A DNA stretch of 43,221 nt, taken from positions 1 to 43,221 of the forward strand of contig JAGHHZ010000022.1 in NCBI GenBank assembly GCA_017887425.1. The letters run 5' to 3'. The notes beneath the pieces are model-generated. The model was not told the origin of the DNA and searched no databases. It saw only the letters and a program-made list of their open reading frames with translations. Below are positions 1 through 43,221 of the stretch, in pieces (position 1 is the stretch's first letter; the number at the start of each line of letters is the position of its first letter). The DNA is from Bacilli bacterium (GTDB taxonomy: Bacteria > Bacillota_I > Bacilli_A > RF39 > UBA660). The translations under genes were made by a program, and so were the position numbers.

Positions 1-113
1 TATAAATAACTAATGTTTCACGTGGAACTATAAATAACTAATGTTTCACGTGGAACTATAAATAACTAATGTTTCACGTGGAACTATAAATAACTAATGT
101 TTCACGTGGAACT
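1..113. repeat. parS: Four tandem parS-like ParB (Spo0J) binding sites
   Basis: Four identical 28-base units run head to tail from base 1 to 112. Each contains TGTTTCACGTGGAAC, which matches 15 of 16 positions of the Bacillus parS consensus read on one strand (TGTTTCACGTGGAACA). The sites are at 14-29, 42-57, 70-85 and 98-113. A degenerate half site, TGTTCCAC, follows at 132-139. ParB/Spo0J binding to parS nucleates origin segregation and SMC loading. The core match is direct observation; origin proximity is inferred from it and from the neighbouring dnaX-recR block. The window begins exactly at a repeat unit, so more copies may lie upstream or the assembly may break here. Bases 114-236 are AT-rich, with two loose copies of TGCATAATTTT (near 168 and 198) and no gene. 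Confidence 0.82.
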
Positions 114-236
114 ATATAAATACAATATTCCTGTTCCACTAATTTTAAAAATTGAAATAGAAATTTGCATAATTTTTTAAAATTAGATTCAAAAAAATGC
201 ATAATTTTAAAAAATAGAAAAATATTTATTTTTTAA

Positions 237-265
237 TTGATTTATTATTATTCTTGGGGTATATT
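237..265 (+). promoter_or_regulatory. Promoter of the SRP RNA gene
   Basis: TTGATT at 237-242 and TATATT at 260-265 are separated by 17 bases. The -10 ends 6 bases before the predicted 5' end of the SRP RNA at 272, the expected spacing for a sigma-A type promoter. Confidence 0.55.
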
Positions 266-271
266 ATATAT

Positions 272-349
272 GCACAACATTTATGTTTGAACTTGGTCAG
301 AGTCGGAAGACAGCAGCCATAAGAACCTCTAAATGTGTGTGCTTTTTTT
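272..349 (+). ncRNA. ffs: Signal recognition particle RNA (short, 4.5S-like)
   Basis: The conserved SRP domain IV is visible at 295-319: GGTCAG, then a GTC-GGAA-GAC tetraloop hairpin, then AGCAGCC. The flanks 272-283 and 330-342 pair to close the rod, and a T7 run at 343-349 acts as terminator. The RNA binds the Ffh M domain and targets nascent membrane proteins. At about 75 nt it is the short form, unlike the ~270-nt Bacillus scRNA with an Alu domain; a promoter directly upstream leaves no room for an Alu domain. Its position beside tadA and dnaX matches Bacillus scr. Confidence 0.93.
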
Positions 350-363
350 GTATAGGTGATAGT

Positions 364-795
364 ATGGATAAATTTATGATTGAAGCTTTAAAAGAAGCTA
401 AAAAAGCGTATAAAAAAAATGAGGTTCCCATTGGAGCAATTATTGTAAAAGATAATAAAATTATAGCTCGTGCATATAATAAAAAAGAAAAAAATAATAT
501 AGCCACTCATCATGCCGAAATTTTAGCAATAAATAAAGCTTGTAGAAAAATTAAAAATTGGCGATTAAATGATTGTACACTTTATGTCACTGTTGAACCA
601 TGTGTCATGTGTTGTGGCGCAATAGTACAATCAAGAATAAAAAAAGTAGTTTATGGAATTTCAAATAAAAATTATGGAGGAGTAGAAAGCATCGCGACAA
701 TTTTTGACAACACGAATATATCTATCGAAAAAGGAATTATGCAAGAAGAATGTCTTGCTATTTTACAAAAATTCTTTAATGAAAAAAGAAACTAA
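364..795 (+). CDS. tadA: tRNA-specific adenosine-34 deaminase TadA
   Basis: This 143-residue cytidine-deaminase-fold protein converts A34 to inosine in tRNA-Arg(ACG). The zinc and catalytic motifs HAEILA (near residue 52) and PCVMC (near 82-86) are present. An in-frame open frame reaches back to 283, but that stretch is the SRP RNA. The ATG at 364 is chosen because AGGTG sits 5 bases upstream and the protein then begins MDKFMIEALKEA, as in the family. It is the first gene of a rightward housekeeping run, and Bacillus has the same tadA/scr/dnaX neighbourhood. Confidence 0.95.
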   Translation: MDKFMIEALKEAKKAYKKNEVPIGAIIVKDNKIIARAYNKKEKNNIATHHAEILAINKACRKIKNWRLNDCTLYVTVEPCVMCCGAIVQSRIKKVVYGISNKNYGGVESIATIFDNTNISIEKGIMQEECLAILQKFFNEKRN

Positions 796-849
796 AGGCT
801 TTAATAATATTGTTAAAAATGTTATAATTAATTAGTCGAGGTGAGTAGT

Positions 850-2571
850 ATGTATCAAGCATTATATCGTAAATATCGCCCTAAAACATTTGACGAAGTG
901 GCCGGTCAAGAAGTAGTTGTAAAAACGTTAAAAAACTCTGTTACAAATAATAAAATAAATCATGCTTATTTATTTGCCGGACCAAGAGGCTGTGGAAAAA
1001 CAACGATAGCAAAAATATTCGCTAAATTGGTTAATTGTGAAAATAGTTCAAATGGTATTCCATGTAATAAGTGTGTATGCTGTACACAATCAAACGAACA
1101 AAACATGGATGTTATCGAAATGGATGCTGCTTCAAATAATGGCGTTGACGAAATTCGCGAAATAAATAATAAGGTAAAATTAGCTCCCACTTTAGGTAAG
1201 TATAAAATATACATTATCGATGAAGTTCATATGTTAACTATTGGCGCTTTTAATGCATTATTAAAAACTTTAGAAGAACCACCTGCTCACGTTATTTTTA
1301 TTTTAGCGACGACTGATCCTCATAAAGTACCTATAACTATATTATCTCGTTGTCAAAGATTTGATTTAAAGAAAATTAGCGATGAACAAATATATAATCG
1401 TTTAAAATATATTTGTGATAATGAAAATATTAAAATCGAAGAAGATGCAATTTTCGAAATAGCTCGACTAGGCGACGGAAGTTTACGTGATGCAATAAGT
1501 ATTTTAGATCAAGTAGTAGCATATACCAATGAAACGATAACATTAAATGATATTCATGAGGTTAATGGTACTATTTCCCAGGAAAATGTATTTGAATTGA
1601 TTAATTGTGCTGTTAATAATAATTTAACTGGTGTTATAAATAAAATTAATGAATATAGTAATCGTGGAAAAAGTATAGTTAAAATAACTGAAGAGATTAT
1701 TCTTTTTTTGAGAAATTCTATTCTTTTTAAAACAACTTCTGATTTTGTTGAAGATAAAAAAAATATTTACCGGGAAATAACTAAAAAAGTTTCTACAAAA
1801 AAAATGTTAGAATATATATCAATTATGAATGAATCTCTATTAGATATGAAAAAGTTTTCTAATCCTAAAATGATTTTAGAACTAGCATTTATAAAATTAC
1901 TTGATGAAAAAGAGTTTAATGATAAAAAAAATGAAGGAGAGGAAAAGGTAATCGAAAAAAAAGAATCTTCTATTAAAAAAGATTTAGATAAAAATTCTAA
2001 AATAAACGATCAAAATATCGATGAAGAAACTTTAAATCAAAATGATAAAAATTTGGAAAAGAAAATAAGTAAAGTTGAAATAGATAACAAATTGAATGAA
2101 CAAATATTACAAGAATTAAATGATTTTGTGGAAATAAGAGTAAATAATACACTCTCAAAATTTTCTAAAAAGGAAACTTTAGAGTTTAAAAATACTTTAA
2201 AGAAAATTATGGATTATGTAATGGATGAAAAATATAATATTTATGCTACTATGATATTAGACGGAGAATTAAAAGCAGTTAGTGATGAATATGCGATTTT
2301 TACCTATGCTACTAGCCATTTGTCTAATCTTTTTAATGAAAATATCATTAATATTGAAAATTTAATTAATGAAATATTTAATAAACATTATAAAGTAGTG
2401 GCAGTTGACTTAGAAAAATGGAATATAATAAAAGAAGATTTTAATTCAAAAAAAAGAAAATTTGAATATAAAACTGAAGAAATATCAATTGAAGATATTA
2501 TAAACAAACTAAGTAAAGAAAGCGATGATGATATACAATCTTTATTTGGAGAAATAGTTGAGTATAATTAA
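850..2571 (+). CDS. dnaX: DNA polymerase III subunit gamma/tau
   Basis: Clamp-loader AAA+ ATPase of about 573 residues. It starts MYQALYRKYRPKTF, has Walker A GPRGCGKTT (near 45), four zinc cysteines in the segment CNKCVCC (plus the earlier NCE), the DAASNNG motif and the DEVHML Walker B. Residues ~360-430 are a charged, low-complexity Lys/Glu/Asn linker, followed by a tau-type C-terminal domain. The ATG at 850 is preferred to the in-frame GTG at 841 because GAGGTGAG (838-845) is then the ribosome binding site. A TATAAT at 823-828 may be the -10 of a promoter. It is followed at 11 bases by ybaB, the conserved dnaX-ybaB-recR order. Confidence 0.96.
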   Translation: MYQALYRKYRPKTFDEVAGQEVVVKTLKNSVTNNKINHAYLFAGPRGCGKTTIAKIFAKLVNCENSSNGIPCNKCVCCTQSNEQNMDVIEMDAASNNGVDEIREINNKVKLAPTLGKYKIYIIDEVHMLTIGAFNALLKTLEEPPAHVIFILATTDPHKVPITILSRCQRFDLKKISDEQIYNRLKYICDNENIKIEEDAIFEIARLGDGSLRDAISILDQVVAYTNETITLNDIHEVNGTISQENVFELINCAVNNNLTGVINKINEYSNRGKSIVKITEEIILFLRNSILFKTTSDFVEDKKNIYREITKKVSTKKMLEYISIMNESLLDMKKFSNPKMILELAFIKLLDEKEFNDKKNEGEEKVIEKKESSIKKDLDKNSKINDQNIDEETLNQNDKNLEKKISKVEIDNKLNEQILQELNDFVEIRVNNTLSKFSKKETLEFKNTLKKIMDYVMDEKYNIYATMILDGELKAVSDEYAIFTYATSHLSNLFNENIINIENLINEIFNKHYKVVAVDLEKWNIIKEDFNSKKRKFEYKTEEISIEDIINKLSKESDDDIQSLFGEIVEYN

Positions 2572-2582
2572 GGAGGAATATT

Positions 2583-2879
2583 ATGAATATACAAGCTATG
2601 ATGAAACAAGCACAAAAATTACAAAAAGATATGATGAATGCTAAAAAGGAAATTGATGAAACAGTATTTGAAAATACTAAATCATTTGTTACAGTTAAAG
2701 CAAAGGGAAATAAAAAAATAGAATCTATTAAAATCGATATTGAAAAAATTGAAAAAGACGAATTAGAAATGGTTGAAGATTTAATTTTAGTAACTATTAA
2801 TGAATTGATGGATAAAATTGATGATGAGACTGAAAGAAAGATGGGTAAATATACACAAGGAATGCCGGGGTTATTTTAA
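2583..2879 (+). CDS. ebfC: YbaB/EbfC family nucleoid-associated protein
   Basis: A 98-residue protein with the family start MNIQAMMKQAQKLQKDM, an N-terminal coiled-coil helix, a central beta sheet and the C-terminal GMPGLF ending typical of YbaB. The family forms dimers that bind DNA. It lies between dnaX and recR as in most bacteria. The ribosome binding site AGGAGG is at 2571-2576, and its stop overlaps the recR start (TAATG), which suggests translational coupling. Confidence 0.95.
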   Translation: MNIQAMMKQAQKLQKDMMNAKKEIDETVFENTKSFVTVKAKGNKKIESIKIDIEKIEKDELEMVEDLILVTINELMDKIDDETERKMGKYTQGMPGLF

Positions 2880-3493
2880 TGATTTATCCAGAAACAATTA
2901 ATAATTTAATTGAATGTTATAAAAAGTTACCAGGCATTGGTGAAAAAACAGCTGAAAGAATGGCTTTATATAGTTTAGAATTAGATCAAGAAATAATTGA
3001 TCTTTTTGTGCAGTCTTTAACAAATTTAAAAACTAAAATAAAAAGATGTAAAATATGCAATAATCTATCACAAGATGATATTTGCTCAATCTGTGCAAGT
3101 GACGGACGGGATCATAACGTTATTTGTGTTGTCGAAGAGCCAAAAAATGTTTTTCAATTTGAAAAAATTGGTTCTTATCGAGGCTTATATCACGTTTTAG
3201 ATGGTCTTATTTCTCCTTTGGAAAATATCAATCCTGAAGATATTAATTTAGATAGTTTAATAAAAAGAATCGACGAAGAAAGCATCAAAGAAGTTATTAT
3301 TGCAGTAAAGCCTAGTGTTGAAGGGGAGACAACAGCTTTATATATTTCTAAAATACTAGAAGGAAAAAAAGTTACTATTTCTAAAATTGCTCATGGTGTT
3401 CCATTGGGAGCAGATATGGATTATGTTGATGCTTTAACTTTAGAAATGGCATTAGAAGAAAGAAAAAATATTACAAGTAATTCAGAAGAATAA
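2879..3493 (+). CDS. recR: Recombination mediator protein RecR
   Basis: 204 residues, the usual family length. The N-terminal helix-hairpin-helix contains LPGIGEKTAERMA, followed by a zinc finger with cysteines in CKICNN and CSICAS, and a Toprim domain starting VICVVEEPKNV and ending GVPLGADMDYVD. RecR works with RecF/RecO to load RecA at single-strand gaps. The start overlaps the ybaB stop by one base. Confidence 0.97.
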   Translation: MIYPETINNLIECYKKLPGIGEKTAERMALYSLELDQEIIDLFVQSLTNLKTKIKRCKICNNLSQDDICSICASDGRDHNVICVVEEPKNVFQFEKIGSYRGLYHVLDGLISPLENINPEDINLDSLIKRIDEESIKEVIIAVKPSVEGETTALYISKILEGKKVTISKIAHGVPLGADMDYVDALTLEMALEERKNITSNSEE

Positions 3494-3533
3494 TAAATTT
3501 TTTTAAATCATATTTTTTATTGGTGAAATAAAA

Positions 3534-3722
3534 ATGATTAAAAAAATGTTCAATATTTTAAAAAGAATTATCATAAGTGCATTTATTTTATATGGTTATA
3601 ATCTAATTGTTACCCCAATTAATTTAACAATTCCAATTAATTTAATTACCGTAGGACTTCTTACCGTATTTGGAATACCAGCACTTTTTGCTTTAATTAT
3701 TATTTTAATTGTTGTATTTTAA
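3534..3722 (+). CDS. BofA-like membrane protein
   Basis: A 62-residue hydrophobic protein with two predicted membrane helices separated by the segment TPINLTIPINLITVG and ending in a GIPALF stretch. This resembles the pro-sigma-K processing inhibitor BofA, which has the same PINxxT core. Bacillus has bofA just after recR, which supports the assignment. In Bacillus, BofA holds the SpoIVFB protease inactive in the forespore membrane during sporulation. No partner spoIVF genes are in this window, so the role is by family only. Confidence 0.75.
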   Translation: MIKKMFNILKRIIISAFILYGYNLIVTPINLTIPINLITVGLLTVFGIPALFALIIILIVVF

Positions 3723-3736
3723 AGGATGTGAGTATT

Positions 3737-4702
3737 ATGTTAGAAAAATTTAAACAAAATCAATCAATAGCTTATAAGATCATAAGTAATACTTTGAATA
3801 ATAAACATTATGCTCATGCTTATTTAATAGAAACTAACAATTGTACTGAAGGGTTTGATTTTGCTTTAACTTTTGCTAAACTATTGTTATGTCCAAATTA
3901 TAATAATGGACAAACAAACTGCCAAAATTGTATGCAATGTCAAATGATTGATGATAATAATTTTCCAGAATTAAAAATAATTTATCCTGATGGCAATTGG
4001 ATAAAAAAAGAACAATTAATAGAATTGCAAGAAGAGTTTAATAAAAAGTCAATTATTGGAAATAAAAAAGTTTATATAATTAATAAAGCTGATAAGTTAA
4101 ATGTTAATTCAGCAAATACAATTTTAAAATTTTTAGAGGAACCTCAAGAAGGAATAATTGCACTTTTAATTACTGCAAATCGTTATCAATTACTAGAAAC
4201 GATTATTTCCCGTTGTCAAATAATTTCTTTAAATGGACAAGCTAATTTGTTAAAAGAAAAAGATGCTTTTCAAAAAATAGGACTTTTAATAACTAATACT
4301 GATGAAGAATATCAAGAATTCATTAGTGATGAAACAAATTTTGAAAAAGTTAATGCCATATTAAAATTTATCAATTATTATGAAAAAAATCATAAAAAAG
4401 TGTTATTATATATGAATGATTATTGGTTCAATTATTTTTCTTTAAAAGAAAATATTTCCTGGGCAATATTAATTATTATTTATTTTTATAAAGATGCTTT
4501 AAATTATAAAATAAATTGTCCAGTTGAAATATTTAATGATTATTTAGAAGAAATAACTAAAATAGCTGAGTTAAATCAAATCGATATGTTAATAAATAAA
4601 ATTAAAGTATTAAATGAAAATCGTAATTATTTAGATAATAACGCTAATTTAAATTTATTAATGGATAAAATTATTATAGAAATGGAAGAAGGTGGAAAAT
4701 GA
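3737..4702 (+). CDS. holB: DNA polymerase III subunit delta prime
   Basis: A clamp-loader subunit of about 321 residues. It has the HAYLIE start of the AAA fold, four zinc-type cysteines in the CPN..CQNCMQC segment (near residues 53-67), KVYIINKADKLN in the Walker B position and the sensor segment ISRCQII. Walker A is degenerate, as expected for the non-hydrolysing delta prime subunit. The ATG at 3737 is preferred to the upstream in-frame GTG (3728) because AGGATGTGAG then serves as the ribosome binding site. The end overlaps ricT by 4 bases. Confidence 0.92.
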   Translation: MLEKFKQNQSIAYKIISNTLNNKHYAHAYLIETNNCTEGFDFALTFAKLLLCPNYNNGQTNCQNCMQCQMIDDNNFPELKIIYPDGNWIKKEQLIELQEEFNKKSIIGNKKVYIINKADKLNVNSANTILKFLEEPQEGIIALLITANRYQLLETIISRCQIISLNGQANLLKEKDAFQKIGLLITNTDEEYQEFISDETNFEKVNAILKFINYYEKNHKKVLLYMNDYWFNYFSLKENISWAILIIIYFYKDALNYKINCPVEIFNDYLEEITKIAELNQIDMLINKIKVLNENRNYLDNNANLNLLMDKIIIEMEEGGK

Positions 4703-5484
4703 TAAGAGTAGTTGGAATTTCTTTTGAAAATACAAAACAAATATATTATTTTAATCCTAAATCTTTGGATTTAAGAAGAAATGTAACCGTAATTGTTGAA
4801 ACTGAGCGAGGATTACAATTTGGTAAAGTTATTTTACCACCATTTAATATTGATGATAATAAATTAAAATCACCACTTAAAGATGTTATAAGAATATCTA
4901 CTAAAAAAGATTTTATAGAACATAAAAAAAATTTGCGAGATGCAGAAATTGCTTTGGATAAATGCCGTCAATTGATTGAAAAATTAGAACTAAATATGCA
5001 AATAATGGATGCAAATTTTACTTTTGATCGTTCACAATTATTATTTAGATTTTTATCAGATAATCGTGTTGACTTTCGTCAACTAGCTAAGGAGCTAGCT
5101 AATATTTATAAAACAAGAATTGAATTAAGACAAGTTGGTGTCCGTGATAAAGCAAAAGAAATTGGTGGTTGCGGATTATGTGGAAGACAATTATGTTGTG
5201 CTAGATTCGAATCAGATATAGCAGCAATCTCCATCAATATGGCTAAAAATCAAAATTTATCACTTAATCCAAATAAAATTAATGGCGTTTGTGGTAGACT
5301 TTTATGCTGTTTAAAGTATGAAGATGAAACATATAAAGAATATCGCAAAGATTTACCAAAATTAGGTTCAATAGTAGAAACTGAAAAAGGTAAAGGTAAA
5401 GTAGTAAATTTAGATATTTTAAATAAAAAATATAGTGTTAATATTCCGGAAGTTGGAGTAGTGGAAATCGATGGAAGTAATTAA
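4699..5484 (+). CDS. ricT: PSP1-domain protein RicT (YaaT)
   Basis: 261 residues with a PSP1 domain and the cysteine signature GGCGLCGRQLCC (near residue 155), followed by GRLLCCLKYE. In Bacillus, RicT with RicA and RicF forms the Y-complex, an Fe-S complex that steers RNase Y mRNA maturation and influences the sporulation phosphorelay. The gene overlaps holB (ATGA) and trmN6, in the Bacillus order holB-ricT-(yabA)-trmN6. No yabA is seen here. Confidence 0.94.
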   Translation: MIRVVGISFENTKQIYYFNPKSLDLRRNVTVIVETERGLQFGKVILPPFNIDDNKLKSPLKDVIRISTKKDFIEHKKNLRDAEIALDKCRQLIEKLELNMQIMDANFTFDRSQLLFRFLSDNRVDFRQLAKELANIYKTRIELRQVGVRDKAKEIGGCGLCGRQLCCARFESDIAAISINMAKNQNLSLNPNKINGVCGRLLCCLKYEDETYKEYRKDLPKLGSIVETEKGKGKVVNLDILNKKYSVNIPEVGVVEIDGSN

Positions 5485-6190
5485 TTATTTGTTAGGATTT
5501 AAAGATTACTATATTGTACAAGATACACAAATGTTTAATTTTTCTTTAGATTCAGTACTATTACCAAATTTTGTAACAATAAATAAAAACGTTAATAAAA
5601 TACTAGATATCGGTTGTGGTAATGCGCCGATACCTTTAATTTTATCAACTAGAACTAAAGCTAAAATTACCGGTGTAGAAATTCAAAAGGAAGTTTTTGA
5701 TTTAGCTCAAAAATCAGTTGATATTAATAAATTGAATAATCAAATTGAGATAATAAATGCCGATATCAATGATATTTATAACCAATTTGAAACTGAATCT
5801 TTTGATATAATAACTTGTAATCCACCATTTTTTAAGGTAAATAAAGATTCTAATTTAAACAAAAACGATTATAAAACAATTGCACGTCATGAAGTTAAAT
5901 TAAATTTAGATGATATTTTTAAAATAGCTAAAAAACTACTTAAAAACAATGGTTATATTGCTATTGTTCATCGTCCTGAGCGATTAGTCGATATTATAAC
6001 AACAATGAAAAAATATAATATAGAACCTAAAAAAGTGCAGTTTGTCTATCCTAAAACTAATATGGAAGCAAATATTTTATTGGTCGAAGGTACAAAAAAT
6101 GGTAAAGAAGGATTAAAAATTTTACCTCCTATTTATACTCATTTAGACAATGGAGAATATACTGAACAAATAAAAAAATATTTTGAATGA
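5471..6190 (+). CDS. trmN6: tRNA1(Val) adenine-37 N6-methyltransferase
   Basis: A 239-residue class I SAM-dependent methyltransferase. The SAM motif is LDIGCGNAPIPL (near residue 44), the catalytic motif NPPFF (near 117), and the N-terminus LLGFKDYYIVQDTQMFNFSLDSVLL is typical of YabB/TrmN6. It overlaps the ricT end by 14 bases and is followed by rsmI, matching Bacillus yabB-yabC order, with the small GIY-YIG gene yazA absent. Confidence 0.9.
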   Translation: MEVINYLLGFKDYYIVQDTQMFNFSLDSVLLPNFVTINKNVNKILDIGCGNAPIPLILSTRTKAKITGVEIQKEVFDLAQKSVDINKLNNQIEIINADINDIYNQFETESFDIITCNPPFFKVNKDSNLNKNDYKTIARHEVKLNLDDIFKIAKKLLKNNGYIAIVHRPERLVDIITTMKKYNIEPKKVQFVYPKTNMEANILLVEGTKNGKEGLKILPPIYTHLDNGEYTEQIKKYFE

Positions 6191-6201
6191 AGGTGAATTA
6201 C

Positions 6202-7044
6202 ATGATTCAAAAAAGCTATGATGGTAAACCAACTTTATTTTTAATAGCCACACCGATTGGTAATATGGATGATATTACTTATCGAGCTATTGAAACTTTA
6301 AAGAATGTTAGTGTTATTTTTGCTGAAGATACAAGAATTACTAATCAATTATTAAATAAATTTCAAATTAAAAATAAATTAATAGCAAGTCATCAATATA
6401 ACGAAAAAGAAAATATTGATAAATTATTAAGCTATTTGAATAATAATGAAAATGTTGGTTTAGTAACTGATAGAGGAACACCAATTATTAGTGATCCAGG
6501 ATATTATTTAGCTAAAGCAGCTATTGAAAATAATTATAATGTCGTTTCTATTCCTGGGGCTACGGCTTTTGTATCAGCTTTGATAACTTCAAATATTGAA
6601 CCATTACCTTTTACTTTTTTTGGTTTTTTAAATAGTAAAAGTAGTAAAAGAAAAAAAGAATTAGAAGATTTAAAAAATTATCAGACAACTTTAATTTTTT
6701 ATGAATCACCACATCGTATAATCGATACATTAAATGATATGTTTGAAGTGTTGGGAAATCGAAATTGTAGCATTTCCCGGGAAATAACTAAGAAATTTGA
6801 GGAGATTTATAGGGGTACGCTAAAAGATATAATTAATCAATTTGACACCATTAAAGGTGAATTTGTGATAGTTGTTGAAGGAAACAAAAATGTCAATCAA
6901 TTTTCTAATTTGACAATTGTCGAACACGTTAATTTATATATCAAAGAAGGATTTGAAGTAAAAGAAGCAATAAAAAAGGTTGCGAAAGACCGCCAACTTA
7001 ATAAAAACGAAGTGTATAGTGAATATCATAAAAGAGGTGAATAA
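6202..7044 (+). CDS. rsmI: 16S rRNA 2'-O-ribose C1402 methyltransferase RsmI
   Basis: About 280 residues in the tetrapyrrole-methylase fold. Family motifs are LIATPIGNMDDITYRA, AEDTRIT, SDPGYYLAKAA, SIPGATAFVSAL, GFLNSKSSKRKKEL and YESPHRI. RsmI methylates C1402 in the 30S P site. The ATG at 6202 follows AAGGTGA and is preferred to an in-frame ATG at 6187 that overlaps trmN6. It ends one base before the pth start codon. Confidence 0.95.
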   Translation: MIQKSYDGKPTLFLIATPIGNMDDITYRAIETLKNVSVIFAEDTRITNQLLNKFQIKNKLIASHQYNEKENIDKLLSYLNNNENVGLVTDRGTPIISDPGYYLAKAAIENNYNVVSIPGATAFVSALITSNIEPLPFTFFGFLNSKSSKRKKELEDLKNYQTTLIFYESPHRIIDTLNDMFEVLGNRNCSISREITKKFEEIYRGTLKDIINQFDTIKGEFVIVVEGNKNVNQFSNLTIVEHVNLYIKEGFEVKEAIKKVAKDRQLNKNEVYSEYHKRGE

Positions 7045-7045
7045 A

Positions 7046-7597
7046 ATGAAACTAATTGTCGGATTGGGAAATAAAGGTACCGAATATAAAAGAACCAGAC
7101 ACAATGCTGGTTTCATGGCAATAGATGAATATTTAAAAAAGTATAATTTAGAACTTAATAAATCCAAATTTGATGGTTTATATTGTGAAACTATTATTAA
7201 TGGTGAAAAAGTAATATTACTTGAGCCACAAAAATATATGAATTTATCGGGTGAGGTCATTATAAAATATATTAATTACTTTAAAATTGATATTAATGAT
7301 ATATTAATTATTCATGATGATATGGATCTAGAAGTAGGAACTTTTAAAATTCGTTATAAGGGTGGACCTGGTGGACACAATGGATTAAAAAATATCGAAG
7401 CAAATTTAAAAACAAAAGAATATAAAAGAATAAAAATTGGTATTTCTAAAAATAATATCAATATGGTTGATTATGTGTTAGGTAAATTTAGTGATGAAGA
7501 ACTAGAAAAAATAAATAAAGTTGTTAAAATTATGCCAGATATTATTAATGATTTTGTAACTTTATCTTTTGAAAATTTGATGAATAAATATAATTAG
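7046..7597 (+). CDS. pth: Peptidyl-tRNA hydrolase
   Basis: About 183 residues. It recycles peptidyl-tRNAs released by stalled ribosomes. It starts MKLIVGLGNKGTEYKRTRHNAGF, carrying the catalytic His of RHNAGF, and later has the NLSG, HDDMDLE and GGPGGHNGL motifs. The open frame extends back to 6980 inside rsmI, but AGAGGTGA places the start at 7046. In Bacillus, pth precedes fin and mfd; fin is not seen here. Confidence 0.96.
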   Translation: MKLIVGLGNKGTEYKRTRHNAGFMAIDEYLKKYNLELNKSKFDGLYCETIINGEKVILLEPQKYMNLSGEVIIKYINYFKIDINDILIIHDDMDLEVGTFKIRYKGGPGGHNGLKNIEANLKTKEYKRIKIGISKNNINMVDYVLGKFSDEELEKINKVVKIMPDIINDFVTLSFENLMNKYN

Positions 7598-7617
7598 ATA
7601 CTTAATGTATCTTTTTT
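7596..7617 (+). terminator. Terminator after pth
   Basis: AGATAC (7596-7601) pairs with GTATCT (7607-7612) over a 5-base loop and is followed by a T-run. It lies just ahead of the strong GAGGAGGTGA ribosome binding site of mfd, so mfd may have partial independence from the upstream operon. Confidence 0.6.
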
Positions 7618-7633
7618 GGCGAGGAGGTGAATT

Positions 7634-10600
7634 ATGGATATATTTAAAAAAATATTTAATAATTATAACGGTAAAGAAGTTGGCGGCTTAACTGATGAAT
7701 TAAAATGTATTTATATTAGCAATTCTTACCACGATAATTTAATTTTAGTTGTTTGTAATAGTTTATATGAAGCAAATAAATTTTATCAAACTTTAAAAAA
7801 TTATGTTAATGAAGTTTATTTTTTTCCGATGGACGATTTTATGACAAGTGAAGTTTTAGCTATTTCACCTGATTTTAAAATGACTAGACTGGAAACTTTA
7901 GATACTATTGTTAAAAAGAATAAGGGTATTGTTGTTACTAATTTAATGGGGTATTTGAGATTTTTACCTACTAAAGATAATTTTATCAATAGTTATGTTA
8001 AATTGAAAGTTGGCGACTCGTTTGATATTAAGGAACTAACTAAAAAATTTTATAATATTGGTTATGAGCGTGATGTAGTAGTTAATAAAACTGGTGAAAT
8101 GGCTATTCGAGGATATGTTGTCGATATTTTTCCGACTAATTATAACAATCCAATAAGAATTGAATTTTGGGGCGATGAGATTGAATCGATTAGATTTTTT
8201 GATATCAATACTCAACTGACAATTGATACTATTAAAGAAGTAGAAATTGTTCCTAATTCAGAATTTTTAATTGATAAAGATATTGATTTTGAATATAATC
8301 ATCGTGATTTAATCAAATATGGAAGTTCAAATATTTATGAATATATGAATGATTTATTATTTTATAATGAATTAGATGATATTAAAGTAGGATATAATAA
8401 TTTATTAGAAGAAGTATTTGAATATAATACAAGTAATAATTTAGATAAAAATACTAAATATTTTCATGATCTTCCTTCTTATGATTCGATAAATTTATAT
8501 CAAAAAGATACTTTTGGTGTAAATTATGATTCTTATAAATTAGAAGATAAATTTACTAATGTCGAAATAATGAAGGAAATATTAACTAAGTATTCAAAAA
8601 CAAAAACAGTAATTATTTGTGTATCTAATCGTTATCAAGCAAATAAAATAATTGATGAAATTGATTGTGTATTTACTAATATTAATGAAATATATGAAAA
8701 TAAAATTAATATTGTTATTTTTAATATTAATGAAGGTTTTATTTATAATAATTATGTGTTTATTAGTGAAAATGAGATATTTAATAAAAATAGCAAAATA
8801 ATGCCTTATAAAACTAATTTTAAATATGGAACAAGAATAAAAGATATTACTAAGCTAGAGATTGGTGATTATATTGTTCATAATATTCATGGTATTGGAC
8901 GTTACTTAGGAATGAAAACAATTACTAAAAATGGCTTAAATAAGGATTATCTTCAAATAGAATATAAAGGTGGAGATAAATTATACATTCCTGTTGAAAA
9001 AATCGAAATGATTAGTAAATATAGTTCAAAAGAAGGATATGAACCTAAATTAAATAAATTAGGAACAACTGAATGGACTAAAGTTAAATTAAAAGCTAAA
9101 GCTAGAGCTAAAGATATAGCTAAGGAATTACTTAAATTATTTGCTTTAAGGCAAATGAGTCCAGGATTTAAATTTAATAATGATGATGAAAACCAAATTG
9201 AGTTTGACAAAGAATTTCCTTATGAAGAGACTAAAGACCAAATAAAGGTATGGGAAGAGATAAAAAAAGATATGGAAAGCCCTCATCCTATGGATAGATT
9301 ATTGTGTGGGGATGTTGGATATGGTAAGACAGAAATCGCTTTTAGAGCAGCATTTAAAGCAATTTTATCAGGTAAACAAGTAGCACTACTTTGTCCGACA
9401 ACAATTTTATCTAATCAGCACTACCAAAATGCATTAGAACGTTTTAAATCATTTCCCATAAATATTAGTTTAGTTAATCGTTTTATAACTCCTAAGAAAT
9501 TTAAAGAAACTGTTGAAAATATTAAAGAAGGTAAAGTAGATTTTGTAATAGGTACACATAAATTACTTAATGATGAAATCGTTTATAAAGACCTAGGTTT
9601 ATTGATAATTGATGAAGAACAACGTTTTGGCGTTACTCATAAAGAAAAAATTAAAAAATTAAAAAGTAATATCGATGTTTTAACTTTATCAGCTACACCA
9701 ATACCTCGTACTTTACAAATGTCTTTATCAGGAATTAGAGGATTATCGACAATTGAGACACCACCTAATAATCGCTATCCTGTACAGACATATGTTGTTT
9801 CTTATAATAAAAAATTAATTAAAGACGCTATTTATAAAGAATTATCACGAAATGGTCAAGTATTTTTATTATATAACCGGATTGATAATATGAATAGTAA
9901 ATTAGAAGAAATTTCTTCTTTAGTACCTGATGCTAAGGTAGTCTGTGCTCATGGAAGAATGAATAAAACAGAATTAGAAGATATTATGCTTAAATTCATT
10001 AATAAAGAATTTGATGTTTTGTTGTGTACAACAATTATTGAAACAGGGATTGATATACCAAATGCTAATACCTTAATTGTCATTGATGCTGATAAATTTG
10101 GTTTATCACAATTGTATCAATTAAGAGGACGAGTTGGACGAACTAATAAAATTGCTTATTGCTACTTGATGTATGATAATAGCAAAATATTATCTGAAAT
10201 AGCTCATAAAAGATTAAATGCAATAAAAGAATTTACGGAATTAGGTAGTGGCTTATCAATTGCGATGCGTGATTTATCATTAAGAGGAGCTGGGGACTTT
10301 TTAGGTAGTGAACAAGCAGGATTTGTCGATAGTGTGGGAATAGAACTATTTACTGAGTTATTAAAACAAGAAATTGATAAATTAAAAGGAATCGAAGTAA
10401 CGGAAGAAGAAGATACGCAACCTTTAATTGAAGTAGATACTTATATCGATGATAATTATGTTAAAGAAGAAGAATTAAAAATTGAAATTCATAAGAAAAT
10501 TAATGAAATCGATAGTTATGATAAATTAATATCAGTTCAAAAAGAACTAGAAGATCGTTTTGGTAAAATATCTGATAAATTATTAATTTATATGTATGAA

Positions 10601-10867
10601 GAATGGTTTGAAGCTTTAGCTAATAAACTTAAGATTAGAAAAGTTAAACAAACTAATAATGCCGTAGAAGTAATGTTAGATAAAGAAATAACTTCTAAAA
10701 TTGATGGTGAAAAATTATTCTTAGATACTTTAAAAATTAATAACAATTTTAAATTTGGTATGATAGGTGGTAACTTAATCATTAGTTTAAGAATAGATAA
10801 TTTAGAAAAACATTTTATTTATTATTTAATTGATTTACTATTTGTTATCGATAAAGCTAAAGAGTAA
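7634..10867 (+). CDS. mfd: Transcription-repair coupling factor
   Basis: 1077 residues, close to the usual ~1150. The order is an N-terminal UvrB-like region (to ~residue 340), the RNA-polymerase-interacting domain (GDYIVHNIHGIGRYLG near 415), then the SF2 translocase with Walker A GDVGYGKTE (near 560), DEEQRFGV (near 660), SATPIPRTL and QLRGRVGR, and a C-terminal TRCF domain. It displaces stalled RNA polymerase and recruits UvrA. In Bacillus, mfd is followed directly by spoVT; here a DGR of about 4 kb lies between them. Confidence 0.97.
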   Translation: MDIFKKIFNNYNGKEVGGLTDELKCIYISNSYHDNLILVVCNSLYEANKFYQTLKNYVNEVYFFPMDDFMTSEVLAISPDFKMTRLETLDTIVKKNKGIVVTNLMGYLRFLPTKDNFINSYVKLKVGDSFDIKELTKKFYNIGYERDVVVNKTGEMAIRGYVVDIFPTNYNNPIRIEFWGDEIESIRFFDINTQLTIDTIKEVEIVPNSEFLIDKDIDFEYNHRDLIKYGSSNIYEYMNDLLFYNELDDIKVGYNNLLEEVFEYNTSNNLDKNTKYFHDLPSYDSINLYQKDTFGVNYDSYKLEDKFTNVEIMKEILTKYSKTKTVIICVSNRYQANKIIDEIDCVFTNINEIYENKINIVIFNINEGFIYNNYVFISENEIFNKNSKIMPYKTNFKYGTRIKDITKLEIGDYIVHNIHGIGRYLGMKTITKNGLNKDYLQIEYKGGDKLYIPVEKIEMISKYSSKEGYEPKLNKLGTTEWTKVKLKAKARAKDIAKELLKLFALRQMSPGFKFNNDDENQIEFDKEFPYEETKDQIKVWEEIKKDMESPHPMDRLLCGDVGYGKTEIAFRAAFKAILSGKQVALLCPTTILSNQHYQNALERFKSFPINISLVNRFITPKKFKETVENIKEGKVDFVIGTHKLLNDEIVYKDLGLLIIDEEQRFGVTHKEKIKKLKSNIDVLTLSATPIPRTLQMSLSGIRGLSTIETPPNNRYPVQTYVVSYNKKLIKDAIYKELSRNGQVFLLYNRIDNMNSKLEEISSLVPDAKVVCAHGRMNKTELEDIMLKFINKEFDVLLCTTIIETGIDIPNANTLIVIDADKFGLSQLYQLRGRVGRTNKIAYCYLMYDNSKILSEIAHKRLNAIKEFTELGSGLSIAMRDLSLRGAGDFLGSEQAGFVDSVGIELFTELLKQEIDKLKGIEVTEEEDTQPLIEVDTYIDDNYVKEEELKIEIHKKINEIDSYDKLISVQKELEDRFGKISDKLLIYMYEEWFEALANKLKIRKVKQTNNAVEVMLDKEITSKIDGEKLFLDTLKINNNFKFGMIGGNLIISLRIDNLEKHFIYYLIDLLFVIDKAKE

Positions 10868-10885
10868 AATCTTTAGTTTTTTTTA
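10857..10885 (+). terminator. Terminator at the end of mfd
   Basis: CTAAAGA (10857-10863) pairs with TCTTTAG (10870-10876) over a 6-base loop and is followed by eight T. The stem overlaps the last mfd codons. It separates the housekeeping operon from the DGR. Confidence 0.75.
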
Positions 10886-10890
10886 TTTCC

Positions 10891-10929
10891 GTGTGTGTGT
10901 AATTTTAAAAATAAATTGTTATGTATAAT
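10891..10929 (+). promoter_or_regulatory. (GT)5 tract and candidate promoter of the DGR target gene
   Basis: A (GT)5 run fills 10891-10900, and a perfect TATAAT -10 lies at 10924-10929. No good -35 is visible at 17 bases (the position falls at AATTTT). The target gene starts 93 bases downstream with ribosome binding site AAAGGAG. A dinucleotide repeat beside a promoter recurs in this element, at 13128. Confidence 0.4.
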
Positions 10930-11021
10930 GATTAATTTAACTAAAAATAAGATAAAATTAATTTGAAAGTAAGGAATAGAAAAATAAAAATATTTCATAC
11001 TAAAATTGAAAGGAGTTTTTT

Positions 11022-12776
11022 ATGAAGAAAGGTTTTACGTTAATTGAATTATTAGCCGTAATTATTATACTAGCCATTATAGCATTAATCGCTACACCAA
11101 TCATATTAAATGTAGTTGAAGATGCTAGAATATCAGCAGGTAAATCAGAAGCCCAAATGATATATAGTGGAATAAATAATTATTGTGCATCATCAATGAT
11201 GGAAGAACAATTGAATGGAAAAGTTGATATATGTGCAGATGGGGTAACAACTGAAGAAGTATCGCAAATGGTTAATCTAGGAAATGCCACAGTTAATAAA
11301 GTAACATATAGCAATGGTAAAGTTACCGAGTTAGAAGTAGAAAGTAATAATCATACATTTAAACTATGTGGTGATGGAAGCTTTGTCATGGATGATGAAG
11401 AATGTGGAGTAACACCACCAGATGTTGGATTGGTAGGAGATGCCATAAGTGAGACAGTATTAGAAAAATATCCTTATTTAGCAACAACAGGAAATGGATG
11501 TACAACTTCTAATGAAAATAATTATAGTTATATGGGAGGATGTTATTTAAAAGGAAATCCAACTGATAATTATTTATGGTATTCAGGATTCTTATGGCGT
11601 ATTATGGGAATTAATGCTGATGGAAGTGTGAGATTAATAACGGATGAAAATGTTACAGGAATATCATATCACGAAAGCAGTTCAAATTGGGATGGAAGTC
11701 ATGCTAAAGATTGGTTAAATAATTATTTTTATCCAAGATTAAAAGGCAATGATATTATTGTAGAGCAAACATGGTGTAGTGAGACTACGACAAGTAGTTC
11801 AAGTGCAAGAACAAGTTGTAGCAATAATTTATCGACTGAAAAAGCTAAAGTGGGTTCAATATCATTAGATGAATATAATTTAGCTGGTGCTGGGAATTCA
11901 TATTTAAATATAGGTCAATATCAATGGACATTAACGCCATATAATGGTTCTAACGCTTGGAGCGTCAGCGACTGTGGCAATGCCTTCAACGACGGCGTCC
12001 ACGGCGCGTACGGCCTTCGTGCAGTTATAAATGTCAACTCTAATGTCACCATTACCGGAGGTAATGGTACTCTAGGGGAAACTTGGAGTAGTGAAGCTGG
12101 TCCATATATTTTAAACGAAGATAAGAGTATAGAAGTAACAGGAAAATTAAACGAAAAAGCAACAAGTGGAGAATATGTATTATATGCAGGCAAGAAATAT
12201 CGGATAGTCTATAAAGATAGTAATGGCAATACGAAATTAATATTAGATGGCTATTATGAAAAAAATGACAGTGTTTATGAAATGGAATATGGCGATAATA
12301 ACACCTTTTCAACAACAACAGGAATAGGGCAAAAATTAAATAGTGATGTATTAGAATGGTTAGTAGCAAGTAGTGATACTGAAAATAGAAATAAATTAGT
12401 AACAAATTATACTTGGTATCAAAATGAATTTGATGGTGGTGATAATTATACAATATCATTAGAAGAAACTAATCCAACAAGGAGTATCAATGCGACAGTA
12501 GGGTTAATAAGAGTAGGTGAGATGTTATCAAGTCAAAGCAGTAGTATATTAACAAAAGGATATACAACAACAAGTAGTTATAATAACGCTAATACTTATT
12601 GGACAATGACACCATCTAGTTCTAGTTCTGACGCTTGGTACGTCGGCAACGGTGGCGATTCCAACTGCAACGGCGACGTCAACCTCGCGTGCGGCCTTCG
12701 TGCAGTTATAGTTGTCAACTCTAATGTCACCATTACCGGAGGTAATGGTACTTGGTCGAGTCCATACGAAATATAA
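11022..12776 (+). CDS. DGR target protein with prepilin N-terminus and two variable repeats
   Basis: 584 residues. The N-terminus MKKGFTLIELLAVIIILA is a type III prepilin signal: cleavage after Gly4, Phe at +1, Glu at +5 and a hydrophobic helix to ~residue 27. Two ligand-binding-like modules follow (about 145-350 and 385-580). Each ends in a segment of the form AW..V...G.....V..A.GLRAVI.VNSNVTITGGNGT, resembling the C-type-lectin/FGE-like ends of known DGR targets. VR1 covers residues 309-334 and VR2 covers 535-561. The VR codons are GC-rich and unlike the AT-rich remainder. The likely role, inferred from the signal and the family, is a surface- or pilus-displayed binding protein whose two sites are diversified by the reverse transcriptase downstream. 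Its binding partner cannot be read from sequence, and no pilus assembly genes are in the window. Confidence 0.9.
   Translation: MKKGFTLIELLAVIIILAIIALIATPIILNVVEDARISAGKSEAQMIYSGINNYCASSMMEEQLNGKVDICADGVTTEEVSQMVNLGNATVNKVTYSNGKVTELEVESNNHTFKLCGDGSFVMDDEECGVTPPDVGLVGDAISETVLEKYPYLATTGNGCTTSNENNYSYMGGCYLKGNPTDNYLWYSGFLWRIMGINADGSVRLITDENVTGISYHESSSNWDGSHAKDWLNNYFYPRLKGNDIIVEQTWCSETTTSSSSARTSCSNNLSTEKAKVGSISLDEYNLAGAGNSYLNIGQYQWTLTPYNGSNAWSVSDCGNAFNDGVHGAYGLRAVINVNSNVTITGGNGTLGETWSSEAGPYILNEDKSIEVTGKLNEKATSGEYVLYAGKKYRIVYKDSNGNTKLILDGYYEKNDSVYEMEYGDNNTFSTTTGIGQKLNSDVLEWLVASSDTENRNKLVTNYTWYQNEFDGGDNYTISLEETNPTRSINATVGLIRVGEMLSSQSSSILTKGYTTTSSYNNANTYWTMTPSSSSSDAWYVGNGGDSNCNGDVNLACGLRAVIVVNSNVTITGGNGTWSSPYEI
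11946..12024 (+). repeat. DGR variable repeat 1 (VR1)
   Basis: Aligned without gaps to the TR at 12880-12958. By my count there are 15 base differences over 26 codons, 14 of them at TR adenines. The exception is codon 13 (TCC in the TR, GCC here). Changes are limited to positions 1 and 2 of AAY codons. The 3' end CGGCCTTCGTGCAG is identical to the TR and is the likely initiation-of-mutagenic-homology segment. Confidence 0.93.
12048..12068 (+). other. Hairpin/cruciform downstream of VR1
   Basis: ACCATTACC (12048-12056), loop GGA, GGTAATGGT (12060-12068): a perfect 9-bp inverted repeat starting 24 bases after the end of VR1. DGRs such as the Bordetella phage element need a hairpin just downstream of the VR for efficient retrohoming. 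The same element recurs after VR2 at the same distance. Confidence 0.82.
12624..12705 (+). repeat. DGR variable repeat 2 (VR2)
   Basis: A second VR in the same gene. Against the TR it has one extra codon inside the AAC run (five codons between TCC and GTC, against four). About 16 further substitutions all sit at TR adenines, apart from the first boundary base (A for G). The 61 bases beginning at the shared 3' end (12692-12752) match 12011-12071 after VR1 with two mismatches. Confidence 0.93.
12729..12749 (+). other. Hairpin/cruciform downstream of VR2
   Basis: The same perfect 9-bp stem and GGA loop as after VR1 (ACCATTACC / GGTAATGGT), again starting 24 bases after the end of the VR. It encodes ITGGNGT in the protein, so the same bases serve coding and probable target-site recognition. 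Confidence 0.82.
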
Positions 12777-12820
12777 GAAGATAAAAAAAGAAAAAGATAT
12801 ATAAAAGTACAAACAAGGGA

Positions 12821-12854
12821 ATCACACCTTGCCGATAGAGTGGCAAGGTGTGGT
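12821..12854 (+). other. Strong hairpin upstream of the TR
   Basis: CACACCTTGCC (12823-12833) pairs with GGCAAGGTGTG (12842-12852), an 11-bp perfect stem that a G-T and an A-T pair extend to 13, over an 8-base loop. No T-run follows, so it is not a standard terminator. It sits 25 bases before the TR and may cap, stabilise or process the TR RNA, or protect the target mRNA 3' end. Confidence 0.6.
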
Positions 12855-12879
12855 GTGTATGGGGATAAGAATATAACAA

Positions 12880-12958
12880 GGTTCTAACGCTTGGAACGTC
12901 AACAACAATGGCAATTCCAACAACAACAACGTCAACAACGCGAACGGCCTTCGTGCAG
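12880..12958 (+). repeat. DGR template repeat (TR)
   Basis: A non-coding adenine-rich template of 26 codon-equivalents. Thirteen are AAC or AAT, giving 26 mutable adenines, all at codon positions 1 and 2 in the frame of the VRs. Randomising the adenines of AAY gives NNY, which encodes 15 amino acids and never a stop. The 3' end GGCCTTCGTGCAG matches both VRs, then diverges (AT here, TT in the VRs). Order is target, TR, accessory genes, RT, all on one strand. Transcription is probably by read-through from the target gene, since I see no clear promoter between 12777 and 12880. Confidence 0.94.
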
Positions 12959-13069
12959 ATTCCTTCTAAACTTAATTTATATGATTAAGGTTATATAAAA
13001 AAGAATTAGGAAACAATTCTTATTCCCTAGGTTAAACCTAAAAATATTAGTAATATGCAACTAGAATAG
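12959..13069 (+). ncRNA. Structured spacer of the TR RNA (Sp-like region)
   Basis: The ~110 bases between the TR and its terminator hold three small inverted repeats: CTTAAT/ATTAAG (12971-12989), AAGAATT/AATTCTT (13001-13021) and TAGG/CCTA (13028-13040). In the Bordetella DGR, a downstream spacer of about 140 nt folds, binds RT-Avd and self-primes cDNA synthesis. Position and size fit, but the function here is inference. With the TR and terminator it fills most of the 391-base stretch without a protein gene between 12776 and 13168. Confidence 0.5.
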
Positions 13070-13110
13070 AAACAGTTTAGTAGAGAAATCGAAAAACTGT
13101 TTTTTCTTTT
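13070..13110 (+). terminator. Terminator of the target/TR transcript
   Basis: AAACAGTTT (13070-13078) pairs with AAACTGTTT (13094-13102) over a 15-base loop, followed by TTTCTTTT. It ends the TR RNA before a new promoter and so separates template synthesis from the RT operon. Confidence 0.75.
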
Positions 13111-13119
13111 GGAAAACTA

Positions 13120-13149
13120 TTGACAACGTGTGTGTGTGTGTGAGATAAT
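13120..13149 (+). promoter_or_regulatory. Promoter of the DGR accessory/RT operon with a (GT)7 spacer
   Basis: Consensus -35 TTGACA (13120-13125) and -10 GATAAT (13144-13149) are 18 bases apart. Of these, 13128-13141 is a perfect (GT)7 microsatellite. Gain or loss of one GT would set the spacer to 20 or 16 and should change promoter strength. This is a classic architecture for phase-variable promoters, but switching itself is not shown by one sequence. Confidence 0.75.
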
Positions 13150-13167
13150 ATTATTTAGGGTGATTAT

Positions 13168-13578
13168 GTGAGGTTAGTTGATATAAGAAATAAATTAAAA
13201 TTAAAACATAACGAAGCTATTATTTTTATGAAATATGGTAATTTTTATAGGGTATTTGATGAGGATACATATATTATAAGTGGTTTATTAGGTTATAAAA
13301 TATATGAAAATAAAGTAGGATTTCCAATTAGTGAATATAAAAAAGTAAGAAAAATATTAGATATGAATTATATTAGTTATATTTTTTATAACGATATTGA
13401 AGAAATAAAGGAAAATAATAATTATGAGTTATGTTTAGATTATTTTAAAAGGAAGTTTTATCAAAAGGAAATATTAAAAGTATTGGATAATTATAATGTA
13501 ATTGAGGAATTAGAGAAGATATTAAAAGTAATTAATTATAGTAAACTAGTTGAATTAAAGGATAAATATGAAAAATAA
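13168..13578 (+). CDS. MutS-domain-I-like DGR accessory protein (MSL type)
   Basis: 136 residues. Residues ~10-85 resemble the mismatch-binding domain I of MutS. HNEAIIFMKYGNFYRVFDED corresponds to the MutS segment with GDFYE..FFEDA, and KVGFPISEYKKVRKIL to its G-P-H/YxxY part. The MutS aromatic-containing GxFYE motif is altered here to GNFYR. MutS-like accessory genes have been reported in some DGR loci. The start is GTG at 13168 with AGGGTG 5 bases upstream; the nearby ATG at 13166 runs into TGA at once. Its stop overlaps the Avd start region, so translation is probably coupled. Biochemical role unknown. Confidence 0.75.
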   Translation: MRLVDIRNKLKLKHNEAIIFMKYGNFYRVFDEDTYIISGLLGYKIYENKVGFPISEYKKVRKILDMNYISYIFYNDIEEIKENNNYELCLDYFKRKFYQKEILKVLDNYNVIEELEKILKVINYSKLVELKDKYEK

Positions 13579-13916
13579 TGAATTATTAGTTATTACTAAT
13601 ATTAAGAAAACTATTTTATTTTTTTGATAATATATTGCTTAATTTTCCTAAAAAAGATTATATATTAAAAAATAAGATTGAGTTAGTTTTATATGATTTA
13701 TTAGAAAGTATTTATATGGCTAATTATTTAGCTAAAGATGAGCGAATAAATAAATTATATTTATGTTTAACTAAAATAAAAATGTTGGATTTTTACATTA
13801 ATATTAGTTTTAATAAGAAGGTTATAAGTTATAAAAAGTTTATTAAAATATGTGAATTTTTAAATAATATTGTTAGATTAATATATGGGTTTATTAAATA
13901 TGAAAAGAATCGGTAA
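13568..13916 (+). CDS. avd: Avd-like DGR accessory protein, interrupted by a T7 frameshift
   Basis: Avd is a small basic four-helix-bundle pentamer that binds the RT and the template RNA. The body (FPKKDYILKNKIELVLYDLL onward) is in the frame from 13635, where only a TTG start without a clear ribosome binding site is available. The expected N-terminus, MKNNELLVITNIKKTILFF, is read from the ATG at 13568 (overlapping the upstream stop) but in another frame, ending at TGA 13625-13627. Removing one T from the T7 run at 13619-13625 joins the two into a 115-residue Avd. So either the gene is broken, the run is a sequencing error, or a +1 frameshift at TTT-TGA or polymerase slippage produces the full protein. 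It overlaps the RT start. Confidence 0.7.
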
Positions 13917-14883
13917 TGTTTATAATAAATTGTGTGATTTGGATAAGATAATTAATGTTTATAAAAAAATAAAAAGTAATACTAAAAATAAAACAAAACT
14001 AGAAAAATTTGAAGATTATTATTGTATTAATTTAGTTAATATATATAATACTTTAAAAAATCACAATTACAAAATAGATAAATATAATTTATTTATAATT
14101 TATGAACCTAAAGAAAGATTGATTTTAAGTTTAAATTTAAAGGATAAAATAATTAATCATATGGTGGCTTATTTATTATTTGATATTTTAGAAAAGAGTT
14201 TAATTGATAGTAATGTAGCAGTTAGAGTTAATAAAGGAACTAGTTATGGAATTAAATTAATAAAAAAATATATTAATTGTTATAAGGATTATTATGTTTT
14301 AAAATGTGATATTAAAAAATATTTTTATAGTATTAATCATAAAAAGTTAAAAGATTTATTAAGTAAAAAAATAAAGGATAAGTTATTTTTAAATATAGTA
14401 TATAAAATAATTGATAGTACGAATGAAGAATATATATTTGAATATGCTAGTAAACATAATATCAATTATTTAAAACAAGGATATGGTTTAAGTATTGGTA
14501 ATATGACTAGTCAAATATTAGGAATATTTTATTTAAATGATTTAGATCATTATATTAAAGAAAATTTAAAAATAAAGCATTATATAAGATATATGGATGA
14601 TTTAGTATTATTTCATAGTAATAAATTATATTTAAAAGAATGTTTAAAGAAGATAATTATTTTTTTAAACAATTATGATTTAGAGTTAAACAATAAAACG
14701 GTAATAACTAAAAATAATCTATGTTTTTTAGGTTACCACTTTTATAATAAAAAAATAAAGATATTAAGTAAAAATAAAAGAAGAATATATAAGAAATTAA
14801 GAATATTAAAAAAATATAATCTTGAAAAATACAATAAAGTATTAAGTAGTTATTATGGTTATTTTAAAATTCAAAAATATTAA
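13900..14883 (+). CDS. DGR reverse transcriptase
   Basis: About 327 residues. The start MKRIGNVYNKLCD resembles other DGR RTs, so the ATG at 13900 is preferred to 13885. Motif 3 has KCDIKKYFYSI with catalytic Asp near 137. Motif 4 is IGNMTSQ (199-205), the small-residue/SQ form of DGR and related group-II-derived RTs. The active site is YMDD (231-234), followed by motif 6/7 residues in CFLGYHFY. It copies the TR RNA with adenine-directed errors and delivers cDNA to the VRs. It overlaps the Avd end by 17 bases with no visible ribosome binding site, so translation is likely coupled to Avd. No maturase, endonuclease or integrase domain is seen. Confidence 0.95.
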   Translation: MKRIGNVYNKLCDLDKIINVYKKIKSNTKNKTKLEKFEDYYCINLVNIYNTLKNHNYKIDKYNLFIIYEPKERLILSLNLKDKIINHMVAYLLFDILEKSLIDSNVAVRVNKGTSYGIKLIKKYINCYKDYYVLKCDIKKYFYSINHKKLKDLLSKKIKDKLFLNIVYKIIDSTNEEYIFEYASKHNINYLKQGYGLSIGNMTSQILGIFYLNDLDHYIKENLKIKHYIRYMDDLVLFHSNKLYLKECLKKIIIFLNNYDLELNNKTVITKNNLCFLGYHFYNKKIKILSKNKRRIYKKLRILKKYNLEKYNKVLSSYYGYFKIQKY

Positions 14884-14928
14884 GTATATTTTATTAGTAT
14901 TTAGGTAAAACTAAATTCGAGGTGAAAT

Positions 14929-15459
14929 ATGAAAACGACAGGTATAGTAAGAAGAATAGATGAATTAGGACGAATTGTTATACCTAAAGAAATTAGAAAG
15001 AGTTTAAGAATAAAAGAAGGAGAGAGTTTAGAAATATTAATTGATAACGAAGATATCATATTAAAAAAATATTCTGTTATTAAAAATTTAAATGATTTTG
15101 CGCAAAATATTACAGATTCAATTTATTCTTTTATTAAAAATAATATTTTAATTACTGATACTAATAGTATTTTGGCTGTTTCTGGTCCCTTAAAAAAAGA
15201 ATTATTAAATAAAAGTATAGGAACTGATTTAGAATTAAAAATAAAAAGAAGAGAAGAAATGTTAGAAAAGCATAAGAAAGCTTTAAAAATAACCGATAAA
15301 GAACTAGAATGTACTTATGCTGTTAGTCCAGTTATTGTTGCTGGTGATGTGATTGGTTTAGTTATGATAATTAGTACTGAAGATAATGTTGAAGATGTTG
15401 ATTTAAAGCTTACACAAATAGCTTCTAAATTTTTAAGTAATCATCTTGAAGAAGTGTAA
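14929..15459 (+). CDS. spoVT: Stage V sporulation regulator SpoVT
   Basis: 176 residues, near Bacillus SpoVT (178). It has an N-terminal AbrB swapped-hairpin DNA-binding domain (MKTTGIVRRIDELGRIVIPKEIRK) and a C-terminal GAF-like domain from ~residue 55. SpoVT tunes sigma-G-dependent gene expression in the forespore. The length and C-terminal domain separate it from AbrB and Abh. In Bacillus it follows mfd, which is the basis for calling the DGR an insertion. Ribosome binding site CGAGGTGA. Confidence 0.93.
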   Translation: MKTTGIVRRIDELGRIVIPKEIRKSLRIKEGESLEILIDNEDIILKKYSVIKNLNDFAQNITDSIYSFIKNNILITDTNSILAVSGPLKKELLNKSIGTDLELKIKRREEMLEKHKKALKITDKELECTYAVSPVIVAGDVIGLVMIISTEDNVEDVDLKLTQIASKFLSNHLEEV

Positions 15460-15564
15460 ACATGCGTAAAATGTCGCTATTTGTATACAAAAAATGTTGT
15501 GCTTAAATAAAATAATATGTTATAGTTATAGTGTCGTAAAAATAACAGAAGGGAAAAATTAGAA

Positions 15565-15735
15565 ATGGCACGCAAATTAACGGAGTGTTCAGCCTTAATT
15601 TTGTTATTCATACCAGTTTTTGTAGCTATTGCTAGTGTGATAATAAAATTTAATGTTGTCGATTTTGTGTATTTAGTATTAGTGGGAGTAATATTTTTGA
15701 AGTATTATATTAAAACAAGAAAACAAAAAAGTTAA
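15565..15735 (+). CDS. Small membrane protein, 56 residues
   Basis: An open frame from ATG 15565 to TAA 15735 encodes MARKLTECSALILLFIPVFV and onward, with two probable membrane helices (about 8-28 and 31-47) and a basic tail TRKQKS. A GAAGGG ribosome binding site lies about 11 bases upstream, and the end of the frame overlaps a strong terminator. It sits alone between spoVT and tatD. I do not recognise the family; a small sporulation or membrane peptide is possible. The rest of the gap 15460-15564 is AT-rich with no other feature I can support. Confidence 0.5.
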   Translation: MARKLTECSALILLFIPVFVAIASVIIKFNVVDFVYLVLVGVIFLKYYIKTRKQKS

Positions 15736-15750
15736 AGTTTTCTTGTTTTA
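15712..15750 (+). terminator. Terminator before tatD
   Basis: A perfect 13-bp stem, AAAACAAGAAAAC (15712-15724) with GTTTTCTTGTTTT (15737-15749). The A- and T-rich arms would work in either direction. It ends the spoVT/small-protein transcripts. Confidence 0.75.
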
Positions 15751-15777
15751 TTGTATAATTATGGTGGAGGTTTTATT

Positions 15778-16518
15778 ATGATTGATACACACTGTCATGT
15801 TTTTAAAGAATACTATAATAATATAGATGAAGTAATAAATAAAATGGAAAATAATATAATTATTATAAGTGGTACTAATGATCAAGATAATCAAGAAGTA
15901 TTAGATCTTTGTAAAAAATATCCTAATGTTTATGGAACAATTGGTATTCATCCAACGGAAGAATATAGTCCTAATAGTTTAAAATTTATCGAAGAAAATT
16001 TAAATAATGAAAAAATTGTTGGAATAGGTGAAATTGGATTAGATTATTATTGGAATAAAGATAATAAAGAAAAACAAAAAGAAATATTTATTAAACAGTT
16101 AGATTTAGCTTTAAAATATAATAAACCAGTTGTTATACATAATCGAGAAGCAACTAATGATACTTATGAAATATTAAAAAATTATCCTAGTTTAAAAAAG
16201 GATATTCATTGTTTTAGTGGTAGTATAGAAATGGCTAAAAATTATATTAAAATAAATAGTTATTTAGGAATTGGTGGAGTAGTAACTTTTAAAAATAGTA
16301 AATTAAAAGAAGTTATTAAAGAAATAGATTTAAAACATTTATTATTAGAAACAGATAGCCCGTTTTTAACGCCAGAACCATATCGTGGTAAGCAAAATGA
16401 ACCATATAATATTATTTTTGTTGCCAATAAAATAGCTGAGATTAAAGAGATTCCTTTAGAAGAAGTTTTAAAACAGACGACATTAAATGCTAAAGATTTA
16501 TTTAATATAGAGAGATAA
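15778..16518 (+). CDS. tatD: TatD family metal-dependent DNase (YabD)
   Basis: About 246 residues with a TIM-barrel metallohydrolase fold. Metal ligands are in MIDTHCHVF (HxH), GEIGLDYYW, VIHNREA, IHCFSG and LLLETDSPFLTPEP. TatD enzymes are 3'-5' exonucleases. The ATG at 15778 with GGTGGAGG upstream is preferred to the in-frame start at 15751. A TATAAT lies at 15754-15759. In Bacillus yabD is followed by yabE; here a CHAP gene lies between them. Confidence 0.93.
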   Translation: MIDTHCHVFKEYYNNIDEVINKMENNIIIISGTNDQDNQEVLDLCKKYPNVYGTIGIHPTEEYSPNSLKFIEENLNNEKIVGIGEIGLDYYWNKDNKEKQKEIFIKQLDLALKYNKPVVIHNREATNDTYEILKNYPSLKKDIHCFSGSIEMAKNYIKINSYLGIGGVVTFKNSKLKEVIKEIDLKHLLLETDSPFLTPEPYRGKQNEPYNIIFVANKIAEIKEIPLEEVLKQTTLNAKDLFNIER

Positions 16519-16519
16519 A

Positions 16520-17464
16520 ATGAAAAAATATATTTTTATTATAATTTGTTTATTTTTTAATCTTAATTTGGTATATGCAAATAATCCATATGGTAAATAT
16601 CAACAACTTTATGGAGTACAAACGGTAAGATGTACTTATTATGCTTGGCAACAAGCTTATGATAATACTAAAGTAGAATTACCTAATTTTGGTAATGCTA
16701 GAAATTGGTATGATAATGCTAAAAAAGCGGGTTATCAAGTTGGTAGTAAACCGAAAATTAAATCAATTGCTGTTTTTGATGACGGAGTATATGGTCATGT
16801 TGCTTATGTTACTAGTGTTGATGGAAATAATATAACAGTTAATGAAGCGGGAGTTGTTTTAGTTGATTTAAACGGTAATTATTCTGCTTATAACGGTGAT
16901 GGGATATATAAGGGAAGAACTATTAATAATCTTAAAGTCGGTAAACCTTTAGAAGATAATCCTAATTTAAAACTATTAGGTTATATTTATTTAGACGAGC
17001 CAGTTAAAGAAAGTCATGTTCATAATTATGGCGATTTTGTAATAATTAAAGAGGCTACTTGTCAAGAAGAAGGATTAAAAGAAAGAGTTTGTTCATGTGG
17101 TAAAAAAGAAACAGAAAAGATTCCTAAATTAGAACATACTTATGGGGAAATTAAAACAAAACTAGAAAATAATCAAGAAATAACTTACCAAGAATGTGAA
17201 ATATGTAGTGAAATTAATATTTTAGAAGAGAAAGAACACATTCATCAATATGGTGAATGGGAAATTATTAAAAATCCTACCTCTCAAGAGGAAGGAGAAA
17301 AGACTAAAACTTGTCTTTTTGAGGGGTGTAATGATATTGTAACTATGAGTATTCCTAAATTAGAAAAAGAATTTCCAATGAATAATATTTTAATTGGCGG
17401 CATAATTTTAATTATATTATTAACAGTTATATTAATTTTAAATAAAAAATTAAAGAAACACTAA
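16520..17464 (+). CDS. CHAP-domain surface protein with cysteine repeats and C-terminal membrane anchor
   Basis: 314 residues. It has a signal peptide (residues 1-20, ending YAN) and a CHAP amidase/peptidase domain ~30-150 with catalytic Cys in VRCTYYAWQQ and His in YGHVAYVTS. Two repeats of the form HxYGxWxIIKxxTxxEEGxKxxxCxxxxC follow, then a C-terminal membrane helix (~287-307) and a basic tail KKLKKH. CHAP domains cut peptidoglycan peptide or amide bonds, and the Cys-rich repeats are common in Firmicute surface proteins. It starts directly after tatD and may be co-transcribed. Substrate unknown. Confidence 0.8.
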   Translation: MKKYIFIIICLFFNLNLVYANNPYGKYQQLYGVQTVRCTYYAWQQAYDNTKVELPNFGNARNWYDNAKKAGYQVGSKPKIKSIAVFDDGVYGHVAYVTSVDGNNITVNEAGVVLVDLNGNYSAYNGDGIYKGRTINNLKVGKPLEDNPNLKLLGYIYLDEPVKESHVHNYGDFVIIKEATCQEEGLKERVCSCGKKETEKIPKLEHTYGEIKTKLENNQEITYQECEICSEINILEEKEHIHQYGEWEIIKNPTSQEEGEKTKTCLFEGCNDIVTMSIPKLEKEFPMNNILIGGIILIILLTVILILNKKLKKH

Positions 17465-17465
17465 T

Positions 17466-17494
17466 TTGACGAGTTTTGAAAAATATGCTAAACT
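17466..17494 (+). promoter_or_regulatory. Promoter of the YabE-like gene
   Basis: TTGACG (17466-17471) and TAAACT (17489-17494) with a 17-base spacer, 25 bases ahead of the start codon. A sigma-A type match. Confidence 0.5.
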
Positions 17495-17519
17495 TTATTT
17501 ATAATAATGAGGTGAAAAA

Positions 17520-18221
17520 ATGAATTTTTATTTACTAAATTTATTTGGTAAATGGGTGAGTTTGGGAATATTATCAATTATGTCATTATTTGGTTTTGAT
17601 ATTGAAGAAAAAACTATAGAAATAAGTAATATTAATATTGATAAAAATGTTAATATTGTTTCAAATGTTATAGAGCATAAAACAACTGAAATTTTTGATA
17701 GTTCAATACCTAGTAATATAACGAAAGTTATCCAAGAAGGTAAAGATGGAGTTACTTATTATAATGGTGAAGAAACTATTATTTTAGAAGAAGTTATCGA
17801 TGAAGAAGTTATTATTGGAACTGGTAAAAATGGGGAATATACAGGGGTTATGACTGGATATGGACCAGATTGTTCAACTTGTTCAGGTCGTGGTTTCGTG
17901 TCTTGTAAAACAGAAGATAAAAAGAACTTTAATTTAATAAATGACGGTATTTATTATAACGATGATGAATTTGGTGAAGTAAGAGTATTAGCGGCTGCTT
18001 TATCAGAGTTTCCATGTGGAACAATTATCGAAGTTAAAAACTCTAATTTAGGTAATTTTACAGGTATTGTAATGGATACAGGTTATACAATGAGAGAACA
18101 ACTAAAAGATGGTATTTACCACTTTGATGTTGCTTATCAAACGGAAAAAGATGAAAGTATTAAAAAAGCTACTGATATGAGTGGCGATGTTATATATAGT
18201 GTACAAAGATGGGGATGGTAG
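17520..18221 (+). CDS. yabE: YabE-like G5/3D-domain cell-wall protein
   Basis: 233 residues. It has an N-terminal signal or anchor (1-22), a G5-like strand region ~60-105 and a C-terminal 3D domain (~110-232) with MTGYGPDCSTCSG, GTIIEV and IVMDTGYTM carrying its acidic residues. 3D domains are the catalytic core of stationary-phase transglycosylases of the RpfB/YabE/YocH class. It is shorter than Bacillus YabE (437 residues) because it has a reduced N-terminal part. Position after tatD and before rsmA supports the name. Confidence 0.75.
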   Translation: MNFYLLNLFGKWVSLGILSIMSLFGFDIEEKTIEISNINIDKNVNIVSNVIEHKTTEIFDSSIPSNITKVIQEGKDGVTYYNGEETIILEEVIDEEVIIGTGKNGEYTGVMTGYGPDCSTCSGRGFVSCKTEDKKNFNLINDGIYYNDDEFGEVRVLAAALSEFPCGTIIEVKNSNLGNFTGIVMDTGYTMREQLKDGIYHFDVAYQTEKDESIKKATDMSGDVIYSVQRWGW

Positions 18222-18233
18222 TTTCCATCTTTT
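18205..18233 (+). terminator. Terminator after the YabE-like gene
   Basis: AAAGATGG pairs with CCATCTTT over a 12-base loop that includes the stop codon, followed by a short T-run. Confidence 0.65.
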
Positions 18234-18251
18234 AAAATTGTTTTTTTGTAT

Positions 18252-18307
18252 AAAATGTACGAAAAAAACATAAAAATATGTACATTTTGCACAAAAAAGC
18301 GTATAAT
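18252..18307 (+). promoter_or_regulatory. Inverted repeat and promoter of the AAA ATPase gene
   Basis: AAAATGTAC (18252-18260) and GTACATTTT (18280-18288) form a perfect 9-base inverted repeat spaced by 19 bases. The right arm overlaps a possible -35 TGTACA (18279-18284), which sits 17 bases before TATAAT (18302-18307). The layout suggests an operator for a dimeric repressor, though no regulator is encoded next to it. Confidence 0.45.
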
Positions 18308-18325
18308 GTTTATAGAGGTGATTAC

Positions 18326-19621
18326 ATGTATAGAAAAATTTTAGAAGAATTAAAAAAATGGAAAGAAGAGTATAAGATGCCACTTATGCTGATTGGAGCA
18401 AGACAAACTGGCAAAACTTACATATTAGAAGAATTTTGCAAAAGTAATTTTGATAATTATGTCTATATTAATTTAGATAAAGAGGAAAACATTGGGAAAG
18501 TATTTGAAGAGTCTATCGATCCCGATACGATAATAGAAAAAATTGAGATTATTAAAAATGTAATCATTAAACCCGAAAACACTATAATATTTTTAGATGA
18601 AATACAAGTAAGTGAAAGAGCAATAACTTCTTTAAAATATTTTTGTGAAAGTGAAAAACCATATAAAATAGTATGTGCAGGTTCGCTTTTAGGCGTAAAG
18701 ATTAATAGGTTTAAATCTTCATTTCCTGTAGGAAAAGTAAATATCAAATACTTATATCCAATGGATTTTGAAGAATATTTGATGGCGATAAATGAAGATA
18801 AATTAATTGATGAAATAAAGAAACATTTTGAAACAAATGAAAAAATAATGTATCCTATTCATGAAAAAGCGTTAGATTTATATAAGAAATATTTGGTATT
18901 AGGAGGAATGCCAGCATTAATAAATAATTTTGTTATTAATAATTATAATATAGCACATGTTAATTTTGAGCTACAAGAACAAATAATTACATCATATTTG
19001 GCTGATATGAATAAATATACCGAAAATAGTGAGGGTATTAAAAATAGTCAAATTTATAATGCTGTACCAAAAGAGCTCGCTAGAGTTAACAATATATTTA
19101 AATACAGTATTGTTGATAAAGATGCTAGAAAAATAAGATATGAAACTAGTTTAGATTGGCTGTTAGCTAGTAATATGATATTGAAATGTGATTTAGCAGA
19201 AAAAAATGAGTCTCCATTAAAAGCCTTTACTAGTTCTGACAAATTTAAGATTTATTTAAGTGATGTAGGTCTTTTAAGATCTCTTTCAAATTTGAATTAT
19301 GGTGAAATATTATTGGATAAAAACGAAATGTACAAAGGCGTTTTAACTGAAAATTACGTAGCTTGTGAATTTTATTCGAAATTTAAAGAATTATATTTCT
19401 ACAATTTTGATAGATATGAAATTGATTTTTTAATAAAAATAAATGGAGATGTTATTCCAGTAGAAGTTAAAAGTGGTAGAAGAACAAATAGTAAAAGCCT
19501 AAATGAATATATAAAGAAATATAATCCTAAATATAGCATTAGAATATCATCTAAAAACTTTGGGTTTGAAAATGATATAAAATCAGTGCCATTGTATGCT
19601 GTATTTTGTATAAATAAATAG
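18326..19621 (+). CDS. AAA ATPase with C-terminal DUF4143
   Basis: About 431 residues. An AAA_14-type domain carries Walker A GARQTGKTY (near 27) and Walker B IIFLDEIQ. The C-terminal DUF4143 region has YLSDVGLLRSL, GVLTENYVACEF and the nuclease-like VEVKSGRRT. Members of this family are widespread, often mobile and of unsettled function. The ATG at 18326 after AGAGGTGA is preferred to 18278. Bacillus has rnmV between yabE and rsmA; this gene and the next occupy that place here. Confidence 0.88.
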   Translation: MYRKILEELKKWKEEYKMPLMLIGARQTGKTYILEEFCKSNFDNYVYINLDKEENIGKVFEESIDPDTIIEKIEIIKNVIIKPENTIIFLDEIQVSERAITSLKYFCESEKPYKIVCAGSLLGVKINRFKSSFPVGKVNIKYLYPMDFEEYLMAINEDKLIDEIKKHFETNEKIMYPIHEKALDLYKKYLVLGGMPALINNFVINNYNIAHVNFELQEQIITSYLADMNKYTENSEGIKNSQIYNAVPKELARVNNIFKYSIVDKDARKIRYETSLDWLLASNMILKCDLAEKNESPLKAFTSSDKFKIYLSDVGLLRSLSNLNYGEILLDKNEMYKGVLTENYVACEFYSKFKELYFYNFDRYEIDFLIKINGDVIPVEVKSGRRTNSKSLNEYIKKYNPKYSIRISSKNFGFENDIKSVPLYAVFCINK

Positions 19622-19634
19622 TAAAGGAGTTTGT

Positions 19635-20702
19635 ATGATTGAATTAGAACGAATTATCAAAGAAGAATTGTTGGGGGTTAATAACAAAAAAATTAAAGAA
19701 GAAACTTTAAATGAATATCTAGGCAGTTTAAAAAGTAAAGAGTTGCTTAGAATGGCAATTTTTCCAGCCTTCATCGATGATGATTTTTCAGTTTTTGCTA
19801 AAGTGGAAAGATTAAATAATAAGCCTAAAAAAGATATTATTGATTATGTAACAAAAAATTTAGATAGAATATTAGAAAGTTATATTAAGATTATAAGAAC
19901 TAACGAAATAAATCAACTTAAAATTGTAATTAAAAATAATGATAAAAAAATTATATTTGGTGATTTACCAATATCAATTCATTTTTTGCTTTTTTTAAAA
20001 AATTCTTTTATGGCTAAAGTTGAATATAACAACAAAGATGATAGTTTTAGAGTTTTTATGCCCGAGGAATTTATAACTATATTTAATAATTGTTTTGAAA
20101 ATAAAGAATTATTAAAATTAAATAAATTCAATAATAATGTGTATGATTATGTTGAAAATGTTATAAATACATATGGTGTAATAACTATTGATAAATTATG
20201 TGAATTATTTGAAAAACAGATGTTCAAAATAAGTGAGTCTAAATTAAGGCATATTATTACAATTTTTACTGTATATGAAGATGAGAATGTTTATGAATAT
20301 GATGGAAAAGCAATATTATATTCATCAAGTTTTGAGAGCAATGATGATGCTTTAACTTTTTATAATAGTCAAAAAATGGATTATAAAAAATATAGTAAAG
20401 AAGATTATAAAAATATTGCTAATTTTCAATATACTGAAAAATTGAAATCATATAAAAAATTTATTAATTATTTATATAGAAATTATTATGATATATCAGA
20501 AATTTTTGATTATATAAAAAATTTTATTATATATGATTATTTAGCTTCCGCGCAGTTATCAATTGAAGAAGCTGATAATAACTTTAGAACTAATATAATT
20601 AAAATATTAGAGGCTGATAATAAAGAAGTTGAAGAATTATTAAGACTAATGAAAAATATATTTAATGAATATCCAAAGTGGATTAAAAGAGGCAATATAT
20701 AA
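19635..20702 (+). CDS. Hypothetical protein, 355 residues
   Basis: Not recognised with confidence. It is mostly helical by composition, without signal peptide or membrane segments. The N-terminal 100 residues include SKELLRMAIFPAFID and a Lys-rich stretch. The C-terminal end NEYPKWIKRGNI loosely recalls the tail of SEC-C-linked Firmicute proteins. It has a good ribosome binding site (AAAGGAG) and begins 13 bases after the ATPase, so the two are probably one transcript and may act together. That is inference from spacing only. Ends just before rsmA. Confidence 0.6.
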   Translation: MIELERIIKEELLGVNNKKIKEETLNEYLGSLKSKELLRMAIFPAFIDDDFSVFAKVERLNNKPKKDIIDYVTKNLDRILESYIKIIRTNEINQLKIVIKNNDKKIIFGDLPISIHFLLFLKNSFMAKVEYNNKDDSFRVFMPEEFITIFNNCFENKELLKLNKFNNNVYDYVENVINTYGVITIDKLCELFEKQMFKISESKLRHIITIFTVYEDENVYEYDGKAILYSSSFESNDDALTFYNSQKMDYKKYSKEDYKNIANFQYTEKLKSYKKFINYLYRNYYDISEIFDYIKNFIIYDYLASAQLSIEEADNNFRTNIIKILEADNKEVEELLRLMKNIFNEYPKWIKRGNI

Positions 20703-20715
20703 AAAAGGAGCATTT

Positions 20716-21540
20716 ATGGAATATTCACCTAAAAAAATAAAAGAAAATTTAGAAAAAGAAAATTTTAATTTAAAGAAAAAATTTGGTCAGAATTTTATTA
20801 TTGATGAAAATATAATTGATTCTATCATAAATAAGGCTGAAATTGATGCCACTACTTTAGTTTTAGAAATTGGACCAGGAGCTGGTTCACTAACCTACAA
20901 ATTAGCAAAAAAAGCTAAAAATGTTTTATGTTATGAAATTGATGTTACTTTAAAAGAAATACTTAAAAATAATTTACAAGAATTTAATAATGTTGATATT
21001 ATTTATGAAGATTTTTTAAAAGCTGATGTTATTAATCAAATTAAAAAATATAATTTTGAAAAACTATATATTGTTGCTAATTTACCATATTATATTACCA
21101 CACCTATTTTAATTAAATTAGTTGAAGATCAAATTACTGTGGATAAAATTGTTGTAATGGTTCAAAAAGAAGTAGGTGACAGATTTAAAGCTAAACCTAA
21201 TAGTAGAGATTATAATTCTTTGTCAGTATATTTAAATTATTATTTTAATGTTAAAAAGTTACTAGATGTTAGTCGTAACGTATTTATTCCCAAACCTAAT
21301 GTTGATAGTATTGTGGTAGAATTTACTAAAAAAGAAAGAAAAAAATTAAAAGATGAGCAATTGTTTTTTAAATTAGTAAGGGATTCATTTAAACAAAAAA
21401 GAAAAAATTTAAGAAATAATTTAAATGGTTATGATTTAGATAAAATAGAAGAAGTTTTAAAAAAATATAACTTTGATTTAACTACAAGAGCAGAGCAACT
21501 TGATATTGATATATTTATTGATATAGCTAATAATCTTTAG
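20716..21540 (+). CDS. rsmA: 16S rRNA dimethyladenosine transferase RsmA (KsgA)
   Basis: About 274 residues. It dimethylates A1518 and A1519 in helix 45. Motifs include KKFGQNFIIDENIID, LEIGPGAGSLTY (SAM), NLPYYITTPI (catalytic NLPY) and FIPKPNVDSIVV. The ATG at 20716 with AAAAGGAG is preferred to the in-frame start at 20665 inside the previous gene. The gene sits where Bacillus ksgA does, downstream of the yabD/yabE segment. Confidence 0.97.
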   Translation: MEYSPKKIKENLEKENFNLKKKFGQNFIIDENIIDSIINKAEIDATTLVLEIGPGAGSLTYKLAKKAKNVLCYEIDVTLKEILKNNLQEFNNVDIIYEDFLKADVINQIKKYNFEKLYIVANLPYYITTPILIKLVEDQITVDKIVVMVQKEVGDRFKAKPNSRDYNSLSVYLNYYFNVKKLLDVSRNVFIPKPNVDSIVVEFTKKERKKLKDEQLFFKLVRDSFKQKRKNLRNNLNGYDLDKIEEVLKKYNFDLTTRAEQLDIDIFIDIANNL

Positions 21541-21548
21541 CTTTTTTT
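21525..21548 (+). terminator. Terminator at the end of rsmA
   Basis: AGCTAA (21525-21530), a 6-base loop, TTAGCT (21537-21542), then six T. The stem includes the rsmA stop codon. Confidence 0.6.
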
Positions 21549-21591
21549 CATGTCCAAAAAAAGATTTAATATACTTAAACTAGGTGATATA

Positions 21592-22896
21592 ATGCTTAAA
21601 GTGTTAGATAGTGTATTATGGGCAATAGCTACAGTTATGATTGTTATTTCTGGAATTTATTTTACTTTTAAATTGAAATTTGTACAGTTTGATTTTAAAG
21701 AAATGTTTAAGAATATAGTAAAAAAAGGAAATAATACAATAACACCGTTTGAGTCATTAATGATGGTTTTAGGGGGAAGAATTGGTGTTGGCAGTATTGC
21801 TGGTATTGCTCTAGCTATTTATCTAGGTGGTGTAGGAACTATTTTTTGGATGTGGGTAATTGGTTTTATTTCCACAGCTAATGCCTATGCCGAGACTGTT
21901 TTAGGGGTTAAATATAAAGAAAATGACGAATATCATATATCGAAAGGTGGGCCAAGCTATTACTTAAAAAATGGTTTAAAAAAAAATAATTTAGGTAAAT
22001 TATACGCATATGTTATCGTTATTAGTCAAGTGGCAGGATTTTTAAGTATTCAAGCTAATACTATTACTAAATCAATAACTAATTATGTTAATATACCACC
22101 GGTTATAATTGGTTTCATTATTATGATATTATCTTTTATTATTTTTAATAAGGGTACTAAAAGAATCTTTAAATTTTCTTCTAAGTTAGTGCCTATTATG
22201 ACGTTAATATATGTTTTAGCGTCTTTATTTATTGTTATTGATAACATTGAATTAATTCCTAATATATTTTTAAGTATTATTCAAGGAGCTTTTAATTTTA
22301 AAGCATTTGGTTTTGGTTTTGTAACTACTTTAATTATCGGAATTCAAAGAGGAATCTTTTCTAATGAAGCAGGATTAGGAACTGGAGCGATAGCAGCGTC
22401 GACAGTTGAAGTGGGATTTCCTTCTAGTCAAGGTTTTGTTCAAATGATTGGTATATATATTACGACTTTTTTGGTCTGTACAGCAACAGCAATTGTAATA
22501 TTAACTTCTAATGTTACTTTAGTGGGAGAAAATTTAAATGGAATCGAAATAACACAGGACGCTTTTATTTATCATTTAGGTAATTTTGGAAACTTTATTG
22601 TTATAATATCAATTGTTTTGTTCGCTTTTTCGACGATTTTATCAGGCTATTATGATACGGAATCTAATTTAAAATTTTTAACTAAAGTAAGTGAAAAGAA
22701 ATTATTAATTTTAAAAATTATAAGTTGTTTAGTTTTGTTTATAAGTTCAATTATGTCAGCAAGTTTAATTTGGAAAATTGTCAATATTTTAACGTCTTTA
22801 CTCGCAATTATTAATATTTATGCTATAATGAAATTAAAGAAAGATGTTATATTTGAAAATAAAAGATATAATAAATGTTGTAAAAGAGGTGGATGA
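21592..22896 (+). CDS. Sodium:alanine/glycine symporter (AGCS family)
   Basis: About 434 residues with roughly ten membrane helices. Family signatures include GGRIGVGSIAGIALAIYLGG, FWMWVIGFISTANAYAETVL and the segment IFSNEAGLGTGAIAASTVEV. AGCS carriers import alanine or glycine with sodium. The ATG at 21592 follows AGGTGAT at 5 bases; the upstream in-frame ATG at 21550 lacks a ribosome binding site and would add a charged leader. It overlaps the next gene (ATGATG) by 4 bases. Confidence 0.92.
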   Translation: MLKVLDSVLWAIATVMIVISGIYFTFKLKFVQFDFKEMFKNIVKKGNNTITPFESLMMVLGGRIGVGSIAGIALAIYLGGVGTIFWMWVIGFISTANAYAETVLGVKYKENDEYHISKGGPSYYLKNGLKKNNLGKLYAYVIVISQVAGFLSIQANTITKSITNYVNIPPVIIGFIIMILSFIIFNKGTKRIFKFSSKLVPIMTLIYVLASLFIVIDNIELIPNIFLSIIQGAFNFKAFGFGFVTTLIIGIQRGIFSNEAGLGTGAIAASTVEVGFPSSQGFVQMIGIYITTFLVCTATAIVILTSNVTLVGENLNGIEITQDAFIYHLGNFGNFIVIISIVLFAFSTILSGYYDTESNLKFLTKVSEKKLLILKIISCLVLFISSIMSASLIWKIVNILTSLLAIINIYAIMKLKKDVIFENKRYNKCCKRGG

Positions 22897-23552
22897 TGAT
22901 AAATAAAGGCTGGGATGAAGTTTTAAAAGATGAGTTTAAAAAAGATTATTTTAGAAAATTAGGAATTTTTGTTAAAAGTGAATATAAAAACAAAATCTGT
23001 TTTCCACAGTATAAAGATATATTTAATGCTTTAAGATATACTGATTACGATGAAGTAAAAGTTGTCATTTTAGGTCAGGATCCATATCATGGTGATGGTG
23101 AAGCTCATGGACTTTCTTTTTCTGTTCATGATAATATTAAAAGACCACCCTCATTAGCTAATATTTTTAAAGAATTGGAATCTGATTTAGGAATAAAAAA
23201 AGAAAATAATGATTTAACTGGGTGGGCTAAACAAGGTGTTTTATTATTAAATAGTATTATGAGTGTCGTTAAAGATACTCCTCTTTCTCATAAGGAGAAG
23301 GGTTGGGAAATATTTACTGATAACATTATCAAAAAATTAAATGAAAGAGAAACACCAATTGTATTTATCTTATGGGGTGGATATGCTAGGAGTAAAAAGC
23401 AATTAATAACTAACAAAAATCATTATATTGTTGAATCAGTTCATCCGTCACCATTATCAGCATATCATGGTTTTTTTGGAAGCCGTCCTTTTTCTAAAAC
23501 CAATAATTTTTTAGTGAGTCATAATATTAAACCAATCGATTGGGGAAAGTAG
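22893..23552 (+). CDS. ung: Uracil-DNA glycosylase (family 1)
   Basis: 219 residues. The catalytic motif GQDPYHGDGEAHGLSFSV is present, along with the WAKQGVLLLN segment, FILWGGYA and the closing HPSPLSA loop. It removes uracil from DNA after cytosine deamination or dUTP incorporation. The start is at 22893 or 22896 (tandem ATGs after AGAGGTGG), overlapping the symporter end. The 3' end runs into the hairpin that also carries the mntP ribosome binding site. Confidence 0.97.
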   Translation: MMINKGWDEVLKDEFKKDYFRKLGIFVKSEYKNKICFPQYKDIFNALRYTDYDEVKVVILGQDPYHGDGEAHGLSFSVHDNIKRPPSLANIFKELESDLGIKKENNDLTGWAKQGVLLLNSIMSVVKDTPLSHKEKGWEIFTDNIIKKLNERETPIVFILWGGYARSKKQLITNKNHYIVESVHPSPLSAYHGFFGSRPFSKTNNFLVSHNIKPIDWGK

Positions 23553-23555
23553 TCT

Positions 23556-23599
23556 AAAACGTTTTCTTATAAATATATTTTTATAGGAGGCGTTTTTTT
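23556..23599 (+). promoter_or_regulatory. Hairpin that buries the mntP-like ribosome binding site
   Basis: AAAACG (23556-23561) pairs with CGTTTT (23591-23596), and TATAAA (23568-23573) with TTTATA (23580-23585). Between them TTTCT (23563-23567) pairs, with G-T wobbles, to GGAGG (23586-23590), which is the Shine-Dalgarno of the next gene. A T-run follows. The element can act as the ung terminator and would hide the downstream ribosome binding site in any read-through RNA. Confidence 0.6.
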
Positions 23600-24127
23600 A
23601 TGCTAATAATAATTATAATTGCTATAAGTCTTAGTGTGGACGCTTTTTCTTTAGCTTTAGCGTATGGTACTTTGAATTTAAATAGAAAAGATATTTTAAA
23701 AATTTCTTTAACTGTAGGAGTATATCATTTTATCATGCCATTAATAGGAATGAGTGTTGGAACGACATTAATTCACCATCTTAAAATAGAGCCCACTTTA
23801 ATAGTTTTTTTAATTCTTTCTTTTATTGGAATACAAATGATCTACGAAACATTTAAAGAGGAAAAAATAAAACCAATTATAAATTTTAAAGAAATTTTAT
23901 TATTTGGCTTAGCTGTTAGTATCGATAGTTTTTCGGTAGGAATAAGTTTGAAAGTAATCAATGAAAGTTTTATTATATCTGCTTTAATTTTTTCAATTTT
24001 TAGTTTTCTATTTACTTATTTTGGCTTAAATTTAGGTAAAAAAATTAATAATCTGATTGGTAAATCTTCGACTATATTAGGAGGAATTGTTTTAATAATT
24101 ATCGGAATTATTTATTTAATTAAATAA
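23600..24127 (+). CDS. MntP/YtaF-family manganese efflux-type membrane protein
   Basis: 175 residues, about six membrane helices in two related halves. Each half carries the family motif: SLSVDAFSLALAYGT near residue 10 and GLAVSIDSFSVGISL near 107. The membrane aspartates of MntP are in these motifs. It is slightly short compared with MntP (~188) and YtaF (~210), which makes the exact subfamily uncertain. MntP exports Mn2+. Its ribosome binding site is locked in a hairpin (see the preceding entry). Confidence 0.8.
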   Translation: MLIIIIIAISLSVDAFSLALAYGTLNLNRKDILKISLTVGVYHFIMPLIGMSVGTTLIHHLKIEPTLIVFLILSFIGIQMIYETFKEEKIKPIINFKEILLFGLAVSIDSFSVGISLKVINESFIISALIFSIFSFLFTYFGLNLGKKINNLIGKSSTILGGIVLIIIGIIYLIK

Positions 24128-24163
24128 TTTGACATTTCTTTCACCGAATAATTTGGGAAATAG

Positions 24164-24192
24164 TTGCTTTTATTGGTAAAAAAATATATAAT
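24164..24192 (+). promoter_or_regulatory. Promoter of fba
   Basis: TTGCTT (24164-24169) and TATAAT (24187-24192), 17-base spacer, followed by AAGGTGGTGA and the start codon. Confidence 0.6.
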
Positions 24193-24207
24193 TAAGGTGG
24201 TGATAGA

Positions 24208-25062
24208 ATGTTAGAAAATATGAAAGATATGCTTGAAAAAGCAGATAACGGTAAGTATGCCGTACCACATTTTAATATTAACAATTTAGAATGGACAAGA
24301 TTTATTTTAGAAGAATGTGAAAACTTAAAAACTCCAGTTATTATTGGTGTGAGTGAAGGTGCTGGAAGATACATGGGCGGATTTAAAACCGTTGCTGATA
24401 TGGTTAAGAATTTAATTAGTTATTTGAATATTACAGTACCAGTAGCTCTTCATTTAGACCATGGTAGTTCTTATGAAAGTTGTGTTGATGCTATTGATAG
24501 TGGCTTTACTTCAGTTATGATTGATGCTTCTAAACATAGTATTGAAGAAAATATAAAAATTACAAAACAAGTTGTCGATTATGCTCATGCAAAAAACGTA
24601 ACAGTTGAAGCTGAAGTAGGTGCTGTTGGTGGCGAAGAAGATGGTGTTGCTAATGAACTTGCTTATGCTAAAGTGGAAGATGCTGTTAAATTAGTTCAAG
24701 AAACAGGAATTGATTTTTTAGCTCCTGCTTTAGGTAGTGTTCACGGTATTTACAAAGGTGAACCAAAATTAGATTTTGAAAGAATGGTTAAAATTCATGA
24801 GTTAGTTAAATTACCTTTAGTTTTACACGGAGGTTCAGGTATTCCAGATGAATTAATTAAAAAGGCTATTAGCTGTGGAATTTGTAAAATCAATATTAAT
24901 ACTGAACTACAAATTGCTTGGAGTGAGGGTGTAAGAAAATTTTTAAATGAAGATAATAAAGTTTATGACCCACGAAAAATTATTAAAAGTGGTGAAAATA
25001 GTATGAAAGAAATGATTAAAGAAAAAGTTACATTATTTGGTAGTGACAACAAACATATTTAA
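24208..25062 (+). CDS. fba: Class II fructose-1,6-bisphosphate aldolase
   Basis: 284 residues of a zinc-dependent TIM barrel. Metal and catalytic motifs include VALHLDHGSSYE, TSVMIDAS, VEAEVGAVGGEEDG, LAPALGSVHG and LVLHGGSGIP. The enzyme splits fructose-1,6-bisphosphate in glycolysis and can run in reverse. Followed by murA, as in Bacillus (fbaA ... murAB). It has its own promoter. Confidence 0.97.
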   Translation: MLENMKDMLEKADNGKYAVPHFNINNLEWTRFILEECENLKTPVIIGVSEGAGRYMGGFKTVADMVKNLISYLNITVPVALHLDHGSSYESCVDAIDSGFTSVMIDASKHSIEENIKITKQVVDYAHAKNVTVEAEVGAVGGEEDGVANELAYAKVEDAVKLVQETGIDFLAPALGSVHGIYKGEPKLDFERMVKIHELVKLPLVLHGGSGIPDELIKKAISCGICKININTELQIAWSEGVRKFLNEDNKVYDPRKIIKSGENSMKEMIKEKVTLFGSDNKHI

Positions 25063-25092
25063 TTACATACAAATATAGTAGTGGAGGAGTTT

Positions 25093-26346
25093 ATGAAAAA
25101 AATAAAGATAAATGGTGGAAAGGAATTAAAGGGGACAATAAAAATAAGTGGTGCTAAAAATAGTGCCGTTGCTTTAGTGCCAGCTTCTTTATTATCTGAT
25201 GGTATTGTTACTATCGATAATATTCCTAATATATCTGATATTGATGCTTTAAATGAAATATTAGAGTTTTTAGGAGCTAAAGTTAGGCGTGAAAATGATC
25301 GAATGATAATTGATCAAACAAATTTAGAAAATAAAGAAATTCCTGAATCAAAAGCCAAAAAGTTAAGAGCTTCTTACTATTTTATGTCTGCTTTATTAGG
25401 AAAGTATAAACATGTGGAAATGTATTTTCCAGGTGGTTGTTCAATTGGGGCTCGTCCGATTGATCAAACTTTGAAAGGTTTTAGAGCATTAGGTGCTGAA
25501 GTTATTGAAGAAGGTAATAAATTTACAATCGATGCCAAGGAATTGGTTGGCTCTGAAGTTAGTCTTGATATGCCTAGTGTTGGGGCAACGATAAATACTA
25601 TTTTAGTAGCTGTAAAAGCTAAAGGAACTACGACAATTCTAAATGCTGCTAAAGAACCAGAAATAGTTAATGTAGCGACCTTTTTGAACAATATGGGAGC
25701 TAAAATAACCGGTGCTGGAACTAGCGAGATAACTATTAAAGGTGTTAATAAATTAGGTGACGGTTTTGCAGAAGTAATACCTGATAGAATTGAAGCCGGA
25801 ACTTATGTAATTGCTGGTGCCTTAGTGGGAAATAGATTAAAAATTGAAAATATTATTCCTGAACATATTGAATCTTTAACTTTAAAATTAAAAGAGATGA
25901 ATGTTCCACTTGAAATACATGAAGATTATTTGATTGTATCTAAGTGTGAAAATATGAAACCAGTTAATATTAAAACACAAGGATATCCTGGTTTTGCAAC
26001 CGATTTGCAACAACCAATGACGGCTTTATTAATCGGCGCTAATGGAACTTCTGTTTTAGAAGAGACGATTTATGAAAATAGATTTCAAAACGTTCCGTTT
26101 TTAAATGAAATGGGTGCTGATATTATTATCGACGGAAGAAAAATATATGTTAAGGGTCCTAAAAGTTTAACTGGCAAAGAAATTATTGCTACTGATTTAA
26201 GAGCTGGTGCTTGTTTAGTACTAGCTGGATTAAAAGCCAATGGAATAACTATTATTAAAGAAGTTGAACATATTTTAAGAGGATATGAAAATATTATTGA
26301 AAAATTAAAAAATGTTGGAGCAGATATTGTTTTAGTTGATGAATAA
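25093..26346 (+). CDS. murA: UDP-N-acetylglucosamine 1-carboxyvinyltransferase
   Basis: About 417 residues. First committed step of peptidoglycan synthesis: transfers enolpyruvate from PEP to UDP-GlcNAc. It starts KIKINGGKELKGTIKISGAKN, has the fosfomycin-target Cys in PGGCSIGARPID, and the C-terminal LRAGACLVLAGL. Start at ATG 25093 with GTGGAGGAG upstream. Its position after fba and before rpmE suggests the MurAB/MurZ paralogue of Bacillus; rho, which lies there in Bacillus, is absent from this interval. Confidence 0.95.
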   Translation: MKKIKINGGKELKGTIKISGAKNSAVALVPASLLSDGIVTIDNIPNISDIDALNEILEFLGAKVRRENDRMIIDQTNLENKEIPESKAKKLRASYYFMSALLGKYKHVEMYFPGGCSIGARPIDQTLKGFRALGAEVIEEGNKFTIDAKELVGSEVSLDMPSVGATINTILVAVKAKGTTTILNAAKEPEIVNVATFLNNMGAKITGAGTSEITIKGVNKLGDGFAEVIPDRIEAGTYVIAGALVGNRLKIENIIPEHIESLTLKLKEMNVPLEIHEDYLIVSKCENMKPVNIKTQGYPGFATDLQQPMTALLIGANGTSVLEETIYENRFQNVPFLNEMGADIIIDGRKIYVKGPKSLTGKEIIATDLRAGACLVLAGLKANGITIIKEVEHILRGYENIIEKLKNVGADIVLVDE

Positions 26347-26370
26347 TTTAGTTAATAAATAATATAATTT

Positions 26371-26396
26371 AAGTAGATTTAATCTACTTTTTTTGT
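26371..26396 (+). terminator. Terminator after murA
   Basis: AAGTAGA pairs with TCTACTT around a 5-base loop, followed by a T-run. Confidence 0.7.
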
Positions 26397-26409
26397 GGGA
26401 GGAATTTGT

Positions 26410-27129
26410 ATGAAAAAAATTTTAACTATAGTTATCATTGCCTTAGCTGTTTTATTAATTTATTTAGGATTTAAGGATAAAGATATATATTATTTATCGC
26501 TAGGTGATTCTTTAGCTAATGGCGTTAATGGAATTGGTGTTAAAGATTATGGCTATGCTGATTATGTAAAAGACTATTTAGATAACAATGATTTATTGGA
26601 TAATTACGCATCTTTAACTAGTAATAATAAAAGAAGTATTGATTTAATTAAAGAAATAGAAGAAAATGTAAAAATAACTGTTGATGGTAAAGAAAAAACA
26701 ATTCAAAATGCCTTAATTAAAGCTGACATAATAACAATATCGATTGGGATGAATGATTTATTTAGTAATATTACTTTTAATAATGATTTTAGTGTGAATG
26801 ATTTATATAATAAACTAGATGAAGTAGCTTTAGATTTAGATAAATTGTTTAAACTATTAAGAGATTATTCAAAGGAAGAAATTATTTTTATTGGTTTTTA
26901 TAATTGTTTAAAAGAAGAAGAGTTAGTGGAATTTTTTAAATATGCAAATGATAAAATAAGTAAGTTAGCTAGTTCTTATGATATCGACTATTTAGATATT
27001 TATGAAGACTTTAATAATACAAATTATTTTGATAGTATTATTGATAGTTTTCCTAATAAGAAAGGATATCAAGCGATTTACTCCAAAATTATTGCTATTT
27101 TAGAAGAAAAAGTCATTAAAAAGTCTTGA
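26410..27129 (+). CDS. Membrane-anchored SGNH/GDSL hydrolase-like protein
   Basis: About 239 residues. An N-terminal membrane anchor (5-22) is followed by block I YLSLGDSLANG (Ser nucleophile) and block III SIGMNDLF (Asn oxyanion). The region where the family has DxxHP reads IIDSFPNKKGYQAI, so the usual catalytic His appears to be Phe. It may be inactive, use another His or be a divergent member. The ATG at 26410 follows GGAGGAA. It replaces rho in the Bacillus-like murA-rho-rpmE order. Substrate unknown. Confidence 0.75.
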   Translation: MKKILTIVIIALAVLLIYLGFKDKDIYYLSLGDSLANGVNGIGVKDYGYADYVKDYLDNNDLLDNYASLTSNNKRSIDLIKEIEENVKITVDGKEKTIQNALIKADIITISIGMNDLFSNITFNNDFSVNDLYNKLDEVALDLDKLFKLLRDYSKEEIIFIGFYNCLKEEELVEFFKYANDKISKLASSYDIDYLDIYEDFNNTNYFDSIIDSFPNKKGYQAIYSKIIAILEEKVIKKS

Positions 27130-27155
27130 TTTTTATTATTTTTATTTGTTATAAT
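27126..27155 (+). promoter_or_regulatory. Promoter of rpmE
   Basis: TTGATT (27126-27131) and TATAAT (27150-27155), 18-base spacer. It overlaps the stop of the preceding gene. Confidence 0.6.
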
Positions 27156-27174
27156 ATAGGAGCATTAAATTTCT

Positions 27175-27192
27175 ATGACTTAATTTAGTCAT
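27175..27192 (+). promoter_or_regulatory. Leader hairpin of rpmE
   Basis: ATGACT (27175-27180) pairs with AGTCAT (27187-27192) over TAATTT, ending a few bases before the GGAAGGAG ribosome binding site. Ribosomal protein L31 leaders are known in several bacterial groups. This is a candidate for autoregulation by L31, not a proven member. Confidence 0.4.
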
Positions 27193-27211
27193 GGCGGAAG
27201 GAGATAAGATT

Positions 27212-27427
27212 ATGAAAAAAGGAATTCATCCAGAATATATGGACACTAAAGTTACTTGTGCATGTGGTAATACTTTTACAGTTAGATCTAACAAATCAGA
27301 ACTACATATCGAAGTATGTGATAAATGTCATCCATTCTTTACAGGTAAACAAGGTACAGTTACTAAAACTGGTCGCGTTGAAAAATTCAACCGTAAATAT
27401 GGACTTAATCAAGATAAAGCTGCATAA
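27212..27427 (+). CDS. rpmE: 50S ribosomal protein L31 (zinc-binding type)
   Basis: 71 residues, starting [20 protein letters not shown]. Cysteines in CACGN and CDKCHPF mark the C+ zinc form rather than the zinc-free YtiA type. It ends [10 protein letters not shown] as in the family. The start at ATG 27212 with GGAAGGAG is preferred to an in-frame start at 27191, which lies in the leader hairpin. Confidence 0.96.
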
Positions 27428-27441
27428 TTGCAGTTTTTTTT
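27418..27441 (+). terminator. Terminator after rpmE
   Basis: CTGCA, TAAT loop, TGCAG, then eight T. It overlaps the stop codon. Confidence 0.75.
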
Positions 27442-27549
27442 CTTTTTAATTCTATATCGTGTTATAATTAAGATAGGGATTAGAAAGGAGAAAAGTAAAA
27501 TATTAAATAAAATAACAATATTTTAAATTATATATAAAGAGGCGATAGA

Positions 27550-27978
27550 ATGAAAATAGGAATAGCAAGTGATCACAGAGGTGTGATTTTAAAAGAAAAA
27601 ATTAAAAATTATTTAAATAGTAAATATCAAATAATCGATTATGGAACTAATTCAATTGAAAGTGTCGATTATCCACAGTATGCCTATAAAATAGGTGAAG
27701 CTGTTCATGATAAAAAAATTGATTTGGGAATTTTAATATGTGGTACTGGAATTGGCATGAGTATTGCGTGTAATAAAGTTAAAGGTGTTAGATGTGCTAA
27801 AGTAAATGATAAAGAAGAAGCTTTTTTAGCGCGTAATCACAATAATGCCAATGTTATTGCTTTAAGTGAGAAAACTATAGATTATAAAGAAATAATCGAT
27901 ACTTTTTTAACGACAAACTTTTCCGACGAAGAAAAACATCATCGAAGAGTAGAAATGATTGATAAATATGGCAATTAA
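27550..27978 (+). CDS. rpiB: Ribose-5-phosphate isomerase B (RpiB/LacAB family)
   Basis: 142 residues. Family motifs are IGIASDHRG, IIDYGT, the catalytic Cys in LICGTGIGMSIACNK, GVRCAKVND and ARNHNNANVIAL. It interconverts ribose-5-phosphate and ribulose-5-phosphate in the pentose phosphate pathway. An AT-rich leader (27465-27545) contains AAATATT/AATATTT inverted repeats of unclear role. The end overlaps the next start. Confidence 0.95.
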   Translation: MKIGIASDHRGVILKEKIKNYLNSKYQIIDYGTNSIESVDYPQYAYKIGEAVHDKKIDLGILICGTGIGMSIACNKVKGVRCAKVNDKEEAFLARNHNNANVIALSEKTIDYKEIIDTFLTTNFSDEEKHHRRVEMIDKYGN

Positions 27979-28159
27979 AACAATACTTTATTTAATTGTT
28001 GTCCCTTTTTCAATATTAGCTATTGATAGTATTAATTTCGAACACGTATTTAAGAAGAATCGATATTATCAAGCTAGAATATTATTTATGTTTTTAGCGA
28101 TGGGATTGTCGTATTTAGTCGTTAACTTTTTATATGATTTTTTCATTTCAAGTGTATAA
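27968..28159 (+). CDS. DUF1146 membrane protein (YwzB-like)
   Basis: A 63-residue protein with two membrane helices (~5-20 and 38-58) separated by FEHVFKKNRYYQARILFM, as in DUF1146. In Bacillus ywzB lies upstream of murAA and spoIID, and here too it precedes spoIID. Function unknown. The ATG at 27968, overlapping the rpiB end, is preferred to an upstream TTG. Confidence 0.75.
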   Translation: MAIKTILYLIVVPFSILAIDSINFEHVFKKNRYYQARILFMFLAMGLSYLVVNFLYDFFISSV

Positions 28160-28171
28160 TTTTAAGTAGAT

Positions 28172-28220
28172 AGCAGTATTTTAATATTGGAGATGATATT
28201 ATGAAAAAAATACTGCTTTT
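28172..28220 (+). promoter_or_regulatory. Inverted repeat enclosing the spoIID start
   Basis: AGCAGTATTTT (28172-28182) is perfectly complementary to AAAATACTGCT (28207-28217), the latter inside the first codons of spoIID, and TTT follows. The 24-base loop holds the GGAG ribosome binding site and the ATG. It resembles a terminator built into the gene start, or a fold that limits translation initiation. Confidence 0.55.
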
Positions 28221-29112
28221 AACTTGTCTAATTATCTTAATACCATTTTTAGTTGTAAATTTATTTATTAAAGACGATGAAATAAAGTTTATATATACTT
28301 CTAATATGACTGTTAGAGTAAAACAAGAAGATACTGATGAAATAATAAAAGTTCCTTTTGAAGATTATATTGTCGGTGTTTTAGCTGGTGAGATGCCTAT
28401 TTCTTTTGAACTAGAAGCTTTAAAAGCACAAGCGGTTGCTGCAAGAAGTTATGTTATGAAAAAAATGGAGTATAATAAAGATAAAGATTATGATGTTGTC
28501 GATACAGTTATGAATCAAGTTTATTTAGATAATGATTATTTAAAAAAAGCTTGGAAAGATGATTATACTGAAAATATAAATAAAATAAAAACAGCAGTTT
28601 TAGAGACTTCTAATCAATATTTAGTTTATGATGATAAGGTAATTGATGCCATGTTTTTTTCAACAAGTGTTGGGTTTACAGAAAATAGTGAAGAGGTCTT
28701 TACTAGTAAACTACCTTATTTAAGAAGTGTTAGTTCTACTTGGGATGAAATTTCACCGGTATTTGAAGTTAATTATACATTTGAATTAGAAGATTTTTAT
28801 AATAAATTAAATTTAGATTATCAAGATGAGATAATTTTAGAAAAAATCGATACTACAAGTACTGGAAGAATTAAAGAAATTAAAATTAATAATGTTTTGT
28901 TTGCTGGCAGTGAAGTTGTTAGTGCTTTAAATTTAAAATCTAATCATTTTACAATCAAACAAGATGGAAATCAAGTTTATATTACAACTAAAGGTTATGG
29001 TCATGGTGTGGGAATGAGTCAATATGGTGCGCAGGCAATGGCTTTAGAAGGATATACCTATGATGAAATTTTAAAACATTATTATCAAGGTACAGAAATA
29101 AAAAAATTTTAA
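28201..29112 (+). CDS. spoIID: Stage II sporulation protein D
   Basis: 303 residues. An N-terminal membrane anchor (1-22) is followed by the SpoIID domain: FEDYIVGVLAGEMP (catalytic Glu in AGEMP), LKAQAVAARSYVM and the C-terminal GYGHGVGMSQYGAQAMALEG. SpoIID is a lytic transglycosylase that, with SpoIIM and SpoIIP, drives engulfment. It precedes spoIIQ, spoIIID and mbl as in Bacillus, where it is sigma-E dependent. I cannot see a clear sigma-E promoter here. Confidence 0.96.
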   Translation: MKKILLLTCLIILIPFLVVNLFIKDDEIKFIYTSNMTVRVKQEDTDEIIKVPFEDYIVGVLAGEMPISFELEALKAQAVAARSYVMKKMEYNKDKDYDVVDTVMNQVYLDNDYLKKAWKDDYTENINKIKTAVLETSNQYLVYDDKVIDAMFFSTSVGFTENSEEVFTSKLPYLRSVSSTWDEISPVFEVNYTFELEDFYNKLNLDYQDEIILEKIDTTSTGRIKEIKINNVLFAGSEVVSALNLKSNHFTIKQDGNQVYITTKGYGHGVGMSQYGAQAMALEGYTYDEILKHYYQGTEIKKF

Positions 29113-29118
29113 AAAAAT

Positions 29119-29147
29119 GTATAAATTTTTCATATTTGCTCAAACTT
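29119..29147 (+). promoter_or_regulatory. Candidate sigma-F promoter of spoIIQ
   Basis: GTATA (29119-29123), a 14-base spacer and GCTCAAACTT (29138-29147) partly match the sigma-F consensus (GYWTA, GGNRANANTW). The key mismatches are at the second and fourth -10 positions. Bacillus spoIIQ is sigma-F dependent, which makes the match more credible. Confidence 0.35.
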
Positions 29148-29164
29148 AATATAGAGGTGAGAAT

Positions 29165-29791
29165 ATGAAAAAAAGGAAGCTAAAAAAAGGAGTTGTTTAT
29201 GCTTTATATGCCTTATCTTTTGTAACAGTATTAGGAACAATTTATTTGTTAGAGTTTATCTCTTCACCTAGTAAACTTGAAGATGATACAACCTATGTTA
29301 ATGACATTATCATCGAAGAGGAAATACCAGTTGTTAATACAAATAATATTATTACAAAACCTTATTTAGGAGAAGATGTTAAAATAGTAAGATATTTTTA
29401 TGATTATCAAGGTAGTGAAGAAGAACAAAAAAATTCTTTAATTTATTATGAAAATACTTATCTTCCTAATAGTGGTGTTGATTATCAAGGCGGTGAAGCT
29501 TTTGATGTTGTATCAATATTAGATGGTGAAGTAACAAAAGTTATGGAAAACAACTTATTAGGTAAAATAGTTGAAATAACTCATGATAATAACCTAATTA
29601 GTGTTTATCAAAGTTTGGGAGAAGTTAGTGTTAACGAAGGAGATAGTGTTTTACAAGGACAAATTATTGGTAAAACAGGCGAAGCTAATATTTCTACTGA
29701 TTTAGGTAATCATTTACATTTTGAGTTAATTCATAATGGAAAAAATGTCAACCCTGAAGAGTATTATGATAAACAACTAAATGAATTGTAA
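29165..29791 (+). CDS. spoIIQ: Stage II sporulation protein Q (LytM/M23 fold)
   Basis: 208 residues. One membrane helix (~12-31), a linker and a C-terminal M23/LytM domain. The first zinc motif (HxxxD) reads NSGVDYQG, so the His is missing, while the later HLHFEL motif remains. A degenerate metal site is also known in Bacillus SpoIIQ, which acts as a forespore anchor for SpoIIIAH rather than as a protease. Its place between spoIID and spoIIID supports the name. Confidence 0.9.
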   Translation: MKKRKLKKGVVYALYALSFVTVLGTIYLLEFISSPSKLEDDTTYVNDIIIEEEIPVVNTNNIITKPYLGEDVKIVRYFYDYQGSEEEQKNSLIYYENTYLPNSGVDYQGGEAFDVVSILDGEVTKVMENNLLGKIVEITHDNNLISVYQSLGEVSVNEGDSVLQGQIIGKTGEANISTDLGNHLHFELIHNGKNVNPEEYYDKQLNEL

Positions 29792-29811
29792 GAGTTTTAA
29801 TACTCTTTTTT
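29790..29811 (+). terminator. Terminator after spoIIQ
   Basis: AAGAGT (29790-29795), TTTAAT loop, ACTCTT (29802-29807), then T-run. Confidence 0.7.
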
Positions 29812-29858
29812 AGGTATATTTATTAGTTTAATATATATATTTAATTAAGAGGTGTATC

Positions 29859-30107
29859 ATGAATAAAAATATTATTGACCGCGTTTTAGAAGAAACTAAA
29901 TATATTATAAAAACTAATAGTACAGTTAGGGAAATAGCTAAAATATTTAATGTTAGTAAAAGTACTGTTCACAAGGATTTACACGAACGACTGAAAGATA
30001 TAAATTATAATAATTATTTAGAAGTTGATAAGATTTTAAAGTATCATACAGACATTAGACATATTAGAGGTGGCGAGTCAACCAAACGGAAGTATTTAAG
30101 TAATTAA
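29859..30107 (+). CDS. spoIIID: Sporulation transcription factor SpoIIID
   Basis: 82 residues with a helix-turn-helix VREIAKIFNVSKSTVHKDLHERL and a basic C-terminal tail with RHIRGGESTKRKYL, both diagnostic of SpoIIID. In Bacillus it modulates sigma-E and sigma-K genes in the mother cell. Ribosome binding site AAGAGGTG. Followed by mbl, as in Bacillus. Confidence 0.96.
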   Translation: MNKNIIDRVLEETKYIIKTNSTVREIAKIFNVSKSTVHKDLHERLKDINYNNYLEVDKILKYHTDIRHIRGGESTKRKYLSN

Positions 30108-30162
30108 TGTAAAAAAATGGTAGAAAATATGGTATAATATTTTAGGAAATGAGAGTGATAAA

Positions 30163-31152
30163 ATGTTTGCAAAGGATATTGGAATAGATTTAGGAACGGC
30201 AAATGTACTTATATATGTTAAAGGTCAAGGAATTGTTTTAAATGAACCATCCGTTGTAGCGATGGATGCTGAGACTAAAAAACCTTTAGCCGTTGGTAGT
30301 GAAGCAAGAGAAATGTTAGGACGTACCCCTGGATCAGTAGTAGCAATTCGTCCAATGAAGGATGGAGTTATTGCAGACTTTGAAATTACTGAAGTAATGT
30401 TGAATCATTTTATTAGAAAAATAAATGGCAAAAGTTTTTTATCAAGACCAAGAATTTTAATTTGTTGTCCATCCAATATAACACAAGTTGAAAAAAATGC
30501 GATTAAAGAAGCGGCTGAAAGAACTGGCGCTAAAAAGGTTTTTATCGAAGAAGAACCAAAAGTAGCAGCTATTGGGGCAGGAATGGATATTTCTAAACCA
30601 AGTGGCAATATGGTTATCGATATTGGCGGTGGAACTACGGATATTGCTGTTTTATCACTCGGAGGAATTGTTACTAGTTCTTCTATTAAAATAGCGGGCA
30701 ATGTCTTTGATAGTGACATTATGAAATATATTAAAGACAAATATAAATTATTGATTGGTGATCGAACAGCTGAGGAAATTAAAATAAGTATTGGAACTGT
30801 TTATAGCGGTAATAAAAATGATAAGATGGAAGTAAGAGGTAGAGATTTAGTTACAGGATTACCACATTCTATTACAATATGTTCTGATGAAGTAGAGGAA
30901 GCTTTAAGAGAAAGCGTATATATTATTGTTCATACTGCTAAAAGTGTTTTAGAACAAACACCACCGGAATTAGCTGCTGACATTATTGACAAAGGTATTG
31001 TTATTACTGGTGGTGGAGCTTTAATTGATGGTTTTGATCTTTTACTAGCTCATGAATTAAAAGTACCTGTATTTATAGCTGAAAGCCCTTTAACTTGTGT
31101 TGTTGAGGGAACAGGAATTTTATTAGATAATATTCATTTGATTGATAAATAG
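30163..31152 (+). CDS. mbl: MreB/Mbl family rod-shape actin
   Basis: 329 residues of actin-like ATPase: GIDLGTANVLIYVKGQGIV, VAIRPMKDGVIADF, VIDIGGGTTDIAVLSLGG and GIVITGGGALI. MreB-family filaments guide lateral wall synthesis. I choose Mbl over MreB because spoIIID is the immediate neighbour and no mreC or mreD follows. A TATAAT lies about 25 bases before the start. Confidence 0.92.
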   Translation: MFAKDIGIDLGTANVLIYVKGQGIVLNEPSVVAMDAETKKPLAVGSEAREMLGRTPGSVVAIRPMKDGVIADFEITEVMLNHFIRKINGKSFLSRPRILICCPSNITQVEKNAIKEAAERTGAKKVFIEEEPKVAAIGAGMDISKPSGNMVIDIGGGTTDIAVLSLGGIVTSSSIKIAGNVFDSDIMKYIKDKYKLLIGDRTAEEIKISIGTVYSGNKNDKMEVRGRDLVTGLPHSITICSDEVEEALRESVYIIVHTAKSVLEQTPPELAADIIDKGIVITGGGALIDGFDLLLAHELKVPVFIAESPLTCVVEGTGILLDNIHLIDK

Positions 31153-31173
31153 ACGCTTAATTGCGTTTTTTTT
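31153..31173 (+). terminator. Terminator after mbl
   Basis: ACGC (31153-31156), TTAATT loop, GCGT, then eight T, starting right after the stop codon. Confidence 0.7.
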
Positions 31174-31198
31174 ATGGTATGATATTATTGGTGAAAGT

Positions 31199-31882
31199 AT
31201 GAAATTTATACAATATGTTTTAGCATGGCTAATAACATTTATATTAATAATAATTGTTTTAATTTCTAGTTTTAATTTGGCTATTTATGGTGATTCACAG
31301 TATCACTTTTTTGAAAATGAATATATAAAATATGAAATTGCTGATAAATTAGATTTAGAAATACCAATTATAATGGATATTACAGACCATATTTTAAATT
31401 ATTTAAGAGGAAATGAAGATAACCTTAGTTATATATTAGAAGATGGAAGAGATTTTTTTAACGAGCAAGATTTATTTCATATGCAAGATGTTCGAGAAAT
31501 ATTTATTACAGTTTTTAATTTTAATTGGTTTTTAATTATTAGTTTAATTATTTTGTTGTTAATATTTATTTATATTAAAGGTGATTGGAAAAATATCTTA
31601 CCTAACTTTTATTTTATAAATTTGTTTTTATTTTTTATTGTATCATTAATAGTTTTTATCTTCTGTTTAGTTGATTTTGAAGGAATGTTTTATTTTTTCC
31701 ACAGTATTTTATTTGATAATAATTTATGGCTATTTCAACCTCAAAGTGACTTAATGATTCAGTTATTTCCTTTGGAGTTTTTTAAAGATTTTGGTGTTAG
31801 ATTAGTCATGATTTTTATAGTATTTATATTTTTATTAACTTTGTTTTTTATTAAGTGGAAAAGGATTGTTAAGAACAAATAA
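31199..31882 (+). CDS. DUF1461 (TIGR01906-type) membrane protein
   Basis: About 227 residues with four membrane helices (~5-28, ~101-123, ~133-155, ~198-220). The family pattern is clear: FNEQDLFHMQDVREIF in the first outer loop, and FHSILFDNNLWLFQPQSDLM then FPLEFFKDFG in the second. Function unknown. The ATG at 31199 follows GGTGAAAGT and is preferred to an in-frame start at 31142, which overlaps mbl and the terminator. Confidence 0.8.
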   Translation: MKFIQYVLAWLITFILIIIVLISSFNLAIYGDSQYHFFENEYIKYEIADKLDLEIPIIMDITDHILNYLRGNEDNLSYILEDGRDFFNEQDLFHMQDVREIFITVFNFNWFLIISLIILLLIFIYIKGDWKNILPNFYFINLFLFFIVSLIVFIFCLVDFEGMFYFFHSILFDNNLWLFQPQSDLMIQLFPLEFFKDFGVRLVMIFIVFIFLLTLFFIKWKRIVKNK

Positions 31883-31911
31883 AAAACACGAATTATTTTT
31901 TTCGTGTTTTT
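31882..31911. terminator. Bidirectional terminator
   Basis: AAAAACACGAA (31882-31892) pairs with TTCGTGTTTTT (31901-31911). It serves the rightward DUF1461 gene and the leftward XRE gene that converge here. Confidence 0.8.
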
Positions 31912-32117
31912 GAGCCTTTTTCATCAGTTAAACCAACAATATAATCGACACTTACATTATAGAATTTTGCTAGTTTCATAACGTGTTCTAAAGGAATTGT
32001 ATAATGACCTAATTCATATCTTGAATAATATTGCTGCGTTATTCCTAATAAATTAGCTATATCTTTTTGTAGATAGTCATTATCTACTCTTAAATCTTTT
32101 AACCTTTTGAAATACAT
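31893..32117 (-). CDS. XRE-family helix-turn-helix regulator
   Basis: 74 residues on the minus strand, starting MYFKRLKDLRVDNDYLQ. The helix-turn-helix is LQKDIANLLGITQQYYSRYELG, followed by a helical tail ending VDYIVGLTDEKG. The ATG at 32117 is chosen because GGAGGG precedes it; an in-frame ATG at 32135 lacks a site. It is divergent from the Nudix gene. Two similar motifs, TTATGTGACACA (about 32167) and TTATGTGTGCCA (about 32184), lie between them and could be its operators. Confidence 0.88.
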   Translation of the reverse strand: MYFKRLKDLRVDNDYLQKDIANLLGITQQYYSRYELGHYTIPLEHVMKLAKFYNVSVDYIVGLTDEKGSKTRKK

Positions 32118-32262
32118 ACTACCCTCCGTTATCATTATTAAAATAGCACAAATAAGAGTTCAAAACTTATGTGACACAATAATTTATGTGTGCCAATACT
32201 TGCCAATTATATTTTGTGTATTTTCACTAAAATTATGTTATAATTTAATTAGGAGATGTTAG

Positions 32263-32694
32263 ATGAAAAGAGAATTTTGTGCTTCAGTTTTTGTAGTAAA
32301 TCCTGTTGATAAAAAAATTTTATTATGTCACCATCAAAGATTTAATCGTTGGGTTCAACCAGGTGGACATATTGAAGATAATGAATTACCAGAAGAAACT
32401 GCTTTAAGAGAAACTTATGAGGAAACTGGTGTTAGAGTTAAATTATTAGGGGAAAGATTTCCAAGAGAAGATGATTTTATAAGACCTTTAGGGATTCAAA
32501 GAAATCGTGGCAAAGATGGTTCCTTACACGTTGATATTACATATGTTGGTGTTCCTTTGGATCAAGACGATGTAATTGAAGATGATGAAATAGATCGTTG
32601 TGCGTGGTTTTCTTTAGAAGAATTAAATGATATTGAAGTATTTCCTGATATAAAAATTAGTTTTAATTATATTTTGAATAATATTATTAAATAG
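32263..32694 (+). CDS. Nudix hydrolase
   Basis: 143 residues. The Nudix box is complete: GHIEDNE, ETALRETYEETGV. The N-terminal CHHQRFNRWVQPGG is typical of the family that hydrolyses nucleoside diphosphates linked to X. Substrate cannot be assigned. TATAAT at 32239-32244 and AGGAGATG support expression. Followed 15 bases later by the unknown acidic protein, so probably co-transcribed with it. Confidence 0.9.
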   Translation: MKREFCASVFVVNPVDKKILLCHHQRFNRWVQPGGHIEDNELPEETALRETYEETGVRVKLLGERFPREDDFIRPLGIQRNRGKDGSLHVDITYVGVPLDQDDVIEDDEIDRCAWFSLEELNDIEVFPDIKISFNYILNNIIK

Positions 32695-32709
32695 AAAGGT
32701 CTTGGGGGA

Positions 32710-33783
32710 ATGGATAAATTTAGAACACTTTATGATGTTTGCTATGATATTTTATATATAGTAACTTGTAATATTAGTAATTTATATCACAATAACGAAG
32801 AGAAACTGTTTTTAGAGTTATATAACTTTTTAATTAGTGATAGTACCCAATTTGAACAAGTATTTGATGATATAACATATTTTAAATTTGAAGAAGATAA
32901 AACTATTTATAAGCGAATAATGATGTTGATTGTTGTTAGTAGCTCTTATTATTTATCTTTATATCAATATGAGCACGATATTAGTCCGGAAGTGAATTTA
33001 AATGTAGTAGAAGAGTTAGAACAATTATCTAGTTGTGATATTGTTAAAATGTTTAATGATTTGGATAATAATCCTAAAGTTGTTGACTATGTTGAAGATT
33101 ATATGGATTTTTCTTCGAAAAATTATATTTTTAGAAATGGTTGCATGGAAACTATTTTGAAAAAAGATAAATTAAGAGAACTTTTAAAAATAAATCCATT
33201 TGAAATTGTTAATTATATTAATTATGTCGATTTAGATAATTTGTTGACGACGGAAAAGTATATTCAGGAATTTATCGACCTTTATGATGCTTCGCTTTCT
33301 TCTACTAAAGATAATGTACCAATTAGCGATGAAGGTGATTCAGATGAGTATCATGAAACTTTCAATGAAATTCTGATTAGTATATTTAGAAATAAAGTAA
33401 ATGAATATTTTGATGAAGATGAAGAACGAATACATACTTTTTATAGTTACATATTTTCTAATATTTATGAAACTTTAACTGTTTTGATTAAAAAAGATAA
33501 AGAACCAGAAACAAAATATCAAAAATTATTAGATTTGTTTGCAGGATGTAATTGTAATTTTGAAGAATTATATATGGCTTTTATGGAAGATGATGACATC
33601 GCATTTATGATAATTGACTTCTTTGTCGATACTAATGATGATTTATATGAAGAAGATTTAATTACTAAAAGAGACGATTTTATGGAAGTAGGCGATATCG
33701 ATACTTTGCGAGATTTAAATCCATATTATGATGAAGAAAATATTGTTTTTGAGCAAATTAAACAAAAAGAGTACCCAAATTAG
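32710..33783 (+). CDS. Hypothetical acidic protein, 357 residues
   Basis: Not recognised. Very rich in Asp, Glu, Tyr and Phe, mostly helical in appearance, without signal peptide or membrane helix. Stretches such as FMEDDDIAFMIIDFF and DTNDDLYEEDLI are strongly acidic. The start codon is ATG at 32710 after GGTCTTGGGGGA. It follows the Nudix gene closely and converges on ddl across a shared terminator. Confidence 0.7.
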   Translation: MDKFRTLYDVCYDILYIVTCNISNLYHNNEEKLFLELYNFLISDSTQFEQVFDDITYFKFEEDKTIYKRIMMLIVVSSSYYLSLYQYEHDISPEVNLNVVEELEQLSSCDIVKMFNDLDNNPKVVDYVEDYMDFSSKNYIFRNGCMETILKKDKLRELLKINPFEIVNYINYVDLDNLLTTEKYIQEFIDLYDASLSSTKDNVPISDEGDSDEYHETFNEILISIFRNKVNEYFDEDEERIHTFYSYIFSNIYETLTVLIKKDKEPETKYQKLLDLFAGCNCNFEELYMAFMEDDDIAFMIIDFFVDTNDDLYEEDLITKRDDFMEVGDIDTLRDLNPYYDEENIVFEQIKQKEYPN

Positions 33784-33792
33784 GTACTTTTT
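33766..33792. terminator. Bidirectional terminator between the acidic protein gene and ddl
   Basis: AGTACC (33770-33775) pairs with GGTACT (33783-33788) over 7 bases. The A-rich left and T-rich right flanks extend the stem and supply U-tracts in both directions. Confidence 0.75.
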
Positions 33793-34711
33793 ATGCGTTT
33801 TCAATTAGTTTTGTTATTAGATCTTTGTAACTTATATTTTCATTTATAATTAATTTTGGATACATACTAATAGGAGTAAATCCTGGTAAAGTATTGATTT
33901 CATTTAAATAAATTTTTTTATAATCGTTATCGTAGAAAAAATCAATTCTAGCTAACCCTTTTAATTCTAATACTTCAAAAATTGTTTTGGCGTATTTTTT
34001 TATTTGTTTTTTTATGTTATCTGGTATATTAGCAATAATATTAGTTTCGGCTATATCGTTTTGATATTTAGTATCATAATCATAAAAGCCATCTTTAGTA
34101 ATAATTTCGCCTACTTCTGAAATTATTAGTTTTTTATCTTCTAAAACAGCGCATTCTAATTCTTGGGCATTAATGTATTTCTCAATTATTACTTTTTTAT
34201 CGTATTTTAAAGCGTTTTTAATCGCTTTTTGATATTCATTTTTATTATGAGCTACTTTAATTCCAATTGAGGAACCGCCATTAGCTGGTTTAATAATAAC
34301 AGGAAATGGGATAGCTAGCTTTTTACCTTTTTGGTATATTTGATAAGGAACTTGAGGAATATTGTAATAGTTTAATATTTGTTTAGTTCTTTGCTTATCC
34401 ATACAAATATAGCTAGATCCTTGTTTGGTTCCAACATATTTTATATTAAATAAGTCTAATAGACCTTGTAGTTTGCCATCTTCACCATTTGTTCCGTGAA
34501 TAATTGGGAAAATAACATCATATTTTTTTATAAACTCAATAATATTTTCGATTTTTTTATTGTTGTTTAACCATTCATTGTTTGGTGTTATATAGATGCA
34601 ATCTAGTTGGAATTTAGTAGTGTCAATATTTTCAATAATTGCTTTAGCAGATTTGCAAGATACATCGTGTTCTGGTGATACACCACCGTATATTAATAAT
34701 ACTTTTTTCAT
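33791..34711 (-). CDS. ddl: D-alanine--D-alanine ligase
   Basis: 306 residues with an ATP-grasp fold. Motifs include LLIYGGVSPEHDVSCKSA, FPIIHGTNGEDGKLQG, VIIKPANGGSSIGI, ARIDFFYD and EINTLPGFTPISMYP. The omega-loop GFYDYDTKY has the Tyr associated with D-Ala-D-Ala rather than D-Ala-D-Lac synthesis. Unlike most ddl genes, it starts 4 bases after cotJC on the same strand, with its AAAGG ribosome binding site inside the cotJC end. That suggests mother-cell expression during sporulation, perhaps to supply cortex precursors. Whether another ddl exists elsewhere is unknown. Confidence 0.95.
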   Translation of the reverse strand: MKKVLLIYGGVSPEHDVSCKSAKAIIENIDTTKFQLDCIYITPNNEWLNNNKKIENIIEFIKKYDVIFPIIHGTNGEDGKLQGLLDLFNIKYVGTKQGSSYICMDKQRTKQILNYYNIPQVPYQIYQKGKKLAIPFPVIIKPANGGSSIGIKVAHNKNEYQKAIKNALKYDKKVIIEKYINAQELECAVLEDKKLIISEVGEIITKDGFYDYDTKYQNDIAETNIIANIPDNIKKQIKKYAKTIFEVLELKGLARIDFFYDNDYKKIYLNEINTLPGFTPISMYPKLIINENISYKDLITKLIENA

Positions 34712-34715
34712 ATTT

Positions 34716-35276
34716 TTAACCTTTAAATTTATTTAAATAATAATCTCTTAATTCTTTGAAACGGTTATAATGAACTACTTCTCTTTGTCTTAAAAAGGTA
34801 AGGGGAGCAATTACATCAGGATCGTTAGTTTGATTAATTAATTTTTCATAAGTTACTCTAGCTCTTTGTTCGGCTGCCATATCACTTTCTAAGTCAGCAC
34901 GGTAATCACCAGTTGCTTCAATGTAAGCAGTTGTGAATGGAACACCACTTGCATCAATTGGAAAATTAGCGTGGTCATGTTGCGTATAATAACCACTTAA
35001 ACCATTAGCTTTTAATTCTTCGATTGTTGCTCCTTTCATTAGTTGTTGAATCATCGTAGCTATCATTTCCCAGTGAGCCATCTCTTCGGTACCAATATCG
35101 GTTAATAGAGCAAACCCTTTTTCATCAGGCATAGTATATCTTTGGTTTAAATATCTTAATGAAGCAGCTAGTTCTGAATCAGGTCCTCCATATTGCGCCA
35201 TCATACTTTTAGCTAGTTTTAAATCTTTTTTAGTAATATTGATAGGATATTCTAATTTTTTTACGTATTTCCACAT
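34716..35276 (-). CDS. cotJC: Spore coat protein CotJC (manganese catalase family)
   Basis: About 186 residues. It starts MWKYVKKLEYPINITKKD. The ferritin-like four-helix core has Glu/His ligands in IGTEEMAHWEMIA and LRQREVVHYNRFKEL, the dinuclear-Mn catalase signature. In Bacillus, CotJC is packaged in the inner coat. The minus-strand ATG at 35276 follows AAAGGAGG; the frame start at 35309 overlaps the cotJAB end. Second gene of the cotJ operon. Confidence 0.94.
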   Translation of the reverse strand: MWKYVKKLEYPINITKKDLKLAKSMMAQYGGPDSELAASLRYLNQRYTMPDEKGFALLTDIGTEEMAHWEMIATMIQQLMKGATIEELKANGLSGYYTQHDHANFPIDASGVPFTTAYIEATGDYRADLESDMAAEQRARVTYEKLINQTNDPDVIAPLTFLRQREVVHYNRFKELRDYYLNKFKG

Positions 35277-35290
35277 AATTAAATCCTCCT

Positions 35291-35713
35291 TTAATTTTCC
35301 CATGGCCAAGGACGATTATCCCACATCCATGGCATATTGTTTAATGCATCACTATTTAGTAAAATTGGCCCAAATCGATCTTGATATAGTTTTAATAGTT
35401 CCTCATTTTCTAAACGGTATTTATTATATAGTTCGATAGCTCTTCTGTCGTCTGGATTAACATCGAGATATAAACTAAGGTCGACCATAGCAAATTCTAA
35501 AGCATCTAAATCAGTAAGCATTTTAGCTTGTTCATTCATTGGTTTAATTTCATATGGTTTTTCATTTTTATATGGTTGATAAAGATTTTTAAACATATTT
35601 CCCCTAATTAGTCCTTGGTATGGATTATATAAATTATCGTTTTGATAATTCATATTTCTTAAATTCTCTCCTTCAAAATTAATATTTTGAGGGTAATTAT
35701 AGTAATTATACAT
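35291..35713 (-). CDS. CotJA-CotJB fusion spore coat protein
   Basis: 140 residues. The N-terminal ~65 residues carry the CotJA pattern (YNPYQGLIRGNMFKNLYQPY, then PYEIKPMNEQ). Residues ~66-140 are CotJB: LDALEFAMVDLSLYLDVNPDD, then YQDRFGPIL and the closing WMWDNRPWPWEN. In Bacillus these are two genes; here they form one frame with no stop or start between the parts. The ribosome binding site is GGAGG. It is directly followed by cotJC, which matches cotJA-cotJB-cotJC order. Confidence 0.88.
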   Translation of the reverse strand: MYNYYNYPQNINFEGENLRNMNYQNDNLYNPYQGLIRGNMFKNLYQPYKNEKPYEIKPMNEQAKMLTDLDALEFAMVDLSLYLDVNPDDRRAIELYNKYRLENEELLKLYQDRFGPILLNSDALNNMPWMWDNRPWPWEN

Positions 35714-35756
35714 ATTTTCCTCCTTTATTTCAGTTTTATCTTATGTTTTTTTAGGC

Positions 35757-35785
35757 ATTATGTATGGGTAAATAGACTATATTTT
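35757..35785 (-). promoter_or_regulatory. Candidate sigma-E promoter of the cotJ operon
   Basis: On the minus strand CATACATAAT (35757-35766) matches the sigma-E -10 (CATACAnT), with an ATA-containing -35 about 13 bases upstream. Bacillus cotJ is sigma-E dependent. The -35 match is weak. Confidence 0.4.
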
Positions 35786-35805
35786 AATAAAATAGGTAAA
35801 AATAC

Positions 35806-35834
35806 TTGCAAAAGTGGTTGAAATTTGTTAGAAT
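35806..35834 (+). promoter_or_regulatory. Promoter of tRNA-His
   Basis: TTGCAA (35806-35811) and TAGAAT (35829-35834), 17-base spacer, about 30 bases before the mature tRNA. Confidence 0.6.
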
Positions 35835-35864
35835 TGTATATGTCAACTTGATTAGTTGATATTT

Positions 35865-35941
35865 GGCGCAATTGGTGAAGGGGTTAACACGGCGGATTGT
35901 GGTTCCGTTATGCAAGGGTTCGAATCCCTTATTGCGCCCCA
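35865..35941 (+). tRNA. tRNA-His (anticodon GTG)
   Basis: A full cloverleaf is visible: G-1 at 35865, acceptor GCGCAAT/ATTGCGC, D arm GTG/CAC, anticodon stem GCGGA/TCCGT with loop TTGTGGT (anticodon GTG), and T arm AAGGG-TTCGAAT-CCCTT. G-1 faces C73, the histidine identity pair, and CCA is encoded. Confidence 0.97.
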
Positions 35942-35954
35942 TAAAGAAATTAAT

Positions 35955-35981
35955 CGAGCTTTAATTAGCTCGGTTTTTTTT
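35955..35981 (+). terminator. Terminator after tRNA-His
   Basis: CGAGCT, TTAATT loop, AGCTCG, then G and eight T. Confidence 0.8.
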
Positions 35982-36007
35982 GTTATAATTTAATCGGTGA
36001 TATTGCT

Positions 36008-36898
36008 ATGAATATTGAAAATATACAAAAAGTATTATTAGAATGTTATTCAAAGGAATTATGTTATCCCAAAGTACGAAATAATTGGAATGAAAATAAT
36101 AAATGCTTTGGTATGTGTGCAATAACAACTTTAATCGTTAACGATTATTTTGGTGGATATATTTGTAAAATTCACGTTGACGGAATTAGTCATTATTTTA
36201 ATTTAGTAGATGATAAAACTATAGATTTAACAGCCAATCAGTTTAATCATGAAATAGACTATAAAGATTATCAAATCGTTGATAGCGGAAAAATATTATC
36301 AGATGATACTAAATATAGATATAACTTATTAAAAGAAAGGGTGATAAATAAATTATTGAAACAAGTCGATGAAGAAGTTTTTAATTGTATGTTTTGTGAT
36401 AAATTAGTTGATAAGTTTCCTAATAATGTGACAGTATTTTTAGGGAAAGATAATGATATAGTATTAGTAGGAGAAGCTCCTGCTAATAACGGATGGAGAA
36501 AAAGTTATAAATTATGGCGTGATATTAATGGAAAAATATTACCTAGTGGAGTTGTATTGCAAAAGTTGTTTAATATTATTGATAGAGATATATTTGAGAC
36601 AACTTTTTTAGAATCAGTAAAATGTTATCCCCTTGAAAGAAAGAATTTGAAAATTTGTTCTAAAAATTGTAAAAATATAATGCTAAAACAATTAAAAATT
36701 TTAAATCCTAAATTAATTATTACTTTAGGGGAATTTCCAACTAGAAATTTACTTAATTTTAAATTTAAAAAGTTTTCAGATGTAGTTGGAAATATATATG
36801 AAGTTGATGGATATAAAATAGTACCTATATATCATCCTAGTCCAATATCTCCCAAAAGTTATATAGACAATGTTCCTATATTTGAAAAATTAAGATAA
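36008..36898 (+). CDS. YunG-like domain fused to a uracil-DNA-glycosylase-like domain
   Basis: 296 residues. The N-terminal part (1-~110) resembles YunG proteins: SKELCYPKVR, CFGMCAITTLIVNDYFGG, HYFNLVDDKTIDLTANQF. The C-terminal part (~125-296) resembles the UDG superfamily, families 4/5: CMFC, ivlVGEAPANNGW, VKCYPLERKN with further cysteines (ICSKNC), LNPKLIITLGEFP and IYHPSP. The four-cysteine pattern suggests an Fe-S cluster. A predicted role is recognition of a damaged base or nucleotide, with an unknown N-terminal function. Fusion of the two is unusual and both halves are divergent, so the call is by motif only. Confidence 0.7.
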   Translation: MNIENIQKVLLECYSKELCYPKVRNNWNENNKCFGMCAITTLIVNDYFGGYICKIHVDGISHYFNLVDDKTIDLTANQFNHEIDYKDYQIVDSGKILSDDTKYRYNLLKERVINKLLKQVDEEVFNCMFCDKLVDKFPNNVTVFLGKDNDIVLVGEAPANNGWRKSYKLWRDINGKILPSGVVLQKLFNIIDRDIFETTFLESVKCYPLERKNLKICSKNCKNIMLKQLKILNPKLIITLGEFPTRNLLNFKFKKFSDVVGNIYEVDGYKIVPIYHPSPISPKSYIDNVPIFEKLR

Positions 36899-36984
36899 AG
36901 TCTGACTTTTTTTTAATGCTAATGTTAAAAATAAAATTTTATGTTATAATTAATTAAGAAGTTTTTTGGGAAAGTGGTGTATTA

Positions 36985-39744
36985 ATGGGAGCATATGAAA
37001 GTGAAGCTAAACTAGAAGAAAAAATGCTTGATCAGCTTGTAAGGCAGGGTTATAAAAAAGTTCAAATAAAAAATGTTGAAGATTTAGAAAGAAATTTTAG
37101 AGAACAAATTAATGAACATAATAAGCTTAAACTAAATGGGGAACCACTTAGTGATAAGGAATTTGAAAGATTAATGGTAAAAATTTCTGGAAAAGGAATT
37201 TTTCAAAGTGCTAAAGAATTAAGACAATTACAAGATATTCAGCGTGATGATGGAACAATTGTATATATTGAATTATTTAATATAAAAGATTGGTGTAAAA
37301 ATATATTTCAAGTTACACATCAAACGACAGTTGAGGGAAAATATACTAATAGATATGATGTAACTATTTTAATTAATGGTCTTCCTTTAGTTCAAATAGA
37401 ACTAAAAAGAAGAGGAATTGATATGAAAGAGGCCTTTGATCAGATAAAAAGGTATAAAAATCATTCATATAATGGATTGTATCGTTTCATTCAAATATTT
37501 GTAATTAGTAATGGTGTAAATACAAAATATTTTGCTAATGGCGATCAAGATTTAAATTATGCTTTTACTTTTTATTGGACGGATGTAAATAATGATAGAA
37601 TTACTAATTTAGAACATTTTTGTACATATTTTTTTGATAGATGCCATATTGCTAAAATGATAGCAAGATATATGATAATAAATGAGACTGAAAAAATTCT
37701 AATAGTTATGAGACCATATCAAGTATATGCTGTTGAAAGTATAATTGATAGAGCTATAAATACTAATAATAATGGCTATGTTTGGCATACAACAGGTTCT
37801 GGGAAAACCATTACGTCATTTAAGACAAGTCAAATATTATCTTTGGAACCAACTATTAATCAAGTCTTTTTCTTAGTGGATAGAAAAGATTTAGATAAAC
37901 AAACACTAGATGAATTTAATAAATTTGATCCAGGGTGTGTCGATATGACAAACGAAACATATAAATTAGTTCAACAAATTAAGGACAGTTCTAAACCTTT
38001 AATAATAACAACAATTCAAAAGATGGCAAATGCTTGCTCTAACCCAAGATATGCTAATATCATGGAAAAATATAAAGATAAAAAAACAATTTTTATTATA
38101 GATGAATGTCATAGAAGTCAATTTGGCGATATGCACAAGCAAATAGAAAAAACATTTACAAATGCTCAATATTTTGGATTTACAGGTACACCAAGATTCG
38201 AAGAAAATAAAAGTCAGGATGGAAGAAGCACTGCTGATATTTTTGATAAGTGTTTGCATACATATTTAATTAAAGATGCTATTAAAGATGGAAATGTGTT
38301 AGGTTTTTCAGTTGACTATATAAAAACAATGAATTTTAATGCGGATGAAAATAGTGATGAGATGGTTGAAGGAATAGATACAGATGAAGTATTTATGTCT
38401 GACGAAAGAATTACTATGATAGCTAATCATATTATAAAACATCATGATGCTAAAACTAGAAATAAAAAGTACAATGCACTTTTTGCAGTATCTTCTATAC
38501 CAATGTTGATTAAATATTATGAAACATTTAAATCTTTAGATCACGATTTAAAAATTGGTGCTATATTTACTTATGGAGCAAATGAAGATTTGAGTAAAAA
38601 ATATGAACACTCAAGAGATACTTTAGATAAATATATGGAAGATTATAATAAAATGTTTAATACTAATTTTTCTACTCATAATTTTGATGGATATTTTAGA
38701 GATATATGCAAAAGAATTAAGAACACAGACATTGATATAGTTATAGTTGTAAATATGTTATTAACTGGTTTTGATGCTAAAAGGTTAAATACTTTATACG
38801 TTGATAAAAGTTTAAAATATCATGATTTAATTCAGGCATTTTCAAGAACAAATAGAGTAGAAACCGATACAAAACCTCATGGGAATATAGTTTGTTATAG
38901 AACCTCTAAGAAAACTGTTGATGAAGCTGTTAGATTGTTTTCACAAACGGATAAAATTGATGATGTTATTATGGCACCTTATAAGACATATTTAGAAAAG
39001 TATATCAAAGCTGTAAATGATTTACTGTTAATTGCTCCAAATGTTGAAAGTATAGAAAAATTAGAGCAAGATGGCAATGAAGAAAACTTGAAGAATTTTA
39101 TTTTAGCATTTAGAGAGGTTGCTAGAATACTAGTTAGCTTAAATACATTTAATGAATTTAATATGAATGACGAAATAATTCCAATGGATTCTCAAAAGTT
39201 TGAAAATTATAAAGGTAAATATTATGAGATTTATAGAAAACTAGTAACTGCAAAAGAAAAGAGTTCTATATTAAATGATATTAGTTTTTCATTAGAGTTA
39301 ATTCAAACAGATAAAATTAACGTCTCATATATTTTAAATTTAATTAGAAATGTTGATTTAACAAATGAAGAACAAAAGCAAAAAGATATTAAAGATATTG
39401 AATCTAAATTAGTTAATGTTACTGATGATGAATTATTCTTAAAATTAGATTTAATTAAGAGATTTTTATCAAATGTATTACCAGTACTAAAGCCTGACGA
39501 TTCAATAGATGAAGCATTAAATATTCATATGAATAAAGAAAGACAAAAAGAAATAGAAAATTTTGCTTTAAAAAATGAAATTGATTTAGAAGTGTTACAA
39601 ACTGTAATTGATGAATTTGAATATAGTGGAATATTTCCTAACGAGCTAATTAGTGAAGCAATTAATGCTCCATTTCTAAAAAAAATTTCATTAATTGATA
39701 ATGTAAAAACATTTATTAAAGGTCTTTTAAGAAAATATTTGTAG
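36985..39744 (+). CDS. hsdR: Type I restriction enzyme, subunit R (HsdR)
   Basis: 919 residues. The N-terminal nuclease domain has IELKRRG (the ExK of PD-(D/E)xK, near residue 138). The SF2 translocase has Walker A HTTGSGKT (near 268), IIDECHRSQFG (DExH, near 372), FGFTGTPRF, and LLTGFDAKRLNTLYVDK and QAFSRTNR later. It is the motor/nuclease that cuts unmodified DNA away from the recognition site, together with HsdM and HsdS. First gene of the RM operon; TATAAT lies about 40 bases upstream. Ribosome binding site AAAGTGGTG. Confidence 0.95.
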   Translation: MGAYESEAKLEEKMLDQLVRQGYKKVQIKNVEDLERNFREQINEHNKLKLNGEPLSDKEFERLMVKISGKGIFQSAKELRQLQDIQRDDGTIVYIELFNIKDWCKNIFQVTHQTTVEGKYTNRYDVTILINGLPLVQIELKRRGIDMKEAFDQIKRYKNHSYNGLYRFIQIFVISNGVNTKYFANGDQDLNYAFTFYWTDVNNDRITNLEHFCTYFFDRCHIAKMIARYMIINETEKILIVMRPYQVYAVESIIDRAINTNNNGYVWHTTGSGKTITSFKTSQILSLEPTINQVFFLVDRKDLDKQTLDEFNKFDPGCVDMTNETYKLVQQIKDSSKPLIITTIQKMANACSNPRYANIMEKYKDKKTIFIIDECHRSQFGDMHKQIEKTFTNAQYFGFTGTPRFEENKSQDGRSTADIFDKCLHTYLIKDAIKDGNVLGFSVDYIKTMNFNADENSDEMVEGIDTDEVFMSDERITMIANHIIKHHDAKTRNKKYNALFAVSSIPMLIKYYETFKSLDHDLKIGAIFTYGANEDLSKKYEHSRDTLDKYMEDYNKMFNTNFSTHNFDGYFRDICKRIKNTDIDIVIVVNMLLTGFDAKRLNTLYVDKSLKYHDLIQAFSRTNRVETDTKPHGNIVCYRTSKKTVDEAVRLFSQTDKIDDVIMAPYKTYLEKYIKAVNDLLLIAPNVESIEKLEQDGNEENLKNFILAFREVARILVSLNTFNEFNMNDEIIPMDSQKFENYKGKYYEIYRKLVTAKEKSSILNDISFSLELIQTDKINVSYILNLIRNVDLTNEEQKQKDIKDIESKLVNVTDDELFLKLDLIKRFLSNVLPVLKPDDSIDEALNIHMNKERQKEIENFALKNEIDLEVLQTVIDEFEYSGIFPNELISEAINAPFLKKISLIDNVKTFIKGLLRKYL

Positions 39745-39754
39745 GAGGTATATT

Positions 39755-41317
39755 ATGTCTAGAGAAGAAAAACAGCAAACACAACAAGCAGAGTTACAAA
39801 AACAATTGTGGAGTATTGCTAATACTTTAAGAGGAAATATGGATGCCAACGATTTTAAAAACTATATTTTGGGTTTAATATTTTATAGGTATTTATCGGA
39901 AAATTTAGTTAACTATGTGGAAAAAACATTGTTGAAGAATGATGGGATAACTTATGCCGAAGCATGGAGAAAAGATGAATATAGATATGAATTGAAAAGG
40001 TATTTAATAGAAGATTCAAATATGGGATACTTTATTGAGTCTGATAACTTATGGAGTGAATTAATTTTCAAAGTTAAGACAGGAAATTTTGATATTTCTA
40101 TGTTATCTAAAGCGATTAATTCTATATCAGATTCTACTTTGGGTAATGAAGCAGAAGATGACTTCGAAAATTTATTTGAAGATATGGATTTAAATAACTC
40201 GAAACTTGGTAGAGGAGAAGCTGAAAGAACTAAACTAATATCAACAATTATGTTGAAAATTGATAATATTGATTTTCAACATGAAGATGCCGAAATAGAT
40301 GTGTTGGGTGATGCCTATGAATATTTAATTTCGAATTTTGCAGCATCAGCTGGGAAAAAAGCAGGAGAATTTTATACACCACAACAAGTATCAAGAATTT
40401 TAGCTAAACTTGTAACTTTAAATAAATCTAAATTACAAAGTGTATATGATCCAACTTGTGGGTCAGGATCATTACTTTTAAGAGTTGGTAAAAAAACAAA
40501 GGTTAGTAAATATTATGGTCAAGAATTCAATTCTACAACATATAACTTGGCAAGAATGAATATGCTACTTCATGGAATATCATTTAAGCATTTTGATATA
40601 AAAAATGCTGATACTTTGGAAAATCCAAAACATAAAGATATGAAGTTTGATGCGATTGTTGCTAATCCACCATATTCAGCTAAATGGAGTGCTGATCCTA
40701 GATTTATGGAAGATGAACGATTTAGTGCTTATGGCAAATTAGCTCCTAAATCAAAGGCTGATTTTGCATTTATTCAACATATGATTTATCAATTATCGGA
40801 TAATGGTACAATGGCTGTAGTTTTACCTCATGGTGTATTATTTAGAGGTGCAAGTGAGGGTGCAATTAGAGAATATCTTATTAAAGAAAAGAATTATTTA
40901 GATGCTGTAATTGGACTACCAGCTAATATATTTTATGGAACAAGTATTCCGACATGTATATTAGTATTTAAAAAGTGTAGGGAAAACGAAGATAATATAA
41001 TATTTATTGATGCATCTAAGGATTTTGAGGCTGGCAAAAATCAGAATCGTTTAAGAGATGAAGATGTTGACAAAATTATTGAAACTTATAAAAGTAGAAA
41101 AGAAATTGAAAAATATTGTCATATTGCTTCATTACAAGAAGTTGCAGAAAATGAATATAATTTGAATATTCCTAGATATGTTGATACTTTTGAGGAAGAA
41201 GAAGAAGTTGATATCAAACAAGTACAAAAAGAATTAAAAGAAATAGATAAACAAATAGAAGAAGTGGATAAAGAACTTAATGTATACTTAAAAGAACTGG
41301 GATTGGATGAAATATAA
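39755..41317 (+). CDS. hsdM: Type I DNA methyltransferase, subunit M (HsdM)
   Basis: 520 residues of adenine-N6 methylase. The N-terminal helical domain is followed by AGEFYTPQQVSRILAKLV, SAM motif DPTCGSGSLLLRVG (near 231), catalytic NPPYSAKW (near 303) and PHGVLFRG. A C-terminal coiled coil (~470-515) contacts HsdS. It follows hsdR by 10 bases with AGGAGG. Its stop overlaps the next gene, which is not hsdS but a HEPN-like gene. Confidence 0.96.
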   Translation: MSREEKQQTQQAELQKQLWSIANTLRGNMDANDFKNYILGLIFYRYLSENLVNYVEKTLLKNDGITYAEAWRKDEYRYELKRYLIEDSNMGYFIESDNLWSELIFKVKTGNFDISMLSKAINSISDSTLGNEAEDDFENLFEDMDLNNSKLGRGEAERTKLISTIMLKIDNIDFQHEDAEIDVLGDAYEYLISNFAASAGKKAGEFYTPQQVSRILAKLVTLNKSKLQSVYDPTCGSGSLLLRVGKKTKVSKYYGQEFNSTTYNLARMNMLLHGISFKHFDIKNADTLENPKHKDMKFDAIVANPPYSAKWSADPRFMEDERFSAYGKLAPKSKADFAFIQHMIYQLSDNGTMAVVLPHGVLFRGASEGAIREYLIKEKNYLDAVIGLPANIFYGTSIPTCILVFKKCRENEDNIIFIDASKDFEAGKNQNRLRDEDVDKIIETYKSRKEIEKYCHIASLQEVAENEYNLNIPRYVDTFEEEEEVDIKQVQKELKEIDKQIEEVDKELNVYLKELGLDEI

Positions 41318-41898
41318 TGACATTAGAAGCATTGAAAAATGACATTACAATTTATTTGAATATATTATATGAATGTAAATATATGGCTAATATTTATAAA
41401 AAATTAAAAATAAATCGTGATTCTATTAATAGATATTCATATCCATTTATTGTAATTCTTAATTCTTTAATATTATCATTATGTGTAAAATTAAATTCAA
41501 TTATTTCGAATGATAATCAAAAAAATATAAAAAAACTTTTAATTAATTGTGAAAACAATAAAAAAAATGTAGATTCTAGGAAATTTCAAAATATTAAGGA
41601 TAATATAGAAAATCTTATGATAAAAAATGTTGATGTTTTAGATAATTTAAAAACTTGGCGAGATAAGAACATGGCTCATAGTGATTCTAAGTATTTTGGA
41701 AAGCTTGATGACTTGTTACAAGATTATCCTATTGTTAATGATGATTTAATTGATTTTGTTAATTTACTAAGTGAAGGTTTAAAGAATTTATATGAGTTAT
41801 TTAGATGTAATGGCGGAGCCTATGATTGTTCTAAAGAAATTGATATAGATTTAGAGAAATTGTTTATTGATATAAGAAAAAAGGATTTATACAAATAA
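41317..41898 (+). CDS. HEPN/AbiU2-like protein in the RM operon
   Basis: 193 residues, all-helical in appearance. It carries WRDKNMAHSD near residues 114-123, an R-x5-H motif of the kind that forms the active site of HEPN ribonucleases, and resembles AbiU2-type proteins. Its ATG overlaps the hsdM stop (TAATG), so it is translationally coupled to the methylase. Inference: an added abortive-infection or toxin-like function, or a decayed accessory. It occupies the position where hsdS is usually found. Its end overlaps the converging hsdS by 12 bases. Confidence 0.6.
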   Translation: MTLEALKNDITIYLNILYECKYMANIYKKLKINRDSINRYSYPFIVILNSLILSLCVKLNSIISNDNQKNIKKLLINCENNKKNVDSRKFQNIKDNIENLMIKNVDVLDNLKTWRDKNMAHSDSKYFGKLDDLLQDYPIVNDDLIDFVNLLSEGLKNLYELFRCNGGAYDCSKEIDIDLEKLFIDIRKKDLYK

Positions 41899-41919
41899 AT
41901 TTTGCATAAGTCCTTTTTT
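41877..41919. terminator. Bidirectional terminator between the HEPN gene and hsdS
   Basis: A 14-bp stem, 41877-41890 with 41906-41919, ending in A/T-rich arms, including one G-T pair. It overlaps the 3' ends of both converging genes. Confidence 0.7.
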
Positions 41920-43074
41920 TAGTGATTTTAATTTATTTAGTTTTAATGTTTCCAATTCTATTTTTTTGTTAATCTTATTTCCAAAATGTGCAATTAATAT
42001 TTGGGTATTCAAATCAGGTATTTTTACTTTGGACGATAATAGGTCATTAGCGTGTATATGTATTATTGTAGTACCTTGTGCTTTTTTGGCGAATTCTTTT
42101 CTTTTAAAATGGTTTATTTGATAACTTAAAAATTTTGGATTAACATTACTACTGATTGTTTTAAAAATTAGTAAGTCTCCACCATAAACGACATTTGCAA
42201 TATTAATCACGCTTGGTGAAATTAGTGATATTGCATCAACGGTTGTTGATGTAGGAAATAATAGATCATTAATTTCACTTTTTATGTATTTTTCATTATC
42301 TTTAATATATTGATTTATTTTTGTTATTTCCTCGCTGTATTTTGTATATAAATCTCCATAAAGTATTAAAGGTACACCGGAAATAGTAATTTTTTCTTTA
42401 CCTATAGAATTACTAGAAATAAAATACCCAAATTTCTTTAATTCAACCTCTTTGCAATCTAATGATTTTATTTTTTTTACGATTTGACCTGATTTAAATA
42501 ACTTAAGGGCTTCGATTTTCTTAGATTGTAATTCTATTTTTTTATCAATAATAGATAATAACTTGCCAATTTTTCTTTGTTCTGTTTTTGATGGATAACT
42601 AATCAAAATATTATTGACTTGCTCTAAACTCAAATTTGGTTGTGCACCAACGGATTGACATTTAAAAATATAATTTTTTATATCCGTATTGTTTAGACGA
42701 TTTATTAAATAATTTAGATTAATTTCATCTGGATTATCTAATCTTATAATTGAACAAGCTTGATTTGTATTAGCAGGTAAAATATCTTTTTTTACTATTG
42801 CAGTTCTTCCTAAAGCTCCAGCTATTGAAAATAAAATGTCATTTTCTTTAAGTATTGATCTTTTGAGTTTCCCATTGTGTGTGTTTGTAGAGATATATGA
42901 ATTAATATTAGTAATAGTATTATCATGTATATTTTCTACTTTTATAAAATTAATACCACTATCTGAATACTTTTTAGGAGTAGTCCCTTTTGTAATCCCT
43001 GAAGAAATATTTGATATTTTCATTACTTGCCATTCATCACTAAATTCTTTAAATCTTAATTTAGGAACATTCAT
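41887..43074 (-). CDS. hsdS: Type I specificity subunit S (HsdS), inverted orientation
   Basis: 395 residues on the minus strand, start MNVPKLRFKEFSDEWQ. Two target recognition domains (~1-155 and ~205-355) are each followed by a conserved helical segment: TEQRKIGKLLSIIDKKIEL (~160-200) and IAHFGNKINKKIELETLKL (~362-395). It sets the DNA sequence recognised by HsdM/HsdR. It faces away from hsdRM and lies next to a probable tyrosine recombinase gene, as in invertible, phase-variable type I loci. Both TRDs look complete. A partner hsdS may lie beyond the window. Confidence 0.93.
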   Translation of the reverse strand: MNVPKLRFKEFSDEWQVMKISNISSGITKGTTPKKYSDSGINFIKVENIHDNTITNINSYISTNTHNGKLKRSILKENDILFSIAGALGRTAIVKKDILPANTNQACSIIRLDNPDEINLNYLINRLNNTDIKNYIFKCQSVGAQPNLSLEQVNNILISYPSKTEQRKIGKLLSIIDKKIELQSKKIEALKLFKSGQIVKKIKSLDCKEVELKKFGYFISSNSIGKEKITISGVPLILYGDLYTKYSEEITKINQYIKDNEKYIKSEINDLLFPTSTTVDAISLISPSVINIANVVYGGDLLIFKTISSNVNPKFLSYQINHFKRKEFAKKAQGTTIIHIHANDLLSSKVKIPDLNTQILIAHFGNKINKKIELETLKLNKLKSLKKGLMQNLFV

Positions 43075-43157
43075 TTTCTCACCACAATTCTAGCCCTTAA
43101 GTTTAATAATGAGATAATGAACGCTTATAATATTTCTTTGGGAAGGAGGAATATTAT

Positions 43158-43221
43158 ATGTTTGCAAAAAAGAATAAGATTTTGTATAAAGATTGGATTT
43201 ATGAATGGCTTATAGAGAAGA
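43158..43221 (+). CDS. Partial gene, probable tyrosine recombinase
   Basis: A start codon with GGAAGGAGG upstream opens a frame to the window end: MFAKKNKILYKDWIYEWLIEK. This resembles the N-terminal SAM-like (core-binding) end of phage-type integrases (KxWxxEWLxxK). Only 21 residues are visible, so the call rests on a short motif and on the location next to an inverted hsdS. It is divergent from hsdS, and the 80 bases between carry its promoter (TATAAT near 43127). Confidence 0.45.
   Translation, partial: MFAKKNKILYKDWIYEWLIEK

What the first reader, a model, noticed from the sequence alone, without database searches (positions are those of the whole stretch)
13120..13149. GT microsatellite between the -35 and -10 of the RT operon
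TTGACA and GATAAT are separated by 18 bases, 14 of them (GT)7. Dinucleotide repeats in promoter spacers are known to cause phase variation because 2-base changes alter spacing. This could switch the mutagenic RT on and off, limiting the cost of hypermutation. A (GT)5 also sits beside the target-gene promoter at 10891.
Basis: partly seen in the sequence, partly recalled or inferred. Interest (0 to 1): 0.75.

Follow-up and report, generated by a model that had tools for sequence, protein, structure and literature searches.

The report
Variable GT-repeat promoter driving retroelement operon
The promoter that drives a bacterial targeted-hypermutation machine (a diversity-generating retroelement) has a GT microsatellite as its spacer; related species keep the same promoter at the same place but with very different repeat numbers, so the machine may be turned up and down by repeat slippage, although switching within one species has not been shown.

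Summary
In detail: TTGACA (13120-13125), an 18-base spacer made almost wholly of (GT)7G, and GATAAT (13144-13149) precede the MutS-like (MSL)-Avd-RT operon of a diversity-generating retroelement (DGR). In the 1.24-Mb genome the only two GT runs of 9 nt or more lie in this locus. Thirteen DGR loci in four lineages, plus two degraded remnants, have a GT tract at exactly this position. Units range from 4 to 11, giving spacers of 9, 10, 14, 15, 18, 20 (five species), 22 and 23 bp. The tract always ends in the TGn of an extended -10, and a terminator-like hairpin sits just upstream. In a scan of about 85,000 species genomes, every TTGACA-GT-KATAAT promoter with 8 or more units was this DGR operon. 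Two sister-species pairs differ in repeat number. I judge it a length-variable promoter, most likely a slippage switch. Points against or limiting this: no within-species or expression data; five species share n = 9; no intact element has a 16-18 bp spacer; the extended -10 may buffer spacing. The (GT)5 at 10891 is a different, fixed-length motif. In this window avd is frameshifted by a T7 run, so this copy may be inactive.

The parts
13120..13125 (+). -35 hexamer TTGACA, unchanged in all 13 DGR operon promoters; altered only in the two remnants (TTGGCA, TTGATA)
13128..13142 (+). (GT)7G microsatellite filling the promoter spacer; equals 8 units if the following GA is a mutated GT; 4-11 units in relatives
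13141..13143 (+). TGn extended -10 element supplied by the end of the repeat in every lineage
13144..13149 (+). -10 hexamer GATAAT (an overlapping TAATAT 2 bp further is an alternative register)
13070..13110 (+). hairpin AAACAGTTT...AAACTGTTT plus T-rich run: likely terminator of the TR RNA, insulating the operon promoter; a hairpin is present at this place in the other lineages
   Evidence: not called by the consensus scan, whose loop limit is 8
13168..13578 (+). MSL: MutS domain I-like protein, 136 aa, known kind of DGR accessory protein
   Evidence: (PF01624, E 7e-6); PMC10053308
13568..13916 (+). avd gene; frame broken by a T7 run at 13619-13625 (T6 in the sister species), leaving 93 aa from 13635 instead of about 115
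   Evidence: (bAvd E 9e-9, below the curated cut-off)
13885..14883 (+). DGR reverse transcriptase, 332 aa, YMDD motif
   Evidence: (RVT_1 E 1.7e-17)
12880..12958 (+). template repeat (TR)
11946..12024 (+). variable repeat 1 (15 mismatches to TR over 70 nt, 14 of them at TR adenines)
12625..12705 (+). variable repeat 2
11022..12776 (+). target gene: type IV pilin-like N terminus, two DUF6273-type repeats carrying the VRs
12823..12852 (+). perfect hairpin CACACCTTGCC...GGCAAGGTGTG between target gene and TR; also found after the stop codon of a remote target
10891..10900 (+). (GT)5: fixed-length motif, not in a promoter spacer; not part of the switch

Best explanation
The GT tract is the spacer of the promoter for the DGR protein operon (MSL, Avd, RT). 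Slippage of the repeat adds or removes 2 bp at a time, always leaving the TGn extended -10 intact but moving the -35 towards or away from the workable 16-18 bp distance. Expression of the mutagenic machinery is therefore set by repeat number: high near n = 8 (spacer 17-18 in all four lineages), low basal from the extended -10 at other lengths. The TR RNA, ended by its own terminator, would be made regardless. Most likely this is a contingency (phase-variation or rheostat) switch that keeps most cells weak or off. Shown: anatomy, position-specific conservation, and length differences between species. Inferred: effect on transcription, reversibility, and switching within populations.
For: (1) Tract present exactly between -35 and -10 in all nine operons of the genus and two remnants, with n = 4, 4+A+5, 7+GA, 9 (five species) and 10. 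(2) Same layout in L124 (RT about 54% identical, spacer 23), in two species of genus g141 (spacers 15 and 9) and in G205 (spacer 14). (3) Sister pairs differ: G000 18 vs G010 10 at 96% operon DNA identity; G270 15 vs G160 9 while the tract's flanks are near-identical. (4) GT runs of 12 nt or more in the 18 genus genomes occur only here and at one prophage-like site; in L124's genome it is the only run of 11 nt or more. (5) In GTDB r220, all TTGACA-GT-KATAAT hits with at least 8 units are this operon. (6) A hairpin with T-rich run directly upstream and a TGn end in every lineage. (7) The four most degraded elements have only 4-6 units. (8) A-specific VR/TR differences in n = 9 elements show the machinery has worked there.
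Against: No two genomes of one species could be compared and no expression data exist. Five species diverged to about 81% operon DNA identity all have n = 9, which looks like stabilising selection rather than free switching. Genus genomes carry MutS and MutL, which should slow dinucleotide slippage. With an extended -10 the promoter may tolerate poor spacing. The -10 register is uncertain by 2 bp. None of the nine elements without a visible defect has a 16-18 bp spacer; the only 18-bp one (the window) has a broken avd frame.
Confidence: 0.58

Rival explanations
1. Fixed tuning, no switching. The GT spacer is kept at a long, weak length (n = 9, 20 bp) by stabilising selection to hold RT expression low; length changes between species are slow evolutionary tuning or decay, not reversible switching.
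For: n = 9 in five species; all nine elements without a visible defect are off the 16-18 bp optimum; MMR genes present.
Against: A non-repetitive spacer would do the same without instability, yet a pure GT tract is kept in four lineages; sister pairs differ by 3-4 units.
Confidence: 0.25
2. The GT tract is a binding or structural element (Z-DNA prone, supercoiling sensitive, or an operator for a regulator, possibly MSL itself) and its length sets the number of sites or the local twist rather than -35/-10 spacing.
For: Alternating purine-pyrimidine tract; MSL is a MutS domain I relative encoded first in the operon.
Against: Position is exactly between conserved -35 and -10 and ends in register with the extended -10; with 4 units little is left to bind.
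Confidence: 0.1
3. Neutral microsatellite: chance expansion of the TRTGn -16 motif with no role of its length.
For: The repeat unit equals the -16 motif; dinucleotide tracts arise by slippage (established knowledge; sequence).
Against: Such tracts are almost absent elsewhere in these genomes; four lineages; long tracts in working elements, short ones in the most degraded (4-6 units).
Confidence: 0.04
4. The promoter is not the one used: the operon is co-transcribed with the TR RNA and the GT tract is just a leader sequence.
For: No transcript map; the inferred leader is only about 11 nt with the ribosome site at its very start.
Against: A hairpin with T-rich run lies directly upstream in every lineage and the promoter hexamers are conserved.
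Confidence: 0.03

Closest known systems
Promoter-spacer repeat phase variation (Neisseria porA poly-G, Haemophilus hifA/hifB TA repeat, Bordetella pertussis fimbriae, Mycoplasma hyorhinis vlp; reviewed in PMC3899988)
   Same: Simple repeat in the promoter region; in porA and hifA/hifB it lies between -35 and -10, so that slippage changes their spacing
   Different: Here the repeat unit is GT, it always supplies the extended -10, and it controls a reverse transcriptase mutator operon instead of a surface antigen; within-species variation not shown
Diversity-generating retroelements (BPP-1 type; MSL-bearing systems with PF01624, PMC10053308)
   Same: TR, VRs, Avd, RT, A-specific mutation, hairpin near the target end, MSL accessory
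   Different: Protein operon has its own promoter with a variable microsatellite; no such control of a DGR found in the searched literature

Membership tests
Promoter-spacer simple-repeat phase-variable locus | tandem repeat lying between -35 and -10 | tested here: met
Promoter-spacer simple-repeat phase-variable locus | repeat number differs between related genomes with flanks conserved | tested here: met
   between species only:
Promoter-spacer simple-repeat phase-variable locus | repeat number differs among cells or strains of one species | not testable with these tools
   one genome per species held; no reads
Promoter-spacer simple-repeat phase-variable locus | expression changes with repeat number, reversibly | not testable with these tools
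   needs reporter or RNA data
Diversity-generating retroelement | DGR-type reverse transcriptase | tested here: met
Diversity-generating retroelement | TR and VR that differ at TR adenines | tested here: met
Diversity-generating retroelement | Avd accessory protein | tested here: inconclusive
   bAvd match E 9e-9 but below the curated cut-off; in frame in most relatives, frameshifted in this window
MSL (MutS domain I-like DGR accessory) | PF01624 match next to DGR RT | tested here: met
   PDB-sequence match to MutS only weak (E about 0.6)

The most novel reading that the evidence does not exclude
A two-tier evolvability device: GT slippage in one promoter gates the whole DGR protein machinery, which may serve the local target and also TR cassettes and targets elsewhere in the genome (seen in G011, G010 and G000), and the first gene of the operon, a MutS domain I-like protein, may feed back on repair of slippage at its own promoter.
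Probability: 0.3. Interest if true: 0.78.

Novelty: new variant of a known kind. Interest (0 to 1): 0.62.

Why it matters
How bacteria limit the cost of running a DGR is little known. A heritable, reversible repeat switch on the RT operon would be an example of one mutation device gating another, and it can be tested directly by counting GT units in reads and by a small reporter series.

Tried and rejected
Pattern scans of viral contigs for the same promoter: none. The RT search in viral contigs gave only distant RTs, at most 36% identical. The second DGR of G003 (L097) looked at first like a poly-T spacer, but TTGCAA-N17-TATAAT is an ordinary promoter. Absence of mismatch repair as a cause of repeat instability: rejected, MutS and MutL are present. 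The (GT)5 at 10891 as a second switch: rejected. A strict link 'broken element = short tract' was first suspected, then weakened: G000 and G003 have broken avd genes but 8 and 9 units, and G160 has a seemingly intact operon with 4. Counting by hand over 15 elements, one-sided Fisher about 0.05, not independent. Rfam on six loci: nothing.

Full report
Observation. The window holds TTGACA at 13120, a spacer AC-(GT)7-G-A of 18 bases, and GATAAT at 13144. The promoter scan scores it 11 of 12 with TG before the second hexamer. Chance gives no GTGTGTGTGT in shuffles, and the whole 1.24-Mb genome has only two GT/AC runs of 9 nt or more, this one and the (GT)5 at 10891.

What surrounds it. The locus is a diversity-generating retroelement: a pilin-like target gene with two VRs, a hairpin, a TR whose copies differ mainly at adenines, then a hairpin with a T-rich run, the GT promoter, and an operon of MSL (MutS domain I, PF01624), Avd and RT. 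MSL is a known DGR accessory (PMC10053308). Because the hairpin sits between the TR and the promoter, the TR RNA and the protein operon are probably separate transcripts (inference). The operon's leader would be only about 11 nt, which is short.

Comparison within the genus. All nine operons in the genus carry TTGACAAC-(GT)n-GATAATATTA. n is 9 in five species and 10 in one; one is 4+A+5, the window is 7+GA, and its sister G010 is 4. Operon DNA identity between G000 and G010 is 96%, yet the spacer is 18 against 10. Two degraded remnants (G006, G007 contig 20) have n = 4 and mutated -35 boxes. The script sometimes picked the overlapping TAATAT as the -10; spacers quoted here for the genus use GATAAT, as.

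Comparison beyond the genus. A scan of about 85,000 species genomes for TTGACA-GT-KATAAT gave 29 places; every one with 8 or more units is this DGR operon, including L124, whose RT is about 54% identical and whose spacer is 23. Following RT relatives in 386 genomes of the family added two species of genus g141 with spacers 15 and 9 and, by pattern, G205 with spacer 14. In the g141 pair the tract's flanks are near-identical apart from a 41-base gap upstream, whereas overall identity is about 86%. The RT tree needs one or two origins of the trait. Other DGR operons of the family lack the tract, and a second DGR in G003 has an ordinary 17-bp spacer.

Reading. Four points fit a slippage-set promoter: exact position, retention of hexamers while length varies in 2-bp steps, near absence of such tracts elsewhere in these genomes, and the tract ending in TGn of an extended -10 in every lineage. 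In each lineage n = 8 gives a 17-18 bp spacer (from the sequences, by arithmetic). Known cases of the same principle are porA and hifA/hifB (PMC3899988). No paper found in the held library joins DGRs with repeat-controlled promoters; the library lacks most subscription papers.

Limits. No within-species comparison was possible, so switching is inferred. Five species with n = 9 across about 81% DNA identity speak for selection on length. None of the nine elements without a visible defect has a 16-18 bp spacer; this fits a default-weak switch but equally a fixed weak promoter. The -10 could be TAATAT, 2 bp further, which would shift all assignments. The extended -10 may hold basal activity at any length.

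The window's own copy. avd here has T7 where the sister species has T6, which breaks the frame after 19 codons and leaves 93 aa instead of about 115. If real, this DGR is impaired despite its good spacer; if it is an assembly error it is not. G003 has a 31-bp deletion in avd, and G010 has lost its local TR. The claim that tract length tracks integrity is therefore only weakly supported.

The (GT)5 at 10891. The motif C-(GT)5-AATTTT(T/A) recurs with the same five units elsewhere in the genus, outside any promoter spacer. It is not a second switch.

Verdict. A real, conserved, length-variable promoter element on a DGR operon; phase variation is the best single reading but unproven.

Noticed in passing
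window 13619-13625: T7 run breaks the avd frame (T6 in G010); a frameshift, a second slippage site or an assembly error
   Followed up: partly
L092 (G003) avd: 31-bp deletion in avd relative to the near-identical G007 copy
   Followed up: yes
L088 (G010) 4400-4560: TR replaced by unrelated DNA while target VRs and the operon remain; no TR found elsewhere in this incomplete genome
   Followed up: partly
G011 contigs C1, C5, C15, C23, C30 (L273-L276, L272, L095): Several TR cassettes in one genome with one RT operon found for them; remote targets also in G010 (L271, L279) and G000 contig 12 (L270): probable action in trans
   Followed up: partly
L068 946-1570 (G003 contig 78): Prophage-like region with short leader ORFs holding an (AC)n tract of about 28 nt and a (TA)n tract upstream of tail-like proteins: another possible repeat-switched locus
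   Followed up: partly
window 10891; L072, L073, L074, L078, L084, L088: Fixed motif C-(GT)5-AATTTT(T/A), often near contig ends; function unknown
   Followed up: partly
L096, L102, L253, L258: Degraded elements in which DNA from within MSL to the RT C terminus is deleted; in G205 this gives an in-frame MSL-RT tail fusion
   Followed up: partly
L089, L091, L094: Avd is only 41-46% identical to the window's while RT is 75-82% identical: Avd seems to have been exchanged
   Followed up: no
G000 contig 19, 19728-19763 (L269): 36 bases of the terminator hairpin recur identically elsewhere in the genome
   Followed up: no
G000 contig 27, 628-1488 (L099): Second, distant DGR-like RT (42% identical) in the same genome
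   Followed up: no

Follow-up and report, generated by a model that had tools for sequence, protein, structure and literature searches.

A frame break at a T7 run in the avd gene of a Bacilli DGR, probably a recent loss of function, and a microsatellite-spaced predicted promoter in the same operon

Little is known about how diversity-generating retroelements (DGRs) are regulated and how their hosts avoid the endless mutagenesis of a useful variant. The described systems closest to the locus reported here are the DGRs of Ruminococcus gnavus, Acaryochloris and Bacteroides with a recently inactivated reverse transcriptase (RT), which carry a nonsense, frameshift or insertion lesion and whose inactivation is dated in PMC3521204 as very recent from differences between template repeat (TR) and variable repeat (VR) that are confined to adenines. 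That the accessory gene avd is needed is reported for the BPP-1 DGR, where avd nonsense mutants fall to about 1e-9 (PMC12875486). Further precedents concern short repeats. In Listeria inlA, the product is cut short when a run of six to seven bases close to the 5' end changes in length by one base; this A6/A7 slippage turns the gene off and on at low rates of about 5.5e-7 (A6 to A7) and 3.9e-8 (A7 to A6) and is polymorphic within the species (PMC2831843). In the phase-variable promoter of the Haemophilus pilus genes hifA and hifB, a dinucleotide repeat, (TA)9-11, lies between the -35 and -10 boxes and sets their spacing (PMC2651432). Finally, in the +1 frameshift of prfB, the RF2 gene, a Phe or Leu codon is followed by UGA and the product goes on in the +1 frame.

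The window, a stretch of 43,221 nt that forms contig C34 of a 36-contig, 1.24-Mb MAG (87.6% complete), carries a DGR whose parts all lie on the forward strand. The target gene (11022..12776) encodes a protein of 584 residues with a prepilin-type N-terminus (Pfam N_methyl, 26.9 bits, and DUF6273; NCBIfam IV_pilin_GFxxxE) and contains two variable repeats. VR1 (11952..12024) departs from the TR at 15 of 73 positions; 14 of these are adenines in the TR, and its best 50 nt contain one non-A mismatch, whereas VR2 (12630..12705), which has a 3-nt insertion relative to the TR, shows 11 mismatches at adenines and none elsewhere in its best 50-nt frame. The A-rich TR itself, recognized by the TR/VR comparison, lies at 12886..12958, so that the locus holds the pairs differing at TR adenines that define a DGR. 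It is followed by a hairpin with a T-run (13070..13106), which was found by eye and recurs in altered form in relatives; it is a possible end of the TR transcript, and a terminator scan made no call for it. Downstream of a predicted promoter, the operon comprises, in this order, a gene for a small MutS domain I-like protein (13168..13578; 136 residues from a GTG start; Pfam MutS_I, 26.7 bits against a cut-off of 20.6), avd, and the RT gene (13885..14883; RVT_1, 64.2 bits). The latter begins before avd ends, at ATG 13885 or 13900, and no ribosome-binding site could be made out by eye at its start. Its translation carries IGNMTSQ and YMDD, the former in agreement with the DGR RT motif (I/V/L)GxxxSQ (PMC3521204).

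Preceded by AAAGGA, by eye a plausible ribosome-binding site, the N-terminal frame of avd (13568..13627) starts at ATG 13568, is translated as MKNNELLVITNIKKTILFF, enters TTT-TTT-TGA within a run of exactly seven T (13619..13625) and is closed by the TGA at 13625-13627. The body of the gene (13626..13916) follows in the +1 frame, which reads FFDNILLNFPKKDY...KNR up to a stop at 13914-13916; read through the break, the product would have 115 residues. The original prediction, that the N-terminus from ATG 13568 joins this body once one T is removed, was right in both coordinates and join. The body alone matches bAvd (Pfam, 38.3 bits, E 2.1e-9, cut-off 40) and DivGenRetAVD (NCBIfam Avd, 37.3 bits), and the profile of the avd family also hits the PDB Avd chains 4dwl and 8ub7. 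Joining the halves raises the NCBIfam score to 39.7 bits, although not that of Pfam (37.5 bits), and since it lengthens the NCBIfam match to model positions 2-104, the N-terminal frame is part of avd. The nearest in-frame start downstream, TTG 13635, which is the only one in the vicinity, would give 93 residues and omit the first 22 of this helix-bundle protein. The window DGR thus has a true bAvd relative that is split at the T7 run; without an intact Avd, the claim that it is active is lowered, but not its identity as a DGR. Like the DGRs described in PMC3521204, it combines a broken core gene with TR/VR changes at adenines, but there the RT is broken, whereas here the lesion lies in the accessory gene and the RT is open.

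The T7 run as such is unremarkable. The window contains 6 copies of the string TTTTTTTGA, T7 followed by TGA, where 6.45 would be expected, and the window genes (38,967 nt) contain 78 A/T runs of seven or more. It is the broken conserved frame that goes beyond chance. In a comparison of the window with the contig of its sister genome (G010:C6), which covered 39 ORFs, all of them matched, over about 31 kb, the sole clear frame break was in avd, whose two successive halves lie in different frames. A 75-residue antisense ORF, probably not a gene, is split as well, an in-frame indel distinguishes the two DGR target genes, and one ORF (239 residues) has no match above 50% identity.

Comparison with relatives shows the extra T to be private to the window genome. 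In the alignment, the sister locus (L004; RT 95% identical) has T6 and a single intact avd frame, while in the seven other genus loci (L005, L006, L007, L056, L058, L059 and L061) TAT or TAC interrupts the run; T6 or longer thus occurs in two of the nine genus loci. A profile search of six-frame translations yielded 71 rows with Avd, or 70 once L080 and L083 are merged; the window is not counted among them, and the two collections of genomes may share further records. Full-length, single-frame avd genes are present in 67 of these 70 records; L025 misses only the N-terminal match, and avd is split in L058, through a 31-nt deletion, and in L072, where an indel near an A-run shifts the frame. These two genes of the family were broken independently. 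The same search found no Avd match in 25 other loci, two of which, L085 and L086, are release-factor loci and not DGRs.

Apart from the break, the avd sequence gives no sign of decay: of 271 nt, 2 are changed relative to the sister, compared with 21 of 400 in the mutS-like gene and 30 of 483 in the 3' half of the RT gene. A 233-nt stretch of avd is identical between window and sister. Gene conversion was considered for this near-identical body and rejected, because in other pairs, too, avd belongs to the best-conserved parts, except L005 versus L006, and no special event is claimed. The sister is not a clean control, as its RT motif reads TNQ rather than TSQ and its promoter spacer has 10 nt; the TR/VR search recognized no TR in it, and about 2950-3100 it holds unrelated sequence with a short repeat. 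In L058, with the deletion in its avd, TR and VR show three non-A mismatches in 50 nt, which fits an older loss. In a further locus, L207 (genome G205), a fusion joins the MutS-like ORF to the end of the RT, and avd and most of the RT are deleted, but TR, VRs and GT-repeat promoter are kept in this remnant. Judged from L058, L072, L004 and L207, lesions of the DGR recur in this clade.

We consider it probable that one extra T, acquired very recently and most likely through a slip in an ordinary T6 run, has inactivated avd in the sampled genotype; of the options raised in the original prediction, that of an inactivated accessory gene is the best supported, given the private T7, the intact T6 gene of the sister and the two independently broken avd genes. 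Strand slippage from T6 to T7 would be the simplest route. Ribosomes would then halt at 13627 and the Avd helper would be lost. As the RT gene begins before avd ends and lacks a clear ribosome-binding site, RT translation would lose its coupling and probably be lowered too; with Avd lost and RT lowered, the window DGR is probably off or nearly off in this genotype, its RT, TR and VRs being intact. By analogy with PMC3521204, mismatches that lie almost only at TR adenines would be the signature of a very recent inactivation. Such a break would be an ordinary loss of function, in keeping with the observation that DGRs are often switched off through mutation. A return to T6 through slippage may be possible, and the inlA example makes slow, reversible slippage at the avd T7 plausible (PMC2831843), although inlA varies within a species and avd is represented by a single genome of its species. 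One reservation is that a second DGR on another contig of the same genome (C27:628-1838 of G000; L080 and L083) has an intact Avd (75.6 bits), which might act in trans; it also has its own MutS-like ORF.

The main competitor of a recent inactivation, to which we give a minor but substantial share of the probability, is an assembly or sequencing error, with a true sequence of T6 and an intact avd. The window genome is a fragmented and incomplete MAG, and strong constraint on avd, fresh-looking TR-VR pairs and the intact gene in nearly all relatives are what one would expect of a functional gene. On the other hand, no second clear frame break was found in the comparison with the sister contig, despite the many genic A/T runs, and two more avd genes of the family are broken as well.

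A selected contingency tract, in which T6/T7 slippage in avd would be a maintained on/off switch of mutagenesis, appears improbable. The run does lie near the 5' end, at nt 52 of avd, where homopolymers often sit (PMC2831843), inlA provides a reversible precedent, and the operon promoter holds a second slippage-prone repeat. The avd T7 nevertheless lacks what marks phase-variable homopolymers, an over-long tract that is kept in relatives, most of which interrupt the run; and as T7 runs are ordinary here, both a dedicated contingency tract and a programmed frameshift are unsupported. The idea of a contingency-type element in this operon, also part of the original prediction, is weak for T7 and finds a better candidate in the GT microsatellite of the promoter, on which that prediction is silent.

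Slightly less credible still is a leaky rescue, in which transcriptional or ribosomal slippage at T7 yields enough full-length Avd. In E. coli, RNA polymerase is reported to slip at about 5-10% on T7/T8 and to delete on T8, but it needs at least seven T, which places T7 at the bacterial threshold (PMC6260861), and these figures are those of the E. coli enzyme, not the host's. Likewise, a small minority of RF2 genes shift at UUU_U (PMC5009743), but this site shifts far less than CUU_U, and the stimulator is absent; some leakage of Avd through transcriptional slippage could nonetheless accompany an inactivated gene. An RF2-type programmed +1 frameshift is the most remote of these readings and is rejected on the relatives and the missing stimulator: the likeness to the RF2 site holds for the shift codon and UGA at 13622-13627, where TTT-TGA lets the P-site re-pair one base on, and the organism itself uses RF2 frameshifting (prfB GGAGG-TTA-CTT-TGA, L085), but ahead of the avd site the Shine-Dalgarno-like GGAGG is absent, UUU stands in place of CUU, and no two-frame layout is conserved, the intact avd genes of the relatives, sister included, needing no frameshift.

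A better lead than the T7 break may be the promoter of the operon, which lies about 490 bp upstream of it. The predicted boxes, TTGACA and GATAAT (13120..13149), are separated by 18 nt, with TG before the second box, and agree with the consensus at 11 of 12 positions. Their spacer is a GT microsatellite (13128..13142); no other (GT)6 exists in the 1.24-Mb assembly, and in shuffles of the window none is expected. The site is the best in a promoter scan of 10800-15600, but as the scan total (37 sites) is no higher than in shuffles (39.2), the case for a promoter rests on conservation. TTGACA-N0-4-GTGTGTG is found in nine of 18 genus genomes, always at the DGR; these coincide with the nine genus members that carry this DGR, with RT identities of 72% or more. 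In all nine loci both hexamers are identical, while the spacers measure 18, 10, 22, 20, 20, 20, 20, 20 and 22 nt. Three loci from two other genera (L088, L090 and L207) have spacers of 15, 9 and 14 nt, so that the range over the 12 loci is 9-22 nt, with the repeat between the predicted boxes in each. Between window and sister the spacing differs by 8 nt, compared with changes of 0 to 4 nt at other aligned promoter-like intergenic sites; the promoter of the second DGR, whose spacer is not a repeat, is identical in the two genomes.

A longer version of the GT pattern, which excludes L090 with its shorter tract, matches six of 386 family genomes. Four of these (G000, G011, G270 and G205) have it at DGR loci or remnants, but in G258 and G195 the match is not near a DGR, which speaks against the GT promoter being exclusive to DGRs. 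A search for the GT promoter in viral contigs gave 81 stretches; among the 80 loci examined, none had a related RT at E 1e-3.

A spacer that changes by repeat units between fixed boxes fits slippage and resembles the hifA/hifB promoter, although there the repeat is TA and drives pilus genes (PMC2651432), whereas here it is GT, precedes a DGR operon, varies between species and lies between predicted boxes. We therefore propose, tentatively and from sequence comparison, a phase-variable DGR, in which GT slippage between the boxes would stochastically tune targeted mutagenesis and avd slips of the T6/T7 kind would add slower, reversible nulls. If so, the length-variable spacer would be a hypermutable control over a hypermutator, and gut Bacilli cells would alternate between diversifying and fixing a surface pilin-like protein. 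Among the papers listed for DGRs with phase variation or simple sequence repeats, titles and the beginnings of abstracts describe no such promoter switch. Several points weigh against the proposal: all length comparisons are between species, two family loci share the pattern away from DGRs, most spacers exceed the optimum, and the TG that closes the repeat could form an extended -10 element tolerant of spacing. The optimal promoter spacer is 16-18 nt.

Two further observations concern the neighborhood of these elements. In a motif scan, stand-alone MutS domain I-like ORFs were found in 31 loci, although the one in L103 is probably a true MutS. The Glu after FY, which is the mismatch reader of MutS, is present in only three of the 31, and our guess is that the small protein may protect heteroduplexes of the DGR against mismatch repair. 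Moreover, a (GT)5 tract lies at 10891-10900, upstream of the DGR target gene, and likewise at 808-817 in the sister locus L004.
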